Positions 1 to 64,000 of a stretch of 64,000 bases of DNA are shown piece after piece. Position 1 is the first letter of the stretch. Each line of letters begins with the position of its first letter. The stretch covers positions 1-64,000 of the forward strand of contig JAFYXN010000021.1 of NCBI GenBank assembly GCA_017546145.1. The letters run 5' to 3'. The DNA is from Clostridia bacterium (GTDB lineage Bacteria; Bacillota; Clostridia; Monoglobales; Monoglobaceae). Made by a program: the position numbers and the translations under genes. The notes beneath the pieces were generated by a model. The model saw only the letters and a program-made list of their open reading frames with translations. It had not been told where the DNA came from and did no database searches.

Positions 1-2
1 AT

Positions 3-152
3 CCACACTATGAGGAGTTTACTGTATTTGTTTTTAAAGTAAATAGTGTTATCGGTTCTTCCTCGGTATATATAACAGAAGATAATTACTTTTGTATTGA
101 TTATCGTAATTTCCCTAAAGAAATTATTGCTAATGGGAAAAAGATTAATTAA
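3..152 (+). CDS. C-terminal end of an unidentified protein (5' truncated by window)
   Basis: An open frame enters from the left edge and stops at TAA 150-152, leaving about 49 residues ending in ANGKKIN. It contains YEEFTVFVFKVNS and SSSVYITEDNYFCIDY, which look like beta strands, but no family is recognised. It is followed by a strong hairpin terminator at 224-266, which supports this being the 3' end of a real transcribed gene. Function cannot be assigned from this fragment. Confidence 0.5.
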   Translation, partial: PHYEEFTVFVFKVNSVIGSSSVYITEDNYFCIDYRNFPKEIIANGKKIN

Positions 153-223
153 GACGATGGGGTATAAACCGATATAGTGAATTATTAAACCTCTGCATCT
201 ATTTCGTACATGAAAGCCAAGAG

Positions 224-266
224 AAGCGAACAATTTAGATGACATCTAAATTGTTCGCTTTTTTTC
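224..266 (+). terminator. Rho-independent terminator, right end of a repeated element
   Basis: The perfect 18-bp inverted repeat 224-241/243-260 is followed by TTTTTTTC. It ends the unknown gene upstream. The preceding bases share the blocks GCATCTATT (195-203) and GAAAGCCAA (212-220), 17 bp apart, with the copy at 49951-50016. Confidence 0.8.
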
Positions 267-356
267 AATGTTTGAGAGTATTTTCGGAAAATCAGTTTTG
301 AAACAAAAGGGTAGATGCCAAGCGGTTTTGAACCAGATTTGAACTATATACAACAA

Positions 357-393
357 AATAGCACCTGATTTTCTAAAACAATCAGATGCTATT
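357..393 (-). terminator. terminator of the small Cro/C1-type gene
   Basis: The inverted repeat 357-370/380-393 (14 bp, one G-U pair) overlaps the end of the minus-strand regulator gene. It is followed on the minus strand by a short T-rich tract. Confidence 0.6.
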
Positions 394-598
394 CTTTTTC
401 GAATTTAATTATATCGCTTACTTCGCAATCAAGGACATAGCAAAGTGCATCAAGCGTTTTTGTACTAATTGCCTCACCTTTTTTTATGCGATGAAGAGTA
501 TTGGCAGAAAAACCTTCTTTAAAAATTAAATAATATTCCGACAATCCTTTTTTATAGAGGGTTTCGTAAAAGGGCTTATAACTTATCATTTTAATCAC
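389..598 (-). CDS. Cro/C1-type helix-turn-helix transcriptional regulator
   Basis: A 69-residue protein made almost entirely of one XRE/Cro-C1 helix-turn-helix domain. The stretch GFSANTLHRIKKGEAISTKT is the typical recognition-helix region, followed by LDALCYVLDCEVSDII. Small stand-alone regulators of this kind act as DNA-binding repressors and are common in mobile or accessory regions. The start could equally be the internal Met four codons downstream (MISYKPF), which matches the usual N-terminus of the family. It lies upstream of, and divergent from, a strong promoter (626-654) that carries a perfect 7-bp inverted repeat. Control of that promoter by this protein is inferred from position only. 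Confidence 0.85.
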   Translation of the reverse strand: MIKMISYKPFYETLYKKGLSEYYLIFKEGFSANTLHRIKKGEAISTKTLDALCYVLDCEVSDIIKFEKE

Positions 599-625
599 AA
601 TAGTAATTTTAACATACTTAAACTG

Positions 626-654
626 TTGACAATACTCAACAAATTGAGTATAAT
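626..654 (+). promoter_or_regulatory. sigma-A-type promoter with overlapping operator-like dyad
   Basis: TTGACA (626-631), 17-bp spacer and TATAAT (649-654) make a consensus promoter reading toward gtrA. The spacer contains a perfect inverted repeat, TACTCAA-CAAA-TTGAGTA (633-650), which overlaps the -10. A protein bound there would block RNA polymerase. The adjacent Cro/C1-type protein is the obvious candidate. Confidence 0.8.
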
Positions 655-686
655 GTAAGCAGAAGCAATTTGAGTTATGTTTTTTC

Positions 687-715
687 GTGCACAGCTTCGG
701 TTGCGCACTTTTTAT
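687..715 (+). terminator. leader hairpin / possible attenuator before gtrA
   Basis: A stem GTGCACAGC / GTTGCGCAC with a UUCG tetraloop (one mismatch) is followed by TTTTT. It lies about 30 nt after the expected transcription start of the 626-654 promoter and before gtrA, so part of the transcripts should end here as a short RNA of about 50 nt. Confidence 0.55.
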
Positions 716-767
716 TTATTAGAAGTTCAAAGGAAAATTTTTGATTTCTGAAAGATGTGGATGGTTA

Positions 768-1193
768 ATGAGAACTATAATTTTAAAATATAAAACGCAA
801 ATTCTGTATTTAATTTGCGGAGTTGCTACTACTGTTTTCAACATCATTGCTTATTATATTTGTTACAATCTATTTCGAATAGATAATGTGGTAAGCACTA
901 TTGTTGCGTGGCTTGTTTCGGTATTATTTGCATACATAACAAATAAAACGCTTGTATTTAAAAATAACGATTTCGGCTCCTTGTTAAAGGAAACTACGCA
1001 ATTCTTTTTATCACGAGTTGCAACGGGTTTTATTGATGTGGCAATTATGTACGCAGGTGTCGATTTGCTTGCATTGCCGGGTACTCCGATAAAAATTATC
1101 GACAACGCCATCGTTATCTTTTTAAATTACATTGTAAGCAAATACATATTTGCTTCAAAAAAAGAGAAAGTGGGAGAGCCTTATGAAAAGTGA
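768..1193 (+). CDS. GtrA family membrane protein
   Basis: A 141-residue, four-helix GtrA/DPMS-type membrane protein. The family pattern is visible in YLICGVATTVFN near the N-terminus and NYIVSKYIF at the C-terminus. GtrA proteins are thought to help flip or present undecaprenyl-phosphate-linked sugars used to modify cell-surface glycans. The ATG at 768 gives the usual family N-terminus. A TTG at 741 with a better-placed AGGA (731-734) would add nine residues and cannot be excluded. It overlaps the next gene (a GtrB-like transferase) by 11 bp, so the two are translationally linked. It is the first gene of a three-gene operon driven from 626-654. Confidence 0.85.
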   Translation: MRTIILKYKTQILYLICGVATTVFNIIAYYICYNLFRIDNVVSTIVAWLVSVLFAYITNKTLVFKNNDFGSLLKETTQFFLSRVATGFIDVAIMYAGVDLLALPGTPIKIIDNAIVIFLNYIVSKYIFASKKEKVGEPYEK

Positions 1194-2130
1194 CTTGATT
1201 AGTATAGTTGTTCCTTGTTACAATGAAGAAGCGTCAATATCCTTGTTTATAGAGGAGACAAATAAAGTAATAGAAAAAATAACGAAAAAGTATGGTGCAG
1301 AGTTTGAGTATATTTTTGTTGACGATGGCTCAAAAGATAATACGGCGAATGTTATGAGAGAGCAAGCAAACAAAGATAGTGCGGTAAAATATGTTGTTTT
1401 GTCAAAAAATTTTGGGAAAGAGAGCGCTATTTATGCTGGCTTCACGGCAGCAAAGGGTGGCTTTGTTGCCGTGATGGATGTCGACTTGCAAGATCCTCCA
1501 TATATGCTCGAGGAAATGTACGAAGCGATAAAAAATGAAGGTTATAATTGCTGTGCAGCAAGGCGAACAACCAGGGCCGGAGAACCCAAAATTAGATCTT
1601 TTTTTGCGCGGTTGTTCTATAGACTGATAAATAAAATATCCAAAACGGAAATAGTGGACGGCGCAAGGGATTTTCGAATGATGGACAGAAACATGGTAGA
1701 TGCTATTCTGGATGTTTGCGAGTATAATAGATTTTCAAAGGGCATTTTCAGTTGGGTTGGATTCAACACCAAATGGTTGGATTATGAAAATGTAGAAAGA
1801 CAGTGTGGAGAGTCCAAGTGGTCATTTTGGAAATTATTTATTTATTCGTTGGATGGCATAATGGCGTTTTCAACGGTACCATTATCCATTGCTTCGTTTG
1901 CCGGGATTTTTTTCTGCGCTCTGTCTTTCTTTATGATTATTTTCTTCTGTGCGAAGACGCTTATTTTTGGCGAACCGGTAGCAGGATATCCCTCCCTTGT
2001 GTGTATAATATTCCTTGTTTCCGGTGTTCAACTTTTTTGCTTGGGAATTATAGGTCAGTATCTTTCTAAAACATACTTAGAGACCAAGAAAAGACCGATT
2101 TTTATTGTAAAAGAAACAAATATTAGCTAA
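1183..2130 (+). CDS. GT2 glycosyltransferase, GtrB / polyprenyl-phosphate sugar transferase type
   Basis: A 315-residue family 2 glycosyltransferase. The GT-A domain shows VVPCYNEEASI at the N-terminus, VDDGS near residue 48 and the DVDLQDPP metal/nucleotide-sugar motif near residue 100. A later RQCGESKWS segment is typical of GtrB/DPM1-like enzymes. Two C-terminal hydrophobic helices anchor it in the membrane. These enzymes transfer a sugar (often glucose) from UDP-sugar to undecaprenyl phosphate. The start at ATG 1183 is chosen because GGGAG lies just upstream, and an upstream in-frame start has no family support. Operon with GtrA (11-bp overlap) and a GT-C-like protein. Confidence 0.92.
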   Translation: MKSDLISIVVPCYNEEASISLFIEETNKVIEKITKKYGAEFEYIFVDDGSKDNTANVMREQANKDSAVKYVVLSKNFGKESAIYAGFTAAKGGFVAVMDVDLQDPPYMLEEMYEAIKNEGYNCCAARRTTRAGEPKIRSFFARLFYRLINKISKTEIVDGARDFRMMDRNMVDAILDVCEYNRFSKGIFSWVGFNTKWLDYENVERQCGESKWSFWKLFIYSLDGIMAFSTVPLSIASFAGIFFCALSFFMIIFFCAKTLIFGEPVAGYPSLVCIIFLVSGVQLFCLGIIGQYLSKTYLETKKRPIFIVKETNIS

Positions 2131-2149
2131 GGAAGGATATAAAATCGAG

Positions 2150-3613
2150 ATGATAAAATGTTTAAAGGAAAAAAGGAGTTATTATATTATATTAGCCATT
2201 GTAGTAACAAATGCGATTTTTACCATATGTTCTACAACCTCTCCGCTATATTCTTTCTGTGACGAATCGCATTGCTTTTTTACTGTTGGAAAAGCGATGC
2301 TCAGCGGGCAAATTCTTTATAAAGATATACTTGAACACAAAGGGCTTTTACAGTATTTAATTCAAATTCCAGCATATTTCATATCGAACACGACATTTCT
2401 TGGCGTTTATTTGATTCAAATTTTAATAATAACATTAAATACCGTATTGACATATAAGATGTTGCAAAGACTTAATATTTCAGATAAGATTAATTGCGCA
2501 ATCATTTCACTCAGTGGAGTGATTATGTTTGCAAGTAAGGCTTTGGCAAGCGGTCAGATTTCAGAAGTTTATTTGATGCCGTGTTTTACTTATGCTTTGT
2601 ATACAGTTGTCAAATTGAAGGGAAACGAAGGACTGCAAACAAGGGATATGTTCATAAATGGAATATTGCTTGGAATTGTGGTGTGGACCAAATATTCGCT
2701 GATTGCATTCTGGGGAGTATTGGCAATATGTAATTTTGTTTTTCACATACAAAACAAAAAAATAAAAAAAGCATTCGGAACAAGTGCGGCATTTGCTTTG
2801 GGCATATTGGTCGTTACAATTCCGTGTGTATTATATTTTTGGGGAAATAAGGCAATAACAAGCTTGTTCGAAGTGTACATATCAAACAATGCTATCGATT
2901 ATGGTAATAAGATTTCGTTTGTTACAACGATCCTTAATTATGTTAAGGTAATTGCAATTAACGGGTATTATAATCTTGCGTTCGGAGTGTTCTGTACACT
3001 TGGAATGGTTTTCGTTATGAGAAGAAATGATATTTGCCGCAACGCAAAAATAATAATTGTGTCAGGCACCGCATTGAGTTTTCTGGTTGTATACATTCAC
3101 GGTTCATTGTTGCCCTATTATCTGTTTGCTTTCTTCTATTTGATTTATTTTGGTGCCGAGCTTGTATTAAAGATTATTGAAAACAAAATTAAGTGGAAAA
3201 GTGTTGTTGCGATAGGACTTGCTTGTGTTTTGTTATCAGTGTTGTTTAAACCTCAACCCGATAAGTTTCTCGGTAACAGAGCAGAGTTGGTTCAATATAA
3301 ATTTGCAGAGCATATGCATAAAGAATGCGAGAATCCTACTTTGTTAAATTATGATTTCTTAGATGGCGGATTTTATACCGAAGCGGATATCGTGCCGAAT
3401 GTGTGGGCATTCTGCAGAACAAATCTTAATAGTCAAAAAATGCTAGATAATCAATTGGATGCAATAAAACAAAAGAAAATTGACTTTGTTGTAACAAATT
3501 CATCAAAAAATAATCCCGTGGAATTATATGAAAATTATGTGTTGGTTATGAAAGAAGAACAGATTAGGGTTAATAAAAAAGTTGAGTATTGCTTATGGCA
3601 AGTTAAAAATTAA
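2150..3613 (+). CDS. GT-C-type polytopic membrane glycosyltransferase (putative)
   Basis: A 487-residue protein with about ten hydrophobic segments and a soluble C-terminal domain of about 100 residues. The first outside loop carries FCDESHCF and GQILYKDILEHKGLLQYLI. This matches the Asp/Glu plus G..lYkD...hKg pattern of GT-C enzymes (GT39/ArnT/PMT-like) that use lipid-linked sugars. As third gene after GtrA and GtrB it fits the serotype-specific Gtr transferase that puts the flipped sugar on a surface polymer. Acceptor and sugar cannot be told. RBS GGAAGG at 2131-2136. A strong terminator follows the stop. Confidence 0.75.
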   Translation: MIKCLKEKRSYYIILAIVVTNAIFTICSTTSPLYSFCDESHCFFTVGKAMLSGQILYKDILEHKGLLQYLIQIPAYFISNTTFLGVYLIQILIITLNTVLTYKMLQRLNISDKINCAIISLSGVIMFASKALASGQISEVYLMPCFTYALYTVVKLKGNEGLQTRDMFINGILLGIVVWTKYSLIAFWGVLAICNFVFHIQNKKIKKAFGTSAAFALGILVVTIPCVLYFWGNKAITSLFEVYISNNAIDYGNKISFVTTILNYVKVIAINGYYNLAFGVFCTLGMVFVMRRNDICRNAKIIIVSGTALSFLVVYIHGSLLPYYLFAFFYLIYFGAELVLKIIENKIKWKSVVAIGLACVLLSVLFKPQPDKFLGNRAELVQYKFAEHMHKECENPTLLNYDFLDGGFYTEADIVPNVWAFCRTNLNSQKMLDNQLDAIKQKKIDFVVTNSSKNNPVELYENYVLVMKEEQIRVNKKVEYCLWQVKN

Positions 3614-3638
3614 ATTGCTGTCTAATTATGGCATGGAA

Positions 3639-3681
3639 ACAGAAAAAAGTATCGACTATGTCGGTACTTTTTTCTGTTTTA
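3639..3681 (+). terminator. strong Rho-independent terminator (gtr operon)
   Basis: An 18-bp stem 3639-3656/3660-3677 with loop TAT and a U-rich arm. The core ATCGACTATGTCGGT is identical to the terminator at 37091-37124 after the Lys-Glu tRNAs, with one compensatory base-pair change between the two. Confidence 0.9.
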
Positions 3682-3838
3682 TTTGCCTTGAGGCAAGTTG
3701 TATTACTTTGTAGTGTTATTGTGCATCACACAGTTAAAGGTCAAACAAAATGCCACTAAAACCCGAAGGTTTCAATAAAACTATTGCGGAGCAATAATTT
3801 CGCTTTGCAGCTTGATGCAAAATTTAGCTAAATCCTAT

Positions 3839-3862
3839 GTCATCTAAACCATTTGGATCTTC
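3839..3862 (+). repeat. left direct repeat flanking the restriction-modification cassette
   Basis: Starts with GTCATCTAAACCATT and ends with TCTTC. The second copy is at 6573-6596, just after the stop codon of the nuclease gene. The first 15 bp are identical and about 21 of 24 match. Confidence 0.75.
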
Positions 3863-3871
3863 CACCAAAAT

Positions 3872-3913
3872 AGAACGATTTAGATGACATTCTAAGTCGT
3901 TCTTTTCTTTTTG
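3872..3913 (+). terminator. terminator-like hairpin upstream of the R-M cassette
   Basis: Stem AGAACGATTTAG (3872-3883) with CTAAGTCGTTCT (3892-3903), one G-U pair, followed by TTTTCTTTTT. The loop side, TTTAGATGACAT, resembles the hairpin at 224-260. Confidence 0.6.
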
Positions 3914-3939
3914 ACTTTTTATTAAAAATATGATAAAAT
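3911..3939 (+). promoter_or_regulatory. promoter of the DNA methyltransferase gene
   Basis: TTGACT (3911-3916), 17-bp spacer, TAAAAT (3934-3939). The expected start near 3946 falls on the ribosome-binding site (AGAGGTG, 3945-3951), so the mRNA leader would be only about 12 nt. Confidence 0.65.
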
Positions 3940-3957
3940 ATTATAGAGGTGATTCAA

Positions 3958-5505
3958 GTGAGCAATAACGAGAGCATCATATCCCAAACACCATCCTCAA
4001 TATATCTCATGCATAAATATTGGGGTAAAAAGCCAAGTAAAGAATTACGTGAAATTATTGAAAAATACACAAAAGAAAATGATTTAATATTAGATCCATT
4101 TTCAGGATTTGGCGGTATAGGAATAGAAAGTATTTTACTTAATAGAAATATAATATTGAATGATTTAAATCCTATTGCAAATTTTATTTCAAAAAACATA
4201 ATAGAGTGTGATATAGATATAAAGAAATTAAAAAATATATTATCTAGTTTAAAAAATTCTTATTTATCATTTGAAAAGAAATGGTATATTTATAAAGACT
4301 GCAAAATTATCGCCATTTTAAGAGATAAAGATGATGTTCCATTAATGTTGAAGGTTCAAAGTCAAAACGGTTCAATTTATTCTGAGCTTACTCTAAATGA
4401 ACAGGAAAGGGATGCTTTTCTTAAGGAAGAAAAAGAGTTTGAAATTAAAACTTGGTATCCTAATAAACTATTAATAAAAAATTCTAGAATTTCTGCTAAG
4501 GAGAATACGAGAATCGGAGATTTGTTTCCTAAAAGAGCATTGATTTGTCATTCCTATTTATTTGATCTAATTTCTAAACTTGATGAATCTAAAGAAAAAG
4601 AACTTATAAAAATGGCGTTTACCGCAAACTTAGCAAATTGTTCAAAATTGGTTCCACCTATTTCCTCTAGGGGGAGGTTTGCACCGGGGGCATGGATGAC
4701 AGGATTTTATATTCCTAATGAATATATAGAAAACAATGTATTTCATTATTTCGAAAATAGAGTTAAAAAAGTTGTAAAAGGCAAGGCTGATTTATTAAAA
4801 ATAAAATCTGAAACACAACAAATAGGTAAATTCAAAATAACAAATAATGATGCAAAAAATCTAAAACTTGAGGATAATTCAATAGATTTTGTTTTTACAG
4901 ATTTTCCTTATGGTGATACAGTCCCATATTTTGAACAAAGTCAATTATGGAACGCATGGCTAAAGTATAATGTTGATTATGAAAATGAGATAGTTGTTTC
5001 GGATAGTGGAGAACGTAATAAAACAATAGACAAGTATGCTAATGATATTGATTTAGCAATAGCTGAAATACATCGTGTTCTTAAACCGGGTGCTTTGTTT
5101 GTTTTTACATTCCACTCGCTAAACGGAAAAGAATGGACCGCTATTTCAAATTCCATGGCAAAAAATGGTTTTGAGTTTCTCGATTCTAAATTGCTGTCGC
5201 AGAAAACTTATACTCCCAGGCAATTAAATAGGCAAAATACTATTAAAGGCGATATGCTTGTTCAGTACAGAAAACAAACAAATAAATCTCTTGATAATGT
5301 TGAAAATATCCAACAGATTTTGTCTGATGAGTTGAAAAGTAATTGCATACCTACAAAACGGTACGAAACGAATGACCTGATTGTGATGTGTGTAAACAAA
5401 ATGCTATCATTGAATTCAAGTGTCGATGAGGTTGATTTTATAAGTGTAATAAAAAATAACTTTGATATTGATAGGGAATTGTGGAGGTGTAGATATGAAT
5501 TATAA
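3958..5505 (+). CDS. site-specific DNA methyltransferase (N4/N6-type)
   Basis: A 515-residue amino-methyltransferase. The AdoMet-binding motif I is LDPFSGFGGIG (residues 45-55). The catalytic motif IV reads TDFPYG (Asp at residue 315), a variant of DPPY/NPPY. An N-terminal HKYWGKKP segment (19-26) precedes motif I. The region of about 240 residues between motifs I and IV is long enough to hold the target-recognition part. GTG 3958 is chosen because the in-frame GTG at 3949 lies inside the ribosome-binding site. The gene is very AT-rich, has its own promoter and overlaps the putative nuclease gene by 11 bp. Modification partner of a type II-like system. The recognition sequence is unknown. Confidence 0.88.
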   Translation: MSNNESIISQTPSSIYLMHKYWGKKPSKELREIIEKYTKENDLILDPFSGFGGIGIESILLNRNIILNDLNPIANFISKNIIECDIDIKKLKNILSSLKNSYLSFEKKWYIYKDCKIIAILRDKDDVPLMLKVQSQNGSIYSELTLNEQERDAFLKEEKEFEIKTWYPNKLLIKNSRISAKENTRIGDLFPKRALICHSYLFDLISKLDESKEKELIKMAFTANLANCSKLVPPISSRGRFAPGAWMTGFYIPNEYIENNVFHYFENRVKKVVKGKADLLKIKSETQQIGKFKITNNDAKNLKLEDNSIDFVFTDFPYGDTVPYFEQSQLWNAWLKYNVDYENEIVVSDSGERNKTIDKYANDIDLAIAEIHRVLKPGALFVFTFHSLNGKEWTAISNSMAKNGFEFLDSKLLSQKTYTPRQLNRQNTIKGDMLVQYRKQTNKSLDNVENIQQILSDELKSNCIPTKRYETNDLIVMCVNKMLSLNSSVDEVDFISVIKNNFDIDRELWRCRYEL

Positions 5506-6571
5506 TGAATTAATAAAACTTTATAAAAATAACGAGTTTAGAAAAATAGATGAACAAAGTAATGCTACAAAATTTTATATGTTGAGAAGTATATCAAAAA
5601 GCAAGACTCTCAATGCCTTTTGTGAAAAATTTTCATTAGATACCGATTTGAATCAAATTTTGCACAATGAAGATATAACTGTTCAACATATTAAAGAGTT
5701 TATAAAAGAAACATTTAATCCTAAAACCATTGATGAAATAAAGGATATTGAAAGAGAATTAAATAAGTTGCAAAATTTTGATTGGGGAGGTTCAGCTGGG
5801 AATAATCTTGAAAAGAATATTGTAAATAACTATATAAAGAAGATGGTAAAATACGAGGAGCTAGAAGAGGCGCTTCAGGGAAACATTTTAAGAAGTGTGT
5901 ATGGATATACAATGAATTCTTGGTATAATCATTGGTCAACTATAATGATTGAGGACATATTTAAGAATAGTCCTAAAGTTTTGCCAACGGTTGATTTGAT
6001 TGAAAAAATAGATTTCTTCATTGATGATATTCCCTATGACTTAAAAGTTACATATTTTCCAGAAGAATTGATGAAGGAAAAAATTTCAACACGTTTGCTT
6101 GAAATGTATGATAGCAAGAGTGAATTAACTTGTTTAAAAAGGTTTGCAAAGAAAGCTGATATTGCTATACCTAATGATTTGAAAGGAAGAGAACTAACTA
6201 TTTGTTTATATAACTTATTGTGTGAATCTGTTGATACAGAAGCAAAAAAGTTTATTGATGATTTAAACAAAATAAAAAAAGATGTGGTAAATTATTATAA
6301 GAATAATCCTAACGAATTAATTGTGTGGCTATATGAGAATCAAGGGGAAATGAGATTTGATGCAGCAAATAGATTATATGTTGTTTTAATCGACTCAGAG
6401 CGATACTTTGATAGTTGGAAATTAAAAAGAAATATGAACTTGATAAAAGATAAAATACTATCAAAAGTAAACGAAATATCTTCAGAAAATAAAAATTTCA
6501 TTAATTTTCATTGGAAGAAGGATGATAAACAATACGCTTGTATTTCTGAAGTATTGTTTATTGATAAGTAG
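5495..6571 (+). CDS. putative PD-(D/E)XK restriction endonuclease of the R-M pair
   Basis: A 358-residue protein without a family I recognise by name. Residues E153 (HWSTIMIEDIF), D173 (KIDFF) and D182-L-K184 (YDLKVTY) form a plausible PD-(D/E)XK active site, E...D...DxK. The spacing between a beta-hairpin Asp and a DxK strand is typical of type II nucleases. The start ATG 5495 has GGAGG at 5483-5487, within the methyltransferase coding end. Tight coupling to a DNA methyltransferase is the main reason for calling it the cognate endonuclease. Base composition is as AT-rich as its partner and unlike the housekeeping genes, suggesting joint acquisition. It could also be another methyltransferase-associated protein. 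Confidence 0.65.
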   Translation: MNYNELIKLYKNNEFRKIDEQSNATKFYMLRSISKSKTLNAFCEKFSLDTDLNQILHNEDITVQHIKEFIKETFNPKTIDEIKDIERELNKLQNFDWGGSAGNNLEKNIVNNYIKKMVKYEELEEALQGNILRSVYGYTMNSWYNHWSTIMIEDIFKNSPKVLPTVDLIEKIDFFIDDIPYDLKVTYFPEELMKEKISTRLLEMYDSKSELTCLKRFAKKADIAIPNDLKGRELTICLYNLLCESVDTEAKKFIDDLNKIKKDVVNYYKNNPNELIVWLYENQGEMRFDAANRLYVVLIDSERYFDSWKLKRNMNLIKDKILSKVNEISSENKNFINFHWKKDDKQYACISEVLFIDK

Positions 6572-6572
6572 T

Positions 6573-6596
6573 GTCATCTAAACCATTCGACTCTTC
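6573..6596 (+). repeat. right direct repeat flanking the restriction-modification cassette
   Basis: Begins with GTCATCTAAACCATT, identical to 3839-3853, then diverges slightly and ends with TCTTC as in the left copy. It starts one base after the stop of the nuclease gene. Confidence 0.75.
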
Positions 6597-6627
6597 AAAC
6601 GAAAAACCTCTCAACCACAATGAACAG

Positions 6628-6659
6628 AACCACCGCAAAGCTTATGTCTTGCGGTGGTT
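6628..6659. terminator. hairpin between the R-M cassette and the tRNA operon
   Basis: An 11-bp perfect inverted repeat, AACCACCGCAA / TTGCGGTGGTT, with a 10-nt loop. T-runs are weak on both sides. It could end the tRNA transcript on the minus strand or the R-M transcript on the plus strand. Confidence 0.5.
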
Positions 6660-6662
6660 AAC

Positions 6663-6738
6663 TGGTGATCCATCCGCGATTCGAACGCGGGACACCTTGA
6701 TTAAAAGTCAAGTGCTCTGCCAACTGAGCTAATGGACC
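6663..6738 (-). tRNA. tRNA-Lys (TTT)
   Basis: A 76-nt cloverleaf with encoded CCA. The acceptor GGTCCAT pairs with ATGGATC, and the anticodon loop CTTTTAA gives anticodon UUU. Last gene of a five-tRNA minus-strand operon. Confidence 0.97.
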
Positions 6739-6756
6739 ATATTTACTTTAAAAATT

Positions 6757-6833
6757 TGGCTGGGCTGGCAGGACTCGAACCTACGAAATGCCAGAGTCAA
6801 AGTCTGGTGCCTTACCGACTTGGCTACAGCCCA
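6757..6833 (-). tRNA. tRNA-Gln (TTG)
   Basis: Acceptor TGGGCTG/CAGCCCA, discriminator G and encoded CCA. Anticodon stem CCAGA-TCTGG with loop CTTTGAC gives UUG. The 120-nt spacer to the next tRNA (6834-6957) shows nothing recognisable. Confidence 0.96.
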
Positions 6834-6957
6834 TTATATAAACCTTAGCCAATCGTGCCTGCTGCCAATCTGTAGCTGAATTGCCTTTAACAAAAAAGCT
6901 GCCTCTGCTTTCTTTAAAAGAAATACAGGGGATTGAAGCCAACCGATTTAAATAAGA

Positions 6958-7035
6958 TGGGGTGGATAGTCGGAGTCGAACCGACGACCTCTAGAGCCAC
7001 AATCTAGCGCTCTAACCAACTGAGCTATACCCACC
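6958..7035 (-). tRNA. tRNA-His (GTG)
   Basis: Anticodon loop TTGTGGC (anticodon GUG). The extra 5' G (complement of 7035) faces the C73 discriminator, as required for histidine tRNA. CCA is encoded. Confidence 0.96.
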
Positions 7036-7046
7036 ATATTAAAAAG

Positions 7047-7123
<77 letters not shown>

Positions 7124-7131
7124 AAATGAAG

Positions 7132-7205
7132 TGGAGCGGGTGATGGGAATCGAACCCACGCAATCAGCTTGGAAGGCTGAGATTCTACCATTGAACTACA
7201 CCCGC
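7132..7205 (-). tRNA. tRNA-Gly (TCC)
   Basis: Acceptor GCGGGTG/CACCCGC, anticodon loop CTTCCAA (anticodon UCC), encoded CCA, 74 nt. First tRNA of the operon, directly after its promoter. Confidence 0.97.
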
Positions 7206-7245
7206 ATTGGTAGGTTGCCGCGCCGTTTTCCGACCGACTTTAAGT

Positions 7246-7274
7246 ATTATAACAGCAAGACCGCATTTTGTCAA
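7246..7274 (-). promoter_or_regulatory. promoter of the five-tRNA operon
   Basis: On the minus strand TTGACA (7269-7274), 17-bp spacer, TATAAT (7246-7251): a perfect sigma-A consensus about 40 bp upstream of tRNA-Gly. Confidence 0.9.
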
Positions 7275-7354
7275 TACTTTTTTAGAAAAAATTAAAAAAA
7301 TACATTTAATTTTCCAATATTTTTAATATTTTAAAAATATTGACGAAAAATATA

Positions 7355-7378
7355 GGGGCGATTATAATTAATCACCCC
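7355..7378 (-). terminator. probable terminator of clpE
   Basis: A hairpin with arms GGGGCGATT and AATCACCCC (one mismatch), immediately after the clpE stop on the minus strand, followed by an A/T-rich tract. Confidence 0.5.
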
Positions 7379-7385
7379 CAATAAA

Positions 7386-9740
7386 TTAAATTTTTACAAT
7401 GTTAATTTGTCCGTTTGTTGCATCTGCAAGAACATTGCTTCCTGAAGTAAGCTCACCGCTGATAAACATTTGCGCCAGCTTGTCTTCAACATGTCGCTCA
7501 ATGTATCTTCGCATGGGTCTTGCACCGTAGGTAGTACTGTATCCTTCATCGCATATAACAGTTTTTGCTGCATCTGTTACTTCAAGCAAGATTCCTTTTT
7601 CTAAAAGCCCTCGACCAAGCTCGGCAAGCATCAGGTCAGCTATTTGTAAAAGGTCATCCTTTGTCAATTGATTAAATACCACAATTTCATCAATTCTGTT
7701 AAGGAACTCAGGTCTGAATATCTGACGAAGAGCCTTTTCGGCCTTTGCACGGCTTCCTGTGTTATTATCTGCACCAAAGCCTGCAATGCTTGAAGAAGTA
7801 TCGCTGCCTGCATTGGAGGTAAGAACAATAATACAATCCTCAAATGAAACGGTTTTGCCGTGACTGTCGGTTATGCGACCATCATCTAAAATCTGAAGCA
7901 GCATATTGAAAACATCGGGATGTGCTTTTTCAATTTCGTCAAACAAAATAACGGAGTATGGGTGCCGTCTGATTTTTTCGGTCAGCTGCCCTGCGTCATC
8001 ATAGCCTACATATCCGGGAGGTGAGCCTATAAGCTTGGATGCCGCGTGTTTTTCCATGTATTCTGACATGTCAAGACGGATTAATGCATCCTCGGTTGAG
8101 AATACCTCTTTTGCAATTTGCTTTACAAGCTCTGTTTTACCAACGCCCGTAGGCCCTACAAAAATAAAGGAAGCGGGTCTGCGTTTAAGACTAAGACCTG
8201 CACGCTTGCGGCGGATTCCGCGTGATACGGCAGATACAGCTTCGTCCTGACCTATAAGATTTTTGTGAAGCTTTTCTTCAAGATTTACAAGGTTGTTGGT
8301 TTCAAACTCTGTAATGCCCTTTACCGGAATTTTTGTCCAGCCTTCAATTACTGCAGCAAGGTCGTCTGTGGTGAGCTCTGTGTTGTATGCTGATTTTTTA
8401 AGTTCTGTAATTTTTGCTGTAAGCTTTTGTGCGTTGCTTTTCAACTCGGCAAGTCTTCCGTAGCTTTCGGGCGGAACATTTTCGGTTTCTGCAATAGAAA
8501 CTTCAAGCTCGTTTTGCTCAGTTTGGTTTGCTTTAAATTCGGCATCAAGCTTTGCAAGCGCTGTAAGAGCCTCGTTTCCAAGATTTGCTTTTGAGGCTGC
8601 CTCGTCAATTACGTCAATTGCTTTGTCAGGAAGAAATCTATCAGTAATATATCTTTTAGAAAGAAGAGCTGCACAGCGGATTATATCGTCAGAAATTTTT
8701 ACCTTGTGATAGTCTTCGTAATATTCCTTTATTCCTTTTAAAATTTCAATTGTTTCTTCAACAGAAGGCTCTTCAACCAACACAGATTGAAAACGACGCT
8801 CAAGCGCGCTGTCCTTTTCAATGTATTTGCGGTATTCTTCAAGTGTGGTTGCACCAATTATCTGAATTTCACCGCGCGACAAAGCAGGTTTTAAAATGTT
8901 TCCTGCGTTCATGGCACCTTCGGCGTCGCCCGCCTTTGTAAGAATATGAACCTCGTCAATTACAAGAATTATATTGCCAAGTGCTTTTACTTCGTTAATC
9001 AGGCTTTTAAGACGTGATTCAAACTGACCGCGGAACTGCGTTCCTGCAACCATTGCCGCCATATCAAGAAGGTAAATCTCACGGTCAAGCAGCTTGGAGG
9101 GTACATTGCCTTCGACAATTTTAAGAGCAAGCCCTTCGGCAATTGCAGTTTTTCCGACACCCGGTTCGCCTATTAGTACCGGATTGTTTTTTGTGCGGCG
9201 ATTAAGAATCTGTGTAACGCGTGCCATTTCAGCATCTCTGCCGATAATCCGGTCAATTTCGCCGTTTCTTGCTTTGTCGGTAAGGTTGGTTCCATACATT
9301 CCGAGAAATTTACGTTTTTTGTCTTTTTTCTTTTCCTCTGATTTAACATTGCTTTTGTTTTCAGAAGAATTAGTTTCGTTTTGCGAAATAGGCTTTCCGC
9401 CAAGCATATTTTGAAGAAAGGAGAGAGGCGACTTTTTCATAGCACCGCCGTCTTCGCTGTCATCAAAATCACTGTCTTCTGTAAAAGCTTCTCCCAATAC
9501 TGATGCAGGGTCAAATTCACCATCTTCACCCATGCCTTGCATCATTTGCATAGCTTCGCTGTTCATACTGTCAAACTCTTCAGGCGAAATACCAAGGCTT
9601 TGAAGCATATTATTAATGGGGGCTATATTCATTTCTTTTGCACAGGAAAGGCAGTAGCCTTCGTTTACCTGCTTGCCGTCAGCTTCCATTTTGGTAACAA
9701 AAACAACGGCCATATTCTTTTTGCATTTTACGCAGAGCAT
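7386..9740 (-). CDS. clpE: ClpE-type AAA+ unfoldase (ATP-dependent Clp protease ATP-binding subunit)
   Basis: A 784-residue class I Clp/Hsp100 ATPase. The N-terminus has a zinc-finger pattern C3-x2-C6 ... C30-x2-C33 instead of the ClpC/ClpB N-domain, which is characteristic of ClpE. D1 Walker [10 protein letters not shown] is near residue 190 with Walker [10 protein letters not shown] short middle region follows, then D2 Walker [10 protein letters not shown] near residue 528 and Walker [12 protein letters not shown]. An IAGFG loop after the D2 sensor region resembles the hydrophobic tripeptide that docks on ClpP. It should unfold stress-damaged or specific substrates for ClpP. It is a single gene with its own promoter. 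No CtsR box (GGTCAAA repeat) was found upstream. Confidence 0.93.
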
Positions 9741-9802
9741 AGTTTTTCCTCCGATTTATATTTAGGGCACAAAAGTGCCTGAAATTTCAAAGTATAAAAG
9801 AC

Positions 9803-9831
9803 AGTATAGCATAACTTTAAGGTCATTTCAA
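9803..9831 (-). promoter_or_regulatory. promoter of clpE
   Basis: On the minus strand TTGAAA (9826-9831), 17-bp spacer and TATACT (9803-9808), about 60 bp upstream of the clpE start. Confidence 0.75.
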
Positions 9832-9893
9832 TTAAATTTTTATTAATAATAGAAAAAATTTTACCAAAAAATCAATGAATTTCTGCAAATCTC

Positions 9894-9922
9894 TTTACAA
9901 AACTCAAAATTTCCTGTAAAAT
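9894..9922 (+). promoter_or_regulatory. promoter of ileS
   Basis: TTTACA (9894-9899), 17-bp spacer, TAAAAT (9917-9922). The leader is only about 50 nt and shows no T-box elements. Confidence 0.65.
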
Positions 9923-9978
9923 AAAATGGTTAATGACTTGCTTTAATAGAGATTTTATATACTTAGGAGGCATTTATT

Positions 9979-12900
9979 ATGTACGACAAGGTGTCAACCG
10001 ATTTATCCTTTGTGGACAGAGAAAAAGAAGTTGTACAGTTCTGGAAGGATAATGACATATTTAAAAAGAGTATAAAGAATCGCGAAGGCGGCGAGATTTA
10101 TACATTTTTTGACGGTCCCCCTACGGCAAACGGAAAGCCCCATATCGGCCACGTTTTAACCCGTGTAATCAAGGACCTTATTCCGCGTTACCGCACAATG
10201 AAGGGCTACAGCGTTCAGAGAAAAGCGGGCTGGGATACCCACGGCCTTCCGGTTGAGCTTGAAGTTGAAAAACAGCTTGGTATCAGCGGAAAACCGCAGA
10301 TTGAAAATTACGGAATTGAAGACTTTGTTAAAAAGTGTAAGGACAGCGTTTTCACCTACCAGAGCGAGTGGGAGGAAATGAGTGATAGAGTCGGCTTTTG
10401 GGCTGATATGGAAAATCCTTATGTTACCTATCACAACGACTATATTGAGTCTGTTTGGTGGGCACTCAAGACCATCTGGGACAAAAAACTCCTCTACAAG
10501 GGTCACAAAATTATGCCCTACTGTCCGCGTTGCGGCACTTCGCTTTCGAGCCATGAGGTTGCCCAAGGCTATAAGGATGTAAAGGAAGCATCTTTGATTG
10601 CCAAGTTTATTGTAAAAGGCAAGACAAACGAATATATTTTGGCTTGGACCACAACTCCGTGGACACTTCCTTCAAACGTGGCTCTTTGTGTTAACCCTCA
10701 TGAAACCTATGTAAAGGTAAAGGTTGGTGATGAAACCTTTATTTTGGCTGAAGCACTTCTTGAAACAGTTATCAAGGACGAATATGAGGTGATTGAAAAG
10801 TACATCGGTACAGACCTCTGCGGTCTTGAATATGAGCCGCTTTACAACTTTGCAGCCTTGGATAAAAAGGGCCATTTCATAGTTGCTGACAACTATGTTA
10901 CAATGAGCGACGGTACAGGTATTGTTCACATCGCACCTGCATTTGGTGAAGATGACTCACGTGTGGGCAAAGAAAATGACCTGCCTTTTGTTAACCTTGT
11001 TAACCCTCAGGGTAACTTTGTAGACGCAGTTACCCCTTGGAAGGGCATGTTTGTAAAAGACGTTGACAAGCTTGTTATCCGCGACCTCAAAGACAGAAAT
11101 CAGCTGTTTGAAGTTATCAACTTTGAACACAGCTATCCGTTCTGCTGGAGATGTGATACACCGCTTCTTTATTACGCTTGTGATACATGGTTCATCAAGA
11201 TGTCGGCTGTTCGTGACAGACTTCTTGCAAACAACGAAACAGTAAACTGGATGCCCGACAACATCAAGCACGGCAGATTTGGAAACTTCCTTGAAAATGT
11301 AATAGACTGGGGTTTATCCCGTTCAAGATACTGGGGAACACCGCTTCCTATCTGGCAGTGTGAATGCGGTCATTACGAATGCATCGGCTCGATTGCAGAA
11401 CTCAAGGAGAAAGGCATTGATGTACCCGATGAAATTGAACTCCATAAGCCTTATGTTGACAATGTTTTCTTAAAGTGCGAAAAGTGCGGCGGCAAAATGA
11501 AGAGAGTTTCAGAGGTTATTGACTGCTGGTTTGACTCAGGCTCAATGCCCTTTGCACAGTGGCACTACCCCTTTGAAAACAAAGAAATGTTTGACAATAA
11601 CTTCCCTGCAGACTTTATCAGTGAAGCTATCGACCAGACACGTGGTTGGTTCTACACTCTGATTGCAATTTCAACATTGTTATTTGACAAGTCACCGTAC
11701 AAGAACGTTATCGTACTTGGTCACGTTCAGGACAAAAATGGTCAGAAGATGTCAAAGCACAAGGGTAATGTAGTAAACCCATGGGATGTCCTCAATAAGC
11801 AGGGCTCGGATGCGGCACGTTGGTATTTTTATTCAAACAGTGCTCCGTGGCTTCCTAACCGTTTCTTTGACGAGGCTGTTTCAGAGTCACAGAGAAAGTT
11901 CCTTGGAACACTTTGGAACACTTATGCATTTTATGTACTTTATGCGGATATTGACAAGTTCGATCCAACCCGGCACAAGCTTGACGTATCAAAGCTCACA
12001 CTTCTTGATAAGTGGATTCTTTCAAAGCTCAATTATGTAATCAGAACTGTTGACGAATATCTTGAAAATTACAAAATTACCGAGGCAACACGTGTTATTC
12101 AGGAATTTACCGACGAGCTTTCAAACTGGTATGTTCGCCGCAGCAGAGAAAGATTTTGGGCAAGCGAGCTTACCGATGACAAGATTTGTGCATACATGAC
12201 ACTTTATACAGTTCTTACTGAATTTTCAAAGGTTTGTGCACCGTTTATTCCGTTTATGACAGAAATGATTTATCAGAATCTTGTTCTCAATGTGGATAAA
12301 ACTGCACCCGAAAGCGTTCACCTTTGTGACTTCCCGAAGGCAAATGCTGAATTTGACTTTGCGGACATCGAGACCGAGATGGATGCGGTAAGAAAGATTG
12401 TAATCCTTGGTCGTGCCTGCAGAAACGCAGCAAACATCAAGAACAGACAACCTATTGCAAAAATCTTTGTTCAAACCAACGAAAAAATAAACGAGGTTTA
12501 CAAGGATATTGTTCTTGACGAGCTTAACGTAAAAGAACTTGAAATTACAGCTGATGCAAGTTCATTTATTTCATACAACTTCAAACCCCAACTTAAGACA
12601 ATGGGACCAAAGTACGGTAAAATTGTAAGAGCTATATTTGAAGAAGTAAACAAAATGAATGGCGCAGAAGTTATGGCAACCTTGAACCGCGGCGAAATGG
12701 TGAAACTCACCGTTGAAGGCACAGATGTTGAATTTGGCATTGATGATGTTCTGGTTGAAACCTTGCAGAAGGATGGCTTTGTTTCAGACGGCGATGCAAA
12801 CTATACAGTTGTTCTTGATACAAACCTTACTGACGAGCTCATTGAAGAGGGCTTTGTAAGAGAAATCTTAAGCAAAATTCAGACAATGAGAAAGGACAGC

Positions 12901-13089
12901 GGCTTTGAGGTTCAGGACAACATCCGCGTTTCATATTGCGGAAGCGAAAAAATTGATGCAATAATTAATGCAAACAAGGCAGAGATTTCATCTCAGGCTC
13001 TTGCCGTTTCTATTGAAAGTGCCGAAAATGACGGCAAAGAATGGAATATAAACGGCGAAAAGGTAAAGATTGCAATAGAAAAGGCATAA
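9979..13089 (+). CDS. ileS: isoleucyl-tRNA synthetase, eukaryote-like (type 2) form
   Basis: A 1036-residue class I synthetase that charges tRNA-Ile. The catalytic signature GPPTANGKPHIGH is near residue 50 and KMSKHKGN near residue 589. The central editing (CP1) domain contains AWTTTPWTLPSN. TANGKPHIGH and KMSKH, rather than YANGDIHIGH and KMSKR, and the lack of a C-terminal Cys-rich zinc finger place it with the eukaryotic/archaeal-like IleRS2 class. That class is known to be naturally less sensitive to mupirocin. RBS AGGAGG lies before ATG 9979. Monocistronic, with promoter at 9894-9922 and terminator at 13101-13133. Confidence 0.96.
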   Translation: MYDKVSTDLSFVDREKEVVQFWKDNDIFKKSIKNREGGEIYTFFDGPPTANGKPHIGHVLTRVIKDLIPRYRTMKGYSVQRKAGWDTHGLPVELEVEKQLGISGKPQIENYGIEDFVKKCKDSVFTYQSEWEEMSDRVGFWADMENPYVTYHNDYIESVWWALKTIWDKKLLYKGHKIMPYCPRCGTSLSSHEVAQGYKDVKEASLIAKFIVKGKTNEYILAWTTTPWTLPSNVALCVNPHETYVKVKVGDETFILAEALLETVIKDEYEVIEKYIGTDLCGLEYEPLYNFAALDKKGHFIVADNYVTMSDGTGIVHIAPAFGEDDSRVGKENDLPFVNLVNPQGNFVDAVTPWKGMFVKDVDKLVIRDLKDRNQLFEVINFEHSYPFCWRCDTPLLYYACDTWFIKMSAVRDRLLANNETVNWMPDNIKHGRFGNFLENVIDWGLSRSRYWGTPLPIWQCECGHYECIGSIAELKEKGIDVPDEIELHKPYVDNVFLKCEKCGGKMKRVSEVIDCWFDSGSMPFAQWHYPFENKEMFDNNFPADFISEAIDQTRGWFYTLIAISTLLFDKSPYKNVIVLGHVQDKNGQKMSKHKGNVVNPWDVLNKQGSDAARWYFYSNSAPWLPNRFFDEAVSESQRKFLGTLWNTYAFYVLYADIDKFDPTRHKLDVSKLTLLDKWILSKLNYVIRTVDEYLENYKITEATRVIQEFTDELSNWYVRRSRERFWASELTDDKICAYMTLYTVLTEFSKVCAPFIPFMTEMIYQNLVLNVDKTAPESVHLCDFPKANAEFDFADIETEMDAVRKIVILGRACRNAANIKNRQPIAKIFVQTNEKINEVYKDIVLDELNVKELEITADASSFISYNFKPQLKTMGPKYGKIVRAIFEEVNKMNGAEVMATLNRGEMVKLTVEGTDVEFGIDDVLVETLQKDGFVSDGDANYTVVLDTNLTDELIEEGFVREILSKIQTMRKDSGFEVQDNIRVSYCGSEKIDAIINANKAEISSQALAVSIESAENDGKEWNINGEKVKIAIEKA

Positions 13090-13100
13090 CTACAATATAC

Positions 13101-13133
13101 AAAACGGCAATGCATTTGCATTGCCGTTTTATT
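13101..13133 (+). terminator. terminator of ileS
   Basis: A 14-bp perfect stem (13101-13114/13117-13130) followed by TTTTATTGT, 12 bp after the ileS stop. Confidence 0.9.
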
Positions 13134-13421
13134 GTAAAATGGATAATTGCTCCTGAAATTTTATGATAAATTAATTTGTATTATAAAAGGAACAAAATGC
13201 ACAAAAAAGTTCAAAAAATACTTGACAAATTGCCACAAATTTATTAGAATTATATTGTATGTTATTTTGTGGTACAGCATGGCAATATTCCGCGGTATTA
13301 CAGCATATAACGTTCTTTATAATGTATTTCTTTGCAGAGTAATTGCGCGGTATTTGCCGCGTTAAACCCCGGCTTTGCCGGATAATTCTTCTGACATAAT
13401 CGTCAAATATATTACAGGGAG
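13134..13421 (+). other. rny upstream region
   Basis: No convincing gene. It holds the rny promoter (13222-13250) and two small GC-rich hairpins, GCGGTATTTGCCGC and CCGG-CTTTG-CCGG, between 13348 and 13381 in the expected leader. These could affect rny mRNA stability. Confidence 0.5.
13222..13250 (+). promoter_or_regulatory. promoter of rny
   Basis: TTGACA (13222-13227), 17-bp spacer, TAGAAT (13245-13250). The leader would be about 165 nt. Confidence 0.75.
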
Positions 13422-15005
13422 GTGTTCGAAATTACAGACGGATTACAGATTGCAGTTTTAGTAGGTGTTGTTATTGTTGCAATAATTGGTATGTTTCTGG
13501 CTTTCAGATACGGTTATTCGTATCGCCGCAAAGTTGCAGAAATTAAGATAAACAGTGCCGAAGAAGAAGCAAAAAGGATTATAGAAAATGCAAAATCAAA
13601 GGCAGTAAAAGATGCAGAAAATACAAAAAAAGAAAAACTTTTGGAAGCAAAAGAAGAAATACATAAAGAACGTAATGAATTGGATAAAGAAATAAAAGAA
13701 AGAAGAAACGAACTCCAAAGGCAGGAACGTCGTGTTCAGCAAAAAGAGGATGCGATTGACAAGAAAACTCAGGTTTTGGAGAAGAAGGAAGAACAGGTTC
13801 AGAATAAGCTGGCAGAGGTTGATGAGCTTAAAGAAGAAGTTGAAAAGGTTAAAAAACTTCAGATGTCACAGCTTGAGAAGGTGGCAGAGCTTTCGGTTGC
13901 AGAGGCAAAAGACCTTCTTTTAAAGCAGGTTGAAATCGATGCGCGTCACGACGCAGCAGTTCTTATGAAGAGCATTGAGGATCAGGCAAAGGAAGAAGCT
14001 GAAGCAAAGGCAAAGAATATTATTACCGGTGCTATTCAGCGTTGTGCGGCTGACCATGTTACTGAAACTACGGTTTCGGTTGTTCAGCTTCCCAATGACG
14101 AGATGAAGGGCAGAATTATCGGACGTGAAGGACGTAATATCCGTTCAATAGAAACATTGACAGGTGTTGACCTTATTATTGACGATACTCCTGAGGCTGT
14201 TATTCTTTCAAGCTTCGACCCGGTAAGACGTGAAATTGCAAGACTTTCTCTTGAAAAGCTGATTGTGGACGGCAGAATTCATCCGGGCCGCATTGAGGAA
14301 ACAGTTGAAAAATCAAGAAAAGAAGTTGAAGCAATCATTAAGCAGGAGGGTGAACAGGCAACCTTTGATACAGGTGTTCACGGACTTCATCCCGAACTGA
14401 TTAAGATTTTAGGTCGCCTTAAGTATCGTACAAGCTACGGACAAAATGTCCTCAAGCATTCAATCGAGGTTGCGCATCTTGCGGGACTTATGGCGGCAGA
14501 GCTTGGTACAGATGTAGCTCTTGCTAAAAGAGCAGGTCTTCTTCATGATATTGGTAAGGCTATCGACCATGAGGTTGAAGGCTCACACGTTACAATCGGT
14601 GCAGATGTTGCCAGAAAATACAAGGAAAACGAAAAGGTTATTCATGCAATCATGGCGCATCATGGTGATGTAGAACCCAATTCACTTGCAGCTTGTCTTG
14701 TTCAGGCAGCAGACACGATTTCTGCAGCAAGAACAGGCGCAAGACGAGAAAATATTGAGTCATATATCAAAAGACTTCAGGCTCTTGAAGAAATTGCAAA
14801 TTCCTTCAATGGCGTTGAAAAATCATTTGCTATTCAGGCAGGCCGTGAAGTAAGAATTATGGTTAAGCCGGACAAGGTAAATGACGATGAAACAATCCTT
14901 CTTGCAAAGGATATTGTTAAGAAGATTGAGAGTTCAATGGAATATCCGGGACAGATTAAGGTCAATGTTATTCGTGAACTCAGAACAGTTGAATATGCAA
15001 AGTAA
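13422..15005 (+). CDS. rny: ribonuclease Y
   Basis: A membrane-anchored endoribonuclease of 527 residues that starts bulk mRNA decay. Order: an N-terminal transmembrane helix (about 8-28), a long charged coiled coil (about 40-200), a KH RNA-binding domain with [15 protein letters not shown], then an HD domain with HDIGKA (metal-binding His-Asp) and AHHGDVEP. Length and order are those of the family. The start is unusual: the in-frame GTG at 13422 overlaps the strong RBS AGGGAGG (13416-13422), while the codon at ideal spacing is ATT (13431). The gene is followed by ymdB, as in Bacillus. Confidence 0.96.
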
Positions 15006-15023
15006 GGAGCCTGTGCTCCATGG

Positions 15024-15049
15024 AAAAAGGCTGCTTTTGCAGCCTTTTT
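15024..15049 (+). terminator. terminator after rny
   Basis: The 11-bp perfect stem AAAAAGGCTGC / GCAGCCTTTTT, ending in a T-run. Confidence 0.85.
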
Positions 15050-15102
15050 CTGACATTTTTCCGAAGACAGATGCATTTAATAAATCAGAAAGGTAAATTA
15101 AT

Positions 15103-15897
15103 ATGAGAATACTTGCGGTGGGAGATATTGTTGCGTCCGACGGACGTGAATTTATATATAATAATTTAGGCAGAATAAAAAGTAAATTTAAAATTGATTA
15201 CTGCATAGCAAACGGTGAGAACGCTGCAAACACAAACGGTATAACCGTCGATATTGCTAACTCGCTTATTCGTTGCGGTGTGGATGTCATTACAATGGGC
15301 AATCATACCTTCGCAAACAAGGAATACAGTCAGGTTCTTACCGATATTCCACAGGTGATACGCCCTGTAAATTATCCACCCGAAACAGAGGGTGCGGGCT
15401 ATTATATTGACGATTTGGGTAATATAAGAATTGCTGTTATAAATGCAATTGGCAGAATAAATATGGATGCAATGGACTGTCCGTTCAGAGCAACAGAAAA
15501 ATGTCTTAAAGAGATTGAAGACAAAGCAGACATAAAAATAATAGATTTTCATTCTGAAACAACAAGCGAAAAATTGGCGTTTGCAAATTACTTTGATGGT
15601 AAGGTTGATATAGTATTCGGCACTCATACTCATGTGCAGACGGCAGACGAGCGGATTTTGCCCAACAAAACGGCGTATATAAGCGACATTGGAATGACAG
15701 GCGTGCGTGACTCAATCCTTGGCGTCAAGAAAGAGATAATTATAGAAATGTATTACACAAGAAAGAAATTCCGCTTTGAAAAAGCCGAAGGCGAAGTATG
15801 GTTTAACGGTGCAGTGTTTGATTTTGATAATAAAACAGGTAAGGTGGTATCTGTTGAACGCATGAATTTTTCCGCAGCACAGCTTGCGAATATCTGA
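15103..15897 (+). CDS. ymdB: YmdB-family metallophosphoesterase
   Basis: A 264-residue binuclear metallophosphoesterase of the YmdB/TIGR00282 type. Metal-ligand motifs are GDIVASDGRE at the N-terminus, NGENAA, MGNHTFAN, DFHSETTSEK and GTHTHVQTAD. The characterised homologue is a 2',3'-cyclic-nucleotide phosphodiesterase that interacts functionally with RNase Y and influences biofilm and motility programmes. Its position directly after rny is the conserved order in Firmicutes. The RBS AAAGG precedes ATG 15103. The gene begins a run of closely spaced plus-strand genes that extends to 22661. Confidence 0.94.
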   Translation: MRILAVGDIVASDGREFIYNNLGRIKSKFKIDYCIANGENAANTNGITVDIANSLIRCGVDVITMGNHTFANKEYSQVLTDIPQVIRPVNYPPETEGAGYYIDDLGNIRIAVINAIGRINMDAMDCPFRATEKCLKEIEDKADIKIIDFHSETTSEKLAFANYFDGKVDIVFGTHTHVQTADERILPNKTAYISDIGMTGVRDSILGVKKEIIIEMYYTRKKFRFEKAEGEVWFNGAVFDFDNKTGKVVSVERMNFSAAQLANI

Positions 15898-15912
15898 TAA
15901 GGAGAAGTTTAA

Positions 15913-16704
15913 ATGCTGACAGTGAACAAAGACAACAGAACGTACTTTAAAAGCTCTCTGCTTGAAAATACAAAAGGTTTAAGTCATTGCTTTACATCAA
16001 GGGTGGGCGGAGAAAGCCGGGGCGTGATTTGCGGACTAAATCTTGGATTTCGCGTTGGAGATGACCCTGATTCTGTAAAGTCAAATTATATGCATATTGC
16101 AGAGGACTTTGACTTTCCGTATAAAAATATTACTGCGGCAAAACAAATCCATTCGACGAATGTCAGGGTGATTACCAAGGAAGAAGCAGGCTGCGGGGTA
16201 AGCAGACTGTTTGATACATTTGAAGCAGATGCTCTTGTTACAAAGACGCCGGAGCTTCCGATTGCGGTGTTTTATGCAGATTGTGTGCCTGTATTACTTG
16301 CAGATGCTTCCGCGGGTGTTGCTGCCGCCGTGCATTCAGGATGGCGCGGTACAGTAGGCAGAATTTCAGAAAGTACCATAAGTGTAATGAAAACCCTTGG
16401 TGCGACTGCTGAAAATATTATTGCAGCAATCGGCCCGTCAATCGGCCCGTGCTGTTTTGAAACAGGTGGTGAGGTTGTGTGTGAGTTTGACAGCGACTTG
16501 TGTACCAATATGCCGGACGGCAAGTTTAAGGTTGATTTGTGGGAGGCAAACCGCAGAATTTTATTGGAATGCGGTGTTTTGCCTCAAAATATTGAAGTGC
16601 TTGAGCTTTGCACGATGTGCAATAGTGACATGCTGTATTCGTATAGAACTCATAAAGAGCAGACAGGAAGAATGGGAGCATTTATAATGCTGAAAAAAGA
16701 TTAG
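15913..16704 (+). CDS. pgeF: PgeF/YlmD-type multicopper oxidase-like protein (laccase domain)
   Basis: A 263-residue protein of the YfiH/YlmD/LACC1 family. Hallmarks: HSTNVRVI, FYADCVPVLL, AAVHSGWRGT, GPSIGPCCFE and the ELCTMCNSDMLYSYR end. The conserved His and Cys residues bind a single zinc. Homologues were first called polyphenol oxidases and later shown to act as purine nucleoside enzymes or as peptidoglycan editing factors, so the physiological reaction here is open. AAGGAG lies before ATG 15913. 15 bp after ymdB and 12 bp before the binding-protein gene, so probably co-transcribed. Confidence 0.92.
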   Translation: MLTVNKDNRTYFKSSLLENTKGLSHCFTSRVGGESRGVICGLNLGFRVGDDPDSVKSNYMHIAEDFDFPYKNITAAKQIHSTNVRVITKEEAGCGVSRLFDTFEADALVTKTPELPIAVFYADCVPVLLADASAGVAAAVHSGWRGTVGRISESTISVMKTLGATAENIIAAIGPSIGPCCFETGGEVVCEFDSDLCTNMPDGKFKVDLWEANRRILLECGVLPQNIEVLELCTMCNSDMLYSYRTHKEQTGRMGAFIMLKKD

Positions 16705-16716
16705 AGGATGAAATAT

Positions 16717-18273
16717 ATGTTGAAAAGAACCATTGCATTATTGCTTGCAGTATTTGTTGTATTGCTGGGCGGATGCTCAAATAAAAAAGGAAATACTTCG
16801 TCTGATACCGAAAACGGCTCGGACGGTGCGGATATATCTGTTTTTTCATACAAAGCAGATACCTATTGCCCTATTGCCAGCAATAATCAGGCAAATATCC
16901 GTATGCTTGGTATAGTTTATGAAGGGCTGATTTCTTTAAATGATACACTTATGCCTGAAGGCTGCCTTGCAGAAAGCTGGAATGTTTCGGGCGACGGACT
17001 AAATTGGACGCTGAAACTCAGAAAAAACGTTCTGTGGCACAGCGGTGGCGAATTTACATCGGATGATGTTGTATATACGGTTAATCAAATCAAAGCAATG
17101 GACACAAGCGCGTATCGGTACAATGTATCAAATATTGCCGGGATAAAAGCAAGTGGGGAAAACGAGGTTAAAATTACCCTTACTAAGCCAATTGCAAATT
17201 TTGTAAATTTGTTATACTTCCCGATAATAAAAAAGGCTGATGACGAAATAAACCTTACTTCATATAAGCCTGACGGTACAGGCCCTTATATGTTTGAGGA
17301 CAGAAACGAGGGTAATGTTTATTATCTTGTTGCAAACAAAAAGTGGTGGGGCGGTCATATAGTTGCCCAAACGGTTAAGGTTCGTATGCTGCCGGGCGGA
17401 GATACAGCGCTGTATGCGTTCAGCTCGGGAAGTATAGATTTGGCTCCGGTGGAAAATATGGATTGGGGACAGTTTGTTGACCCGACTTCAGCAGCATATA
17501 CTTCGGTGGCAACACCTGTTTATGATTTTCTTGGTATAAACCATAGAAACAGGATTTTGAGCCTTCCTGAAATTCGTGAAGCAATATCCCTTGCTATTGA
17601 CCGCGACGAGATTGTGGAAAAAGTAATGCTTGGTTATGCCCAGCCTGCCAATGCTCCGGTGCGAAAAGAGTGGTTTGTGCGTGGAAGTCAGGACTTTGAG
17701 CATAAACAGAATACTGATGCGGCTAAAAGACTTCTTGAGGAAAACTTATGGAGATTTGAAAACAATACTTACCGCAAGTCAATTGAAAATGTAATGCATA
17801 GTGCACAGTTCAACATCCTTATAAATGAAGAAAATACAGTTCGTGAAAATATTGCAAGGGTTATTTCCGACAACCTCGAGACATTTGGAATTAAGGCGAC
17901 GGTTACAAGAGTTCCGTATGATACTTACAAAGAAAAGATTCAAAACGGAGACTATGATGCATTTATAGGAAGCATTGCCCTTTCGCCCGACCTTGATTTT
18001 TTAAATATTTTTGGCGAAGGAAATATGTTTGGTTTTCAGGATGACGAAATGCAGCAGGTTATGTCCGAAATGCAAAATAAACAGTCTGCAGAAGATATAA
18101 AAACGGCTTATGCCGAGTTTATCAACCTGTTTGAACAGATTAATCCTGTAGTGGGTCTGTTTTTTGAAAATACTGTTATGATATATTCAAAAAGAATCGA
18201 AGAAGAAGGAATAAAACCCTCGTATTTTGATATGTATAGGGGTATTGAAAATATGCGCAAGGGAGAGGCATAA
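16717..18273 (+). CDS. oligopeptide/dipeptide-type ABC transporter substrate-binding lipoprotein (orphan)
   Basis: A 518-residue solute-binding family 5 protein (DppA/OppA type). The N-terminus has a lipoprotein signal ending in LLGGCSN, so the Cys near residue 20 is lipidated. The segments EGLISLNDTLMPEGCLAESW and LKLRKNVLWHSGGEFTSDDV are typical of the family. ATG 16717 is preferred over ATG 16708 because AGAGG (16703-16707) touches the latter. No permease or ATPase gene is nearby, so it must borrow a transporter or serve as a sensor or receptor. Cargo unknown; peptides are the family default. Confidence 0.9.
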   Translation: MLKRTIALLLAVFVVLLGGCSNKKGNTSSDTENGSDGADISVFSYKADTYCPIASNNQANIRMLGIVYEGLISLNDTLMPEGCLAESWNVSGDGLNWTLKLRKNVLWHSGGEFTSDDVVYTVNQIKAMDTSAYRYNVSNIAGIKASGENEVKITLTKPIANFVNLLYFPIIKKADDEINLTSYKPDGTGPYMFEDRNEGNVYYLVANKKWWGGHIVAQTVKVRMLPGGDTALYAFSSGSIDLAPVENMDWGQFVDPTSAAYTSVATPVYDFLGINHRNRILSLPEIREAISLAIDRDEIVEKVMLGYAQPANAPVRKEWFVRGSQDFEHKQNTDAAKRLLEENLWRFENNTYRKSIENVMHSAQFNILINEENTVRENIARVISDNLETFGIKATVTRVPYDTYKEKIQNGDYDAFIGSIALSPDLDFLNIFGEGNMFGFQDDEMQQVMSEMQNKQSAEDIKTAYAEFINLFEQINPVVGLFFENTVMIYSKRIEEEGIKPSYFDMYRGIENMRKGEA

Positions 18274-18274
18274 A

Positions 18275-19489
18275 TTGAAAAGAACCATAATTCACGTGGA
18301 TATGGATGCCTTTTTTGCCGCAGTTGAGGTGAGGGATAACCCAAATCTTTTGGGCAAGCCATTGATTATTGGAGCATTACCTCATGAGCGCGGCGTTGTT
18401 TCCACCTGCAGCTATGAGGCAAGACGCTATGGTGTTCACAGCGCAATGAACATAAAGGAAGCCTACCGCAGATGTCCTCATGGAATATATATGCACGGCA
18501 ATATGTCAAAGTATGCCGAGGCATCGGCGCAGATACATGAAATTATGCTGAAATATACCGACATAATAGAGTTTGTTGCATTGGACGAAGGGTATATGGA
18601 TGTTACAAGCTCTTTACGGATTTTCGGCAGTGCAGAGAATATAGGCAAACAGCTGAAAAAAGAAATTTATGACGCAGTGGGGGTTACCTGCTCGGTTGGA
18701 ATTTCGTATTCTATGATGGGTGCAAAGCTTGCAAGCGAGGAGAAGAAGCCGGACGGCTTTTTTGTAATCCCAAACCGCGAAGCCTTGGTTGATTTGATAC
18801 GTGAACGTCCGGTGGGGGTTATTTCAGGGATTGGCTCAAAAACTGCCGAGCGTCTTAAACGTGTGGGGATAGTTACAGTTCAGGATTTACTTAATACTCC
18901 TGAGGAAAACCTCAAGCCATTTGGAGCTGTTGGTGCAGAAATTAAAAGATTGGCAGAGGGAAGAGATTCAAGACAGGTAGTTGCCCAAGCTGTATCAAAA
19001 TCTATTGGACGCGAGCACACCTTTCAAAAAGATATTACAGACACAAAAGTCTTAAAAGATGTCTTACTGTTGCTTTCACGCGATGTCAGTATCAGAGCGA
19101 AGCGCAGCGGGATGCAGGGCAAAACAGTCACTCTTAAACTAAAATTCAATGATATGCACAGCATAACCCGCGCCAAAAGCGGTGAGGCTACAAACTCGTC
19201 AAAAGAAATATTCAAACGCGTATCTGAATTGCTTGACGGGCTTGCTCTGACAGATGCGGTGCGGCTGGTAGGGGTTACAGTAAGCAATCTTCAATGCGAA
19301 GACGATGAGCCTCAAGCCCAACTATCTCTGTTTGATATTTTAGAGCCTGAAAAAGGCAGTTCAAAGCAAAAGGCGAAAGCGCTTGAGGATACAATATTTG
19401 ATCTGCATACAAAGTACGGAAGAAGTATTTTAAAAACAGCCAGAGAGATGGAAGTGTGGAACAAAATAAACGACATTGAAAACGATTAA
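18275..19489 (+). CDS. dinB: DNA polymerase IV (Y-family)
   Basis: A 404-residue translesion polymerase. IIHVDMDAFFAAVE carries the first catalytic Asp. YEARRYGV is the fingers motif, and ALDEGYMDVTSS holds the second acidic pair (Asp-Glu). GIGSKTAERLKRVGI is the helix-hairpin-helix in the thumb. The little-finger domain follows, and a beta-clamp-binding-like peptide, AQLSLFDI, lies near residue 350. Start TTG 18275 has GGGAG upstream and sits one base after the previous stop. Error-prone bypass synthesis at stalled forks. No LexA box was noticed directly upstream, consistent with read-through from the preceding genes. Confidence 0.95.
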   Translation: MKRTIIHVDMDAFFAAVEVRDNPNLLGKPLIIGALPHERGVVSTCSYEARRYGVHSAMNIKEAYRRCPHGIYMHGNMSKYAEASAQIHEIMLKYTDIIEFVALDEGYMDVTSSLRIFGSAENIGKQLKKEIYDAVGVTCSVGISYSMMGAKLASEEKKPDGFFVIPNREALVDLIRERPVGVISGIGSKTAERLKRVGIVTVQDLLNTPEENLKPFGAVGAEIKRLAEGRDSRQVVAQAVSKSIGREHTFQKDITDTKVLKDVLLLLSRDVSIRAKRSGMQGKTVTLKLKFNDMHSITRAKSGEATNSSKEIFKRVSELLDGLALTDAVRLVGVTVSNLQCEDDEPQAQLSLFDILEPEKGSSKQKAKALEDTIFDLHTKYGRSILKTAREMEVWNKINDIEND

Positions 19490-19526
19490 AAGACAAGCCG
19501 CACAAGCGGCAGAATGGAGAAAATCT

Positions 19527-19880
19527 ATGAAACTATCAACGGTAAAAGAACTGTTAGACGGCACAGTGCTGACGGGCGGGGAATTGCTTGAACAGGAGGT
19601 AGACTCGGCATTCGGAAGTGACCTTATGAGTGATGTCCTTGCATTTGTCGAAAACCGCGTTTTGTTGCTTACCGGACTTGTAAATCCGCAAGTTGTAAGA
19701 ACGGCAGAAATGATGGATATATCCGCAATTGTTTTTGTGCGCGGAAAGTGCCCTGATGAAAATGTAGTTGAATTGGCAAAATCAAAGGGAATGGTTATTA
19801 TAACAACCGAAGACACCCTTTATGTTGCCAGTGGAAAGCTTTATTCAAACGGATTGACAGGCAGCGCAAAGGAGGGGTAA
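19527..19880 (+). CDS. DRTGG domain protein (first copy)
   Basis: A 117-residue protein consisting of one DRTGG-type alpha/beta domain (KLSTVKELLDGTVLTGGELL ... ALAF-like core ... VIITTEDTLYVASGKLY). DRTGG domains occur in phosphotransacetylases and CBS proteins and are thought to bind small ligands. Start ATG 19527 with GGAG upstream. It begins a five-gene set (DRTGG, SpoIIAB-like ATPase, hydrogenase homologue, DRTGG, PHP) lying just before the hydrogenase operon. A role in sensing metabolic or redox state is inferred from that setting only. A second, diverged copy lies at 21631-21966. Confidence 0.8.
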   Translation: MKLSTVKELLDGTVLTGGELLEQEVDSAFGSDLMSDVLAFVENRVLLLTGLVNPQVVRTAEMMDISAIVFVRGKCPDENVVELAKSKGMVIITTEDTLYVASGKLYSNGLTGSAKEG

Positions 19881-19884
19881 ACCG

Positions 19885-20313
19885 GTGGCAGAGGTTATGA
19901 AGTTACATTATACGGTTAGCGGTGACGATTTTACCCGAGCAGGTGAAACTTCAAGCAAAGTCAAAAAAACTCTCAATCAGCTGGGCTTCAGACCCGAGGT
20001 GGTCAGAAAGGTAGCAATCTCCATGTACGAGGCGGAGATTAATATGGTTATCCACGCAAACGGCGGGACGATTGACGTTGATATTTCACCTGAAGAAATT
20101 ATTATTGTGATGCAGGATACCGGACCGGGTATTCCCGATATTGAAAAGGCTATGCAGGAGGGCTATTCCACTGCTGACCATAACGTACGCGAGCTTGGCT
20201 TCGGAGCGGGTATGGGTCTGCCGAACATGAAAAGATATTCCGATGATATGCAAATAGATACAGAGGTGGGAAAGGGTACCTGTGTTAAGCTTGTAATAAA
20301 AGCAAAGGAGTGA
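19885..20313 (+). CDS. SpoIIAB/RsbW-like ATP-binding protein (anti-sigma-factor type)
   Basis: A 142-residue GHKL ATPase domain alone. The N box is YEAEINMVIHANGG, the G1 box DTGPGIPDIE and the G2 box GFGAGMGLPNMKR. Length and motifs match the serine-kinase/anti-sigma regulators RsbW and SpoIIAB rather than two-component kinases, since there is no dimerisation/His domain. No sigma factor or anti-anti-sigma (STAS) gene is adjacent. Instead it is embedded with DRTGG and hydrogenase-like genes, so its target may be one of these proteins. GTG 19885 has AAAGGAGGG upstream, 4 bp after the previous stop. Confidence 0.88.
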   Translation: MAEVMKLHYTVSGDDFTRAGETSSKVKKTLNQLGFRPEVVRKVAISMYEAEINMVIHANGGTIDVDISPEEIIIVMQDTGPGIPDIEKAMQEGYSTADHNVRELGFGAGMGLPNMKRYSDDMQIDTEVGKGTCVKLVIKAKE

Positions 20314-20320
20314 GGTTAAA

Positions 20321-21634
20321 GTGGAAAAATACTGGCATTCAGTTACACTGGATAAAGATTTGTGTAAAGGCTGTACTCACTGTTTAAAGCTCTGCCCGAC
20401 TCAGGCTATACGTGTTCAGGGCGGAAAAGCTAAAATTTTAAAGGAACGCTGCATAGACTGCGGAGAATGTATAAGAGTGTGTCCGTATCATGCCAAAAAA
20501 GCAGTTACAGATTCGTTTGAGATGCTCAAAAGGTTCAAGCATAGTATTGCATTGGTTGCACCTGCTTTTTACGGTCAGTTTTCCAGAACAGAGGATATAG
20601 ATACCATACTTACGGCATTGATTGACTTGGGATTTGATGATGTGTTTGAGGTCGCAAAAGGTGCTCAGGCGGTTACAAAAAAGACAAACGAGTTACTCGC
20701 GTCAGGTGAGCTTTTAAAGCCTTCAATCTCATCAGCGTGTCCGGCGGTTGTCAGATTGATTGCAATTAAATTTCCAAATCTGATAAGCAATATTGTGCCG
20801 CTTAAATCACCTATGGAGGTTTCAGCGGCACAGGCAAGAGAGGAAGCTGCAATCAAAACAGGTCTTTCTCCTGACGAAATAGGAATATTCTTTATAAGTC
20901 CATGTGCGGCAAAAGCAACCTTTATAAAAGGCGGCTATACCGTCAATAAGTCAAATGTTGACGGCGTTATTTCGATCAAGGATGTTTGCATAAAAATGTC
21001 CAGACAGTTTCAAAAAATAGCCGACGTGAAAAACCTTCATGAAGCAGGAAGTTCGGGCGTTATGTGGGCTGCAAGCGGTGGCGAGGCAGAAGCTACAACT
21101 GCGAAAAAGTTTATTGCAGTGGATGGAATACATAACGTAATAAAAGTCCTTGAAGAAATTGAAGACGGAAAACTCGGTGATATTGAATATGTTGAGGCGC
21201 TTGCCTGCCCCGGCGGCTGTGTAGGCGGTCCTCTTACAACCGAAAACAGCTTTTCGGCTCGCGCTAAAATTCAGCGTATATGCAAGAGCATTGATGATAC
21301 CGATGTGACGTTTGGCGAAAATATAAATATGTTCTGGGATCAGGCTATGGTATACAGACCGGTAATGAACCTTGACCCTGATATAAACGAAGCGATGCGC
21401 AAGCTCAATCTTATTGATGAACTTTATGAACAGCTTCCAAAGCTTGATTGCGGCTCTTGCGGCTCACCCGGCTGCCGCACTCTGGCAGAGGATATAGTCA
21501 GAGGCTATGCCAAAGAAACAGACTGTATATTTAAGCTAAGAGAAAAGGTAAGCGCCATGGCTCGTGATATGCTTGAACTTGAGGGGCAAAATACGTTACT
21601 CAGCAGCAAAAAAAGTGAGGAGGAAAACAAATGA
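20321..21634 (+). CDS. [FeFe]-hydrogenase homologue, putative sensory/non-canonical type
   Basis: 437 residues. Two N-terminal [4Fe-4S] ferredoxin motifs (CKGCTHCLKLCP and CIDCGECIRVCP) precede a hydrogenase large-subunit domain. The H-cluster loops read SSACPAVV (L1), SPCAAK (L2) and ALACPGGCVGG (L3). A further Cys motif, CGSCGSPGC...C, and a C-terminal coiled coil follow. L1 differs from the TSCSPGW of the HydA-like protein encoded at 26128, while the L2 and L3 cysteines are kept. This architecture resembles sensory hydrogenases (HydS) but without a PAS domain. It probably reports H2 or redox state rather than making bulk H2; that is inference. The stop overlaps the next start (ATGA). Confidence 0.85.
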   Translation: MEKYWHSVTLDKDLCKGCTHCLKLCPTQAIRVQGGKAKILKERCIDCGECIRVCPYHAKKAVTDSFEMLKRFKHSIALVAPAFYGQFSRTEDIDTILTALIDLGFDDVFEVAKGAQAVTKKTNELLASGELLKPSISSACPAVVRLIAIKFPNLISNIVPLKSPMEVSAAQAREEAAIKTGLSPDEIGIFFISPCAAKATFIKGGYTVNKSNVDGVISIKDVCIKMSRQFQKIADVKNLHEAGSSGVMWAASGGEAEATTAKKFIAVDGIHNVIKVLEEIEDGKLGDIEYVEALACPGGCVGGPLTTENSFSARAKIQRICKSIDDTDVTFGENINMFWDQAMVYRPVMNLDPDINEAMRKLNLIDELYEQLPKLDCGSCGSPGCRTLAEDIVRGYAKETDCIFKLREKVSAMARDMLELEGQNTLLSSKKSEEENK

Positions 21635-21966
21635 CAGTCAGCGAAATTGCAAAAGAATTAAACCTGAAATTTTTTACCTGTGAGGATTTAGCAGCTCAAA
21701 AAGAGGCTAAGGGCTGCTATATAGGCGACCTTTTAAGTTTTGCTATGTCAAAGGTTGAGATGAACAATATCTGGATTACAATTCAAACCAATGTAAACAT
21801 TGTTGCTGTTGCTACATTGGCTGAAGCTTCCTGCATTTTGCTTACAGATGGCTGTGTCCCCGACAAACTTACTATTGAAAGAGCCGAGGAGCAGGAAATG
21901 ATAATTCTTGGCGGCGACTTAACCGCTTATGAGGCTGCGTCAAAGCTTTCGCAGCTGGGAATATGA
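21631..21966 (+). CDS. DRTGG domain protein (second copy)
   Basis: A 111-residue single-domain protein with the same fold pattern as the product at 19527: VSEIAKELNLKFF, LLSFAMSKVE, ILLTDGCVPD, MIILGGDLTAYEAASKL. Sequence identity between the copies looks low, suggesting old duplication and separate roles. Its ATG overlaps the stop of the hydrogenase homologue, and its own stop overlaps the PHP gene start by four bases. The three products are thus translationally coupled and likely needed in fixed ratio. No catalytic residues are evident. Confidence 0.78.
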   Translation: MTVSEIAKELNLKFFTCEDLAAQKEAKGCYIGDLLSFAMSKVEMNNIWITIQTNVNIVAVATLAEASCILLTDGCVPDKLTIERAEEQEMIILGGDLTAYEAASKLSQLGI

Positions 21967-22661
21967 AGCTGTATTACGACCTGCATATTCATTCGGCGCT
22001 TTCGCCCTGCGGTGACGAGGACATGACCCCCAATAATATTGTTAATATGGCGTGCCTGCTTGGACTTGATTTGATTGCCGTTACCGACCATAACACAGCA
22101 GAAAATGTAAGGGCAGTATGCAATGCGGCAGAGGGCAAAATAAAGGTTGTCCCCGGTATTGAAGTTACCACAGCGGAAGAGGTACATACACTATGTTATT
22201 TTCCAAGCGTTGAAGCGGCGGAGGATATGAGCGGATTTTTGAAAAAGAATATGCAGGGTATAAAAAATCGTCCCGAAATATTCGGACGTCAGCTGCTTAT
22301 GAACAGTAATGACGAAATTGTGGGTGAAGAAGAAAATTTGCTGATAAGTGCAGTCAATCTTGATATATACGAGGTGTGCGGTGCAACAAAAGAGCGCGAC
22401 GGATTGTTTGTTCCGGCACATATTGACAAATCAAGCTACAGCGTTTTGGCAAATTTGGGATTTTTACCGCCTGATTTGGAGGCGGATGCCCTTGAAATAA
22501 CAGCTCAGAACATGGAAAAATACAAAGAACATTATAATCAATTTACGATTTTTACAAGCTCTGATGCGCATTATCTCGGGGATATATCTGAAAAATCTGC
22601 GTATTTGGACGATAAGAGCAAAATATCACAAAAAATAGTTGAATTTTTGTGCAAGTTTTAG
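21963..22661 (+). CDS. PHP domain phosphoesterase
   Basis: A 232-residue PHP (polymerase and histidinol phosphatase) protein. Metal-binding motifs are DLHIHSALSPCGDED (HxH) at the N-terminus, AVTDHNTAEN, PGIEVTTAEEVHTLC, VPAHIDK and SSDAHYLGD near the C-terminus. It should hydrolyse a phosphomonoester or phosphodiester, and the substrate is unknown. ATGA coupling to the second DRTGG gene and its place at the end of the signalling-like set suggest it removes a phosphate or nucleotide signal. No terminator was seen before the hydrogenase operon, 187 bp downstream. Confidence 0.88.
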   Translation: MKLYYDLHIHSALSPCGDEDMTPNNIVNMACLLGLDLIAVTDHNTAENVRAVCNAAEGKIKVVPGIEVTTAEEVHTLCYFPSVEAAEDMSGFLKKNMQGIKNRPEIFGRQLLMNSNDEIVGEEENLLISAVNLDIYEVCGATKERDGLFVPAHIDKSSYSVLANLGFLPPDLEADALEITAQNMEKYKEHYNQFTIFTSSDAHYLGDISEKSAYLDDKSKISQKIVEFLCKF

Positions 22662-22702
22662 AAAATAAAATTCATCAAATTGTAGATTTTTGTGTTGATT
22701 TT

Positions 22703-22744
22703 TGCTATAATGATTTTGTGCGTCGAATGTTATAAAATTAACAA
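22703..22744 (+). promoter_or_regulatory. extended -10 promoter plus Rex-like operator (hydrogenase operon)
   Basis: TGCTATAAT (22703-22711) is an extended -10, and the -35 region is poor. Sixteen bases further, ATGTTATAAAATTAACAA (22727-22744) closely matches the Rex operator TTGTTAAnnnnTTAACAA, with the right half perfect. Rex releases DNA at high NADH, so binding here would repress the hydrogenase genes when NADH is low. Confidence 0.65.
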
Positions 22745-22848
22745 GGGTTTGAACGCACGTTTTGTTGCGTCTTGCAACAGTTAAAAATGCAAGTTATTAG
22801 ACCTGATAAGGGTTTTACAACATAAAAAGGTAGGAGGTTTAGTTACGA

Positions 22849-23340
22849 ATGGAAAAGAAAACGATTCCATTTAATGGGACAAAGGAACAGGAACAGCAGC
22901 TTATGGCTGTTATAGCGGAGCACAAGGGTCAGGACGGTGCCGTAATCCCCGTACTTCATAAAGCACAGGAAATTTACGGTTATCTTCCCATAGAGGTTCA
23001 GGAAATGATTTCTGAAGGTCTTGATGTACCGCTGGCAGAAATTTACGGTATCGTAACATTCTATACTCAGTTTTCACTTAATCCCAAGGGTAAATATCAC
23101 ATTGGCGTATGTCTTGGTACAGCATGCTATGTAAAGGGTTCAGGTGATATTCTGGATAAAATCAAAGAAATATTAGGAATTGAGGTTGGCGAGTGCACAC
23201 CTGATGGTCTCTTCTCAATTGAAGCCACACGTTGTATCGGTGCGTGCGGCCTTGCACCGGTTCTTACAGTAAACGATGACGTTTACGGAAGATTGGTTGT
23301 TGATGATGTTGAGGGTATCCTCAAAAAGTATCAGGGCTAA
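22849..23340 (+). CDS. hndA: NuoE/HndA-like [2Fe-2S] thioredoxin-fold hydrogenase subunit
   Basis: A 163-residue NuoE-type subunit. An N-terminal helical region (VIPVLHKAQEIYGYLP) is followed by a thioredoxin-like [2Fe-2S] domain with ligands in CLGTACYVKG and CIGACGLAPV. In HndABCD and HydABC hydrogenases this subunit passes electrons between the NAD(P)H/flavin subunit and the rest of the complex. RBS AGGAGG upstream. First gene of a five-gene operon that ends at 27867, downstream of the Rex-like site. Confidence 0.95.
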   Translation: MEKKTIPFNGTKEQEQQLMAVIAEHKGQDGAVIPVLHKAQEIYGYLPIEVQEMISEGLDVPLAEIYGIVTFYTQFSLNPKGKYHIGVCLGTACYVKGSGDILDKIKEILGIEVGECTPDGLFSIEATRCIGACGLAPVLTVNDDVYGRLVVDDVEGILKKYQG

Positions 23341-23343
23341 TCA

Positions 23344-23886
23344 ATGAGAGAAATTGCACTTCATATTCTGGATATAGTACAGAATTCAATTGTAGCAAAC
23401 GCAACAAGGATTGAAGTCATTATCACAGAGGAATCCGATGCTGACAAGCTTACGGTTGTTATCAGGGATAACGGCTGCGGTATGTCAAAGGAATTTCTTG
23501 AAAAAGTGATTGACCCCTTCACCACCAAGCGGACGACACGCAAAGTCGGTCTTGGTATACCGCTTTACAAAATGGCGGCAGAAAATACCGGCGGCAGCTT
23601 TGATATTCAATCAGAGGAAGGTAAGGGTACGGTAGTTACGGCAGTGTTCGGTTACAGCCACATTGACCGTCAGCCACTTGGAGATATTGCAGGGACAATG
23701 CTTGGTTTGTTTACATCGTATGAAGAAGTCGACTTTCTGTTTCGGCATAAGGTCAATGAAAAAAAATTTGAAGTTGACACGACTCAGCTGAAAAATGTGC
23801 TTGGTGACGTTTCGTTTCAAGTGCCTGAGGTTTATATGTGGCTTTCCGAATATTTAAAGGAAGGCGAAGAAGAACTCAATCAATAA
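23344..23886 (+). CDS. GHKL-type ATP-binding protein within the hydrogenase operon
   Basis: A 180-residue protein with a histidine-kinase-like ATPase domain: N box ILDIVQNSIVANAT, G1 RDNGCGMS, G2 VGLGIPLYKMA. It has neither a phosphoacceptor His domain nor a sensor. A C-terminal extension of about 70 residues has no recognised motif. It lies between the HndA and HndB genes, 3 bp after the former and close to the latter, so it is made together with the hydrogenase. Its role could be protein phosphorylation or ATP-dependent assembly or regulation of the complex. Both are inference. It is a second GHKL protein in the neighbourhood, distinct from the product at 19885. Confidence 0.87.
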   Translation: MREIALHILDIVQNSIVANATRIEVIITEESDADKLTVVIRDNGCGMSKEFLEKVIDPFTTKRTTRKVGLGIPLYKMAAENTGGSFDIQSEEGKGTVVTAVFGYSHIDRQPLGDIAGTMLGLFTSYEEVDFLFRHKVNEKKFEVDTTQLKNVLGDVSFQVPEVYMWLSEYLKEGEEELNQ

Positions 23887-23902
23887 AATGGAGGTAAAAA
23901 CA

Positions 23903-24268
23903 ATGAAAAGCTTGGCTGAACTCGAAGCAATAAGAAATAAAGCAAAAGGTTCTGTTAATTTAAGAAAAGATGATCACGCTGTTCGTGTTGTTGTTGGTAT
24001 GGCAACATGCGGTATCGCAGCAGGTGCAAGACCTGTAATGGCGGCTATTATGGAAGAGGTTGCAAAAAGAAACCTCGAACACGTTGCGGTTACACAGACA
24101 GGATGTATCGGTGTTTGCCGCTTAGAGCCAATCGTTGAGGTTATGGTTCCCGGCGAAGAAAAGGTTACTTATGTAAAGGTTGACCCCAAAAAGGCTGCTG
24201 AAATCGTAAGCGAACATATCGTTAACGGACGTATAGTTACAAAATATACAATCGGTGCTGCAGAATAA
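23903..24268 (+). CDS. hndB: HndB-like (2Fe-2S) ferredoxin subunit
   Basis: A 121-residue thioredoxin-like [2Fe-2S] protein, with MATCGIAAGARPV and TQTGCIGVCRLEPIVEV holding the four cluster cysteines. It matches HndB of NADP-reducing hydrogenases. ATG 23903 is chosen because GGAGG (23890-23894) lies nine bases upstream, whereas the in-frame ATG at 23888 lies upstream of that RBS. It likely serves as electron-transfer subunit next to the NuoF-like subunit. Confidence 0.92.
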   Translation: MKSLAELEAIRNKAKGSVNLRKDDHAVRVVVGMATCGIAAGARPVMAAIMEEVAKRNLEHVAVTQTGCIGVCRLEPIVEVMVPGEEKVTYVKVDPKKAAEIVSEHIVNGRIVTKYTIGAAE

Positions 24269-24313
24269 TTAAACAGCCCAGATTAATAATATAGAAAGGT
24301 TTGGTGTTTAAAC

Positions 24314-26107
24314 ATGGATATGGTTAGAGGACATATTCTTTGCTGCGGCGGTACAGGCTGTACCTCTTCAGGCTGTGATGCGATCATCAAAGAGATGGAA
24401 GCACAGCTTGCGGCACATGATTTGGAAAAAGAATTTAAAATAATAAAGACAGGTTGTTTCGGACTTTGTGCGTTGGGACCTATCATGATAGTATATCCTG
24501 AGGGCGCTTTCTACAGCAGAGTTACTCCTGAGGATGTTAAAGAAATCGTTGAAGAACATCTCGTAAAGGGAAGAGTTGTTAAAAGACTTCTTTATGCTGA
24601 AACAGTTGAAGAAGATAACATCAAGAGTCTTAACGAGGTTGATTTCTACAAAAAACAAAAAAGAATTGCTCTCCGCAACTGCGGTGTTATAAACCCCGAA
24701 GATATCGAAGAATACATCGGCATCGACGGTTATCAGGCACTTGGTAAGGTTCTTACAGAAATGACTCCTCAGGAAGTTATTGATGTAATTAAGGAATCAG
24801 GGCTCCGTGGCCGTGGCGGCGGTGGCTTCCCCACAGGTATGAAGTGGCAGTTCACCTACAATTCACAAAGCGATCAGAAGTATGTTGCATGTAATGCCGA
24901 CGAGGGCGATCCCGGTGCATTCATGGACAGAAGTATCCTCGAGGGTGACCCCCACGCAGTTATTGAAGCAATGGCTATCGCAGGTTATGCAGTTGGCGCA
25001 AATCAGGGTTATATCTACATCCGTGCAGAGTATCCGATTGCAGTTAAGCGTCTTGGTATTGCTATTGCTCAGGCAAGAGAATACGGACTTTTGGGTAAAA
25101 ATATTTTTGAATCAGGCTTTGACTTTGATTTGGAAATCCGTCTTGGTGCAGGTGCATTCGTTTGCGGTGAGGAAACAGCTCTCATCACATCAATCGAAGG
25201 TCACCGTGGTGAGCCTCGCCCCCGTCCTCCGTTCCCGGCAGTTAAGGGTCTTTGGCAGAAACCCACACTTCTCAACAACGTTGAAACTTATGCAAACATC
25301 GGTCAGATTATCTTAAACGGTGCAGATTGGTTCAAGGGTATTGGTACAGAAAAGAGCAAGGGTACAAAGGTATTTGCTCTGGGCGGCAAGATTAACAACA
25401 CAGGTCTTGTTGAAGTTCCCATGGGTACAACCCTCCGCGAAATTGTTGAAGAAATCGGTGGCGGTATCCCAAATGGCAAAAAGTTCAAGGCTGCACAAAC
25501 CGGTGGTCCTTCAGGCGGATGTATTCCTGAGCACCTTATTGACACACCCATTGACTACGATTCACTTATGGCAATCGGTTCAATGATGGGTTCCGGTGGT
25601 CTTATCGTTATGGACGAAGACAACTGTATGGTTGATATTGCAAAATTCTTCCTTGAATTCACAGTTGACGAATCCTGCGGTAAGTGTACTCCCTGCCGTG
25701 TTGGTACAAAAAGACTTTACGAAATCTTAGAGAAGATTACATCAGGCAATGGAACAATGGAAGACCTCGACAAAATGGAAGAGCTTTGCTACAGCATTAA
25801 AGCAACAGCCCTTTGCGGTCTTGGTCAGACAGCTCCTAACCCTGTTCTCAGTACACTCAAGTATTTCCGTGACGAGTATGAAGCGCATGTTCGCGATAAG
25901 ACTTGTCCTGCAGGCGTATGTAAGAAGCTTGTTAAGTATGAAATCGTTGCAGATAAGTGTAAGGGCTGTAGCCTTTGTGCAAGAAAGTGTCCTGTTGGAG
26001 CAATCACAGGCGAAGTTAAGTCACCCTTCACAATTGATTCTGAAAAGTGCGTTAAGTGCGGCGTTTGTATGGATAGCTGTAAGTTTGGCGCAATCATTAA
26101 AAAATAA
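24314..26107 (+). CDS. hndC: NuoF/HndC-like NAD(P)H-binding flavoprotein hydrogenase subunit
   Basis: 597 residues. An N-terminal thioredoxin-like [2Fe-2S] domain (CCGGTGCTSSGC, CFGLCALGP) is followed by the FMN/NADH-binding core with GLRGRGGGGFPTGMKW and CNADEGDPGAFMDR. Next come the SLBB region and a [4Fe-4S] site, ESCGKCTPCRVG. Two C-terminal ferredoxin motifs (CKGCSLCARKCP, CVKCGVCMDSCK) complete it. It oxidises or reduces NAD(P)H at FMN and is the likely flavin site in electron-bifurcating forms. Operon position between HndB and the catalytic subunit fits. Confidence 0.96.
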   Translation: MDMVRGHILCCGGTGCTSSGCDAIIKEMEAQLAAHDLEKEFKIIKTGCFGLCALGPIMIVYPEGAFYSRVTPEDVKEIVEEHLVKGRVVKRLLYAETVEEDNIKSLNEVDFYKKQKRIALRNCGVINPEDIEEYIGIDGYQALGKVLTEMTPQEVIDVIKESGLRGRGGGGFPTGMKWQFTYNSQSDQKYVACNADEGDPGAFMDRSILEGDPHAVIEAMAIAGYAVGANQGYIYIRAEYPIAVKRLGIAIAQAREYGLLGKNIFESGFDFDLEIRLGAGAFVCGEETALITSIEGHRGEPRPRPPFPAVKGLWQKPTLLNNVETYANIGQIILNGADWFKGIGTEKSKGTKVFALGGKINNTGLVEVPMGTTLREIVEEIGGGIPNGKKFKAAQTGGPSGGCIPEHLIDTPIDYDSLMAIGSMMGSGGLIVMDEDNCMVDIAKFFLEFTVDESCGKCTPCRVGTKRLYEILEKITSGNGTMEDLDKMEELCYSIKATALCGLGQTAPNPVLSTLKYFRDEYEAHVRDKTCPAGVCKKLVKYEIVADKCKGCSLCARKCPVGAITGEVKSPFTIDSEKCVKCGVCMDSCKFGAIIKK

Positions 26108-26127
26108 GGAAAGGGAGAGTGAATAAC

Positions 26128-27867
26128 ATGGAAATGGTTAATATTAAAATAAACGGTCAGAGCCTTAGTGTACCAAGCAATTACACTATTTTGGAAGCTG
26201 CCCGCAGTGCAAATATCGAAATACCTACCCTTTGCTATTTGAAGGATGTAAGCAAGACCGGTTCTTGCAGAATGTGTATAGTTGAGGTTGTAGGCGCAAG
26301 AAATCTTCAGGCTGCCTGTGTTTATCCCGTATCAGAGGGTATGGAAGTCCTGACGAACACACAGAGAGTAAGAGACGCAAGAAAAATCAATCTTGAGCTT
26401 TTGCTTTCAAACCACGACCGCAAGTGCTTGACTTGTGTAAGAAACCAGAACTGTGAGCTTCAGAAGCTTGCAGACGAGCTTGGTGTTACAGACATCACAT
26501 ATATGGGCGAAAGAAACGAGTATGACATCGACGAGGTTTCACCCTCAATCGTACGTGACAACAACAAGTGTGTTCTTTGCCGTCGCTGCGTTAGCGCTTG
26601 TAAGACAATCCAGACAGTTTCAGTTATTGATGCAACTGAAAGAGGCTTTAAAACAACAATCGCATCACCCTTCAACAAGTCACTTGCTGAAGTTCCCTGT
26701 GTAAACTGCGGTCAGTGTATCGTAGCATGTCCCACAGGCGCACTTCGTGAAAAGGACAACACAGACGACGTATGGGCTGCAATCAATGATCCCGAAAAAT
26801 ACGTTGTTGTTCAGACAGCTCCTGCGGTTCGTGTTGGTCTTGGTGAAGAATTTGGTTACGAAATCGGTACTCCTGTTACAGGCAAAATGGCTGCAGCACT
26901 CAGAAGAATGGGCTTTGACGGCGTATTTGATACTGATACAGGTGCAGACCTTACAATTATGGAAGAAGGAACAGAGTTCATTGATAGACTCCAAAACGGC
27001 GGCAAGCTGCCTATGATTACATCATGCAGCCCCGGTTGGATTAAGTTCTGTGAACACAACTTCCCCGACTTCCTTGACAATCTTTCAACATGTAAGTCAC
27101 CTCACCAGATGTTTGGTGCAATTCTTAAGACATACTATGCTGAAAAGATGGGCATTGACCCTGCAAAAATGTTTGTAGTTTCAGTTATGCCCTGTGTTGC
27201 TAAGAAGTTTGAATCAGGACGTCCTGAAATGGAAGTAAACAAGCTTCGTGACGTTGATGCAGTTATCTCAACACGTGAGCTTGCAAAGATGATTAAGCAG
27301 TCAGGTATCCTCTTTAACAAGCTTCCTGATGAGAAGTTCGACAATCCGTTTGAAGAAGCAAGTGGTGCAGGCGTTATCTTTGGTGCTACAGGCGGCGTTA
27401 TGGAAGCTGCACTCAGAACTGTTGTTGAGGTTCTTGAAGGCAAGTCATTTGAAAAATTAGACTACGAAGCAGTAAGAGGTACAGACGGTATCAAGGAGGC
27501 AACTCTCACGGTTGCAGGTACCGAGGTTAAGGTTGCTGTTGTCAGCGGTCTTGGTAATGCAAGAAAGGTTCTCAATGATATAAGAGACGGCAAAGCAAAC
27601 TATCACTTCATCGAAGTTATGGCTTGTCCCGGCGGCTGTGTAACAGGTGGCGGACAGCCTATCGTTGACTCAAGCGTTCGTATGGATATTGACCTCAAAG
27701 CGAAGCGTGCAGCAGGTCTTTATGCAGAAGATAAAGCACTTCCGGTTCGCAAGAGCCACGAGAACCCCGACATCAAGCTTCTCTACTCAGAGTTCCTTGA
27801 AAAACCGGGCAGCCACAAATCACACGAACTCTTGCACACACACTATACAGCAAGACCCAAGTTCTAA
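26128..27867 (+). CDS. hndD: [FeFe] hydrogenase catalytic subunit (HndD/HydA type)
   Basis: 579 residues. An N-terminal [2Fe-2S] plant-ferredoxin-like domain (CYLKDVSKTGSCRMCIVEV) is followed by a His-ligated [4Fe-4S] motif (HDRKCLTCVRNQNC). Two [4Fe-4S] motifs follow (CVLCRRCVSACK, CVNCGQCIVACP), then the H-cluster domain: L1 TSCSPGWIKF, L2 VMPCVAKKFE, L3 VMACPGGCVTGGGQP. All features of an active group A hydrogenase are present. Start ATG 26128 has AGGGAG ten bases upstream. Maturase genes hydEFG are not in the window. It makes or consumes H2 with electrons from NAD(P)H and possibly ferredoxin. Confidence 0.97.
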   Translation: MEMVNIKINGQSLSVPSNYTILEAARSANIEIPTLCYLKDVSKTGSCRMCIVEVVGARNLQAACVYPVSEGMEVLTNTQRVRDARKINLELLLSNHDRKCLTCVRNQNCELQKLADELGVTDITYMGERNEYDIDEVSPSIVRDNNKCVLCRRCVSACKTIQTVSVIDATERGFKTTIASPFNKSLAEVPCVNCGQCIVACPTGALREKDNTDDVWAAINDPEKYVVVQTAPAVRVGLGEEFGYEIGTPVTGKMAAALRRMGFDGVFDTDTGADLTIMEEGTEFIDRLQNGGKLPMITSCSPGWIKFCEHNFPDFLDNLSTCKSPHQMFGAILKTYYAEKMGIDPAKMFVVSVMPCVAKKFESGRPEMEVNKLRDVDAVISTRELAKMIKQSGILFNKLPDEKFDNPFEEASGAGVIFGATGGVMEAALRTVVEVLEGKSFEKLDYEAVRGTDGIKEATLTVAGTEVKVAVVSGLGNARKVLNDIRDGKANYHFIEVMACPGGCVTGGGQPIVDSSVRMDIDLKAKRAAGLYAEDKALPVRKSHENPDIKLLYSEFLEKPGSHKSHELLHTHYTARPKF

Positions 27868-27884
27868 AATAAGCTATTTAAAAC

Positions 27885-27912
27885 CCGCAAGTCTTATGAC
27901 TTGCGGTTTTTT
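27885..27912 (+). terminator. terminator of the hydrogenase operon
   Basis: The 9-bp stem CCGCAAGTC / GACTTGCGG with loop TTAT, followed by TTTTTTG, 17 bp after the stop. Confidence 0.88.
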
Positions 27913-27974
27913 GTGTTTTTAATAAATCTATATAAAACTTGTGTAAAAATAGCGTAAATGTGGAAATAATAAGA

Positions 27975-28003
27975 TTGACATACCATAAAAATAATGATAA
28001 AAT
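27975..28003 (+). promoter_or_regulatory. promoter of the V-type ATPase operon
   Basis: TTGACA (27975-27980), 17-bp spacer, TAAAAT (27998-28003), about 60 bp before the first gene. Confidence 0.78.
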
Positions 28004-28061
28004 TAAAAGGATTATAAATGCTAAAAATTGGTATTTTCTAATAATCAAAATAAAGGATGTG

Positions 28062-28382
28062 ATGGTCTTGACTACAGTAACAATTGAAAAAATCCGAAGT
28101 GCAGAGCAAATGGCAGAGGAAACCGAAAAAAGTGCTGTAAAAAATGCTGAATTGACAATAGAGAAGGCAAAGCACGAGGCGGCGGCAATTGTTGAAAAAG
28201 CAAAGGCTGCAGGTGAAGCTCATTTAGCTGAAAAGTTAGCCGAAGCTCAAAAGGCTGCGGATGAAAACAGTGCCCAAAATGCTGTAGCTATTAATGATGC
28301 GCTTAAAGCTATGGATGATGCTGTAGCATCAAAATACAATCAGGCTGTATCAAAGGTTAAACAGATGCTCATTTCTGATTAG
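28062..28382 (+). CDS. V-type ATPase peripheral-stalk subunit G/H
   Basis: A 106-residue, almost wholly helical coiled-coil protein, rich in Ala, Glu and Lys (EKIRSAEQMAEETEKSA, VEKAKAAGEAHLAEKLAEAQ). It matches the H/G (NtpF-like) stator subunit that pairs with subunit E. RBS AAAGGATG allows ATG 28062 or TTG 28068. An upstream extension lacks an RBS. It opens a nine-gene operon in the order G/H-I-K-E-C-F-A-B-D. Confidence 0.85.
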   Translation: MVLTTVTIEKIRSAEQMAEETEKSAVKNAELTIEKAKHEAAAIVEKAKAAGEAHLAEKLAEAQKAADENSAQNAVAINDALKAMDDAVASKYNQAVSKVKQMLISD

Positions 28383-28396
28383 GAGGTGAAGGATAT

Positions 28397-30424
28397 ATGG
28401 CAGTTATGCCAATGTCTAAAATTAATATTTTCGGTCTGAGAAAAGACCGTAAAAAAATCCTCGAAGCTATTCAACGTATGGGTGTTGTTGATGTGAGGAC
28501 TTTTGAAAAAGACGAAACAGGCTTTGACGGCATAGATACAATGCTTTCGCGTTCAAAGTTTCAAAAGGCAAAAACAGATTGCGAACAGGCGCTTGATATT
28601 GTAGGAAGATACAGACCTGAATCAAAATCTCTTTTTGCATCGTTTGACGGCAAAGACCTGCTGAGTCATGAGGATTACAACCGTATGGTTGAAAAACGCG
28701 ATATGATTTTCAATGCGGCAGCAAAGATTCTTCGGCTTGAAAAAAGCATATCAGAAAATAAGGCAAAAATTATAAAGCTTACAGGAAACATTGAGGCATT
28801 AACCCAATGGAAGGAGCTTCCGATACCTCTTAATTATCACGGAACAAGCAAAACATCGGCGTTTATAGGGACTTTTCCTGAAAACTGCACCGAAGAATTT
28901 CTTTTAAAGCAGTTTGCTGAAATTTGTGATAAAAAAGAAATTCAGGGCGTTGCTGATATTGTTCATGTTGAACTTGTCGGCTCAAACGAAACTCAGACCT
29001 GTGCGGTTGTAATTTGCCCAAAAACAGTTTCTGCTGAAACAGAGGAAGTTTTGAGATATATGGGATTTGCCGCACCAGTGTTGTCCGGTGACGGGATTCC
29101 GGCTGAAAAAATCAAAGCTTTTGAAAACGAAATTGAAGATGCAAAGAAAAGTATAAAAGACGCTGAAAATCAGATTTGTGACAGCGCATCAGAACGTGAC
29201 AACTTGAAATTCCTTGTTGATTACTATAAAATGCGCATTGATAAGTATCAGGTTTTGGAGCAGCTTGGTCACGGAAAAAACACCTTTGCAATGACAGGCT
29301 ATATTCCAACCAGGGATGCTGAGAAAATAGAAAAAGAACTCTCTGAAAAGTGGGGCGCAGCGGTTGAGTGTTCGCCTGCTGATGGTGATGATGTCCCTGT
29401 TATGCTTAAAAATAACGGGTTTGCCGCACCGCTTGAGGGCGTTCTTGAAACCTTCAGCCTTCCGGGAAAGGGTGAGCTTGACCCGACAGCCGCAATGGCG
29501 GTTTTCTATTATTTTCTGTTTGGCTTGATGCTGTCTGATGCGGCGTATGGTATCCTTATGGTTCTTATCTGCGGAATTGCTTTGTGGAAGTTCCCGCGAA
29601 TGAACGAAGGTATGAAGAAATCCCTTAAAATGTATCTGTACTGCGGAATTTCAACTACCTTTTGGGGCGTAATGTTTGGCGGATATTTTGGCGATGCCAT
29701 TCAGGTTATTGCAAAGACCTTCTTTGATAAAGATATTGTAATTGAGCCGCTATGGTTTTCACCCATGAACGAGCCGATGCGAATGCTTATATTTTCGTTG
29801 CTGGTTGGTATAATTCATCTTTTTGCAGGTCTTGGAATGAAGCTTTATTCGCTTGTGCGCACAGGCAACTGGAAGGATGCAATATATGATGTTATCTTTT
29901 GGTATATGTTAGTTGGCGGCGCAATAGTATATCTTTTGTCAATGCAAATGTTTGTTGATATGGCAAGCCTGAGCTTTATTCTGCCGCCAAGTGCAGGTGC
30001 GGCTGCAGCAGTGGTTGCAGGTATCGGGGCTTTGGGTATAGCGCTTACGGCAGGGCGTTCTTCAAAAAATCCCTTTAAGCGTCTTGCAAAGGGACTTTAT
30101 GAGCTTTACGGTGTCACAAGCTATCTAAGTGATATTTTGTCATATTCAAGACTTCTGGCGCTTGGACTTGCAACCGGAGTAATTGCCAATGTATTTAACA
30201 AAATGGGCAGTATGTTCGGCGGTGGTATTGTTGGTGCAATAGCTTTTACAATAGTATTTATTGTTGGACACACTCTCAATATCGGTATAAATCTGCTTGG
30301 TGCTTATGTTCATACAAACAGACTTCAGTTTGTTGAATTTTTTGGCAAATTTTATGATGGCGGCGGCGAAAAGTATTCACCATTCAAGGCGGATACAGGC
30401 TATTATGAGATAAAAAAAGATTAG
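28397..30424 (+). CDS. ntpI: V-type ATP synthase subunit I (a-subunit)
   Basis: 675 residues. The N-terminal half is soluble and coiled coil (about 1-330), and the C-terminal half holds about eight membrane helices. The start MAVMPMSKINIFGLRKDRKKIL and FYYFLFGLMLSDAAYG in the first membrane region are typical of the family. SYSRLLALGLATGVIA holds the conserved Arg that works against the rotor Glu. It forms the ion half-channels next to the K ring and anchors the stator stalks. RBS AGGAGG. Confidence 0.95.
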   Translation: MAVMPMSKINIFGLRKDRKKILEAIQRMGVVDVRTFEKDETGFDGIDTMLSRSKFQKAKTDCEQALDIVGRYRPESKSLFASFDGKDLLSHEDYNRMVEKRDMIFNAAAKILRLEKSISENKAKIIKLTGNIEALTQWKELPIPLNYHGTSKTSAFIGTFPENCTEEFLLKQFAEICDKKEIQGVADIVHVELVGSNETQTCAVVICPKTVSAETEEVLRYMGFAAPVLSGDGIPAEKIKAFENEIEDAKKSIKDAENQICDSASERDNLKFLVDYYKMRIDKYQVLEQLGHGKNTFAMTGYIPTRDAEKIEKELSEKWGAAVECSPADGDDVPVMLKNNGFAAPLEGVLETFSLPGKGELDPTAAMAVFYYFLFGLMLSDAAYGILMVLICGIALWKFPRMNEGMKKSLKMYLYCGISTTFWGVMFGGYFGDAIQVIAKTFFDKDIVIEPLWFSPMNEPMRMLIFSLLVGIIHLFAGLGMKLYSLVRTGNWKDAIYDVIFWYMLVGGAIVYLLSMQMFVDMASLSFILPPSAGAAAAVVAGIGALGIALTAGRSSKNPFKRLAKGLYELYGVTSYLSDILSYSRLLALGLATGVIANVFNKMGSMFGGGIVGAIAFTIVFIVGHTLNIGINLLGAYVHTNRLQFVEFFGKFYDGGGEKYSPFKADTGYYEIKKD

Positions 30425-30472
30425 AAAAATTATAACTGCAACTTGCCTGCGGTTAGCGAAGGTTTAAAATAA

Positions 30473-31000
<528 letters not shown>

Positions 31001-31055
31001 TTAAGAAGGGCTGTATACAGCTCCAAGAAAGACTTTAGAGAATAGGAGGGAAAAC

Positions 31056-31646
31056 ATGACAGGACTTGAAAATATACTTGCGCAGATTGAAACAGAGGCT
31101 AAAGCAAAGGCTGCCAAAATAACTGCTGAAGCAGAGCGTTCTGCGGAAAAATGTGTTGACGAAGCCGTGCTTAAGGCTGAGGAAATTTCAAATGATTATA
31201 AAGCGTTGGCGCAAAAGCGTGCAGAGGAGCTTATCTCAAGAGCAAAAACTGCAGATGAGGTTAAATTGAGCCGTGCAAGACTTTTAAAGAAACAGCAGAT
31301 AATAAAAGCAACTTTTGAAAATGCCAAAACTGAAATAAAACAGCAGAAGGCATCGGATTATTTTGCGTTCCTTGAAAGCCTGCTCAAAAAGTATGCGCTT
31401 GAAAAACCGGGCACAATTGTTCTTGATGCAGAGGATATAAAAGAAGTTACTGATAGCTTTAAAACAATGGTCAACCAATACGGTCTTGAAGTTTCAGCAG
31501 GCAACGTTTCTGCACGAAACGGTTTTATTCTTGTTTACGGAAGCATTGAGGTAAACTGCACAATTGATGCGGTACTGGACGCCGAAGCTGAAGAAATATC
31601 TGATATGCTGAATGAGTTTTTATTTGGCTGTGAGGGAGGAATTTAA
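31056..31646 (+). CDS. ntpE: V-type ATPase subunit E
   Basis: A 196-residue stator subunit with an N-terminal coiled coil rich in Ala, Glu and Lys (about 1-100) and a globular C-terminus with SAGNVSARNGFILVYGSIEV, typical of archaeal/bacterial E subunits. It pairs with the G/H protein as the peripheral stalk that holds the A3B3 head. RBS AGGAGG before ATG 31056. The next gene starts at the base after its stop. Confidence 0.93.
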   Translation: MTGLENILAQIETEAKAKAAKITAEAERSAEKCVDEAVLKAEEISNDYKALAQKRAEELISRAKTADEVKLSRARLLKKQQIIKATFENAKTEIKQQKASDYFAFLESLLKKYALEKPGTIVLDAEDIKEVTDSFKTMVNQYGLEVSAGNVSARNGFILVYGSIEVNCTIDAVLDAEAEEISDMLNEFLFGCEGGI

Positions 31647-32612
31647 ATGCCTGAGCAGTATACCTATGCGGTTGCCCGCATCCATACAAAAGAAAATTCA
31701 ATGCTTTCGGCTCAGGATATGGAACGCCTTCTTGCGGCGTCAGGCTTTGATGAAGCTGCCGGGATTCTTGCCGAAAAAGGCTTTGATACTGTTGGGGCTG
31801 AGAATGCTGATGAAATACTCAGCCGTGAACGTGACAAAACCTATAAGCTGATTTCAGAGCTTGTCAATGATATGTCGGCGTTTGATATATTCTTTTACCA
31901 AAGCGATTTTCAGAATTTAAAGGCTGCTGTAAAATCGGTAGTAACAAAAGATAAAGCCAGACGTATTTTTGTGGACGGCGGTACTGTTCCCAAAGAATTA
32001 ATAGATTCGGCTGTCAAAAACCGCGAGTTTTCAGATTTGCCAGAGTTTTTGCAAATTCCTGCCGAAAAAGCGCTTAAGGCGCTTATGGAAACAGGCGACG
32101 GCGGATTATGCGATGTTATAATTGACAAAGCATATCTTGAAACCTTGCATAAGGCAGGCGACGCGTCAGAGATTTGTATGGTCAAAAACTTTGCCGAGCT
32201 TACGGTTGCTCTTGCGGATATAAGGATTGCTGTACGCGGAAGCAGACTTGGCAAGGGGCTTGAGTTTTTCAAGCGCAGCCTTGCGGATTGCAGAACTCTT
32301 TCAAAAGATTCATTGGCGATTGCAGCGGCAAAGGGCACAGATGAGCTTGATGCGTATCTCAGGACAACAAATTATTCTGATGTGACAGAAATTATAAAAG
32401 AGTCATACGTTGCATTTGAAAAATGGTGCGATGACAGGCTTATGTCCGAAATCCGCAAGGAAAAATCCAACAACTTTACAATTGCTCCGCTTGCGGCGTA
32501 TATACTTGCACGCGAAACCGAGCTGAAGATGGTGGGGCTTATTCTGACAGCAAAGCAGAATAGGCTTGATATAAGTGTTGTAAAAGAAAGGCTGAGAGAG
32601 CTTTATGTATAA
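31647..32612 (+). CDS. ntpC: V-type ATPase subunit C (AC39 family)
   Basis: A 321-residue helical protein of the V_ATPase_C/AC39 family. Recognisable pieces are YAVARIHTKENSMLSAQDME at the N-terminus and FTIAPLAAYILARETELKMV near the end. It forms the funnel that joins the central shaft to the membrane rotor ring. Its start is one base after the E stop, and it overlaps the F gene by eight bases, so the genes are translationally coupled. Confidence 0.9.
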   Translation: MPEQYTYAVARIHTKENSMLSAQDMERLLAASGFDEAAGILAEKGFDTVGAENADEILSRERDKTYKLISELVNDMSAFDIFFYQSDFQNLKAAVKSVVTKDKARRIFVDGGTVPKELIDSAVKNREFSDLPEFLQIPAEKALKALMETGDGGLCDVIIDKAYLETLHKAGDASEICMVKNFAELTVALADIRIAVRGSRLGKGLEFFKRSLADCRTLSKDSLAIAAAKGTDELDAYLRTTNYSDVTEIIKESYVAFEKWCDDRLMSEIRKEKSNNFTIAPLAAYILARETELKMVGLILTAKQNRLDISVVKERLRELYV

Positions 32613-32931
32613 AGGTGTAGCAGTTATAGGCGACAGAGACAGTATATATGGCTTTTCATCAATCGGACTCAGTATATTTCCTGTATCCGACAGGGAGGAT
32701 GGTCTGGAAAAGTTCAGACAGCTGTGCCGTGGTGATTATGCGGTTATATATATAACAGAAGCTCTGGCGGCAGAAATTGAAGAAGAAATTGAAAAGGTTT
32801 CAGAGTCAATGTGTCCTGCGGTAATTCTTATTCCCGGTGTCTTCGGAAACACAGGAAGGGGTAAGGCGCAGGTTCGCAAATCGGTTGAAAAGGCGGTTGG
32901 CTCGGATATACTTTTTGGCGGCGAAAAGTAG
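32605..32931 (+). CDS. ntpF: V-type ATPase subunit F
   Basis: A 108-residue Rossmann-like small protein: [20 protein letters not shown] at the N-terminus, [20 protein letters not shown], then a helical end with [13 protein letters not shown]. It is the F (called G in E. hirae) shaft subunit that binds D in the central rotor. Start ATG 32605 overlaps the end of subunit C. Confidence 0.92.
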
Positions 32932-32968
32932 TCGGATAAGTTTACAAAGAAGGAAGTGGTACAACAAA

Positions 32969-34738
32969 ATGAGTATCGGAAGAATAAAAAAGGTCGCAGG
33001 GCCTCTTGTTATAGCGGAAGATATGCGTGATGCCAATATGTTTGACGTGGTACGTGTAAGTGATCAGCGTCTGATTGGCGAAATTATAGAAATCCACGGT
33101 GATCTGGCATCTGTTCAGGTTTATGAGGAAACCTCGGGGCTTGGACCCGGTGCTCCTGTTGAGTCAACAGGCAGTCCGCTTAGTGTTGAATTGGGTCCCG
33201 GTCTTATCGGGGGTATTTTTGACGGTATCCAAAGACCTCTTGAAACAATCATGGAGGTTTCAGGCAACAATCTTCAGCGTGGTGTGGAGGTTGCTTCACT
33301 TGACAGAGAAAAGAAGTGGAGCTTTGTTCCGCTTAAGGCTGTGGGTGATACTGTTTGCGGCGGTGACGTAATAGGAACTGTTGAAGAAACCGCAGTTGTA
33401 ACGCAAAAGATAATGGTTCCCAACGGTATTGACGGCAGGATAACAGAAATATCCGCCGGTGAATTTACTGTTACAGACACTGTTGCAAAAATTGAAAAGG
33501 CAGACGGCACAACAGAAGCAATTTCTCTTATGCAGAAATGGCCTGTACGCCGTGAAAGACCGTACAAGAAAAAGCTTTCACCGGAAATGCCTCTTGTAAC
33601 AGGTCAAAGAGTAATTGATACGCTGTTCCCAATCGCAAAGGGCGGTGTTGCATCTGTTCCGGGACCTTTCGGCAGCGGAAAAACAGTTGTACAGCATCAG
33701 CTGGCAAAATGGGCAGAGGCTGATATAGTTGTCTATATCGGTTGCGGTGAGCGCGGAAACGAAATGACAGACGTTCTTAACGAATTTCCTGAGCTTATTG
33801 ACCCCAAAACAGGCAAATCACTTATGGAAAGAACGGTGCTTATTGCTAACACCTCGGATATGCCGGTTGCGGCGCGTGAGGCGTCGATTTATACAGGAAT
33901 TACTATTGCAGAGTATTTCAGAGATATGGGCTATTCGGTAGCGCTTATGGCGGATTCTACTTCTCGTTGGGCAGAGGCACTGCGTGAAATGTCAGGACGT
34001 CTTGAAGAAATGCCCGGTGAGGAAGGCTATCCTGCATATCTTGCAAGCCGTCTTGCGCAGTTCTATGAGCGTGCGGGCAGAGTAATTGCAAACGGCAGTG
34101 ACGACAGAGAAGGCTCGCTTTCGGTTATCGGTGCGGTATCGCCTCCCGGTGGTGATATATCCGAGCCGGTTTCTCAGGCTACACTTCGTATTGTAAAGGT
34201 TTTCTGGGGACTTGACTCGTCATTGGCGTATAAGCGACACTTTCCTGCAATCAACTGGCTTACAAGTTATTCGCTGTATGTTGACACCATGGCGGATTGG
34301 TTTGATAAAGCTGCAGGCGGAAACTGGACCGACTTAAGAGCAAGAATAATGCGTATTCTGCAAAATGAAGCAGAGCTTGAAGAAATTGTTAAGCTGGTAG
34401 GTATGGACGCGCTGTCAGCGCCTGACCGTCTTACCCTTGAAACTGCGCGTTCAGTACGTGAGGACTATCTGCATCAGGATGCATTCCATGAGGTTGATAC
34501 CTATACCTCGGTTGAAAAGCAGTATCTTATGATGAAGCTTATCTTGATGTACTATGATGTTGCATCCGAGGCGCTTTCAAAGGGTGCAGATATTGAAAAG
34601 TTAGTAAATCTTGAAGTAAGAGAACGAATCGGAAGATTTAAGTATACTCCGCAGCAGCAGGTTGCAGGAGAGTTTGAAAAAATATCAGCCGAGCTGAAGA
34701 GTGAAGTCGGTAAGGTAATGCAAGGGAGGGAAAGCTGA
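32969..34738 (+). CDS. ntpA: V-type ATPase catalytic subunit A
   Basis: 589 residues. The N-terminal beta-barrel begins [18 protein letters not shown] non-homologous bulge region follows (around [17 protein letters not shown]). Walker [12 protein letters not shown] lies near residue 235. The catalytic GERGNEM segment and the [20 protein letters not shown] block are all present. It hydrolyses or makes ATP at the A/B interfaces. ATG 32969 (RBS AAGGAAG) is the family start. The longer in-frame extension overlapping subunit F is not real. The stop overlaps the B start by one base. Confidence 0.97.
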
Positions 34739-36108
34739 TGCCAAAGGAATACAGAACTATTCAGGAGGTTGCAGGGCCATTGATGCTTGTCAAGGACGTA
34801 ACCGATGTAAGCTATAACGAGCTTGGTGAAATCGAGTTGGCAAGCGGCGAAAAGCGTCGTTGCAAGGTTCTTGAGATTGATGGAGGAAACGCTCTGGTTC
34901 AGCTTTTCGAGTCTTCAACAGGAATAAATCTTTCAAACAGTAAGGTTCGTTTTCTTGGCAGAGCAATGGAACTTGGTGTATCAGAGGATATGCTGGGCAG
35001 AGTATTTGACGGACTTGGCAGACCTATTGACGGCGGCCCCGAAATTCTGCCCGAAAAAAGAATGGATATTGAAGGGCTTCCAATGAACCCGGCAGCAAGA
35101 AACTATCCTCAGGAGTTTATTCAGACAGGTGTTTCTGCTATTGACGGACTTAACACCTTGGTAAGAGGTCAGAAGTTGCCTATATTTTCAGCCAGCGGTC
35201 TTCCTCATGCAAGACTTGCGGCACAGATTGCAAGACAGGCGCAGGTTAGAGGCACATCAGAGCCTTTTGCGGTTGTTTTTGCCGCAATGGGTATAACCTT
35301 TGAAGAGTCAGAATATTTTGTAAACAGCTTTAAGGAAACAGGCGCAATTGACAGAACAGTTATGTTTGTAAATCTTGCAAATGACCCGGCTGTTGAACGT
35401 ATTGCAACCCCAAAAATGGCGCTTACTGCAGCTGAATATCTTGCATTTGAAAAAGATATGCACGTTTTGGTTATCCTTACAGATATTACTAACTATGCAG
35501 ACGCATTGCGTGAGGTTTCTGCAGCACGAAAAGAGGTTCCCGGACGTCGTGGTTATCCCGGATATATGTATACCGACCTTGCAACTATGTACGAAAGAGC
35601 GGGACGGCAAAAGGGCAAAAACGGAAGTATTACAATGATACCCATTTTGACCATGCCCGAGGATGATAAAACACATCCCATTCCTGACCTTACAGGTTAC
35701 ATTACAGAAGGGCAGATTATTCTCAGCCGTGACTTATACCGAAAGAATGTTATGCCCCCTGTTGATGTGTTGCCGTCGCTTTCACGTCTTAAGGATAAAG
35801 GTATAGGTGAAGGCAAAACACGTGCCGACCATGCAAATACCATGAATCAGCTTTTTGCGGCTTATGCAAGAGGCAAGGACGCGCGTGAACTGATGGTTAT
35901 TTTAGGTGAGGCGGCTCTTACCGATATGGACAAGATTTACGCAAAGTTTGCTGATGAATTTGAAGAAAAGTATGTTTCTCAGGGCTATGAAACAAACCGC
36001 AGCATTGAGGATACACTTGAAATTGGTTGGCAGCTTCTTTCGATACTTCCCAAAAGTGAGCTTAAGCGTATTAAAGACGAATTTATAGAGAAGTATTATG
36101 TTGAATAA
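34738..36108 (+). CDS. ntpB: V-type ATPase non-catalytic subunit B
   Basis: A 456-residue regulatory subunit. The N-terminal barrel starts [18 protein letters not shown]. The nucleotide-binding fold lacks a true P-loop, with [14 protein letters not shown] in its place. Family segments [35 protein letters not shown] and [14 protein letters not shown] are clear. It alternates with A in the hexamer. The start shares one base with the A stop. Confidence 0.97.
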
Positions 36109-36123
36109 AGGCAGGTGAGTAAT

Positions 36124-36789
36124 GTGGCAATTGCAAAGGTAAACCCTACCCGTATGGAGCTTACACGGCTTAAGAAAAAGCTTGTGACAGCCAAAAGAGG
36201 CCACAAACTGCTTAAGGATAAACGGGATGAACTGATGCGCCGATTTCTTGAACTGGTGCGCGAGAATATGGCTCTGCGTGAAAGCGTTGAAAAGGGATTG
36301 GAGGTTGCAAATCAAAACTTTGTCCTTGCAAAGGCGGTTATGCGTGAAGAAATATTAAATACTGCCCTTATGGCACCCCTGCAGTCGCTGTCGGTTGAAG
36401 TTGAAAAGCGCAATGTTATGAGCGTTGAAATTCCTGAATTTAACTATAAAACAAGGACTCCGGGTGAGAATGATGCATATTCATACGGCTTTGCCTTTAC
36501 ATCAGGTGACCTTGATTTTGCTGTAAAGTCCTTGTCGGATATTTTTCCCGATATGCTTAAGCTTGCAGAAATTGAAAAGTCTTGTCAGTTGATGGCGGCT
36601 GAAATTGAAAAAACAAGACGCCGTGTAAATGCTTTGGAGCATGTGATGATTCCTGAAACGGAAGAAAGTATTAAGTATATCACCATGAAGCTTGACGAGA
36701 ACGAGAGAAGTACTCAGGTTAGACTAATGAAGGTCAAGGACATGATGATTAAACAAAATATTGAATCTAAGCGTAATTCGGTTAAATAA
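36124..36789 (+). CDS. ntpD: V-type ATPase central-shaft subunit D
   Basis: A 221-residue antiparallel coiled-coil shaft protein. NPTRMELTRLKKKLVTAKRG at the N-terminus and RRVNALEHVMIPETEESIKY near the C-terminus are diagnostic of V-ATPase D. GTG 36124 is chosen because AGGTGAG (36113-36119) overlaps the GTG at 36115. Last gene of the operon, followed by a strong terminator. Confidence 0.95.
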   Translation: MAIAKVNPTRMELTRLKKKLVTAKRGHKLLKDKRDELMRRFLELVRENMALRESVEKGLEVANQNFVLAKAVMREEILNTALMAPLQSLSVEVEKRNVMSVEIPEFNYKTRTPGENDAYSYGFAFTSGDLDFAVKSLSDIFPDMLKLAEIEKSCQLMAAEIEKTRRRVNALEHVMIPETEESIKYITMKLDENERSTQVRLMKVKDMMIKQNIESKRNSVK

Positions 36790-36818
36790 GCAAAGGATTA
36801 TTTATTTTGTGTGGTGAT

Positions 36819-36862
36819 TTCGGGCAGATGTTGTGCTGCAATGTCTGCCCGAAAAAATTTTT
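36819..36862 (+). terminator. terminator of the V-type ATPase operon
   Basis: The stem TTCGGGCAGA / TCTGCCCGAA (36819-36828/36844-36853), followed by AAAAATTTTTT. Confidence 0.8.
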
Positions 36863-36882
36863 TAAAAATTTTGAAAAAAGTC

Positions 36883-36911
36883 TTGACAAATGGCGAAAAA
36901 AAGAGTATACT
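36883..36911 (+). promoter_or_regulatory. promoter of the Lys-Glu tRNA pair
   Basis: TTGACA (36883-36888), 17-bp spacer, TATACT (36906-36911), 25 bp before tRNA-Lys. Confidence 0.88.
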
Positions 36912-36935
36912 ATTAAACGTTGTGAGACACGACAT

Positions 36936-37011
36936 GCACCATTAGCTCAGTTGGTAGAGCACCTGACTCTTAATCAGGGTGTCCACGGTTCGAGTCCGTG
37001 ATGGTGTACCA
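36936..37011 (+). tRNA. tRNA-Lys (CTT)
   Basis: A 76-nt cloverleaf. Acceptor GCACCAT/ATGGTGT, anticodon loop CTCTTAA (CUU), encoded CCA. It complements tRNA-Lys(TTT) at 6663. Confidence 0.97.
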
Positions 37012-37014
37012 TTT

Positions 37015-37089
37015 GGCTCCGTGGTCAAGCGGTTAAGACACCGCCCTTTCACGGCGGTAACAGGGGTTCGATTCCCCTCGGAGTCACCA
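37015..37089 (+). tRNA. tRNA-Glu (TTC)
   Basis: A 75-nt cloverleaf. Acceptor GGCTCCG/CGGAGTC, anticodon stem CCGCC-GGCGG with loop CTTTCAC (UUC), encoded CCA. Confidence 0.97.
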
Positions 37090-37090
37090 G

Positions 37091-37124
37091 AAAAAAAGCA
37101 TCGACTATGTCGGTGCTTTTTTTT
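37091..37124 (+). terminator. terminator after the Lys-Glu tRNAs
   Basis: A 15-bp stem (37091-37105/37109-37123) with loop TAT and a T-run. The core is shared with the terminator at 3639-3681. Confidence 0.9.
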
Positions 37125-37240
37125 CAATGAACTGAGCAAAGGTGCTAATAGTAAATGTTAAAGATAATGTAAGGGGACATTATCTGATTGGAAATAAAAG
37201 TTAATTACAAAATTAATACTAAAGAAAGAGGGTCTTCATT

Positions 37241-39160
37241 TTGGTAAAAAAACAGTTTAAGGCAGAGTCAAAAAGACTTCTTGACCTGATGATTAACTCA
37301 ATCTACACACACAAAGAGATTTTTCTCAGAGAGATTATCTCAAACGCAAGCGATGCACTTGATAAGCTGTGCTATTTGTCACTTACCGACGACAAAGTAG
37401 GCATGAGCCGCAGCGATTTCAATATTAAGGTTACGGTTGATGTACAAAACAGAACTGTTACTGTTACTGATAACGGTATCGGTATGAACCGTGAAGAAAT
37501 GGAAAAGAATCTTGGTGTAATTGCTAACAGCGGTTCGTTCAAATTCAAAAATGAGTTAAGCGACGAAAACAAAAAGGACAGAGAGATAGACATTATCGGT
37601 CAGTTTGGTGTGGGATTTTATTCTGCGTTTATGGTAAGTGATAAGGTGGAGGTTATCTCACGTGCCTTTGGTGAGGATAGTGCCTATATTTGGGAGTCCT
37701 CAGGAGCTGACGGCTATACAATAAAAGAAGCTGAAAAGCAAACTGTCGGAACCGATATTATTATGCATATAAAAGAGGATACAGATGGCGAGAACTACAG
37801 TGAATTTCTTGAAAGTTACAGACTGCGCGCTCTTATAAAAAAATATTCAGATTATATCAGATACCCCATTAAAATGGACATTGAGAAAACACGAAGTGTT
37901 GAAACAGATGAAACTGACGAAAATGGTAACAAGAAAACTAAAACAGAAACCTATACAGAAACCGAAACCGTTAACAGCATGGTTCCTATCTGGCAGAGAA
38001 ATAAATCCGAGGTTTCGGATGAAGACTGCAAAGCCTTCTATAAGGAACATTTCTTTGATATGGAAGACCCTGCACGCGTTATCCGCGTGAATGCTGAAGG
38101 AACGGTTGAATATAAGGCGATGCTGTTTGTTCCGTCAAAAGCACCATACGGATACTTTACAAAGGATTTTGAAAAGGGCTTGCAGCTTTACACAAGCGGA
38201 GTTTTGATTATGGATAAGTGTGAGGATTTGGTTCCGGAACATTTCAGATTTGTAAAGGGTGTTGTTGACTCACAAAATCTTTCGCTTAACATCTCGCGTG
38301 AAATTCTGCAGCACGATAAACAGCTGAAGGTAATTGCGTCAAACCTTGAAAAAAAGATAAAGAGCGAGCTTAAAAAAATGATGACAGATGACCGTCAAAT
38401 ATACGAAAAGTTCTGGCAGGCATTTGGAATTCAGCTCAAGTATGGTGTTGTAAACGATTTTGGAATGCATAAGGACTTGCTTTCAGACCTCTTAATGTTT
38501 TATTCTTCGACAGAAAAGAAACTTGTTTCTATTGCAGAATATATTGCGCGTATGCCCCAAGACCAAAAGTTCATTTATTTTGCAAGCGGTGATTCTATTG
38601 AAAAAATTGACCAGCTACCCCAGACAGAGCTTGTAAAGGACAAAGGCTACGAAATTTTATATATGACCGACAGCGTTGATGATTTTGTTGTTCAGATGCT
38701 TGGCACCTTTGATGAAAAGCAATTTAAATCGGTAAACGACAATGACCTTGGTCTTGAAAGCGAAGAAGAGAAGAAGGAAATTGAAAAATCGGCAGAAGAA
38801 AATAAAGAACTGCTTGATTTTGTAAAAGAAGCGCTTTCGGGAGCGGTTTCAAATGTAAGAATTTCAAACAAGCTCAAAAGTCATCCGGTATGCCTTACAA
38901 CCGAAGGCCCTGTTACTCTTGAAATGGAGAAGTACTTTAAATCAATTCCCGGCGGTGAGGGAATGCAGGCAAAAGCAGAAAAGGTTCTGGAAATTAATCC
39001 CAACCACAAGGTGATGGAGGCTTTGAAGGCAGCGTTTGAAACCAATAAAGAAAAGGCAAAGAAGTACGCTAAAATCCTATATTCACAAAGCCTTTTGATT
39101 GCAGGATTGGATATTGAAAACCCTGCCGAATACGCAGATTTGGTTTGTGAATTGATGTAA
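37241..39160 (+). CDS. htpG: Hsp90-family chaperone HtpG
   Basis: A 639-residue bacterial Hsp90. The N-terminal ATPase begins KQFKAESKRLLDLMINSIY and has NASDALDKL, the DNGIGM nucleotide motif, NLGVIANSGS and the lid GQFGVGFYSAFMVSD. The middle domain carries the catalytic Arg region LNISREILQ. The C-terminal dimerisation domain follows. A charged insert rich in Glu, Thr and Lys (about 215-240) separates the N and middle parts. Start TTG 37241 has AAAGAGGG at good distance. It converges with the AraC gene across a shared terminator. Confidence 0.97.
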   Translation: MVKKQFKAESKRLLDLMINSIYTHKEIFLREIISNASDALDKLCYLSLTDDKVGMSRSDFNIKVTVDVQNRTVTVTDNGIGMNREEMEKNLGVIANSGSFKFKNELSDENKKDREIDIIGQFGVGFYSAFMVSDKVEVISRAFGEDSAYIWESSGADGYTIKEAEKQTVGTDIIMHIKEDTDGENYSEFLESYRLRALIKKYSDYIRYPIKMDIEKTRSVETDETDENGNKKTKTETYTETETVNSMVPIWQRNKSEVSDEDCKAFYKEHFFDMEDPARVIRVNAEGTVEYKAMLFVPSKAPYGYFTKDFEKGLQLYTSGVLIMDKCEDLVPEHFRFVKGVVDSQNLSLNISREILQHDKQLKVIASNLEKKIKSELKKMMTDDRQIYEKFWQAFGIQLKYGVVNDFGMHKDLLSDLLMFYSSTEKKLVSIAEYIARMPQDQKFIYFASGDSIEKIDQLPQTELVKDKGYEILYMTDSVDDFVVQMLGTFDEKQFKSVNDNDLGLESEEEKKEIEKSAEENKELLDFVKEALSGAVSNVRISNKLKSHPVCLTTEGPVTLEMEKYFKSIPGGEGMQAKAEKVLEINPNHKVMEALKAAFETNKEKAKKYAKILYSQSLLIAGLDIENPAEYADLVCELM

Positions 39161-39220
39161 GTATAAAGTCTTACACATAACTGCACAACAGCATATATGG
39201 TTAATAGATATATAGGAATA

Positions 39221-39265
39221 TACACAAATCCCCGTTTCTCTAAAACAGAAACGGGAATTTGTGTA
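39221..39265. terminator. bidirectional terminator between htpG and the AraC gene
   Basis: A 19-bp stem (39221-39239/39247-39265) with a single mismatch, symmetric enough to serve both convergent genes. Confidence 0.8.
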
Positions 39266-39274
39266 TATGGCTGC

Positions 39275-40168
39275 TTAATAATTTTCAGGAAGGGTCATTG
39301 CCTTGACAGAGTTTAAATACTGTGTGGGTGATATTCCTGTTACTCTTTTAAACTGGCGTGAGAAGTAGTGGATGCTTGAATAACCAAGTATTTCAGCTAC
39401 CTGAGTGATACTGTAAGCCTCTTCGCGAAGAAAGGTTTTTGCACGCTCAATTTTAGTGTGTATAAAGTATTCAATAGGACTCATGCCAAAGGCTTCCTGA
39501 AATGTATTGGTAATTGTTGTTTTGTTTGAACCGCTGTATTTGATAAGGTCATTTATCTGAATGTTCTTGTTTGAGTTGATTTCCATATAATTAAGCAGAA
39601 GATTAAGCAGAGAGTGTGAGGTGCTTAACCTCATCAATGAGACTTGCCCGTCTGATGGGTTGCTGCTTCTGATAAGTGAAATCAAAAGCTCGCAAATAAA
39701 TTGCTTAAGCAACTGTTGCGAGCCAAAAGAGCCGCCCTCTTTTGCTGAAAGGCTGCCGGTTTTTGGTACATTAAGCGGCGTCGAAAACGCGCTGGAATAC
39801 TCCGAAATTATTTTCGATATAATCCGCTTTTGGTGCTGATTTATTCTTAGTATCTTGTTTTCAAAAAAATTTATTGCATCAGACTCGCTGCTGAATGTGA
39901 TAACCACAATGTTTGGTGCAACAGTTCCGTTTGCTTTAAGCTCGTGCCATTCATTCGGTTTATGAAATATAATGTCGCCCTGGTCAAGCACGTGATGCTT
40001 GCCGTCTGCTACAGCAGTAATTCTGCCCTTGTCAACGTAGACAAGCTCCCAAAAATTGTGAGACTCGCCGGAAAAGGTGTATGCCTTTGAAAATTCAAAG
40101 TAATATACGGTATAAAGCTTATCAATAACAATATCGTCAGTAAGCTTATAGCCTGTGTAGACGGACAT
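39275..40168 (-). CDS. AraC-family transcriptional regulator with cupin sensor domain
   Basis: 297 residues. The N-terminal cupin-like domain shows HNFWELVYVDKGRITAVADG and QGDIIFHKPNEWHEL, typical of AraC proteins that sense small molecules, often sugars. The C-terminal pair of helix-turn-helices includes SGSNKTTITNTFQEAFG and the signature ITQVAEILGYSSIHYFSRQF. Start at 40168 (MSVYTGYK) is favoured by CGAGGG seven bases upstream. A start 12 codons earlier lacks an RBS. No metabolic gene is adjacent, so the regulon cannot be told. Confidence 0.92.
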   Translation of the reverse strand: MSVYTGYKLTDDIVIDKLYTVYYFEFSKAYTFSGESHNFWELVYVDKGRITAVADGKHHVLDQGDIIFHKPNEWHELKANGTVAPNIVVITFSSESDAINFFENKILRINQHQKRIISKIISEYSSAFSTPLNVPKTGSLSAKEGGSFGSQQLLKQFICELLISLIRSSNPSDGQVSLMRLSTSHSLLNLLLNYMEINSNKNIQINDLIKYSGSNKTTITNTFQEAFGMSPIEYFIHTKIERAKTFLREEAYSITQVAEILGYSSIHYFSRQFKRVTGISPTQYLNSVKAMTLPENY

Positions 40169-40276
40169 ATTATGCCCTCGCTTTCTTACGCAGTAATTTG
40201 GCAAAATTTCTGTTCATAAACCTTATGCAGGATTGTTTAAGACAAACACACAGCAGAGAACTCTGCGACGCAAGTT

Positions 40277-40687
40277 TTACAGAAGAACTACATCAATATC
40301 TCCGGAATTTGACTTCCTTGGCGTATTTTTTGAAAGATGCTCTTTTAGCTTTTCAAAGCTTGCATCGCTGATGTCATGTTCAATTTTGCAGCTGTCCCGG
40401 TATGCGGTTTCTTCATCGACTCCAAGTGCAATAAGTGCAGATGCAATAATATGATGCCGTTCAAAAACCCGTTCAGCAATGGCAAGACCTTTGTCGGTGA
40501 GCAAAATATTTCCATCATCGCTAATGGTTATATAACCCTTTTCACGGAAATTCTTCATAGCAACAGATACACTCGGCTTTGAAAAGGATAATTCATGTGC
40601 AACGTCGATGCTGCGAACATATCCGTTCTTGTTTTTAAGCATAAGTATTGTTTCAAGATAATTTTCGGCTGATTCGTTTGTTCTCAT
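40277..40687 (-). CDS. DtxR/MntR-family metal-dependent regulator
   Basis: A 136-residue regulator. A winged helix (IDVAHELSFSKPSVSVAMKN) is followed by the metal-binding dimerisation region with ERHHIIASALIALGV and CKIEHDIS. Compared with Bacillus MntR, the Asp8 position reads Asn and the Glu99 position reads Cys, while the Glu11, His77, Glu102 and His103 equivalents are kept. A Cys there is found in iron-responsive DtxR, so iron or another metal may be the co-repressor. Start 40687 has GAGGTG eight bases upstream; an earlier TTG is less likely. The promoter carries a dyad over its -10, consistent with autoregulation. Confidence 0.92.
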   Translation of the reverse strand: MRTNESAENYLETILMLKNKNGYVRSIDVAHELSFSKPSVSVAMKNFREKGYITISDDGNILLTDKGLAIAERVFERHHIIASALIALGVDEETAYRDSCKIEHDISDASFEKLKEHLSKNTPRKSNSGDIDVVLL

Positions 40688-40709
40688 GGATGAACACCTC
40701 AAAATATTT

Positions 40710-40750
40710 TATACTTTAATCAGTATAGCAAATTAAAGGGCACTTGTCAA
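40710..40750 (-). promoter_or_regulatory. promoter and operator-like dyad of the DtxR-type gene
   Basis: On the minus strand TTGACA (40745-40750), 17-bp spacer, TATACT (40722-40727). The dyad TATACT-TTAATC-AGTATA (40710-40727) covers the -10 and the start site. The -35 lies in the stem of the upstream terminator. Confidence 0.7.
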
Positions 40751-40770
40751 ATCAGACAAGTGCCCTTTAA
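40733..40770 (-). terminator. terminator hairpin downstream of the small unknown gene
   Basis: The 16-bp perfect stem TTAAAGGGCACTTGTC / GACAAGTGCCCTTTAA with a 6-nt loop. On the minus strand it follows the gene at 40799-41056. Confidence 0.8.
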
Positions 40771-40798
40771 TAAATAGAGAATTTTATGAATAAGCGTA

Positions 40799-41056
40799 TT
40801 AAAAAGAAAACATATTTGTAAGCACTTCGTGAAGTGTACATGGGTATACTTCGTTTTCTGCCATAAATTTGCAAAAACTTTCGGCTTCGCATTCTGTAAA
40901 AAACAGATTTTCAGCTGATGCACTGTCTGCTTCGCTGCCGGATGTTACAAGCTTTATACCAAAGCTTCTCGCACTTTCACCTTCGTCGGACACAATAAAG
41001 TAACTGATTTTGTTTTTTTCAGCAACGTATTTTAATTGATATTTATCTTTCGTCAT
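40799..41056 (-). CDS. small conserved-type protein of unknown function (85 aa)
   Basis: An 85-residue soluble protein, start MTKDKYQLKYVA, with GESARSFGIKLVTSG in the middle and FCKFMAENEVYPCTLHEVLT at the end. Its overall pattern recalls the DUF6514-type small proteins of Clostridia, but this is recalled from pattern only. RBS GGGAGGAAAG lies upstream of the ATG. It has its own terminator. Two Spo0A-box-like sites lie in the promoter region (41127-41145), which would fit stationary-phase or sporulation control. Confidence 0.75.
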   Translation of the reverse strand: MTKDKYQLKYVAEKNKISYFIVSDEGESARSFGIKLVTSGSEADSASAENLFFTECEAESFCKFMAENEVYPCTLHEVLTNMFSF

Positions 41057-41386
41057 TATACTTTCCTCCCAAAATAGTTTGTTTTTATATTTTAAGATAT
41101 ATTAAATGCAATTGAACTATAAAGTGGTCGACAAAATATGACAAAGTAAAATGCTGTAAAAATAAGGGTTTTGGGAAATGATGTGATATTATGTAAACCT
41201 ATGAATAAAAAATATTATAACATTAAAAATTAAGTATAAAAAGCGCGGGCTTGACGTTTTTGCATATTTGTAGTATTCTAATATGGTATCTTTAGACAAA
41301 AAAGATTATACTAAAATAAATTAAGGTTGTTTTATTCTAATTAGGTTAATATAATATATTGAATGTAGTACAAGGGAGGCAAAATT
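41057..41386. other. divergent intergenic region with promoter and 0A-box-like sites
   Basis: An AT-rich region of 330 bp without a gene. It holds the flippase promoter (41251-41279), and the minus strand reads TTTGTCATATTTTGTCGAC across 41127-41145, two Spo0A-box-like motifs 11 bp apart. Confidence 0.5.
41251..41279 (+). promoter_or_regulatory. promoter of the SpoVB/YabM-like flippase gene
   Basis: TTGACG (41251-41256), 17-bp spacer, TATTCT (41274-41279). Confidence 0.65.
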
Positions 41387-43114
41387 TTGAAGGATAAACA
41401 AAGTAAATTCATAAAAGGCGCTTTAATTCTTGCAGGTGCAAACCTTGTTGTAAAGATAATAGGTGCGTTTTTTAAGGTTCCGCTTTATAATCTTATAGGC
41501 GAAGACGGTAGCGGCGTTTTTAATGTTGCATATCAGATTTATACATTTATGTTTATAATTGCAACAGCAGGCTTTCCTATTGCGGTTTCCAAAATGGTTG
41601 CAGAAAGTATTGCCAAGGATGATGAATACGACGCAAGGCGCATTTTTGAAACTGCAACCCTTCTTTTGGGAATTATAGGTCTTGTGGGAAGTACGGTGCT
41701 TTATGCCTTCTCGGATAAGCTGGCAGCACTTCTTAACAATCCTGACTCGGCAATGGCTATAAGAGTAATTGCTCCCGGAGTGTTTTTTGTTTCACTTGTT
41801 TCGGCATACCGTGGTTATTTTCAAGGCAGGCAAAATATGTATCCTACCGCGGCATCTGAGGTAACTGAAGCATCTGCGAAACTTATATTGGGTATTGTTG
41901 CAGCGTCTGCTGTTATGGGAATGGCTGTTGTTTCGATGCCACCGGGCGCAAGTATTCCTGATGGTGTTTTCTCGTCTTTTCACGAGCGTACGGTGTATTC
42001 GGCAACAGGCGCAATACTTGGCGTGACAGCAGGTACGTTCCTTGCGCTTGTATTGATGATAATTATTTTCAGCTGCAAAGAGAAGAAGGTAAAGCCTGTT
42101 TTGGGTCAGAATATAAGACCCAGAAGCGAGATACTTAAAAATTTGGTCCTTATTGCAATTCCCATTACAATTGGTGCGTCGGTTTCAAGCCTTACAAGCC
42201 TTGTTGACCTTGCAACCATAATGAACAGACTCGTGGTTAATCCGGATGTTTTTGATTCTTACTCTCATATATTTGCAGAAGGAACCGAGTTTGCAAGGTC
42301 TGCAGCAGAAGACGGATGGGAAGGTATTGTCCTTCTGCAGAAAAAAGCAAACTCTCTTTACGGAATGTATACAGGTCAGGCGCAGACAATGTTTAATCTG
42401 CCGCTTACAATAGTGGTTGGGCTCAGTATGAGTATTGTGCCTGCAATTTCAACTGCACTGGCAGAAAGAAAACCGCGTGATGCTCAGGAGATTACTGCAA
42501 GTGTACTTAGAATAACAATGCTTTTTGCACTTCCGTGTGCAATGGGATTTTTTGTGTTGTCTGAACCTATATTAAGAGTACTCTACAGCGACGCAAATGC
42601 GTGTTTTCTGCTTCAAAAGCTTGCACTTGCGGTTGCGTTTGTAGCTCTTGTTTCGGTAAGTAATGCTGTTTTGCAGGCATACGGAAAGGTGTATTATCCG
42701 GTTGTAAATATGCTTGTGGGTGGCATAGTGAAGGTTATAATGAACTATATGCTTATCCCTGTATGGGGTATTGATGCGGCTCCGATAGCTACAACTGTAT
42801 GCTATGGAACAATTGCAGTTCTTAATATTTTATGTATTGTGTGTATGCTTAAGGTGAAACTAAGTGTTGTATATATGCTTGTTAAACCCCTTACGGCAAC
42901 GGTTGTTATGGGTGCTACGGTTATATTGGTATATGGTGCATTGGATAAAATTTTGCCTGCATCACGGCTGGTGACGATTTTCTCAATTGGTGTGGGTGCT
43001 TTAGTTTACGCTGTGGCGTTGGTTTTGATAAAGGGGATCAAAAAAGAAGATGTTCTCAATATGCCAAAAGGCGCAAAAATTGCTGAGATTATGACAAAAT
43101 ACAGGCTTCTTTAG
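41387..43114 (+). CDS. SpoVB/YabM-like MOP-superfamily flippase
   Basis: A 575-residue polytopic membrane protein of the oligosaccharidyl-lipid flippase (MATE/MVF) superfamily. Family features include KGALILAGANLVVKIIGAFF and YNLIGEDGSGVFNVAYQIYT at the N-terminus and RGYFQGRQNMYPTAASEV. About 14 helices are expected. It probably exports a lipid-linked cell-wall or spore-cortex precursor. TTG 41387 has AGGGAGG upstream. The order with mazG and the S4-domain gene is the Bacillus yabM-yabN-yabO order, supporting the YabM assignment over SpoVB proper. Confidence 0.9.
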   Translation: MKDKQSKFIKGALILAGANLVVKIIGAFFKVPLYNLIGEDGSGVFNVAYQIYTFMFIIATAGFPIAVSKMVAESIAKDDEYDARRIFETATLLLGIIGLVGSTVLYAFSDKLAALLNNPDSAMAIRVIAPGVFFVSLVSAYRGYFQGRQNMYPTAASEVTEASAKLILGIVAASAVMGMAVVSMPPGASIPDGVFSSFHERTVYSATGAILGVTAGTFLALVLMIIIFSCKEKKVKPVLGQNIRPRSEILKNLVLIAIPITIGASVSSLTSLVDLATIMNRLVVNPDVFDSYSHIFAEGTEFARSAAEDGWEGIVLLQKKANSLYGMYTGQAQTMFNLPLTIVVGLSMSIVPAISTALAERKPRDAQEITASVLRITMLFALPCAMGFFVLSEPILRVLYSDANACFLLQKLALAVAFVALVSVSNAVLQAYGKVYYPVVNMLVGGIVKVIMNYMLIPVWGIDAAPIATTVCYGTIAVLNILCIVCMLKVKLSVVYMLVKPLTATVVMGATVILVYGALDKILPASRLVTIFSIGVGALVYAVALVLIKGIKKEDVLNMPKGAKIAEIMTKYRLL

Positions 43115-43129
43115 GAAAGGGATAATACA

Positions 43130-43819
43130 ATGGAAAAAAATTATAATTTTCAGGGCTTGCTTGAAATAGTTGAAAAACTCCGCGGAGAGGGAGGTTGCCC
43201 TTGGGACCGCGAGCAAACCCATGACAGTATAAAACACAATATCATAGAAGAAGGATATGAGCTTATTGAGGCGCTGGAGGCTAAAGACTTCCCCAAAATG
43301 GCTGACGAAAGCGGTGATCTTCTTTTGCAGGTAGTATTCCATGCTCAGATAGGCAAAGAAAATAACGAATACAAAATTGATGACGTTATAAACGCGGTTT
43401 GTCGCAAGTTGGTACACAGACACCCTCATGTGTTTGGCACAGTAAGCGTGAAGGACAGCGATGAGGTTCTTGCCAACTGGAGCCAAATAAAGCGTGATGA
43501 GCGCGGGCAAAAGACGGTTTCAGAGGATATGGAGGGCGTTTCAAAGTACTTGCCGTCGCTTATGCGTGCAGAAAAAATTCAGGGCAAGGCAGAGAAAAAC
43601 GGCTACGTATTCAACGAACCGGCTATTGCAGCTGAAAGCATCTGCAATATGATAAACGTTCTTTCCGGCAACGAGGATAAAGAGGTCGCTGAAAAATATA
43701 TCGGCAAAATGCTTTTTGAACTTGTTTCGGTAGCAAAAGGACTTGGCGTGGATGCAGAAACGGCGCTTAACCGACACACAGAAGCTTTTATCCACGAATT
43801 TGCAAAACATGAAGAGTAA
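43130..43819 (+). CDS. mazG: nucleoside triphosphate pyrophosphohydrolase MazG
   Basis: A 229-residue all-alpha NTP pyrophosphatase that hydrolyses non-canonical or excess NTPs to NMP. LRGEGGCPWDREQTHDSIKH and the EEGYELIEAL...ADESGDLLLQVVFHA block carry the metal-binding EExxE/D motifs. The C-terminal repeat (KRDERGQ, VSKYLPSLMRAEKIQGKA) is typical of full-length MazG. It is shorter than Bacillus YabN, which has an extra N-terminal methylase domain. Located 15 bp after the flippase and 15 bp before the S4 gene. Confidence 0.95.
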   Translation: MEKNYNFQGLLEIVEKLRGEGGCPWDREQTHDSIKHNIIEEGYELIEALEAKDFPKMADESGDLLLQVVFHAQIGKENNEYKIDDVINAVCRKLVHRHPHVFGTVSVKDSDEVLANWSQIKRDERGQKTVSEDMEGVSKYLPSLMRAEKIQGKAEKNGYVFNEPAIAAESICNMINVLSGNEDKEVAEKYIGKMLFELVSVAKGLGVDAETALNRHTEAFIHEFAKHEE

Positions 43820-43834
43820 ATCAGGAGAAGAACA

Positions 43835-44077
43835 ATGAGACTTGATAAATATTTAAAGGTTTCACGGCTTATAAAGCGCCGTACTGTGGCAAATGAAGCG
43901 TGCGACGGAGGACGAGTGTCTGTGAACGGAAGAATTGTAAAGGCGTCCTATGACGTTAAGGTTGGCGATGAAATGGAAATCCGTTTCGGCAGCAGAACGC
44001 TTAAAATAAGAGTTACAGATGTACGCGAACAAGTGGGAAAAAGCGATGCTTCCACTTTGTATGAGGTGCTTGCCTGA
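43835..44077 (+). CDS. rqcP: S4-domain RNA-binding protein, RqcP (YabO) type
   Basis: An 80-residue protein that is essentially a single S4 domain: RLDKYLKVSRLIKRRTVANE and GGRVSVNGRIVKASYDVKVGD. In Bacillus the same-sized protein next to mazG is RqcP (YabO), which binds stalled 50S-peptidyl-tRNA and helps RqcH add alanine tails. Hsp15-like function is the alternative. RBS CAGGAGA. The terminator overlaps the stop codon. Confidence 0.9.
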   Translation: MRLDKYLKVSRLIKRRTVANEACDGGRVSVNGRIVKASYDVKVGDEMEIRFGSRTLKIRVTDVREQVGKSDASTLYEVLA

Positions 44078-44099
44078 TAAATTTGGCAGGCACCTTTTT
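44064..44099 (+). terminator. terminator of the yabM-mazG-rqcP-like cluster
   Basis: The stem AGGTGCTTGCC / GGCAGGCACCT (one G-U) begins inside the last codons of rqcP and is followed by TTTTT. Confidence 0.82.
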
Positions 44100-44149
44100 G
44101 ATTTGTTGAAAACAGACAAAAAAATAAAAAATTATTGTTTGGTTTTTGG

Positions 44150-44178
44150 TTGAAAAGTTTAAAGAAATGCAGTATAAT
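44150..44178 (+). promoter_or_regulatory. promoter of the EF-G-like gene
   Basis: TTGAAA (44150-44155), 17-bp spacer, TATAAT (44173-44178). Confidence 0.78.
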
Positions 44179-44226
44179 ATTGTAAAAAGTACTTGACGGT
44201 ACATATCCACATTGGAGGGTTGAAAA

Positions 44227-46290
44227 TTGAAACTGTATGAAACATCAAAAATCAAAAACTTTTGTCTTTTAGGACATGGAAACTCAGGAAAGACATCACT
44301 GGCAGAGGCTATGCTGTATACAGCAGGCTCGGTTGAAAGAATGGGAAGAACCCAGGACGGCAACACGGTTATGGATTTTGACCCGGAGGAAATAAAGCGC
44401 AAGTTTTCGATAAGTGCCGCTGTTGCAACCTGTGACTGGAGCGGTACAAAGTTTAATATTATAGATACTCCCGGATTTTTTGATTTTGTTGGCGAGGTTC
44501 AGCAAAGTGTAAAGGTGGCAGATGCCGCAATTATTGTACTGAGTGGTAAGTCGGGTCTGACAGTAGGCGCCGAAAAGGCGTGGAAGTATGCGGATAATGC
44601 TGGTATCCCCAAACTGATATTTATCAACAAGGTTGATGACGAAAGAGTTAATTATTACGGTGTCCTTGACCAGCTGCGTGAAAAGTACGGCAAAAAGATT
44701 GCGCCTTTGCAGGTTCCTATCCGCGAGGGCGAAAAGATAACAGGCTTTGTTAATGTTGTTGAAGGCGAAGCAAGAAAGTTTGAAGGTGACAGAACGGTTA
44801 CTGCAACAATCCCCGAAGGAATGGAAGCTGATATTGAACCAATCCGTGAAATGATAAACGAGGCGGTTGCCGAAAGCTCAGAAGAACTTATGGAAAGATA
44901 CTTTGCAGGCGAAACATTTACGCTTGCTGAAACCTATGAGGCTCTGCGAAGCGGTGTTGCTGCAGGGGATATTGTTCCTGTACTTTGCGGAAGTGCATAT
45001 AACAAGCTGGGTATTTCGTCACTTATGAATGCTATAAACGCATATTTCCCTGCTCCTGATTCATCAGAAGATTTCTTTATCGCACACAAGGAGGACGGCT
45101 CTGACGCACGACGCAAGGTTGATATAAATGATCCGCTTGCGGCATTGGTGTTCAAAACTGTTGCTGACCCCTATGTTGGCAAACTGTCGTATTTCAAGGT
45201 GTATTCAGGGATTATGACTCCTGACACAACTGTTTATAATGCGGTTACAGGTCAGAGCGAAAGAGTGGGCAAAATTTTTGCATTGGTCGGCAAAAAACAG
45301 GTTGAGGTTGAAAAGCTTAATGCGGGCGATATTGGTGCAGTTACAAAGCTTGTTAATACAAATACAGGCGATACATTATGCAGTCTTACAGACAGAATAA
45401 TAATTGACGGTATTGAATTTGCAAAGCCCAATACTACGCTTGCAGTTCTTCCCAAGGCAAAAGGCGATGAAGAAAAGATAAGTCAGGGACTTTCAAAGCT
45501 TATGGACGAGGATAAGACCTTTGCTGTTGAGAATAATACAGAAACCCGTCAGATGGTTATAAAGGGAATGGGTGAGCAGCATATTGATATTTTGGTAAGC
45601 AAGCTCAAAAATAAATTTGGCGTTGACGTTACTTTAACAGAGCCAAAAGTTGCATATCGTGAGGCTATCCGCAAAACTGTTAAGGTCGAAGGAAAGCACA
45701 AAAAGCAATCCGGCGGTCACGGTCAGTACGGTCATGTATGGATTGAATTTGCTCCGTATGATGACGGACTTCTGTTTGAGGAAAAGGTGTTCGGAGGCAG
45801 CGTTCCAAAGAACTACTTCCCAGCAGTTGAAAAGGGCCTGCAGGAGAGTATGAAGCAGGGGATTTTGGCAGGTTATCCGATGGTAGGACTCAAGGCTACG
45901 CTGCTGGACGGTTCATATCATCCGGTTGATTCATCAGAAATGGCGTTCAAAACTGCTGCATCACTTGCTTTTAAAGCCGGAATGGAGCAAGCAAGTCCTG
46001 TTCTTCTGGAACCAATAGGTCATCTCAAGGTTTACGTTCCTGATACCTATACCGGTGATATAATAGGTGACATCAACAAACGCCGCGGTCAGATGCTTGG
46101 CATGACTCCTCAGGGTGATGGAATTACCATGATAGAGGGTGAAGTTCCAATGGCAGAGATGCATACATATTCGTCAGACCTTCGTTCGATGACACAGGCA
46201 AAGGGCAGCTATGAATTTGAATTTGAAAGATATCAGGATGCACCGTCAAATATTGTTGACAAAATAGTGGCTGAAAGCAAAGAAAAATAA
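44227..46290 (+). CDS. EF-G paralogue (FusA2-like translational GTPase)
   Basis: A 687-residue five-domain GTPase. G1 GHGNSGKTS, G3 DTPGFFDF and G4 NKVD are normal. The switch I region reads KRKFSISAAVA instead of the RGITI pattern of translocase EF-G. Domain IV keeps GQYGHVWIEF and PVDSSEMAFK. It stands alone, with its own promoter, and is not in a str operon (rpsL-rpsG-fusA-tuf). It is therefore likely an accessory EF-G such as those in many Clostridia and Actinobacteria, of unclear job (stress or ribosome recycling). It is not TetM-like at the N-terminus. TTG 44227, RBS GGAGGG. Confidence 0.92.
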   Translation: MKLYETSKIKNFCLLGHGNSGKTSLAEAMLYTAGSVERMGRTQDGNTVMDFDPEEIKRKFSISAAVATCDWSGTKFNIIDTPGFFDFVGEVQQSVKVADAAIIVLSGKSGLTVGAEKAWKYADNAGIPKLIFINKVDDERVNYYGVLDQLREKYGKKIAPLQVPIREGEKITGFVNVVEGEARKFEGDRTVTATIPEGMEADIEPIREMINEAVAESSEELMERYFAGETFTLAETYEALRSGVAAGDIVPVLCGSAYNKLGISSLMNAINAYFPAPDSSEDFFIAHKEDGSDARRKVDINDPLAALVFKTVADPYVGKLSYFKVYSGIMTPDTTVYNAVTGQSERVGKIFALVGKKQVEVEKLNAGDIGAVTKLVNTNTGDTLCSLTDRIIIDGIEFAKPNTTLAVLPKAKGDEEKISQGLSKLMDEDKTFAVENNTETRQMVIKGMGEQHIDILVSKLKNKFGVDVTLTEPKVAYREAIRKTVKVEGKHKKQSGGHGQYGHVWIEFAPYDDGLLFEEKVFGGSVPKNYFPAVEKGLQESMKQGILAGYPMVGLKATLLDGSYHPVDSSEMAFKTAASLAFKAGMEQASPVLLEPIGHLKVYVPDTYTGDIIGDINKRRGQMLGMTPQGDGITMIEGEVPMAEMHTYSSDLRSMTQAKGSYEFEFERYQDAPSNIVDKIVAESKEK

Positions 46291-46295
46291 AAAGC

Positions 46296-46330
46296 CGAAG
46301 CAGTTCTCCGTAAGGGGAGCTGCTTCGTTT
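46296..46330 (+). terminator. terminator after the EF-G-like gene
   Basis: The 14-bp stem CGAAGCAGTTCTCC / GGGGAGCTGCTTCG (one G-U) with loop GTAA, followed by a short TTT. Confidence 0.75.
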
Positions 46331-46398
46331 GCGGCATATATGAAATAAAAACCAGGGAATAAAAATTATACAAAATGCAAATATATGAGGTGACACGT

Positions 46399-47280
46399 AT
46401 GATAAAAACATTGTCTTCAAAGGCTTTGTCAATAATAAAAAAAATGCAGCAAAACGAGATTACAGAAAGCGTAATTTACGAAGAAATTGCAAAATTTGCA
46501 AAAGGTGAAGAAAACAAGAAAACGCTCCTTCGTCTTGCTGCGGAAGAAAAGGCTCACTATGAAATATGGAAAAAATATACCGATACTGACTTGAAACCCC
46601 AAAAAGGAAAAGTATTTAAATACAAGCTTATTGCGCGTATCTTAGGCTTTACATTTGCGGTTAAGCTTATGGAAAACGGTGAAGAAGATGCTCAGAAAGA
46701 GTATGACATTCTTAAAGATGAAGTGGAAGAAAGTATTTGGATCAGACAACAGGAGGAAGAACACGAGAGCGCACTGCTTGAAATGCTTGACGAAGAACGT
46801 CTGCAATATGTGGGCAGTATGGTGCTTGGAATGAATGACGCATTGGTTGAGCTTACAGGCTCTCTGGCAGGATTTACGTTTGCTATGCAGAATACAAGAC
46901 TTATTGCACTTTCAGGGCTTATAATGGGGATTTCTGCAACCTTTTCAATGGCGTCAAGTGAATTTCTTGCCGCAAAGAGCGAAGGAAGAAATGATGCTTT
47001 TAAATCATGCTGTTATACGGGCGTTGCATATCTGATAACGGTTGCTCTTTTGATAATGCCGTATCTTTTGATGGGTAACAGCCGGTATATGACAGCGTTG
47101 TTTACGATGATTGCAGTGGTTGTTTTGATTATTGCAGGGTTTACATATTACATATCAGTTGCAAAAGGCGAAAAATTCAGACCACGGTTTTTGGAGATGA
47201 CGCTTATCAGTGTGGGCGTGGCTGTGGTTTCGTTTTTTGTTGGTGTTCTGGCTAAATATTTTTTAGGTGTTGAGCTTTAA
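46399..47280 (+). CDS. erythrin-VIT (ferritin-like plus CCC1/VIT1) iron transporter
   Basis: 293 residues. A rubrerythrin/ferritin-like domain (about 1-130) has two helix pairs with EExxH-type motifs (LAAEEKAHYEIW and QQEEEHESALLE). It is fused to a VIT1/CCC1 membrane domain of about five helices (VLGMNDALVELTGSLAGFTF, FSMASSEFLAAKSE). Known relatives such as MbfA export iron, or iron and manganese, and protect against peroxide. ATG 46399 is set by GAGGTG six bases upstream; an ATG 24 bases earlier has no RBS. Metal substrate here is inferred. Confidence 0.9.
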   Translation: MIKTLSSKALSIIKKMQQNEITESVIYEEIAKFAKGEENKKTLLRLAAEEKAHYEIWKKYTDTDLKPQKGKVFKYKLIARILGFTFAVKLMENGEEDAQKEYDILKDEVEESIWIRQQEEEHESALLEMLDEERLQYVGSMVLGMNDALVELTGSLAGFTFAMQNTRLIALSGLIMGISATFSMASSEFLAAKSEGRNDAFKSCCYTGVAYLITVALLIMPYLLMGNSRYMTALFTMIAVVVLIIAGFTYYISVAKGEKFRPRFLEMTLISVGVAVVSFFVGVLAKYFLGVEL

Positions 47281-47338
47281 AAAGGCTTAAAAGGTTATAT
47301 TAACAAATAATTCTTTGTAAACATTGGAGGAAAATAAT

Positions 47339-48331
47339 TTGAAGTATAAAGCAAGTGAAGACAGATACCATTCAATGGAATATAATAAATGCGGCGAGAG
47401 CGGGCTTAAGCTTCCGGCTGTGTCCCTTGGATTGTGGCATAACTTTGGTGATAATGCTGATTACAAAAATATGTGTAAAATGTGTTTTACTGCTTTTGAC
47501 AATGGGATCACACATTTTGACATTGCAAATAACTATGGTCCTGCAGCAGGCAGTGCAGAAAGAAATTTTGGCAGAATACTGAATGACCAGATGAAGGCAT
47601 ATCGTGATGAGATGATAATAAGTACAAAAGCAGGTTATTATATGTGGCCCGGCCCTTATGGGGATTTTGGAAGTAAAAAGTACCTTGTTGCAAGTCTTGA
47701 CCAAAGTCTTAAAAGAATGGACTTGGATTATGTAGATATATTCTATCATCACAGAATGGACCCTGATACTCCGCTTTATGAAACGATGTGGGCACTTGAC
47801 AGCATTGTTAAGAGCGGTAAGGCACTGTATATCGGACTTTCAAATTATGACGGCGAAACAATGAAAAAAGCAGCGGATATTCTGAATGAATTGAATTGTC
47901 CGTTTATAATCAATCAAAACAGATATTCAATACTCGACAGAACAGTTGAAAACAATGGGATTTTAAATGCCTTAACAGAGCGAAAGAAGGGTATGATTGT
48001 TTTCAGCCCGCTTGAACAAGGACTGCTTACCAACCGGTATTTCAATGAAATACCAAATGACAGCAGAGTCAGGACCGACGGTAGATTTCTTAGTGAGAAG
48101 TCTATTACCGGTCAGGTTTTAGAAAAAACACAAAAGCTTAACGAAATTGCCCAAAACCGAGGTCAGACGCTTGCGCAGATGTCACTTGCTTGGGTATATA
48201 ACCGTACAGGCGTTACAAGTGTCCTTATAGGCGCATCAAAGCCTCAGCAGATACTGGAAAATATAAAAATGCTTGAAAAGTCTGACTTCACACAGGAAGA
48301 GCTTGATGCAATAGACAGAATTGTTTTGTAG
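47339..48331 (+). CDS. aldo/keto reductase, YghZ / L-glyceraldehyde-3-phosphate reductase type
   Basis: A 330-residue (beta/alpha)8 NAD(P)H-dependent oxidoreductase. MEYNKCGESGLKLPAVSLGL is typical of the YghZ/Kv-beta-like branch. The catalytic tetrad is visible as FDIANNYGP (Asp, Tyr), STKAGYYMWPGP (Lys) and FYHHRMDP (His). The cofactor end is VLIGASKPQQILEN. Substrates are probably small aldehydes such as methylglyoxal or L-glyceraldehyde-3-phosphate. TTG 47339 is chosen because GGAGG (47326-47330) lies eight bases upstream. The preceding in-frame TTG overlaps that RBS. Confidence 0.92.
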   Translation: MKYKASEDRYHSMEYNKCGESGLKLPAVSLGLWHNFGDNADYKNMCKMCFTAFDNGITHFDIANNYGPAAGSAERNFGRILNDQMKAYRDEMIISTKAGYYMWPGPYGDFGSKKYLVASLDQSLKRMDLDYVDIFYHHRMDPDTPLYETMWALDSIVKSGKALYIGLSNYDGETMKKAADILNELNCPFIINQNRYSILDRTVENNGILNALTERKKGMIVFSPLEQGLLTNRYFNEIPNDSRVRTDGRFLSEKSITGQVLEKTQKLNEIAQNRGQTLAQMSLAWVYNRTGVTSVLIGASKPQQILENIKMLEKSDFTQEELDAIDRIVL

Positions 48332-48359
48332 TTATATTGTTACAAAAAGGATGATTAAG

Positions 48360-49475
48360 TTGAAAATTGAATGGAAAGATTGTTTTAAAATAGGATTAGG
48401 AGTATTTCTCTTATATCTGTGCGTGCATTACTGGGGAGCGGTTTCGGGAGTACTCTCTACAATAATTGGCGCAGCACTGCCGCTATTGATAGGCGGCATG
48501 ATTGCGTATTTTGTCAATATTCTTATGACATTTTATGAAAACCACTACTTTGTAAAGAAGACAAAACCGATTTTTGGCAAAACACGCAGACCATTATGTA
48601 TGCTGTTTGCTTTCCTGACCATTTTGGCGATTATTGCTTTAATTATAGGGTTGGTAGTGCCTCAGCTTGTTTCGTGTATTCAGCTCATTATCTTTGAACT
48701 TCCTGCTGCCCTTGAGTCTTTGGTGAACAAGGCAGAAGAGTGGAATATTATTTCAGGAGGCTTTGCAGATGTTCTTTCGTCAATAGACTGGCAATCACGG
48801 ATGGGCGAGATTATTGGGGCTTTTACATCCGGAGTAGGAAACATTATGAATGTAGCTGTTAAAGCGGTATCATCAGTTTTTTCATGGATTGTTTCAGCTT
48901 TGTTAAGTATTATTTTCGCAATATACCTTCTTTTGTCAAAGGATAAGCTTAAAGCACAGGTTAAGCGCGTTGGTAAATTCTATCTTAAGGATAGCTGGTG
49001 CAGAAAGCTTTCCTATGTGATAACAGTGCTTGACGATTGCTTCCACAGGTATTTTGTGGGACAATGCACCGAAGCTGGAGTTCTTGGCGTGCTGTGCACC
49101 ATTGGGATGTTAATGTTAAAATTGCCCTATGCAACTATGATAGGAGCACTTGTTGCATTTACTGCTCTCATTCCTGTTGCAGGCTCATATATTGGTGCGG
49201 CAGTGGGTGCATTTATGATTCTTACCGTTTCGCCTGTTAAGGCAATTGTATTTTTGGTGTTTATTGTGATTCTTCAACAGCTTGAAGGAAACCTGATTTA
49301 CCCCAAGGTTGTTGGTTCATCTATTGGACTGCCGGGGATATGGGTTCTTGCGGCTGTCACTATAGGCGGCGGAATATTGGGGGTTTTTGGTATGCTGTTG
49401 GGCGTGCCGATAGCCGCTGCTGTTTATCGCCTTGTTCGTGATGATGTTAATGGACAAAGCCCTCTAAGGCGGTAA
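48360..49475 (+). CDS. AI-2E family (PerM/YdbI-like) membrane transporter
   Basis: A 371-residue protein with about seven helices. FVNILMTFYENHYF, the large loop around LESLVNKAEEWNIISGGF and the C-terminal PKVVGSSIGLPGIWVLAAVT and GVFGMLLGVPIAAAVYRLV are hallmarks of the family. Members include TqsA (autoinducer-2 export) and Na+/H+ antiporter-like proteins, so the substrate is uncertain. TTG 48360, nine bases after AAAAGG, is preferred; ATG 48351 follows the RBS directly. Confidence 0.9.
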   Translation: MKIEWKDCFKIGLGVFLLYLCVHYWGAVSGVLSTIIGAALPLLIGGMIAYFVNILMTFYENHYFVKKTKPIFGKTRRPLCMLFAFLTILAIIALIIGLVVPQLVSCIQLIIFELPAALESLVNKAEEWNIISGGFADVLSSIDWQSRMGEIIGAFTSGVGNIMNVAVKAVSSVFSWIVSALLSIIFAIYLLLSKDKLKAQVKRVGKFYLKDSWCRKLSYVITVLDDCFHRYFVGQCTEAGVLGVLCTIGMLMLKLPYATMIGALVAFTALIPVAGSYIGAAVGAFMILTVSPVKAIVFLVFIVILQQLEGNLIYPKVVGSSIGLPGIWVLAAVTIGGGILGVFGMLLGVPIAAAVYRLVRDDVNGQSPLRR

Positions 49476-49517
49476 ATACAAGGAGTTTTGAGCATAAATA
49501 TTTTTCAATAAAAAAGC

Positions 49518-49546
49518 TTGACTTTTTTGTGTGTTTATGGTATCAT
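49518..49546 (+). promoter_or_regulatory. promoter of the Asp-Thr tRNA pair
   Basis: TTGACT (49518-49523), 17-bp spacer, TATCAT (49541-49546), 18 bp before tRNA-Asp. Confidence 0.8.
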
Positions 49547-49564
49547 TTTTGAGTGGTTAAACAT

Positions 49565-49641
49565 GGTCCGGTAGTTCAGTTGGTTAGAATGCCAGCCTGT
49601 CACGCTGGAGGTCGTGGGTTCGAGCCCCATCCGGATCGCCA
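49565..49641 (+). tRNA. tRNA-Asp (GTC)
   Basis: A 77-nt cloverleaf. Acceptor GGTCCGG/CCGGATC, anticodon stem CCAGC-GCTGG with loop CTGTCAC (GUC), encoded CCA. Confidence 0.97.
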
Positions 49642-49646
49642 CTTTT

Positions 49647-49722
<76 letters not shown>

Positions 49723-49723
49723 G

Positions 49724-49754
49724 AAAAAACGACAAGTTTCACTTGTCGTTTTTT
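49724..49754 (+). terminator. terminator after the Asp-Thr tRNAs
   Basis: The 14-bp perfect stem (49724-49737/49741-49754), AAAAAACGACAAGT / ACTTGTCGTTTTTT. Confidence 0.9.
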
Positions 49755-49755
49755 C

Positions 49756-49939
49756 AATGAAATAAATCCTGCGGATTTGTGAAATGCACTTCGTGCGTGA
49801 AATATTGCTTCGCAATATGAAATACGCCTTGCGGCGTGTGATAAAAGGATTTATTTTATTTCACAGAAAGCGAATGCTTTCTATTTCACAATTTACAAAG
49901 TAAATTATTTCACATCGAGCTTCGGCGAGATATTTCATT
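49756..49939. repeat. mini-hairpin array with mirrored GTGAAAT spacers
   Basis: Seven small dyads separated by a fixed spacer. TGAAAT-type spacers occur at 49758, 49780, 49798 and 49818. The reverse complement ATTTCAC/T follows at 49858, 49883, 49907 and 49932. Dyads include GCAC-TTC-GTGC, ATATTGC-TTC-GCAATAT, ACGCC-TTGC-GGCGT, AGAAAGC-GAAT-GCTTTCT and AATTTAC-AAA-GTAAATT. In addition 49756-49770 can pair with 49846-49860 over 15 bp (one G-U), enclosing three hairpins. No coding potential. A structured RNA or a MITE-like DNA element are both possible. Confidence 0.8.
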
Positions 49940-49950
49940 AATAAATAATT

Positions 49951-50016
49951 GCATCTATTATGTAGCCGAAAGCCAAAAAGAAACGACAATTTCGTAAGAA
50001 ATTGTCGTTTCTTTTT
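49951..50016 (+). terminator. conserved right-end block with terminator hairpin
   Basis: GCATCTATT (49951-49959) and GAAAGCCAA (49968-49976) precede the 14-bp perfect stem 49979-49992/49999-50012 and TTTTT. The same blocks at the same 17-bp spacing precede the hairpin at 224-260, but there the hairpin arms differ in sequence. Confidence 0.75.
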
Positions 50017-50046
50017 GTACTCTTATCGAAGCTTGTCAATGACATC

Positions 50047-50080
50047 CTGCCTATATGTATAAATACATATAGGCAGTTTT
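50047..50080. terminator. perfect 14-bp inverted repeat with T-run
   Basis: CTGCCTATATGTAT (50047-50060) and its exact complement (50063-50076) with a 2-nt centre, followed by TTTT. The palindrome is near-complete, so it could be a DNA site as well as a terminator. Confidence 0.55.
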
Positions 50081-50350
50081 GAGCCCATGAACAAAATGAA
50101 TAAAAAATAATAATTTAAAATGCAAAAATTGTATAAATTTCACAGATTAAAATAAATGCAATAAGTTTATGTAAAATTTTTTTGGTAAATTTGGTATTTT
50201 CACATTAAAATGAGTTGCAAATTTTGTTTACTTATGATAAACTAATAATATGTTTGCGAATAGAGAAATATAAATTATAGAAAATATTATTTAACTATTC
50301 TCAAACCAATGAATTGTCTTTGAAATATTATTGATTTAGGAGGTAATTTT
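50081..50350 (+). other. nagB upstream region
   Basis: AT-rich, no gene seen. A weak promoter candidate TTGTTT (50224-50229), 16-bp spacer, TAATAT (50246-50251) lies about 100 bp before nagB. No glmS-type ribozyme or riboswitch was recognised. Confidence 0.4.
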
Positions 50351-51082
50351 ATGCTTCATCCAAGAATTATTGTTGCAAAAAATCCCGAGGAGGTAGGAAA
50401 GTTAGCAGCTGACCTGTTTGAAACAGAAATTCAAAAAAAGCCTGCTTGTGTACTGGGGCTGGCAACAGGCTCAACGCCATTGCCGTTATATAGCGAACTG
50501 GTTGCACGTGAAAAATCAGGAAAAATTGACTTCAGCAAGGTGCGATCAGCCAATCTTGACGAATATAAGGGGCTTACACCTGACCACGAGCAAAGCTACT
50601 TCAGCTTTATGCGGAATAATCTGTTTAAGCACATTTCAATAAAACCCGAAAACACCATTATTCCTTCCGGAATCAGCGAGGATGTAGAAGCAATGTGCGA
50701 GGAATATGAGACTAAAATTGAAGAATGGGGCGGAGTGGATGTGCAGCTTTTGGGCATAGGTCACGACGGACATATAGGGTTTAATGAACCCTGTGACCAT
50801 TTTCCTCAAAAAACGCATGAAGTAAAACTGGCAGATATGACAATTGAAGCCAATAAGCGTTTTTTCAATTCTGCAGATGAAGTTCCCAAAGCTGCAGTTA
50901 CCATGGGCATTGGAACTATTATGGCTGCTAAAAAAATTATTATGCTTGCAACCGGCGCAGACAAAAAGGAAATCTTGCATAAGACCTTCTGGGGCAGTGT
51001 AACACCTCAGGTTCCGGCATCTATACTTCAGTTTCACCCTGATGTAACTGTTATTTGCGATGAAGCTGCATATCCTTTTTAA
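50351..51082 (+). CDS. nagB: glucosamine-6-phosphate deaminase
   Basis: A 243-residue enzyme converting glucosamine-6-phosphate to fructose-6-phosphate and ammonia, linking amino-sugar use to glycolysis. Motifs: GLATGSTPLPLY (phosphate loop), ANLDEYKGL (catalytic Asp) and LGIGHDGHIGFNEP (His and acidic pair). The length is that of the short Firmicute form without the E. coli allosteric tail. RBS TTTAGGAGG before ATG 50351. No nagA or transporter gene is adjacent. Its presence fits growth on host or bacterial amino sugars. Confidence 0.96.
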   Translation: MLHPRIIVAKNPEEVGKLAADLFETEIQKKPACVLGLATGSTPLPLYSELVAREKSGKIDFSKVRSANLDEYKGLTPDHEQSYFSFMRNNLFKHISIKPENTIIPSGISEDVEAMCEEYETKIEEWGGVDVQLLGIGHDGHIGFNEPCDHFPQKTHEVKLADMTIEANKRFFNSADEVPKAAVTMGIGTIMAAKKIIMLATGADKKEILHKTFWGSVTPQVPASILQFHPDVTVICDEAAYPF

Positions 51083-51164
51083 TATATAAATAAATTTCCT
51101 TTACAGTTTAAAATTTTAACAGATAAAACACAGTCAATAACGTCAAACTAACATTGAGGAGTTG

Positions 51165-51386
51165 ATGTTATTGAGAAAAAAAGACAAAACAAAAAAACAG
51201 ATTCATCCTGAAATTATAAGAGAGCAAGAAGAAAGACGCAAAGCAGAAATGATGTATTCAGGCGAAGGTCTGAAGCGGGCAGTTTTGCTTTATGCTCTTT
51301 TGGCAGGAGTGAACTATCCTTCGTACGGTTTTGGTTATAGTCTTATAATTCCGCCTGTGTTGTTTATGAAATTTTTTGATGACTGA
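51165..51386 (+). CDS. small single-span membrane protein of unknown function
   Basis: A 73-residue protein. A very basic N-terminus (LRKKDKTKKQIHPEII) is followed by a charged helix and one hydrophobic segment, AVLLYALLAGVNYPSYGFGY ... LIIPPVLF. RBS GAGGAG lies before ATG 51165; TTG 51171 is an alternative start. A strong terminator follows. No family recognised. An N-in single-pass topology is likely from the positive charges. Confidence 0.65.
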   Translation: MLLRKKDKTKKQIHPEIIREQEERRKAEMMYSGEGLKRAVLLYALLAGVNYPSYGFGYSLIIPPVLFMKFFDD

Positions 51387-51397
51387 TTTATTCTTTT

Positions 51398-51440
51398 GGT
51401 CACCGCAGAGCTTCAGCTCTGCGGTGACCTTTTCTTTTTT
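51398..51440 (+). terminator. strong terminator before the surface-protein cluster
   Basis: A 15-bp perfect stem (51398-51412/51415-51429) with a 2-nt centre, followed by TTTTCTTTTTT. Confidence 0.92.
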
Positions 51441-51733
51441 GTACAAAAAAGCAATGGCAGTAAAAAAAGTAGCAAAATAAAGCAAGCATTTTTTTTGTAT
51501 TTGTGATAATATTAATAAAAATACTATATTAAAATGGAAAAATTACATAATCTTTACCAAATTACGCATAAATTGACACATTGCGCCTGATTGACATCGA
51601 AGAAAGATACATTGTATAATTGTATAAAAGCTATATAATTTTGCAACTTTATTTGGTAAAATTATACAACAAAAACTATTAACATTGTAAAATTATTAAA
51701 ATCTATATACATTTATTTTCAGGAGGAATAAAA
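51441..51733 (+). other. leader region of the surface-protein cluster
   Basis: AT-rich, no gene seen. It holds two TTGACA-like boxes (51583-51588 and 51591-51596) and the promoter described separately. The expected leader of about 105 nt shows no clear riboswitch fold. Confidence 0.5.
51591..51620 (+). promoter_or_regulatory. promoter of the secreted-protein cluster
   Basis: TTGACA (51591-51596), 18-bp spacer, TATAAT (51615-51620). Confidence 0.75.
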
Positions 51734-52768
51734 ATGACAAAGCGAATTATTTCCCTCATATTGACATTTGTGATTGTTTCAGCATTATTTATGCTTAATG
51801 TCAATGCAGCTACAGCAGGATATATCTTTGCCTCAGATTTTGAAGGAATTGATGTAATTGCAAATCCTGACCCATTGACCGCGGATAATGGTTGGCATAT
51901 TGGCAATATTCACCACGGCAACCTTTCCAGCAATCCGCCTACGGATTCATCACAGTCTTATGTTAAAATAGCAGACGGCATTTTGGAGCTTAAGACGGTG
52001 CCGGTTGCAAAACCTGAGGGCGGTAACTACGGTACGGCAATAAATGCAAGATATACGATAAGCGAAATTCCTACAAACTATTCTATGGTATTTGATATTT
52101 GTCGTTTAGAGGGGTCAAAGCTTATGTTTTGTCCCAGACTTGGAAAATATATGCCTTCATGGAGCTATCTTCCGGATTACGGAGGTATGGAAGCGGGTAC
52201 ATGGTATACATACTGTCTTTATGTGACAGACTCCAAGCTTGATGTTTACAGAAAGCTTAAGTCTGATACGGGAAACTTCGATTCAGGCGATTTAGTCGGC
52301 ACAAGCACCATGAATGCGTCAACTTCACCTAATGATAAGTTTTTTTACATATATGCAACAGATGCAGATGCTGTACAGCATGTAAAGTTTGACAACATCA
52401 GGATGATTACAGGAACAGCAGTAGACCTTGAGAGATGCTCAGTTGAAGTAACTGACAAAATAGAAGGCGGAACAGTTACCGGTAAGTATGTAACCGCAAA
52501 CGCAACTGTAATTTCAAACGACGCAAGTCCTTCATCAAGTCTTTCGGTATTGCCTGTGTTTGTTATCTTTGACAAAAAGGGTAAGATTATGGATATGACA
52601 GCTGTGCCGCAAACACTCAGCTACGGCGAGAACAACGAGTATCCATTTTCTATAGAGTATACACTTTTGCAGTACGAGGCTATAAAGGGCGGAACTGCAG
52701 AACTGTATCTTTGGGATTCTCTTAATAGCCTTAAACCCATGATGACCGGCTACAGAGTAAATCTTTAA
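51734..52768 (+). CDS. secreted LamG-like protein (short paralogue of the next gene's N-terminus)
   Basis: 344 residues with a signal peptide (RIISLILTFVIVSALFML, cleavage after VNA). Next is a concanavalin/LamG-like beta-sandwich (about 30-230) starting YIFASDFEGIDV, with YTYCLYVTDSKLDVYRKL and HVKFDNIRMITG. An Ig-like module (about 235-344) ends in AELYLWDSLNSLKPM. The same LamG-plus-Ig layout, including the end motif (LAVWDSVSAMRP), forms the N-terminal part of the 1490-residue protein that follows. This short form has no SLH repeats, so it is either soluble or held by protein contacts. Function unknown. RBS AGGAGG. Confidence 0.82.
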   Translation: MTKRIISLILTFVIVSALFMLNVNAATAGYIFASDFEGIDVIANPDPLTADNGWHIGNIHHGNLSSNPPTDSSQSYVKIADGILELKTVPVAKPEGGNYGTAINARYTISEIPTNYSMVFDICRLEGSKLMFCPRLGKYMPSWSYLPDYGGMEAGTWYTYCLYVTDSKLDVYRKLKSDTGNFDSGDLVGTSTMNASTSPNDKFFYIYATDADAVQHVKFDNIRMITGTAVDLERCSVEVTDKIEGGTVTGKYVTANATVISNDASPSSSLSVLPVFVIFDKKGKIMDMTAVPQTLSYGENNEYPFSIEYTLLQYEAIKGGTAELYLWDSLNSLKPMMTGYRVNL

Positions 52769-52824
52769 TTAAAACAGGCAATCATTTGATATGCTTTAAA
52801 ATATCAGATTAAGGAGAGAAGAAA

Positions 52825-55800
52825 ATGACTAAGAAGATTTTAAGCTTGATTTTAAGCATTGCTCTTGTGTTTACCACCTTTGCATTTACAACAGTCAGTG
52901 CTTCCGAATCAACATTTATATCCGAAGGCAATTTCCTGTTCCAGGACTATCAGGACGCTTCAAACACTGTTATGAGTGCACCTTATGGTAATGGTGATTC
53001 CCGTCGTGGCTTTGTAGAAATAGTAAATGAAGTTGACTTTGTTCCATCAGCAATGGATGATACCAACAAGGTTGCAAGAATAACTAAAAATTCCGGTCAG
53101 GCTGCCGTTTCTATTCCAAACACAACGCTTGCTGATATTCAGCAGGATATATATACTGTTGAATTTGATATTTATCCGCTTGTGGATAATGCGTCCGGTG
53201 TAGAAGTAATGCTTAATCCGCCACATCACAGAAACCTTGGCGGACTTGCCAATGGTTTTTATGTTCATATTGCGGATTCTGCATTTCCTGCAAATGAGTG
53301 GAGTACAATAAAAATTAATGTTGATTTTTCTGCGCTTAGGGCAAATAGTGGTCTTTCTTTTGTTCAGGAACAGAATACTTATGTAAAAGTATATGTTAAC
53401 GGAACACAATTAAGTATCTTAAATCAGTGGCAAAACGGATACAGATTAAGAACTAACAGCGGACAATTTTCATTTGCTGCCAACAGTCCCAGTATGTATG
53501 ATGCTGCATCTAATCCTGTGTTTGTTGTGGGCTTCAGAAATATTTTTAGTTCCTGTGCAAACTTTGCTGATATGGAAAATTTAATTGACAACATTAAGAT
53601 TTACCGTCCCGGCGTAGCTCTTGACAAAGCACATTTTGAAAATGCAAGCGGCAGAACAGAGGTAATTGACGGAAGTCTTAAGGCTGTGGCTAAAATGACC
53701 AATGATACAGCTGCTCCCGAAACCGTTACAGCTGTACTTACAGCTTATGATGCAAACGGCAAGCTTATGTGTGCTCCCGTTCTTACAAACTGGACATTGC
53801 CGTCTGTATCATCTGCGGAATATACAACAGGCAATCTTAATGTTTCCGGTGCAAGCAGTGTTGAACTCGCTGTATGGGATTCAGTATCAGCTATGCGTCC
53901 CGTTGGCAAAACCGTTGTTTTAGGAGCTGCTCCCACTGTTTCGGTTTCAACTTCTACAGCTACTATGGGCAGTGCAACTGCAATAACAACAAGAGCAAAG
54001 GACTTTACCGCAATTGACAGAAGCACAAAGGTAAACACAATTACTCTTGAAGGTAAAACAAATACAGGCTCTGCATCAGAGGTTGCAATTCTTGCAACAG
54101 GCAAAACAAGCGGCAATACTGTATTTGCAAGACAGATAACAACAACCGCAGACGGCAGCTTTAAAACAAGCTTTGAGGTTAATGCTGATTTGCTTGGCTC
54201 AACAGACACAGCGGTAAATATTACTGTTTCAGGTACTAAAATAAATCCCAAGACCCTTGAGGTGCCTATGGCTTCAAACTGGGCAGCCTTCAAGACTGCA
54301 TTTGATGGGATTGATACATCGGCAAAAGCGCAAAGCTTTTACTCAACCTATGCAAGCAACCTTACATATTACAATGCAGGTTCAGTAACACCTCAGACAA
54401 TGGATATATCAGGCTTGACAGAAGCATCAGACTGGGAGGATTTGGCGTTTATTAAAACCAAAACAACATATCCCGCCAATATGACATATAAAGATATTTT
54501 TGATGCGGCAGGCGCGTTGATTACTGCTCAGGCAAATGCTGATACATTTGTTGCGGCTGCCAATACCGCTAAAAACACAGCAGGAACTTCTGCTGAAAAG
54601 GCTGCTGCAATCCGCACGGTTCTTGCATCAGATGATGCTCCCTTTGAATTTGATTACAGCGGTGCATCAAATGAGCTTGCTGTATGTACAGCTCTTGCAG
54701 AGCTTACAGGTGATTTTACCGGTATAAAGGATTTGTATGATAAATTCTATCTTGCAGCAACAACTCAGGCATCAAACGAGGCAAGCGCTCTTGGTGATTT
54801 TAAATTAATCAATAGTGCAAGTACATTTGAAAGCTTTTTTGCAGGTGCACACGGTGATAATCTTGGTATAAAGCCTGCTGACCTTAACTACAGTGCGGCA
54901 GACTGGGGCTTTATGTACGAAGGCTATGTTGATAACAACTGCAGTAGCGTTGCAAATGCTCCTGCTATGAATGCTGCAATCGCGGCACTTCGTCAGTATG
55001 TAGCCGACGTAAATACATTTTTAAGCGGTGCAGACAGTGCAGCAGATGCAAGTGCGGTTAAAGCATTGTTTGAAGCATCATACAGCACAGATACATATTT
55101 CGGCAAAAAGATAGATGCACTTGCTGCGGCAGGAATGAATCTTACCGGAATAGGCAATACCGAATATTTCTATGCAAAGCTGTTTGATAAGCTTGCTGTT
55201 TCGGGTGCCTGCGACAGCATGTCTGCAATTAAGTCGGCTTATGATACGGCAAAAACAGAAGAAGTTACATTAGAGGCAAATGCGGTAAATGCATTGAACG
55301 CAGCTGTGACTGCAGACCTTGCAAAGACATTGGTTACAACTTATGCAGGAGTTTTAGGCAAGCCTGCAGCTGCAAGCTACAGCGACAGACAGGCAGCAGT
55401 ATTTGCTGAAATCAATATTAAAGAGGCAACAAATGCAGCAGATTTTGATGCGGCGGTTACTGCTCTTAATTCACTTACAGAAAAGGTTGATACAGCGATT
55501 GACCTTCTTGATGATATGATTGAAGAAGACACGGCAGAAGACTGGAGAGGTCTTAAGGCACTTATTGAAGGTGCAACCTTTGGTGAGCTTGCTACAGCGG
55601 TAAGCACATCAGGAATTTCGGATATAAAGACTTTGTATCAAAGAATTATTATCGGAAGCTGTACCTACAGTACACTTGGTGAGGTTGTAAACGCATTTAA
55701 CGAAGCCTTCGCAGCACAGAGTGCATGGGAATTGGAAAAGGGTGCTTACGAGTCATTTGAGGATGAGCTTGCAAGCTTTGAAGACGCGGCATGGAGCTTT

Positions 55801-57297
55801 GAGGTTGCGGCAAATATTTTAAAGATAAGCGGTGATGTCAACAAAAACGGAAACCACAAGTTGGCAATGTCTGTTACGGTGGACGGTGTTCCCATTGCTT
55901 TAAAGCAGGTTGAAACAGAAACAAATGGTAACTTCCAGACACGTATAATACTTAACCCTGATATTCCTTCTTATGATGCAAGCAAGCAGGCACTTCTCAG
56001 AATAGGAAGTGATACGGTCAACACATACAAGTTCCCGCTGTTTGACCTTTATTCTGCTGTAGAGCTTCAGGCTTGTATAGATGATTTTGAGGCAATCAAC
56101 AATAAGACTGATTTGAAGAACTATATTGATACGTATGACGATATGTTTGGTATTGATGTTGACACAACAAGTGATCAGGTTCTTGAAACAATGATTTTCC
56201 TTTACAATTTAAACAAGGCAAACTATCAGAACCTTGCTGACACAGACGAGGTTATCTCAGGCAAAGACGGACAGTCAGGTGTGACTTCAATTGTTGAAAA
56301 TATGAACAGAATAGTTACACTTCTTGATAACATAACAGCAGCAGCAAACGAGGTTGTTGGTACGTCAATCGGTAACTGGAGCAAGATTCGCACACTGGTT
56401 GAAGAAGCAAATACAAACGGCTGGATTTCTCCGACCCAGACAACCAGCGGAATGACTTCTGCACAGATTCAATCAACATACATTGAAATGGCAGGAAAGA
56501 CATATACATACCTTCCTGATATAACAACAGCCTTTGATGCAGCTGTTGTGGCTGTAAACGCTTCAGGCTCAGGCTTAGGTGATGGCGGCTCCGGCGGTGG
56601 TTCCGGCGGAGGTTCCGGCGGAGGCGGAGGCGGCGGTGCCGGTGGCGGATCTGGCTCATCGGAAAACTCTGATAATGTTTCGATTGGAGCAAACTTTGGT
56701 GAATCAACAGGTATTGTTGAAATTGACCAGTCACTCACACCTTCAGCACCCTTCTCGGACTTGGGAGATGTTTCATGGGCAGCGGATGCAATTAACGGAC
56801 TCAGAAAGAACAATATTGTTCGTGGTGACGGCAGCGGTACTTACAGACCAAACGACAACATAAGCCGTGAAGAATTTCTTGCAATTTTATTCAGAACATT
56901 TGATGTTCAGCCCAAGAGCGGTGATGTTACAAAGTTTAATGATGTTAAGCCGGGTGAATGGTATACCGACATAGTTGCAACAGCATATACAACAGGAATT
57001 GTTAAAGGCTATGGCAACGGACGCTTTGGTATCGGAGATGACATTACAAGAGCGGATATGGCGGTTATGATTCTCAGAATGGCACAGCTTCAGGGTGTAA
57101 ACCTTACCCCTGTTGAGGAAGCAATTATATTTAATGACTATTCAAGTATTCCCGAATACGCTTATTATGACATCAGCGTACTTCAGCAGGCAAATATCCT
57201 TAACGGTGATACCAACGGCAATTTCAATGCTTCAAGCGAGCTTACCCGTGCAGAAGCAGCAGTTGCTTTCTGGGGAATATTTAGTATGATTAAATAA
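52825..57297 (+). CDS. giant secreted protein with C-terminal S-layer homology repeats
   Basis: 1490 residues. Order: signal peptide (cleavage near residue 27), LamG-like domain (about 30-250), Ig-like module ending LAVWDSVSAMRP (about 260-370). Two copies of a beta-module follow (about 406-480 and 999-1075), each leading into long alpha-helical, Ala-rich regions. A pure Gly/Ser linker spans about 1250-1280, and three SLH repeats begin near 1311 (FSDLGDVSWAADAI), 1370 (KFNDVKPGEWYTDI) and 1435 (IFNDYSSIPEYAYY). SLH domains bind pyruvylated secondary cell-wall polymer. It is probably a structural or scaffolding surface protein. No catalytic motif was seen. RBS AAGGAGAG. Confidence 0.88.
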   Translation: MTKKILSLILSIALVFTTFAFTTVSASESTFISEGNFLFQDYQDASNTVMSAPYGNGDSRRGFVEIVNEVDFVPSAMDDTNKVARITKNSGQAAVSIPNTTLADIQQDIYTVEFDIYPLVDNASGVEVMLNPPHHRNLGGLANGFYVHIADSAFPANEWSTIKINVDFSALRANSGLSFVQEQNTYVKVYVNGTQLSILNQWQNGYRLRTNSGQFSFAANSPSMYDAASNPVFVVGFRNIFSSCANFADMENLIDNIKIYRPGVALDKAHFENASGRTEVIDGSLKAVAKMTNDTAAPETVTAVLTAYDANGKLMCAPVLTNWTLPSVSSAEYTTGNLNVSGASSVELAVWDSVSAMRPVGKTVVLGAAPTVSVSTSTATMGSATAITTRAKDFTAIDRSTKVNTITLEGKTNTGSASEVAILATGKTSGNTVFARQITTTADGSFKTSFEVNADLLGSTDTAVNITVSGTKINPKTLEVPMASNWAAFKTAFDGIDTSAKAQSFYSTYASNLTYYNAGSVTPQTMDISGLTEASDWEDLAFIKTKTTYPANMTYKDIFDAAGALITAQANADTFVAAANTAKNTAGTSAEKAAAIRTVLASDDAPFEFDYSGASNELAVCTALAELTGDFTGIKDLYDKFYLAATTQASNEASALGDFKLINSASTFESFFAGAHGDNLGIKPADLNYSAADWGFMYEGYVDNNCSSVANAPAMNAAIAALRQYVADVNTFLSGADSAADASAVKALFEASYSTDTYFGKKIDALAAAGMNLTGIGNTEYFYAKLFDKLAVSGACDSMSAIKSAYDTAKTEEVTLEANAVNALNAAVTADLAKTLVTTYAGVLGKPAAASYSDRQAAVFAEINIKEATNAADFDAAVTALNSLTEKVDTAIDLLDDMIEEDTAEDWRGLKALIEGATFGELATAVSTSGISDIKTLYQRIIIGSCTYSTLGEVVNAFNEAFAAQSAWELEKGAYESFEDELASFEDAAWSFEVAANILKISGDVNKNGNHKLAMSVTVDGVPIALKQVETETNGNFQTRIILNPDIPSYDASKQALLRIGSDTVNTYKFPLFDLYSAVELQACIDDFEAINNKTDLKNYIDTYDDMFGIDVDTTSDQVLETMIFLYNLNKANYQNLADTDEVISGKDGQSGVTSIVENMNRIVTLLDNITAAANEVVGTSIGNWSKIRTLVEEANTNGWISPTQTTSGMTSAQIQSTYIEMAGKTYTYLPDITTAFDAAVVAVNASGSGLGDGGSGGGSGGGSGGGGGGGAGGGSGSSENSDNVSIGANFGESTGIVEIDQSLTPSAPFSDLGDVSWAADAINGLRKNNIVRGDGSGTYRPNDNISREEFLAILFRTFDVQPKSGDVTKFNDVKPGEWYTDIVATAYTTGIVKGYGNGRFGIGDDITRADMAVMILRMAQLQGVNLTPVEEAIIFNDYSSIPEYAYYDISVLQQANILNGDTNGNFNASSELTRAEAAVAFWGIFSMIK

Positions 57298-57364
57298 CAA
57301 TAGATTACTGATTGAATATACCCGTTAATGTTTATTAAAACTGTAACAGAAAGGAAAGATTAAG

Positions 57365-60055
57365 ATGATGAAAAAGATAACAGCACTTATTTTATCTGTT
57401 ATAATGCTTGCATCTGTTGCGACTGTTCCTGCTTATGGCTTTGGATTTTCAGTGGTACAGGATTACAGTACCAATGAATGGATAAATAATGACCAGATGT
57501 CTATTATAGGTATGACAGGTATCGCAGGGGACTGGGATGAAGTCTCGGATATGGGCAAGCAGAGCGAAGAAATTGTTACCAGATGGTATATGGCAAAATA
57601 TATTTGCAGTATTGCAAATATTGCACCTGAAAGTACAGATGGTTTTGAAGCAATTTTCTATGATTTAACCTCTGAGCATGAAGGCTATAAATACGTTAAG
57701 GCTGTTGTAAATGCAGGATATATGCAGGGCGAGCCAAACGGCAAGTTCCGCGCAGATGATCCGATTACAACGATGGAGGCAGCAAGAGTTTTGCTTAATG
57801 CTCTTGGATACAAGCCTTATATTGCGGTTACAAGCTTCCAGAAGGCACTTAATAAAACTGAGCTTTTAAACGGTGTTCCTGATGCAAAAGAGCTTAACCA
57901 CGCACAAATGTTAAAAATGATTTATAATGCGTTTATGTCTCCGGCAATCCGTCAGACAGCGTATGAGATGGATGCAAAAGACAACGTTTTAAACATTGAA
58001 TATGCAATGGATGAAGATTATCTTGGACTTGAGCATTGGTTTAATATAATTTACTCATACGGAATACTCGACTCTGTTTATAACACAGGACTGATTGAGG
58101 CTGCTACAAAGGTTAAGAACAGCGATATTACAATTGATGGAGTGACTTATGGCTATTCAGACGAGCTTCTCTGGGCAGAGCCTTATCAGATGCTTGGCTA
58201 CAATGTGAACTTCTATTATCAGGTTATGCCCGATAGTTCACGTTATATAAAGTATATGTACGCCAATGACAGAAATGAAGAGTTTGTTCTTACACACAAC
58301 GATATAGCGTCATTTACGAATGGAACATATAAGTATTATGACAAAAGTGACAGAGTAAAAACCATTGCTTTAAATAACAGAACAAGTGTTATTTACAATG
58401 ATATTGCAAATCCCGGTCACACAGATGCAGAAATGGTTCCGAAGTTTGGTACAGTTACATTTATCGACAACAACAGCGACAATAAATATGATGTTGTAAA
58501 GGTTGACGACTACAGATTTAATTATATTTCACTCATCAATGAAGACGAGCAGAGAATTTATGACGATGAAGCAAAAGCTATGCTTGATTTTAAGGATGCT
58601 GACGAGCTTGAAGTTCTGAACGAAGGCAAGCCTATCAACCTGGGAAGACTTAAAAAGAGCAACATGATTGCAATAAAACGAAGCAGTGCAAATTCGGGAT
58701 ATGACAAAGCGGTTATTAATATGATTAAGCCTATTGCCAAAAAGATTAAGGTAAACTCTGTGGCAAAGAAGACCTTTACAGGCGGCGGCGTAACCTATAC
58801 CAAGTGGAAAGACCTTACTGTTGATATGAACGAGGTATACAATCTTTTTGAGTTTGAAAAAGAGATTGTTATGGTAATAAAGGAAGACGGCGCAGCGGAA
58901 TATGGTTATCTGATGGGTATAAATGTTGAGGGCGAATTTAATATAAATACCATTCAGTTTAAGGTTTCGGATGTTAACGGCAACATAATGGTTTATGACG
59001 GCGCAAAAACCGTATATATAGATGGTGTTGCACGCCGGAATGCAAGTGATATGGATACCGACCTCAAAAATACTGCCGGTCAGTCAAACGGTTATGATGC
59101 GGCTTACCCGTATGCTCAGCCGGTTAAATATGAGCTGAATACCGACGGAAAGCTTTTAAGAATAGATACATTGTACTTAAACACCGCAGCAGAAGAAGCA
59201 AAGGATGCGTTCTTACGTTCAGAAAACGATTCTCAGGGTGTATTCTATTCAGCACATGTAAGTGCTCTTTATAACAACGGAACTACAAAGAATATTAACG
59301 TGGGCGTTATTGATACAACAACACAAATAATCTTTGTTCCCAATTCACGCGGTGATGAAGATTCTTATATGAAGAGCTCACTTGAGGGTGATAAAGCATA
59401 TACAACAGTTGATGTTACCTGTGTGGACGATGCCGGTACGGCAGGTGCTGTGTTTGTGTACTATGACCAGACCTCTCCTTCGCTGAATCAGCGTGCTCTT
59501 ATTGTAACGGCGCTTCGTCAGGAATTAGACACAGAAACCGGCGATGTAAATTACATTGTTGAAGGTCAGTGGTATGGCGCAAGATTTGTAAGCTATAACT
59601 CTTTGGAAACCATATATAATGACCTTGCAATAGGCGATGTTATCAGAGTTGCGGTGGATAAGAAGAACAAGATTATATCTTATTCAAAGCTGTTTGATAT
59701 TAATAAAGAATATACCAACCGCGAAGACAGATGGCAAAGATACGGAGCCGAAGACTTCCCGCTGGCACATGGTTATAAGACCTTATATGGTACAGTTTTG
59801 GTATCAAAGGGAAATGTTATTAAGTTCACTCAGTCAATGCCTGATGATGTTGAAGGTTGGGATCCGACATGGCATACAGATTCATTCAGAACAAATAATG
59901 CTGCATTCTTTAAATATACAGAAGTGCAGGGAAATCCCACAATTGAAACAGCAACAATAGATGAAATTATAACCTACGCAATGGATCCTGAACATGCTTC
60001 AAAGGTGCTTATTAATTCTGCCTATGGTGCATATCAGATTTATATTGTAGAGTAA
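57365..60055 (+). CDS. secreted SLH-domain surface protein (896 aa)
   Basis: A signal peptide (KKITALILSVIMLASVATVP, cleavage near AYG) is followed by an SLH region in the first 200 residues. The clear repeat is GYMQGEPNGKFRADDPITTM with AARVLLNALGY. A less conserved one precedes it, and a third is probable at LLNGVPDAKELNHAQMLKM. The remaining 700 residues are beta-rich with no recognised domain (for example VKVDDYRFNYISLINEDEQR). Unlike its upstream neighbour, the anchor is at the N-terminus. It may be a wall-bound S-layer or matrix component. RBS AGGAAAG. ATG 57365 or 57368 could start it. Confidence 0.85.
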   Translation: MMKKITALILSVIMLASVATVPAYGFGFSVVQDYSTNEWINNDQMSIIGMTGIAGDWDEVSDMGKQSEEIVTRWYMAKYICSIANIAPESTDGFEAIFYDLTSEHEGYKYVKAVVNAGYMQGEPNGKFRADDPITTMEAARVLLNALGYKPYIAVTSFQKALNKTELLNGVPDAKELNHAQMLKMIYNAFMSPAIRQTAYEMDAKDNVLNIEYAMDEDYLGLEHWFNIIYSYGILDSVYNTGLIEAATKVKNSDITIDGVTYGYSDELLWAEPYQMLGYNVNFYYQVMPDSSRYIKYMYANDRNEEFVLTHNDIASFTNGTYKYYDKSDRVKTIALNNRTSVIYNDIANPGHTDAEMVPKFGTVTFIDNNSDNKYDVVKVDDYRFNYISLINEDEQRIYDDEAKAMLDFKDADELEVLNEGKPINLGRLKKSNMIAIKRSSANSGYDKAVINMIKPIAKKIKVNSVAKKTFTGGGVTYTKWKDLTVDMNEVYNLFEFEKEIVMVIKEDGAAEYGYLMGINVEGEFNINTIQFKVSDVNGNIMVYDGAKTVYIDGVARRNASDMDTDLKNTAGQSNGYDAAYPYAQPVKYELNTDGKLLRIDTLYLNTAAEEAKDAFLRSENDSQGVFYSAHVSALYNNGTTKNINVGVIDTTTQIIFVPNSRGDEDSYMKSSLEGDKAYTTVDVTCVDDAGTAGAVFVYYDQTSPSLNQRALIVTALRQELDTETGDVNYIVEGQWYGARFVSYNSLETIYNDLAIGDVIRVAVDKKNKIISYSKLFDINKEYTNREDRWQRYGAEDFPLAHGYKTLYGTVLVSKGNVIKFTQSMPDDVEGWDPTWHTDSFRTNNAAFFKYTEVQGNPTIETATIDEIITYAMDPEHASKVLINSAYGAYQIYIVE

Positions 60056-60131
60056 TTGGAATGTTATATCAAAATATAATTAAATATTTTTTGAATTATT
60101 GAAAATCAGTACAAGAAAGGACTGAAACAGT

Positions 60132-63100
60132 ATGAAAAAGATAATTGCTATACTGTGTGCTTTAACGCTGATGTTTTCCACACTGATTCCTGTTGAGGTT
60201 TTTGCTGCACGCGGCGAAACAGGGTCAAATGCCTGGGAAGGCTGGACAGCATCGGGCAAAAATGCAAGTATTAAAGACGGCATCGGAAGACTTACCTCTG
60301 ATGGAAGCGGCACAAGCAACCTGCTATATAAATGGGCAAATCAGCCCACCAAGCTTACGATGAGCTTTTCAATGCGTGTAAACGGCGTCAGCAGCTCAAT
60401 GGGTATGTGGATTTGCGACGGTATTGCGCGTGCGGGCTTTTATATCCAGAGCAACCGTGTAATGTCGATGGATACCGGTGAGTTTATAATGGTTCCTGAT
60501 ATGGGAAACTGGCATGACTATGTTTTGGAAGTTGATATGGAAGCAAAGATACAGCATCTTTATGTGGACGAAGTTCTTATGGGAACAACCTCTCTTAAAC
60601 AGAAAGACCCTAAGGGTACTGTAAACATTTGGGCAGAACAGTCGGGAGCTGACTTTGAAATTGAAAATATTTCATTTATGTCCAATGTGGCAGAAACAGA
60701 TGAAGAGCGTCTTCAGCTTACAGAGGAATACACAGAGCCGTTTTTCTTTGATTTTGACAGCCAGGGCGGCTGGACTTATGAAACTCCCAAAAGCGTTACA
60801 CGCAATGATGAAGAAGGAATCATAAGACTTTCATCAGGACCTCTTTTCGGAGACCTAACAACCCAGACACTGCATACGCTTGAGCGGCCTTTAAGACCGC
60901 CGACAAATTATGATATGGAGTGGCGTATGAAGCTTTCGGATATTCATGCAATGGGTGGTCAGCCGGCAATGACATCATTAGAGCTTTCAACAGACAACCG
61001 TCATGCATGGCTTTATATCTACGAAAACAGAATATGGCATAATGGATATTCGTTAGATGATGATGTACATGACGGCTATGGATTCCCTTACAGTGCACAG
61101 GATGATGAATGGCATACATGGAAGGCAGAGGTAAGGGGTCAGTATATATCGTGGTATGTAGATGATGAGCTGCTTATAACCTACGAAATGCTTAATAAAG
61201 AAACCAATAGATGGCATGTCTGTATGTGGCAACAGCACAATATAACACTCTCAGGTGATGCATTCTTTGACTGGATACGCTATACACCATATTTTGAAAA
61301 TGTAACAATTACTTCACCCAAAAATCATTCGCAGATTGCTGAAAGCAAGAACATAACACTTCAGGCTTCTGCTCCTGTTGGTACGGAGTATGTAGATTAC
61401 TATATTGGTGATGTTGCAGTTGGACGCGGATATGCTCCGAATTATGAATATGTTCTTGAAAACGCGAAGCTTGGAACTTATGAAGTTTATGCAAAAGTAG
61501 GCGACAAGCAGTCTTCCAAGACAACAATATACGTAAAACGTGCGTTTGACGCATCTGTTAAGATTTCAAATAACAATATCAAACAGGGCGGCAGTGTAAC
61601 TGCACAGCTTGAAACAACACATATTTCTCAGCAAACTAAGGCTGTAAAGGCTGATTACTATGTAAACGGCAAAAAGATTGCTTCCTCAAACAAGGCACCC
61701 TTTAAGGTGAGTCTGAACGACTTTAAGGTTGGTACAGCTTCAATTTATGCAAGGGTGACAAATGCCGAGGGAACAGTATTAGATACTGAAACTGTATATG
61801 TAGATGTTGATGAGGCAAACGGTAAAAAGCTTAAAATCGGCAGAGAATATCAGGTTGACTATACATATAAGTCAGGCACAGGCAAGTTTGAGCTTACTGA
61901 CGGATACTTCAAGTATTCAATCACTCACACAAAGGACAAAATTTCATACGAAACAATTGACGGCACAGAAGAATATAAGCTTGGCGAGGGCGAATACAAA
62001 GCAGTTGTAACATCTGGTTATGCGGAAGTTTATCATAACGGTCAGTTTGCGTTCAGCTTCTTTATGCCTCGCAGTGATGCAGAGGTGAAGAAGACCACTT
62101 TCGGGCTCAAAGATGTTAATCTTTCGGCAAGCGGTGTAAAGGCAGAAATCTGGAGTAAGGACTGGAAGGGCGAAGCAAAATTTGTTGCAGATGACGTTCC
62201 AAATACACAGTATTATTCACTTGAATTTGACAAGACCGACGCATCCGAAGAAACCTTAATTTTCTATGACGGTATGTTTGAAAACGAAATTTTCTTCCGT
62301 GAAGATGGTCTTTATGTAAACAGACAGCTTACATTCCAGGTTCCCAAGACGGAACTCAAAATTGCTGATTCATATAAACCCGGCTACTACAGAGTGACAG
62401 TTGGTTTTGGTATTGCACAGATTTTCTGTGACAACAAGTTTGTAGGAAGCTATCGTTGCTTTAAGGCAGGTCACAAGCCTCAGCTTATCAGAGAAATGAC
62501 AAATCCTTCTGCGTCTACCATAATGGTAATTAAAAATTCTGACGATGTGTTCTATCATACTGAAGACTTTGAAGGAAACAATGAATTTTCATACAACGAT
62601 TACTTCCAGACAAGAGTAGGTCATCAAAACGACGGTGACAAGCATTCATTGACTCAAACCAAGGGTACAAAGAACGGTAACAGCTATGTAAAAATTGAAG
62701 GTACAGGAACATATATGCTCAACGGCAATGCAAAGAACCCTGTGTTTAAGTTCCGCGCAATGACCGAGAAAAGAAAGGGCAAGATATACTTTACTGTACG
62801 TCGTACTGCTCACAGAGACCAGCAGGACAGAATTGGTTACGACTTTGAAACAGAGCAGTGGTATTTTGATGAATATGATGAAAACCGCAAGTATCAGACT
62901 ATAGCAACAAAGAAAGACTCCAATGCATTTGCAGCCAATAAATGGTATGAATTTGAAATTAAGTTTGATGACCGCATGGTTACCCTTTTCTGTAACGGCA
63001 AGGAAGTAATATCAGGCGAAGAGGCAGGAACCTATGTTGAGGTATACTACGGAAGACCCGGTTTCGGAGCAGAAAACGGCACAATGTGCATAGATGATAT

Positions 63101-64000
63101 TTATTACGAGGGCGAAAACCGTGTAACAGCAGGTCTTGTAATAAACCATAGCCTTCAGTATGAAAATATGGGGATGACATCTTCCTTCTATCAAAATGGA
63201 GATGGTGCGATTGTTGCTACCGGATTTACTGCAGCATCAGAAACAACGGATAACGGTAATAACTGGAAAGTTGAACTTGCATCAAACACATCAAATGAAA
63301 CTGCTACTCAGCTTGTTACAATGCCTAATGGAGATTTGGTTAAGGTTACCGGTGACTTTAAAATGGTAAGCTCAAGGTCAAAGGATGGAGGCAAGAGTTG
63401 GAGTACACCTGTTCGTCTGTGGGGCGATGACTTCCAGCCGTTTAAGAACCCGAGCGTTTCTGTTTCACGTCTTACTGCAACAAAGGACGGTAAACTGTAT
63501 CTTGTTACATCACAGGGTGATGAGGACTATGGTTACTCAGATATCTGGTATTCATTAGACGGTGGTGAAAGTTGGAATAAGTCAGAAACTGTTTTGACTA
63601 CTCACAACACAGGAATTATTATGAACGAAGCAATTATCGTTGATACTCCCAGAGAAAACGAGGTTTGGTTCTACGGACGTTCAGATTCAGGCTTCCTTGA
63701 TTACTGGATTTCATACGATAATGGCAAGACCTTTGATCTTACACCGCATCATACACAGCTGATTCAGTCAGAGACCTGTTACAAGGTTATAAGAGACTGG
63801 AACTATGATAACGTATATTATGCGATATTCCACTACGACACAGAAACCTCCAATGAGCGTGGTCAGCAGATGCCCAGAAACAAGACGTCGCTTGCTGTAA
63901 GCTATGACGGAATGGAGACTTGGGAGTATATCACAGATGTAATGGAAACAAATATGTATCCGTCACTTCACACAAGTGACTCCAACGTCGCTCTTTTGGA
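60132..64000 (+). CDS. giant secreted LamG / Ig-like / BNR (sialidase-like) protein, 3' truncated
   Basis: An open frame from ATG 60132 (RBS AAAGGA) to the window end, at least 1289 residues. Order: signal peptide (cleavage after VFA, residue 25), two LamG-like sandwiches (about 30-190 and 200-400), two Ig-like modules (from VTITSPKNHSQIAESKNITL), further beta domains including another LamG-like one. It ends in a BNR/sialidase-type propeller with Asp-box motifs SKDGGKSW, SLDGGESW, SYDNGKTF and SYDGMETW. This suggests glycan binding and possibly glycoside hydrolysis. Catalytic residues cannot be confirmed because the C-terminus, and any SLH anchor, is missing. Confidence 0.85.
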   Translation, partial: MKKIIAILCALTLMFSTLIPVEVFAARGETGSNAWEGWTASGKNASIKDGIGRLTSDGSGTSNLLYKWANQPTKLTMSFSMRVNGVSSSMGMWICDGIARAGFYIQSNRVMSMDTGEFIMVPDMGNWHDYVLEVDMEAKIQHLYVDEVLMGTTSLKQKDPKGTVNIWAEQSGADFEIENISFMSNVAETDEERLQLTEEYTEPFFFDFDSQGGWTYETPKSVTRNDEEGIIRLSSGPLFGDLTTQTLHTLERPLRPPTNYDMEWRMKLSDIHAMGGQPAMTSLELSTDNRHAWLYIYENRIWHNGYSLDDDVHDGYGFPYSAQDDEWHTWKAEVRGQYISWYVDDELLITYEMLNKETNRWHVCMWQQHNITLSGDAFFDWIRYTPYFENVTITSPKNHSQIAESKNITLQASAPVGTEYVDYYIGDVAVGRGYAPNYEYVLENAKLGTYEVYAKVGDKQSSKTTIYVKRAFDASVKISNNNIKQGGSVTAQLETTHISQQTKAVKADYYVNGKKIASSNKAPFKVSLNDFKVGTASIYARVTNAEGTVLDTETVYVDVDEANGKKLKIGREYQVDYTYKSGTGKFELTDGYFKYSITHTKDKISYETIDGTEEYKLGEGEYKAVVTSGYAEVYHNGQFAFSFFMPRSDAEVKKTTFGLKDVNLSASGVKAEIWSKDWKGEAKFVADDVPNTQYYSLEFDKTDASEETLIFYDGMFENEIFFREDGLYVNRQLTFQVPKTELKIADSYKPGYYRVTVGFGIAQIFCDNKFVGSYRCFKAGHKPQLIREMTNPSASTIMVIKNSDDVFYHTEDFEGNNEFSYNDYFQTRVGHQNDGDKHSLTQTKGTKNGNSYVKIEGTGTYMLNGNAKNPVFKFRAMTEKRKGKIYFTVRRTAHRDQQDRIGYDFETEQWYFDEYDENRKYQTIATKKDSNAFAANKWYEFEIKFDDRMVTLFCNGKEVISGEEAGTYVEVYYGRPGFGAENGTMCIDDIYYEGENRVTAGLVINHSLQYENMGMTSSFYQNGDGAIVATGFTAASETTDNGNNWKVELASNTSNETATQLVTMPNGDLVKVTGDFKMVSSRSKDGGKSWSTPVRLWGDDFQPFKNPSVSVSRLTATKDGKLYLVTSQGDEDYGYSDIWYSLDGGESWNKSETVLTTHNTGIIMNEAIIVDTPRENEVWFYGRSDSGFLDYWISYDNGKTFDLTPHHTQLIQSETCYKVIRDWNYDNVYYAIFHYDTETSNERGQQMPRNKTSLAVSYDGMETWEYITDVMETNMYPSLHTSDSNVALL

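Follow-up and report, generated by a model that had tools for sequence, protein, structure and literature searches.

A mirrored hairpin array containing the Gut-1 RNA lies behind tRNA genes and is linked to S23 protein genes

Two of the closest described systems are an RNA family and a class of intervening sequences. The Gut-1 RNA (Rfam RF01706) was reported in 2010 (Weinberg; PMC2864571) from human-gut metagenomes only, as a certain RNA that is not cis-regulatory. In our literature search the accession RF01706 was named in that paper alone, and the search yielded no function or host for the RNA. The intervening sequences that encode S23 proteins were the subject of a 2016 paper, which called their origin and function unclear (PMC4990558). 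No paper linking S23 with tRNA genes or with Gut-1 was found in the same search. What is new here is the element to which Gut-1 belongs; Gut-1 itself has already been described.

The window, by which we mean the whole 64 kb stretch of DNA that was analyzed, carries a tRNA-Thr gene (GGT; 49647-49722, + strand; ARAGORN) with an encoded CCA, and the insertion point is directly behind that CCA. The left end of the element is a terminator-like leader hairpin, H0 (GAAAAAACGACAAGT..ACTTGTCGTTTTTTC; 49723-49755, +), with perfect arms of 15 bp. Then come a left array of the form CAATGAAAT-H1-GTGAAAT-H2-GTGAAAT-H3-TGAAAT-H4 (49756-49828, +), a middle segment (GGATTTATTTT; 49847-49857, +) that is complementary to CAATGAAATAAATCC at the left end, and an inverted right array, ATTTCAC-H5-ATTTCAC-H6-ATTTCAC-H7-ATTTCA (49858-49937, - strand). 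The original prediction had described a constant spacer used four times in one orientation and four times reversed, separating seven short dyads. Indeed, TGAAAT stands at 49758, 49780, 49798 and 49818 and ATTTCA at 49858, 49883, 49907 and 49932, with seven hairpins between the eight spacers. We set aside a CRISPR-like or coding repeat: the units of the array are hairpins whose stems change and whose spacers are constant. All six matches to TGAAAT-N(9-20)-TGAAAT in the window fall in the array, against an expectation of 0.86, a count not attained in any of 100 shuffles. The predicted location behind a tRNA terminator is also accurate, the array being 3' of tRNA-Thr and its terminator-like hairpin. 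The predicted extent of 49756-50016 holds for the array part, whereas the terminator-like hairpin at 49974-50017 is separate and does not belong to the array. The element was not undescribed, as had been claimed, because its left half is the Gut-1 RNA: the RF01706 covariance model matches 49755-49828 on the + strand over all of its 77 positions with 74.5 bits, passing the cut-off of 50. The inverted half gives a second, weaker match on the - strand (42.3 bits, E 3e-7), under that cut-off.

The array folds far better than shuffled sequence. With RNA parameters, the array alone (49754-49940) reaches -54.9 kcal/mol compared with -36.5 for shuffles (z -4.95), and with DNA parameters its z is -6.3; in each case none of 200 shuffles was as good. 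The minimum-energy structure is a ladder in which the left spacers pair with the right ones and the hairpins project as side arms, and it corresponds to the closed multi-branched fold that had been proposed. The complementary left and right spacers of the window copy form its closing stem. The proposed pairing of 49756-49770 with 49846-49860 is present as well, at 93% over 15 nt.

Comparison of 22 TGAAAT elements demonstrates that this fold is conserved. In each of the seven hairpins, pairing is kept in 91-99% of the inner four pairs despite 8-14 different 5' arms, whereas the figure falls to 46-66% when arms are exchanged between elements. For example, own arms are paired in 82/88 cases in H2 (GCAC/GTGC; 49786-49796, +) and in H3 (ATTGC/GCAAT; 49804-49816, +), and in 80/88 in H4 (ACGCC/GGCGT; 49824-49837, +), compared with 0.56, 0.60 and 0.55, respectively, for swapped arms. 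H5-H7 of the right array also covary. The 5' arm of H1 (AAATCC; hairpin at 49764-49778, +) can pair with the middle segment too: the start of the arm has its complement in the element's own middle segment in 21 of the 22 elements, but in only 14 of 188 elements with another arm. The ratio of G.U to A.C mismatches in the stems was 14:5 in one set and 9:8 in a larger one; as a test of strand and nucleic acid, this gave no clear answer between RNA and single-stranded DNA.

Further copies exist both in the genome and in its relatives. The genome itself contains 14 Gut-1 matches, which resolve into nine TGAAAT elements. Eight of the nine start immediately 3' of a tRNA or tmRNA CCA (Thr, Pro, tmRNA, Tyr, Asn, Arg, Arg and Glu), and the ninth is the last in a chain of four behind a tRNA-Arg that also carries one of the eight. 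These loci demonstrate the dispersal of the element and its target site. The chain behind one tRNA-Arg, on contig C9, comprises four elements with three spacer types. Identical or near-identical H0 hairpins accompany the array at unrelated loci (C9 and C16; tmRNA and tRNA-Tyr), and because H0 is common to copies at unrelated tRNAs, we conclude that it belongs to the element and travels with it. The orthologous tRNA-Thr in nine genomes of the same genus has no element behind it in seven, and in one (G008) it is followed by a different subfamily, with spacer GCGATATA. Other subfamilies have the spacers GTGATATT, AGCTAAAT, TCGATATA, ATGATATT, ATGAATTG, ATGATGT and TGAAGT, and their right spacers are almost always the left spacers in reverse complement. 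Many copies have CCA at both ends, and some are behind protein genes rather than tRNAs. A degenerate GTTATATT-type element is also located behind a protein gene in the window itself (3640-3868). It ends in the tail GTCATCTAAACCATTTGGATCTTCCACCA, part of which recurs as its reverse complement in the terminator hairpin that follows. Elsewhere in the window, behind tRNA-Glu (37090-37140), a leader hairpin and CAATGAA occur with no array and seem to be left over from a copy of the element.

The right end of the window copy is probably the tail at 49938-49976 (+; ..TTGCATCTATTATGTAGCCGAAAGCC(A)), a degenerate member of a tail family that recurs in the genus. This family has 28 and 12 occurrences in the nine same-genus genomes, in which a reversed control pattern had no match. 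The tail was rejected as a universal right end. Although it recurs both in type II S23 elements and within the genus, it was not seen behind S23 in the set of 80 loci described below, where other genes often come directly after S23. The genomes that are empty at tRNA-Thr have downstream flanks that do not align. As the genomes yielded no exact empty site whose flanks could be aligned, and transposition was not observed, the position of the right end is not fixed, nor is any duplication of the target. Another type of short repeat (AAAAAGAAACGAC..GTCGTTTCTTTTTGTACTCTTA) occupies 49974-50026 of the window; it too occurs directly behind CCA, and elsewhere it precedes S23 genes (L088, L070, L141).

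The window copy has no S23 (PF05635) gene. The gene after the last array of the C9 chain (G000:C9:2114-2470) does encode an S23 protein (PF05635, 91.5 bits; TIGR02436, 101.1 bits), with solved relatives 2RLD and 2GSC; it is of the TGAAAT type, from the same genome and subfamily as the window copy. Among S23 genes found in a search of 60 relatives, many are directly preceded by a Gut-1-like array or follow a tRNA, and about ten Gut-1 matches adjoin S23 matches. When relatives and class were combined, in counts that include related sequences and come almost entirely from draft MAGs, an array of at least four units was upstream of 40 of 123 S23 loci, compared with 10 of 238 other ORFs and 0 of 1230 shuffles; a tRNA was upstream of 33 of the 123. 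The spacer also follows the protein. On a tree of 59 S23 proteins, with the same reservations about relatedness and draft genomes, ten spacer labels require nine changes, the minimum, against a shuffled mean of 40.6 (none of 200 shuffles was as low), whereas the host-family label requires 38. The element therefore passes between host families with protein and spacer kept together. Co-inheritance alone, without binding, could account for this lock.

An independent set of 80 S23 loci from named genomes, chosen by protein similarity alone, confirmed the linkage; a few of these may repeat loci of the first set, and nearly all are from Clostridia or Oscillospiraceae MAGs, many of them from ruminant guts. 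A spacer array precedes S23 at 79 of the 80 loci. At 59 of the 80 a tRNA is upstream in the same direction, mostly with 211-301 nt between its CCA and S23, and more than a dozen tRNA types are represented. An Rfam scan of 20 loci found Gut-1 above the gathering score before S23 in all 20. Two unannotated human-faeces scaffolds deposited as phage likewise have an array before S23, in one case behind tRNA-Arg. In L209, L233 and L128, S23 has the left array on one side and the right array on the other, which is the arrangement of a classical intervening sequence and connects that kind with the tRNA-end elements. Four further loci (L131, L125, L127 and L327) have low-complexity repeats such as TTAGGAATGAGGAATTAG beside S23, which are inverted on the two sides where both could be read; in L327, S23 is positioned between hsdS and hsdR.

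Other genes often accompany S23. An ORF follows it directly at 56 of the 80 loci (L244-L323). In 27 of these the two reading frames share exactly four bases (ATGA or GTGA) at the S23 stop codon, and most of the 27 have a ribosome-binding, Shine-Dalgarno-like GCAAAGGAGAA within the 3' end of S23. The ten downstream proteins that we scanned are mostly unrelated to one another (HAD hydrolases, a GNAT acetyltransferase, SfsA, MntP, pyrophosphatase-like and P-loop proteins, and two without a family). They look like captured cargo, possibly in a gene-cassette arrangement. If so, the element would also offer gut Clostridia a way to place genes 3' of tRNA genes. The window also has a DNA methylase gene (N6_N4_Mtase) with an unknown 369-aa partner between two tail copies (3949-6595); this may be a cargo module, possibly of restriction-modification type.

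We consider it likely that the window holds at this locus a noncoding and MITE-like copy of a small mobile element found behind tRNA genes. The original prediction had seen a structured RNA or MITE-like element rather than a normal intergenic region, and the further copies and the folding excess bear this out. In its full form the element would consist of the tRNA CCA, the terminator-like H0, the mirrored 4+4 array that includes Gut-1, an S23 gene and often a translationally coupled downstream gene. We propose that S23, a four-helix bundle, would bind the array, either as folded RNA or as single-stranded DNA, and that the spacer would confer specificity; the resulting complex would tag the element to be copied to the CCA at the 3' ends of tRNA genes. 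Insertion would be harmless because H0 would restore a terminator to the tRNA. Copies without S23 would use the protein in trans, for example from the TGAAAT-type gene on C9; the window copy would have moved in this way or be a dead remnant. More tentatively, though as a serious possibility, S23 may be the specificity factor of a widespread, unrecognized class of mobile elements or cassettes that aim at tRNA 3' CCA ends by way of a folded array, with Gut-1 as the array and the rRNA intervening sequences as one lineage.

The best surviving alternative, although we think it unlikely, is that Gut-1 is an ordinary structured noncoding RNA or 5' leader whose array regulates the S23 operon by autoregulation and is not mobile, copies without S23 being stand-alone sRNAs. 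The strong RNA folding, the few tens of nucleotides between array and S23 start codon, the ATGA coupling of downstream genes to S23 and the classing of Gut-1 in the 2010 paper as a certain RNA, not cis-regulatory, all agree with this. Against it, the genome has at least nine arrays against two S23 genes, the terminator-like H0 separates tRNA from array, and the same element recurs at unrelated tRNAs. Nor do the stems have an excess of G.U over A.C in the larger set, and the mirrored symmetry makes both strands equivalent.

Somewhat less probable again is a REP/REPIN- or IS200/IS605-like element, in which a Y1 transposase from another locus reads the hairpins as single-stranded DNA and S23 is a passenger. 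Hairpins beside short fixed spacers, two units paired in inverted order, CCA at both ends with no clear duplication, and the folding excess with DNA parameters would all suit such an element, but a passenger need not be locked to the arrays by clade, as S23 is, and no Y1 transposase was noticed in the elements inspected. A classical integrase-driven island or satellite with tRNA 3' ends as attB is improbable: precise placement and fixed orientation at tRNA and tmRNA 3' ends point that way, as does one att-like duplication (G006:C20, L120: a tRNA-Arg, an S23 element, then a repeat of the tRNA-Arg 3' end followed by a Gut-1 element), but at the 59 tRNA-linked loci no att-site duplication was found, the tRNA's own 3' end recurring downstream no more than other tRNAs' ends, which disfavors a tyrosine integrase, and a site-specific integrase would not be expected to use more than a dozen types of tRNA, as one subfamily here does.

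The mobile array-S23 element that we favor resembles three known systems and differs from each. Its left array fits the whole Gut-1 model, and the cut-off is also exceeded by S23-linked arrays from other genomes. Only half of the unit is captured by the model, however: in full it is a mirrored 4+4 array that has a leader hairpin and a right arm, is located at tRNA 3' ends, occurs in further spacer subfamilies and is part of S23 elements. The Gut-1 passages of the 2010 paper (PMC2864571) contain nothing on the mirrored unit, tRNA ends, subfamilies or S23. With MITEs, REPs, REPINs and BIMEs, the window copy shares several general features, being short, noncoding, multicopy, with inverted ends and at the 3' end of a gene. 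It differs in that the elements here are exactly at the CCA of many tRNAs, have variable stems and constant spacers, and have as partner S23 rather than a known transposase. The window copy has its array in common with S23-coding elements, although S23 is not proven to be a transposase. The identity of the window copy is 63-80% to the S23-coding elements compared, from other MAGs, and 90% to the closest noncoding copy. Finally, the 23S rRNA intervening sequences that carry S23/IVP (for example in Coxiella; PMC4990558; PF05635) share the protein family and have complementary ends that form a long stem, with S23 inside the fold as in the three loci flanked by arrays. Here, in contrast, a hairpin array, usually upstream of S23, replaces that stem, and the elements are behind tRNA CCA ends rather than within 23S rRNA. 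The window copy, which lacks S23, is not a classical intervening sequence, because it is inserted behind the CCA of tRNA-Thr and not in a 23S rRNA helix. Overall, this comparison joins two orphans, the Gut-1 RNA and the S23 protein. The one-to-one match between spacers and S23 clades turns both into a question of direct binding, and offers a candidate mechanism for the spread of intervening sequences.
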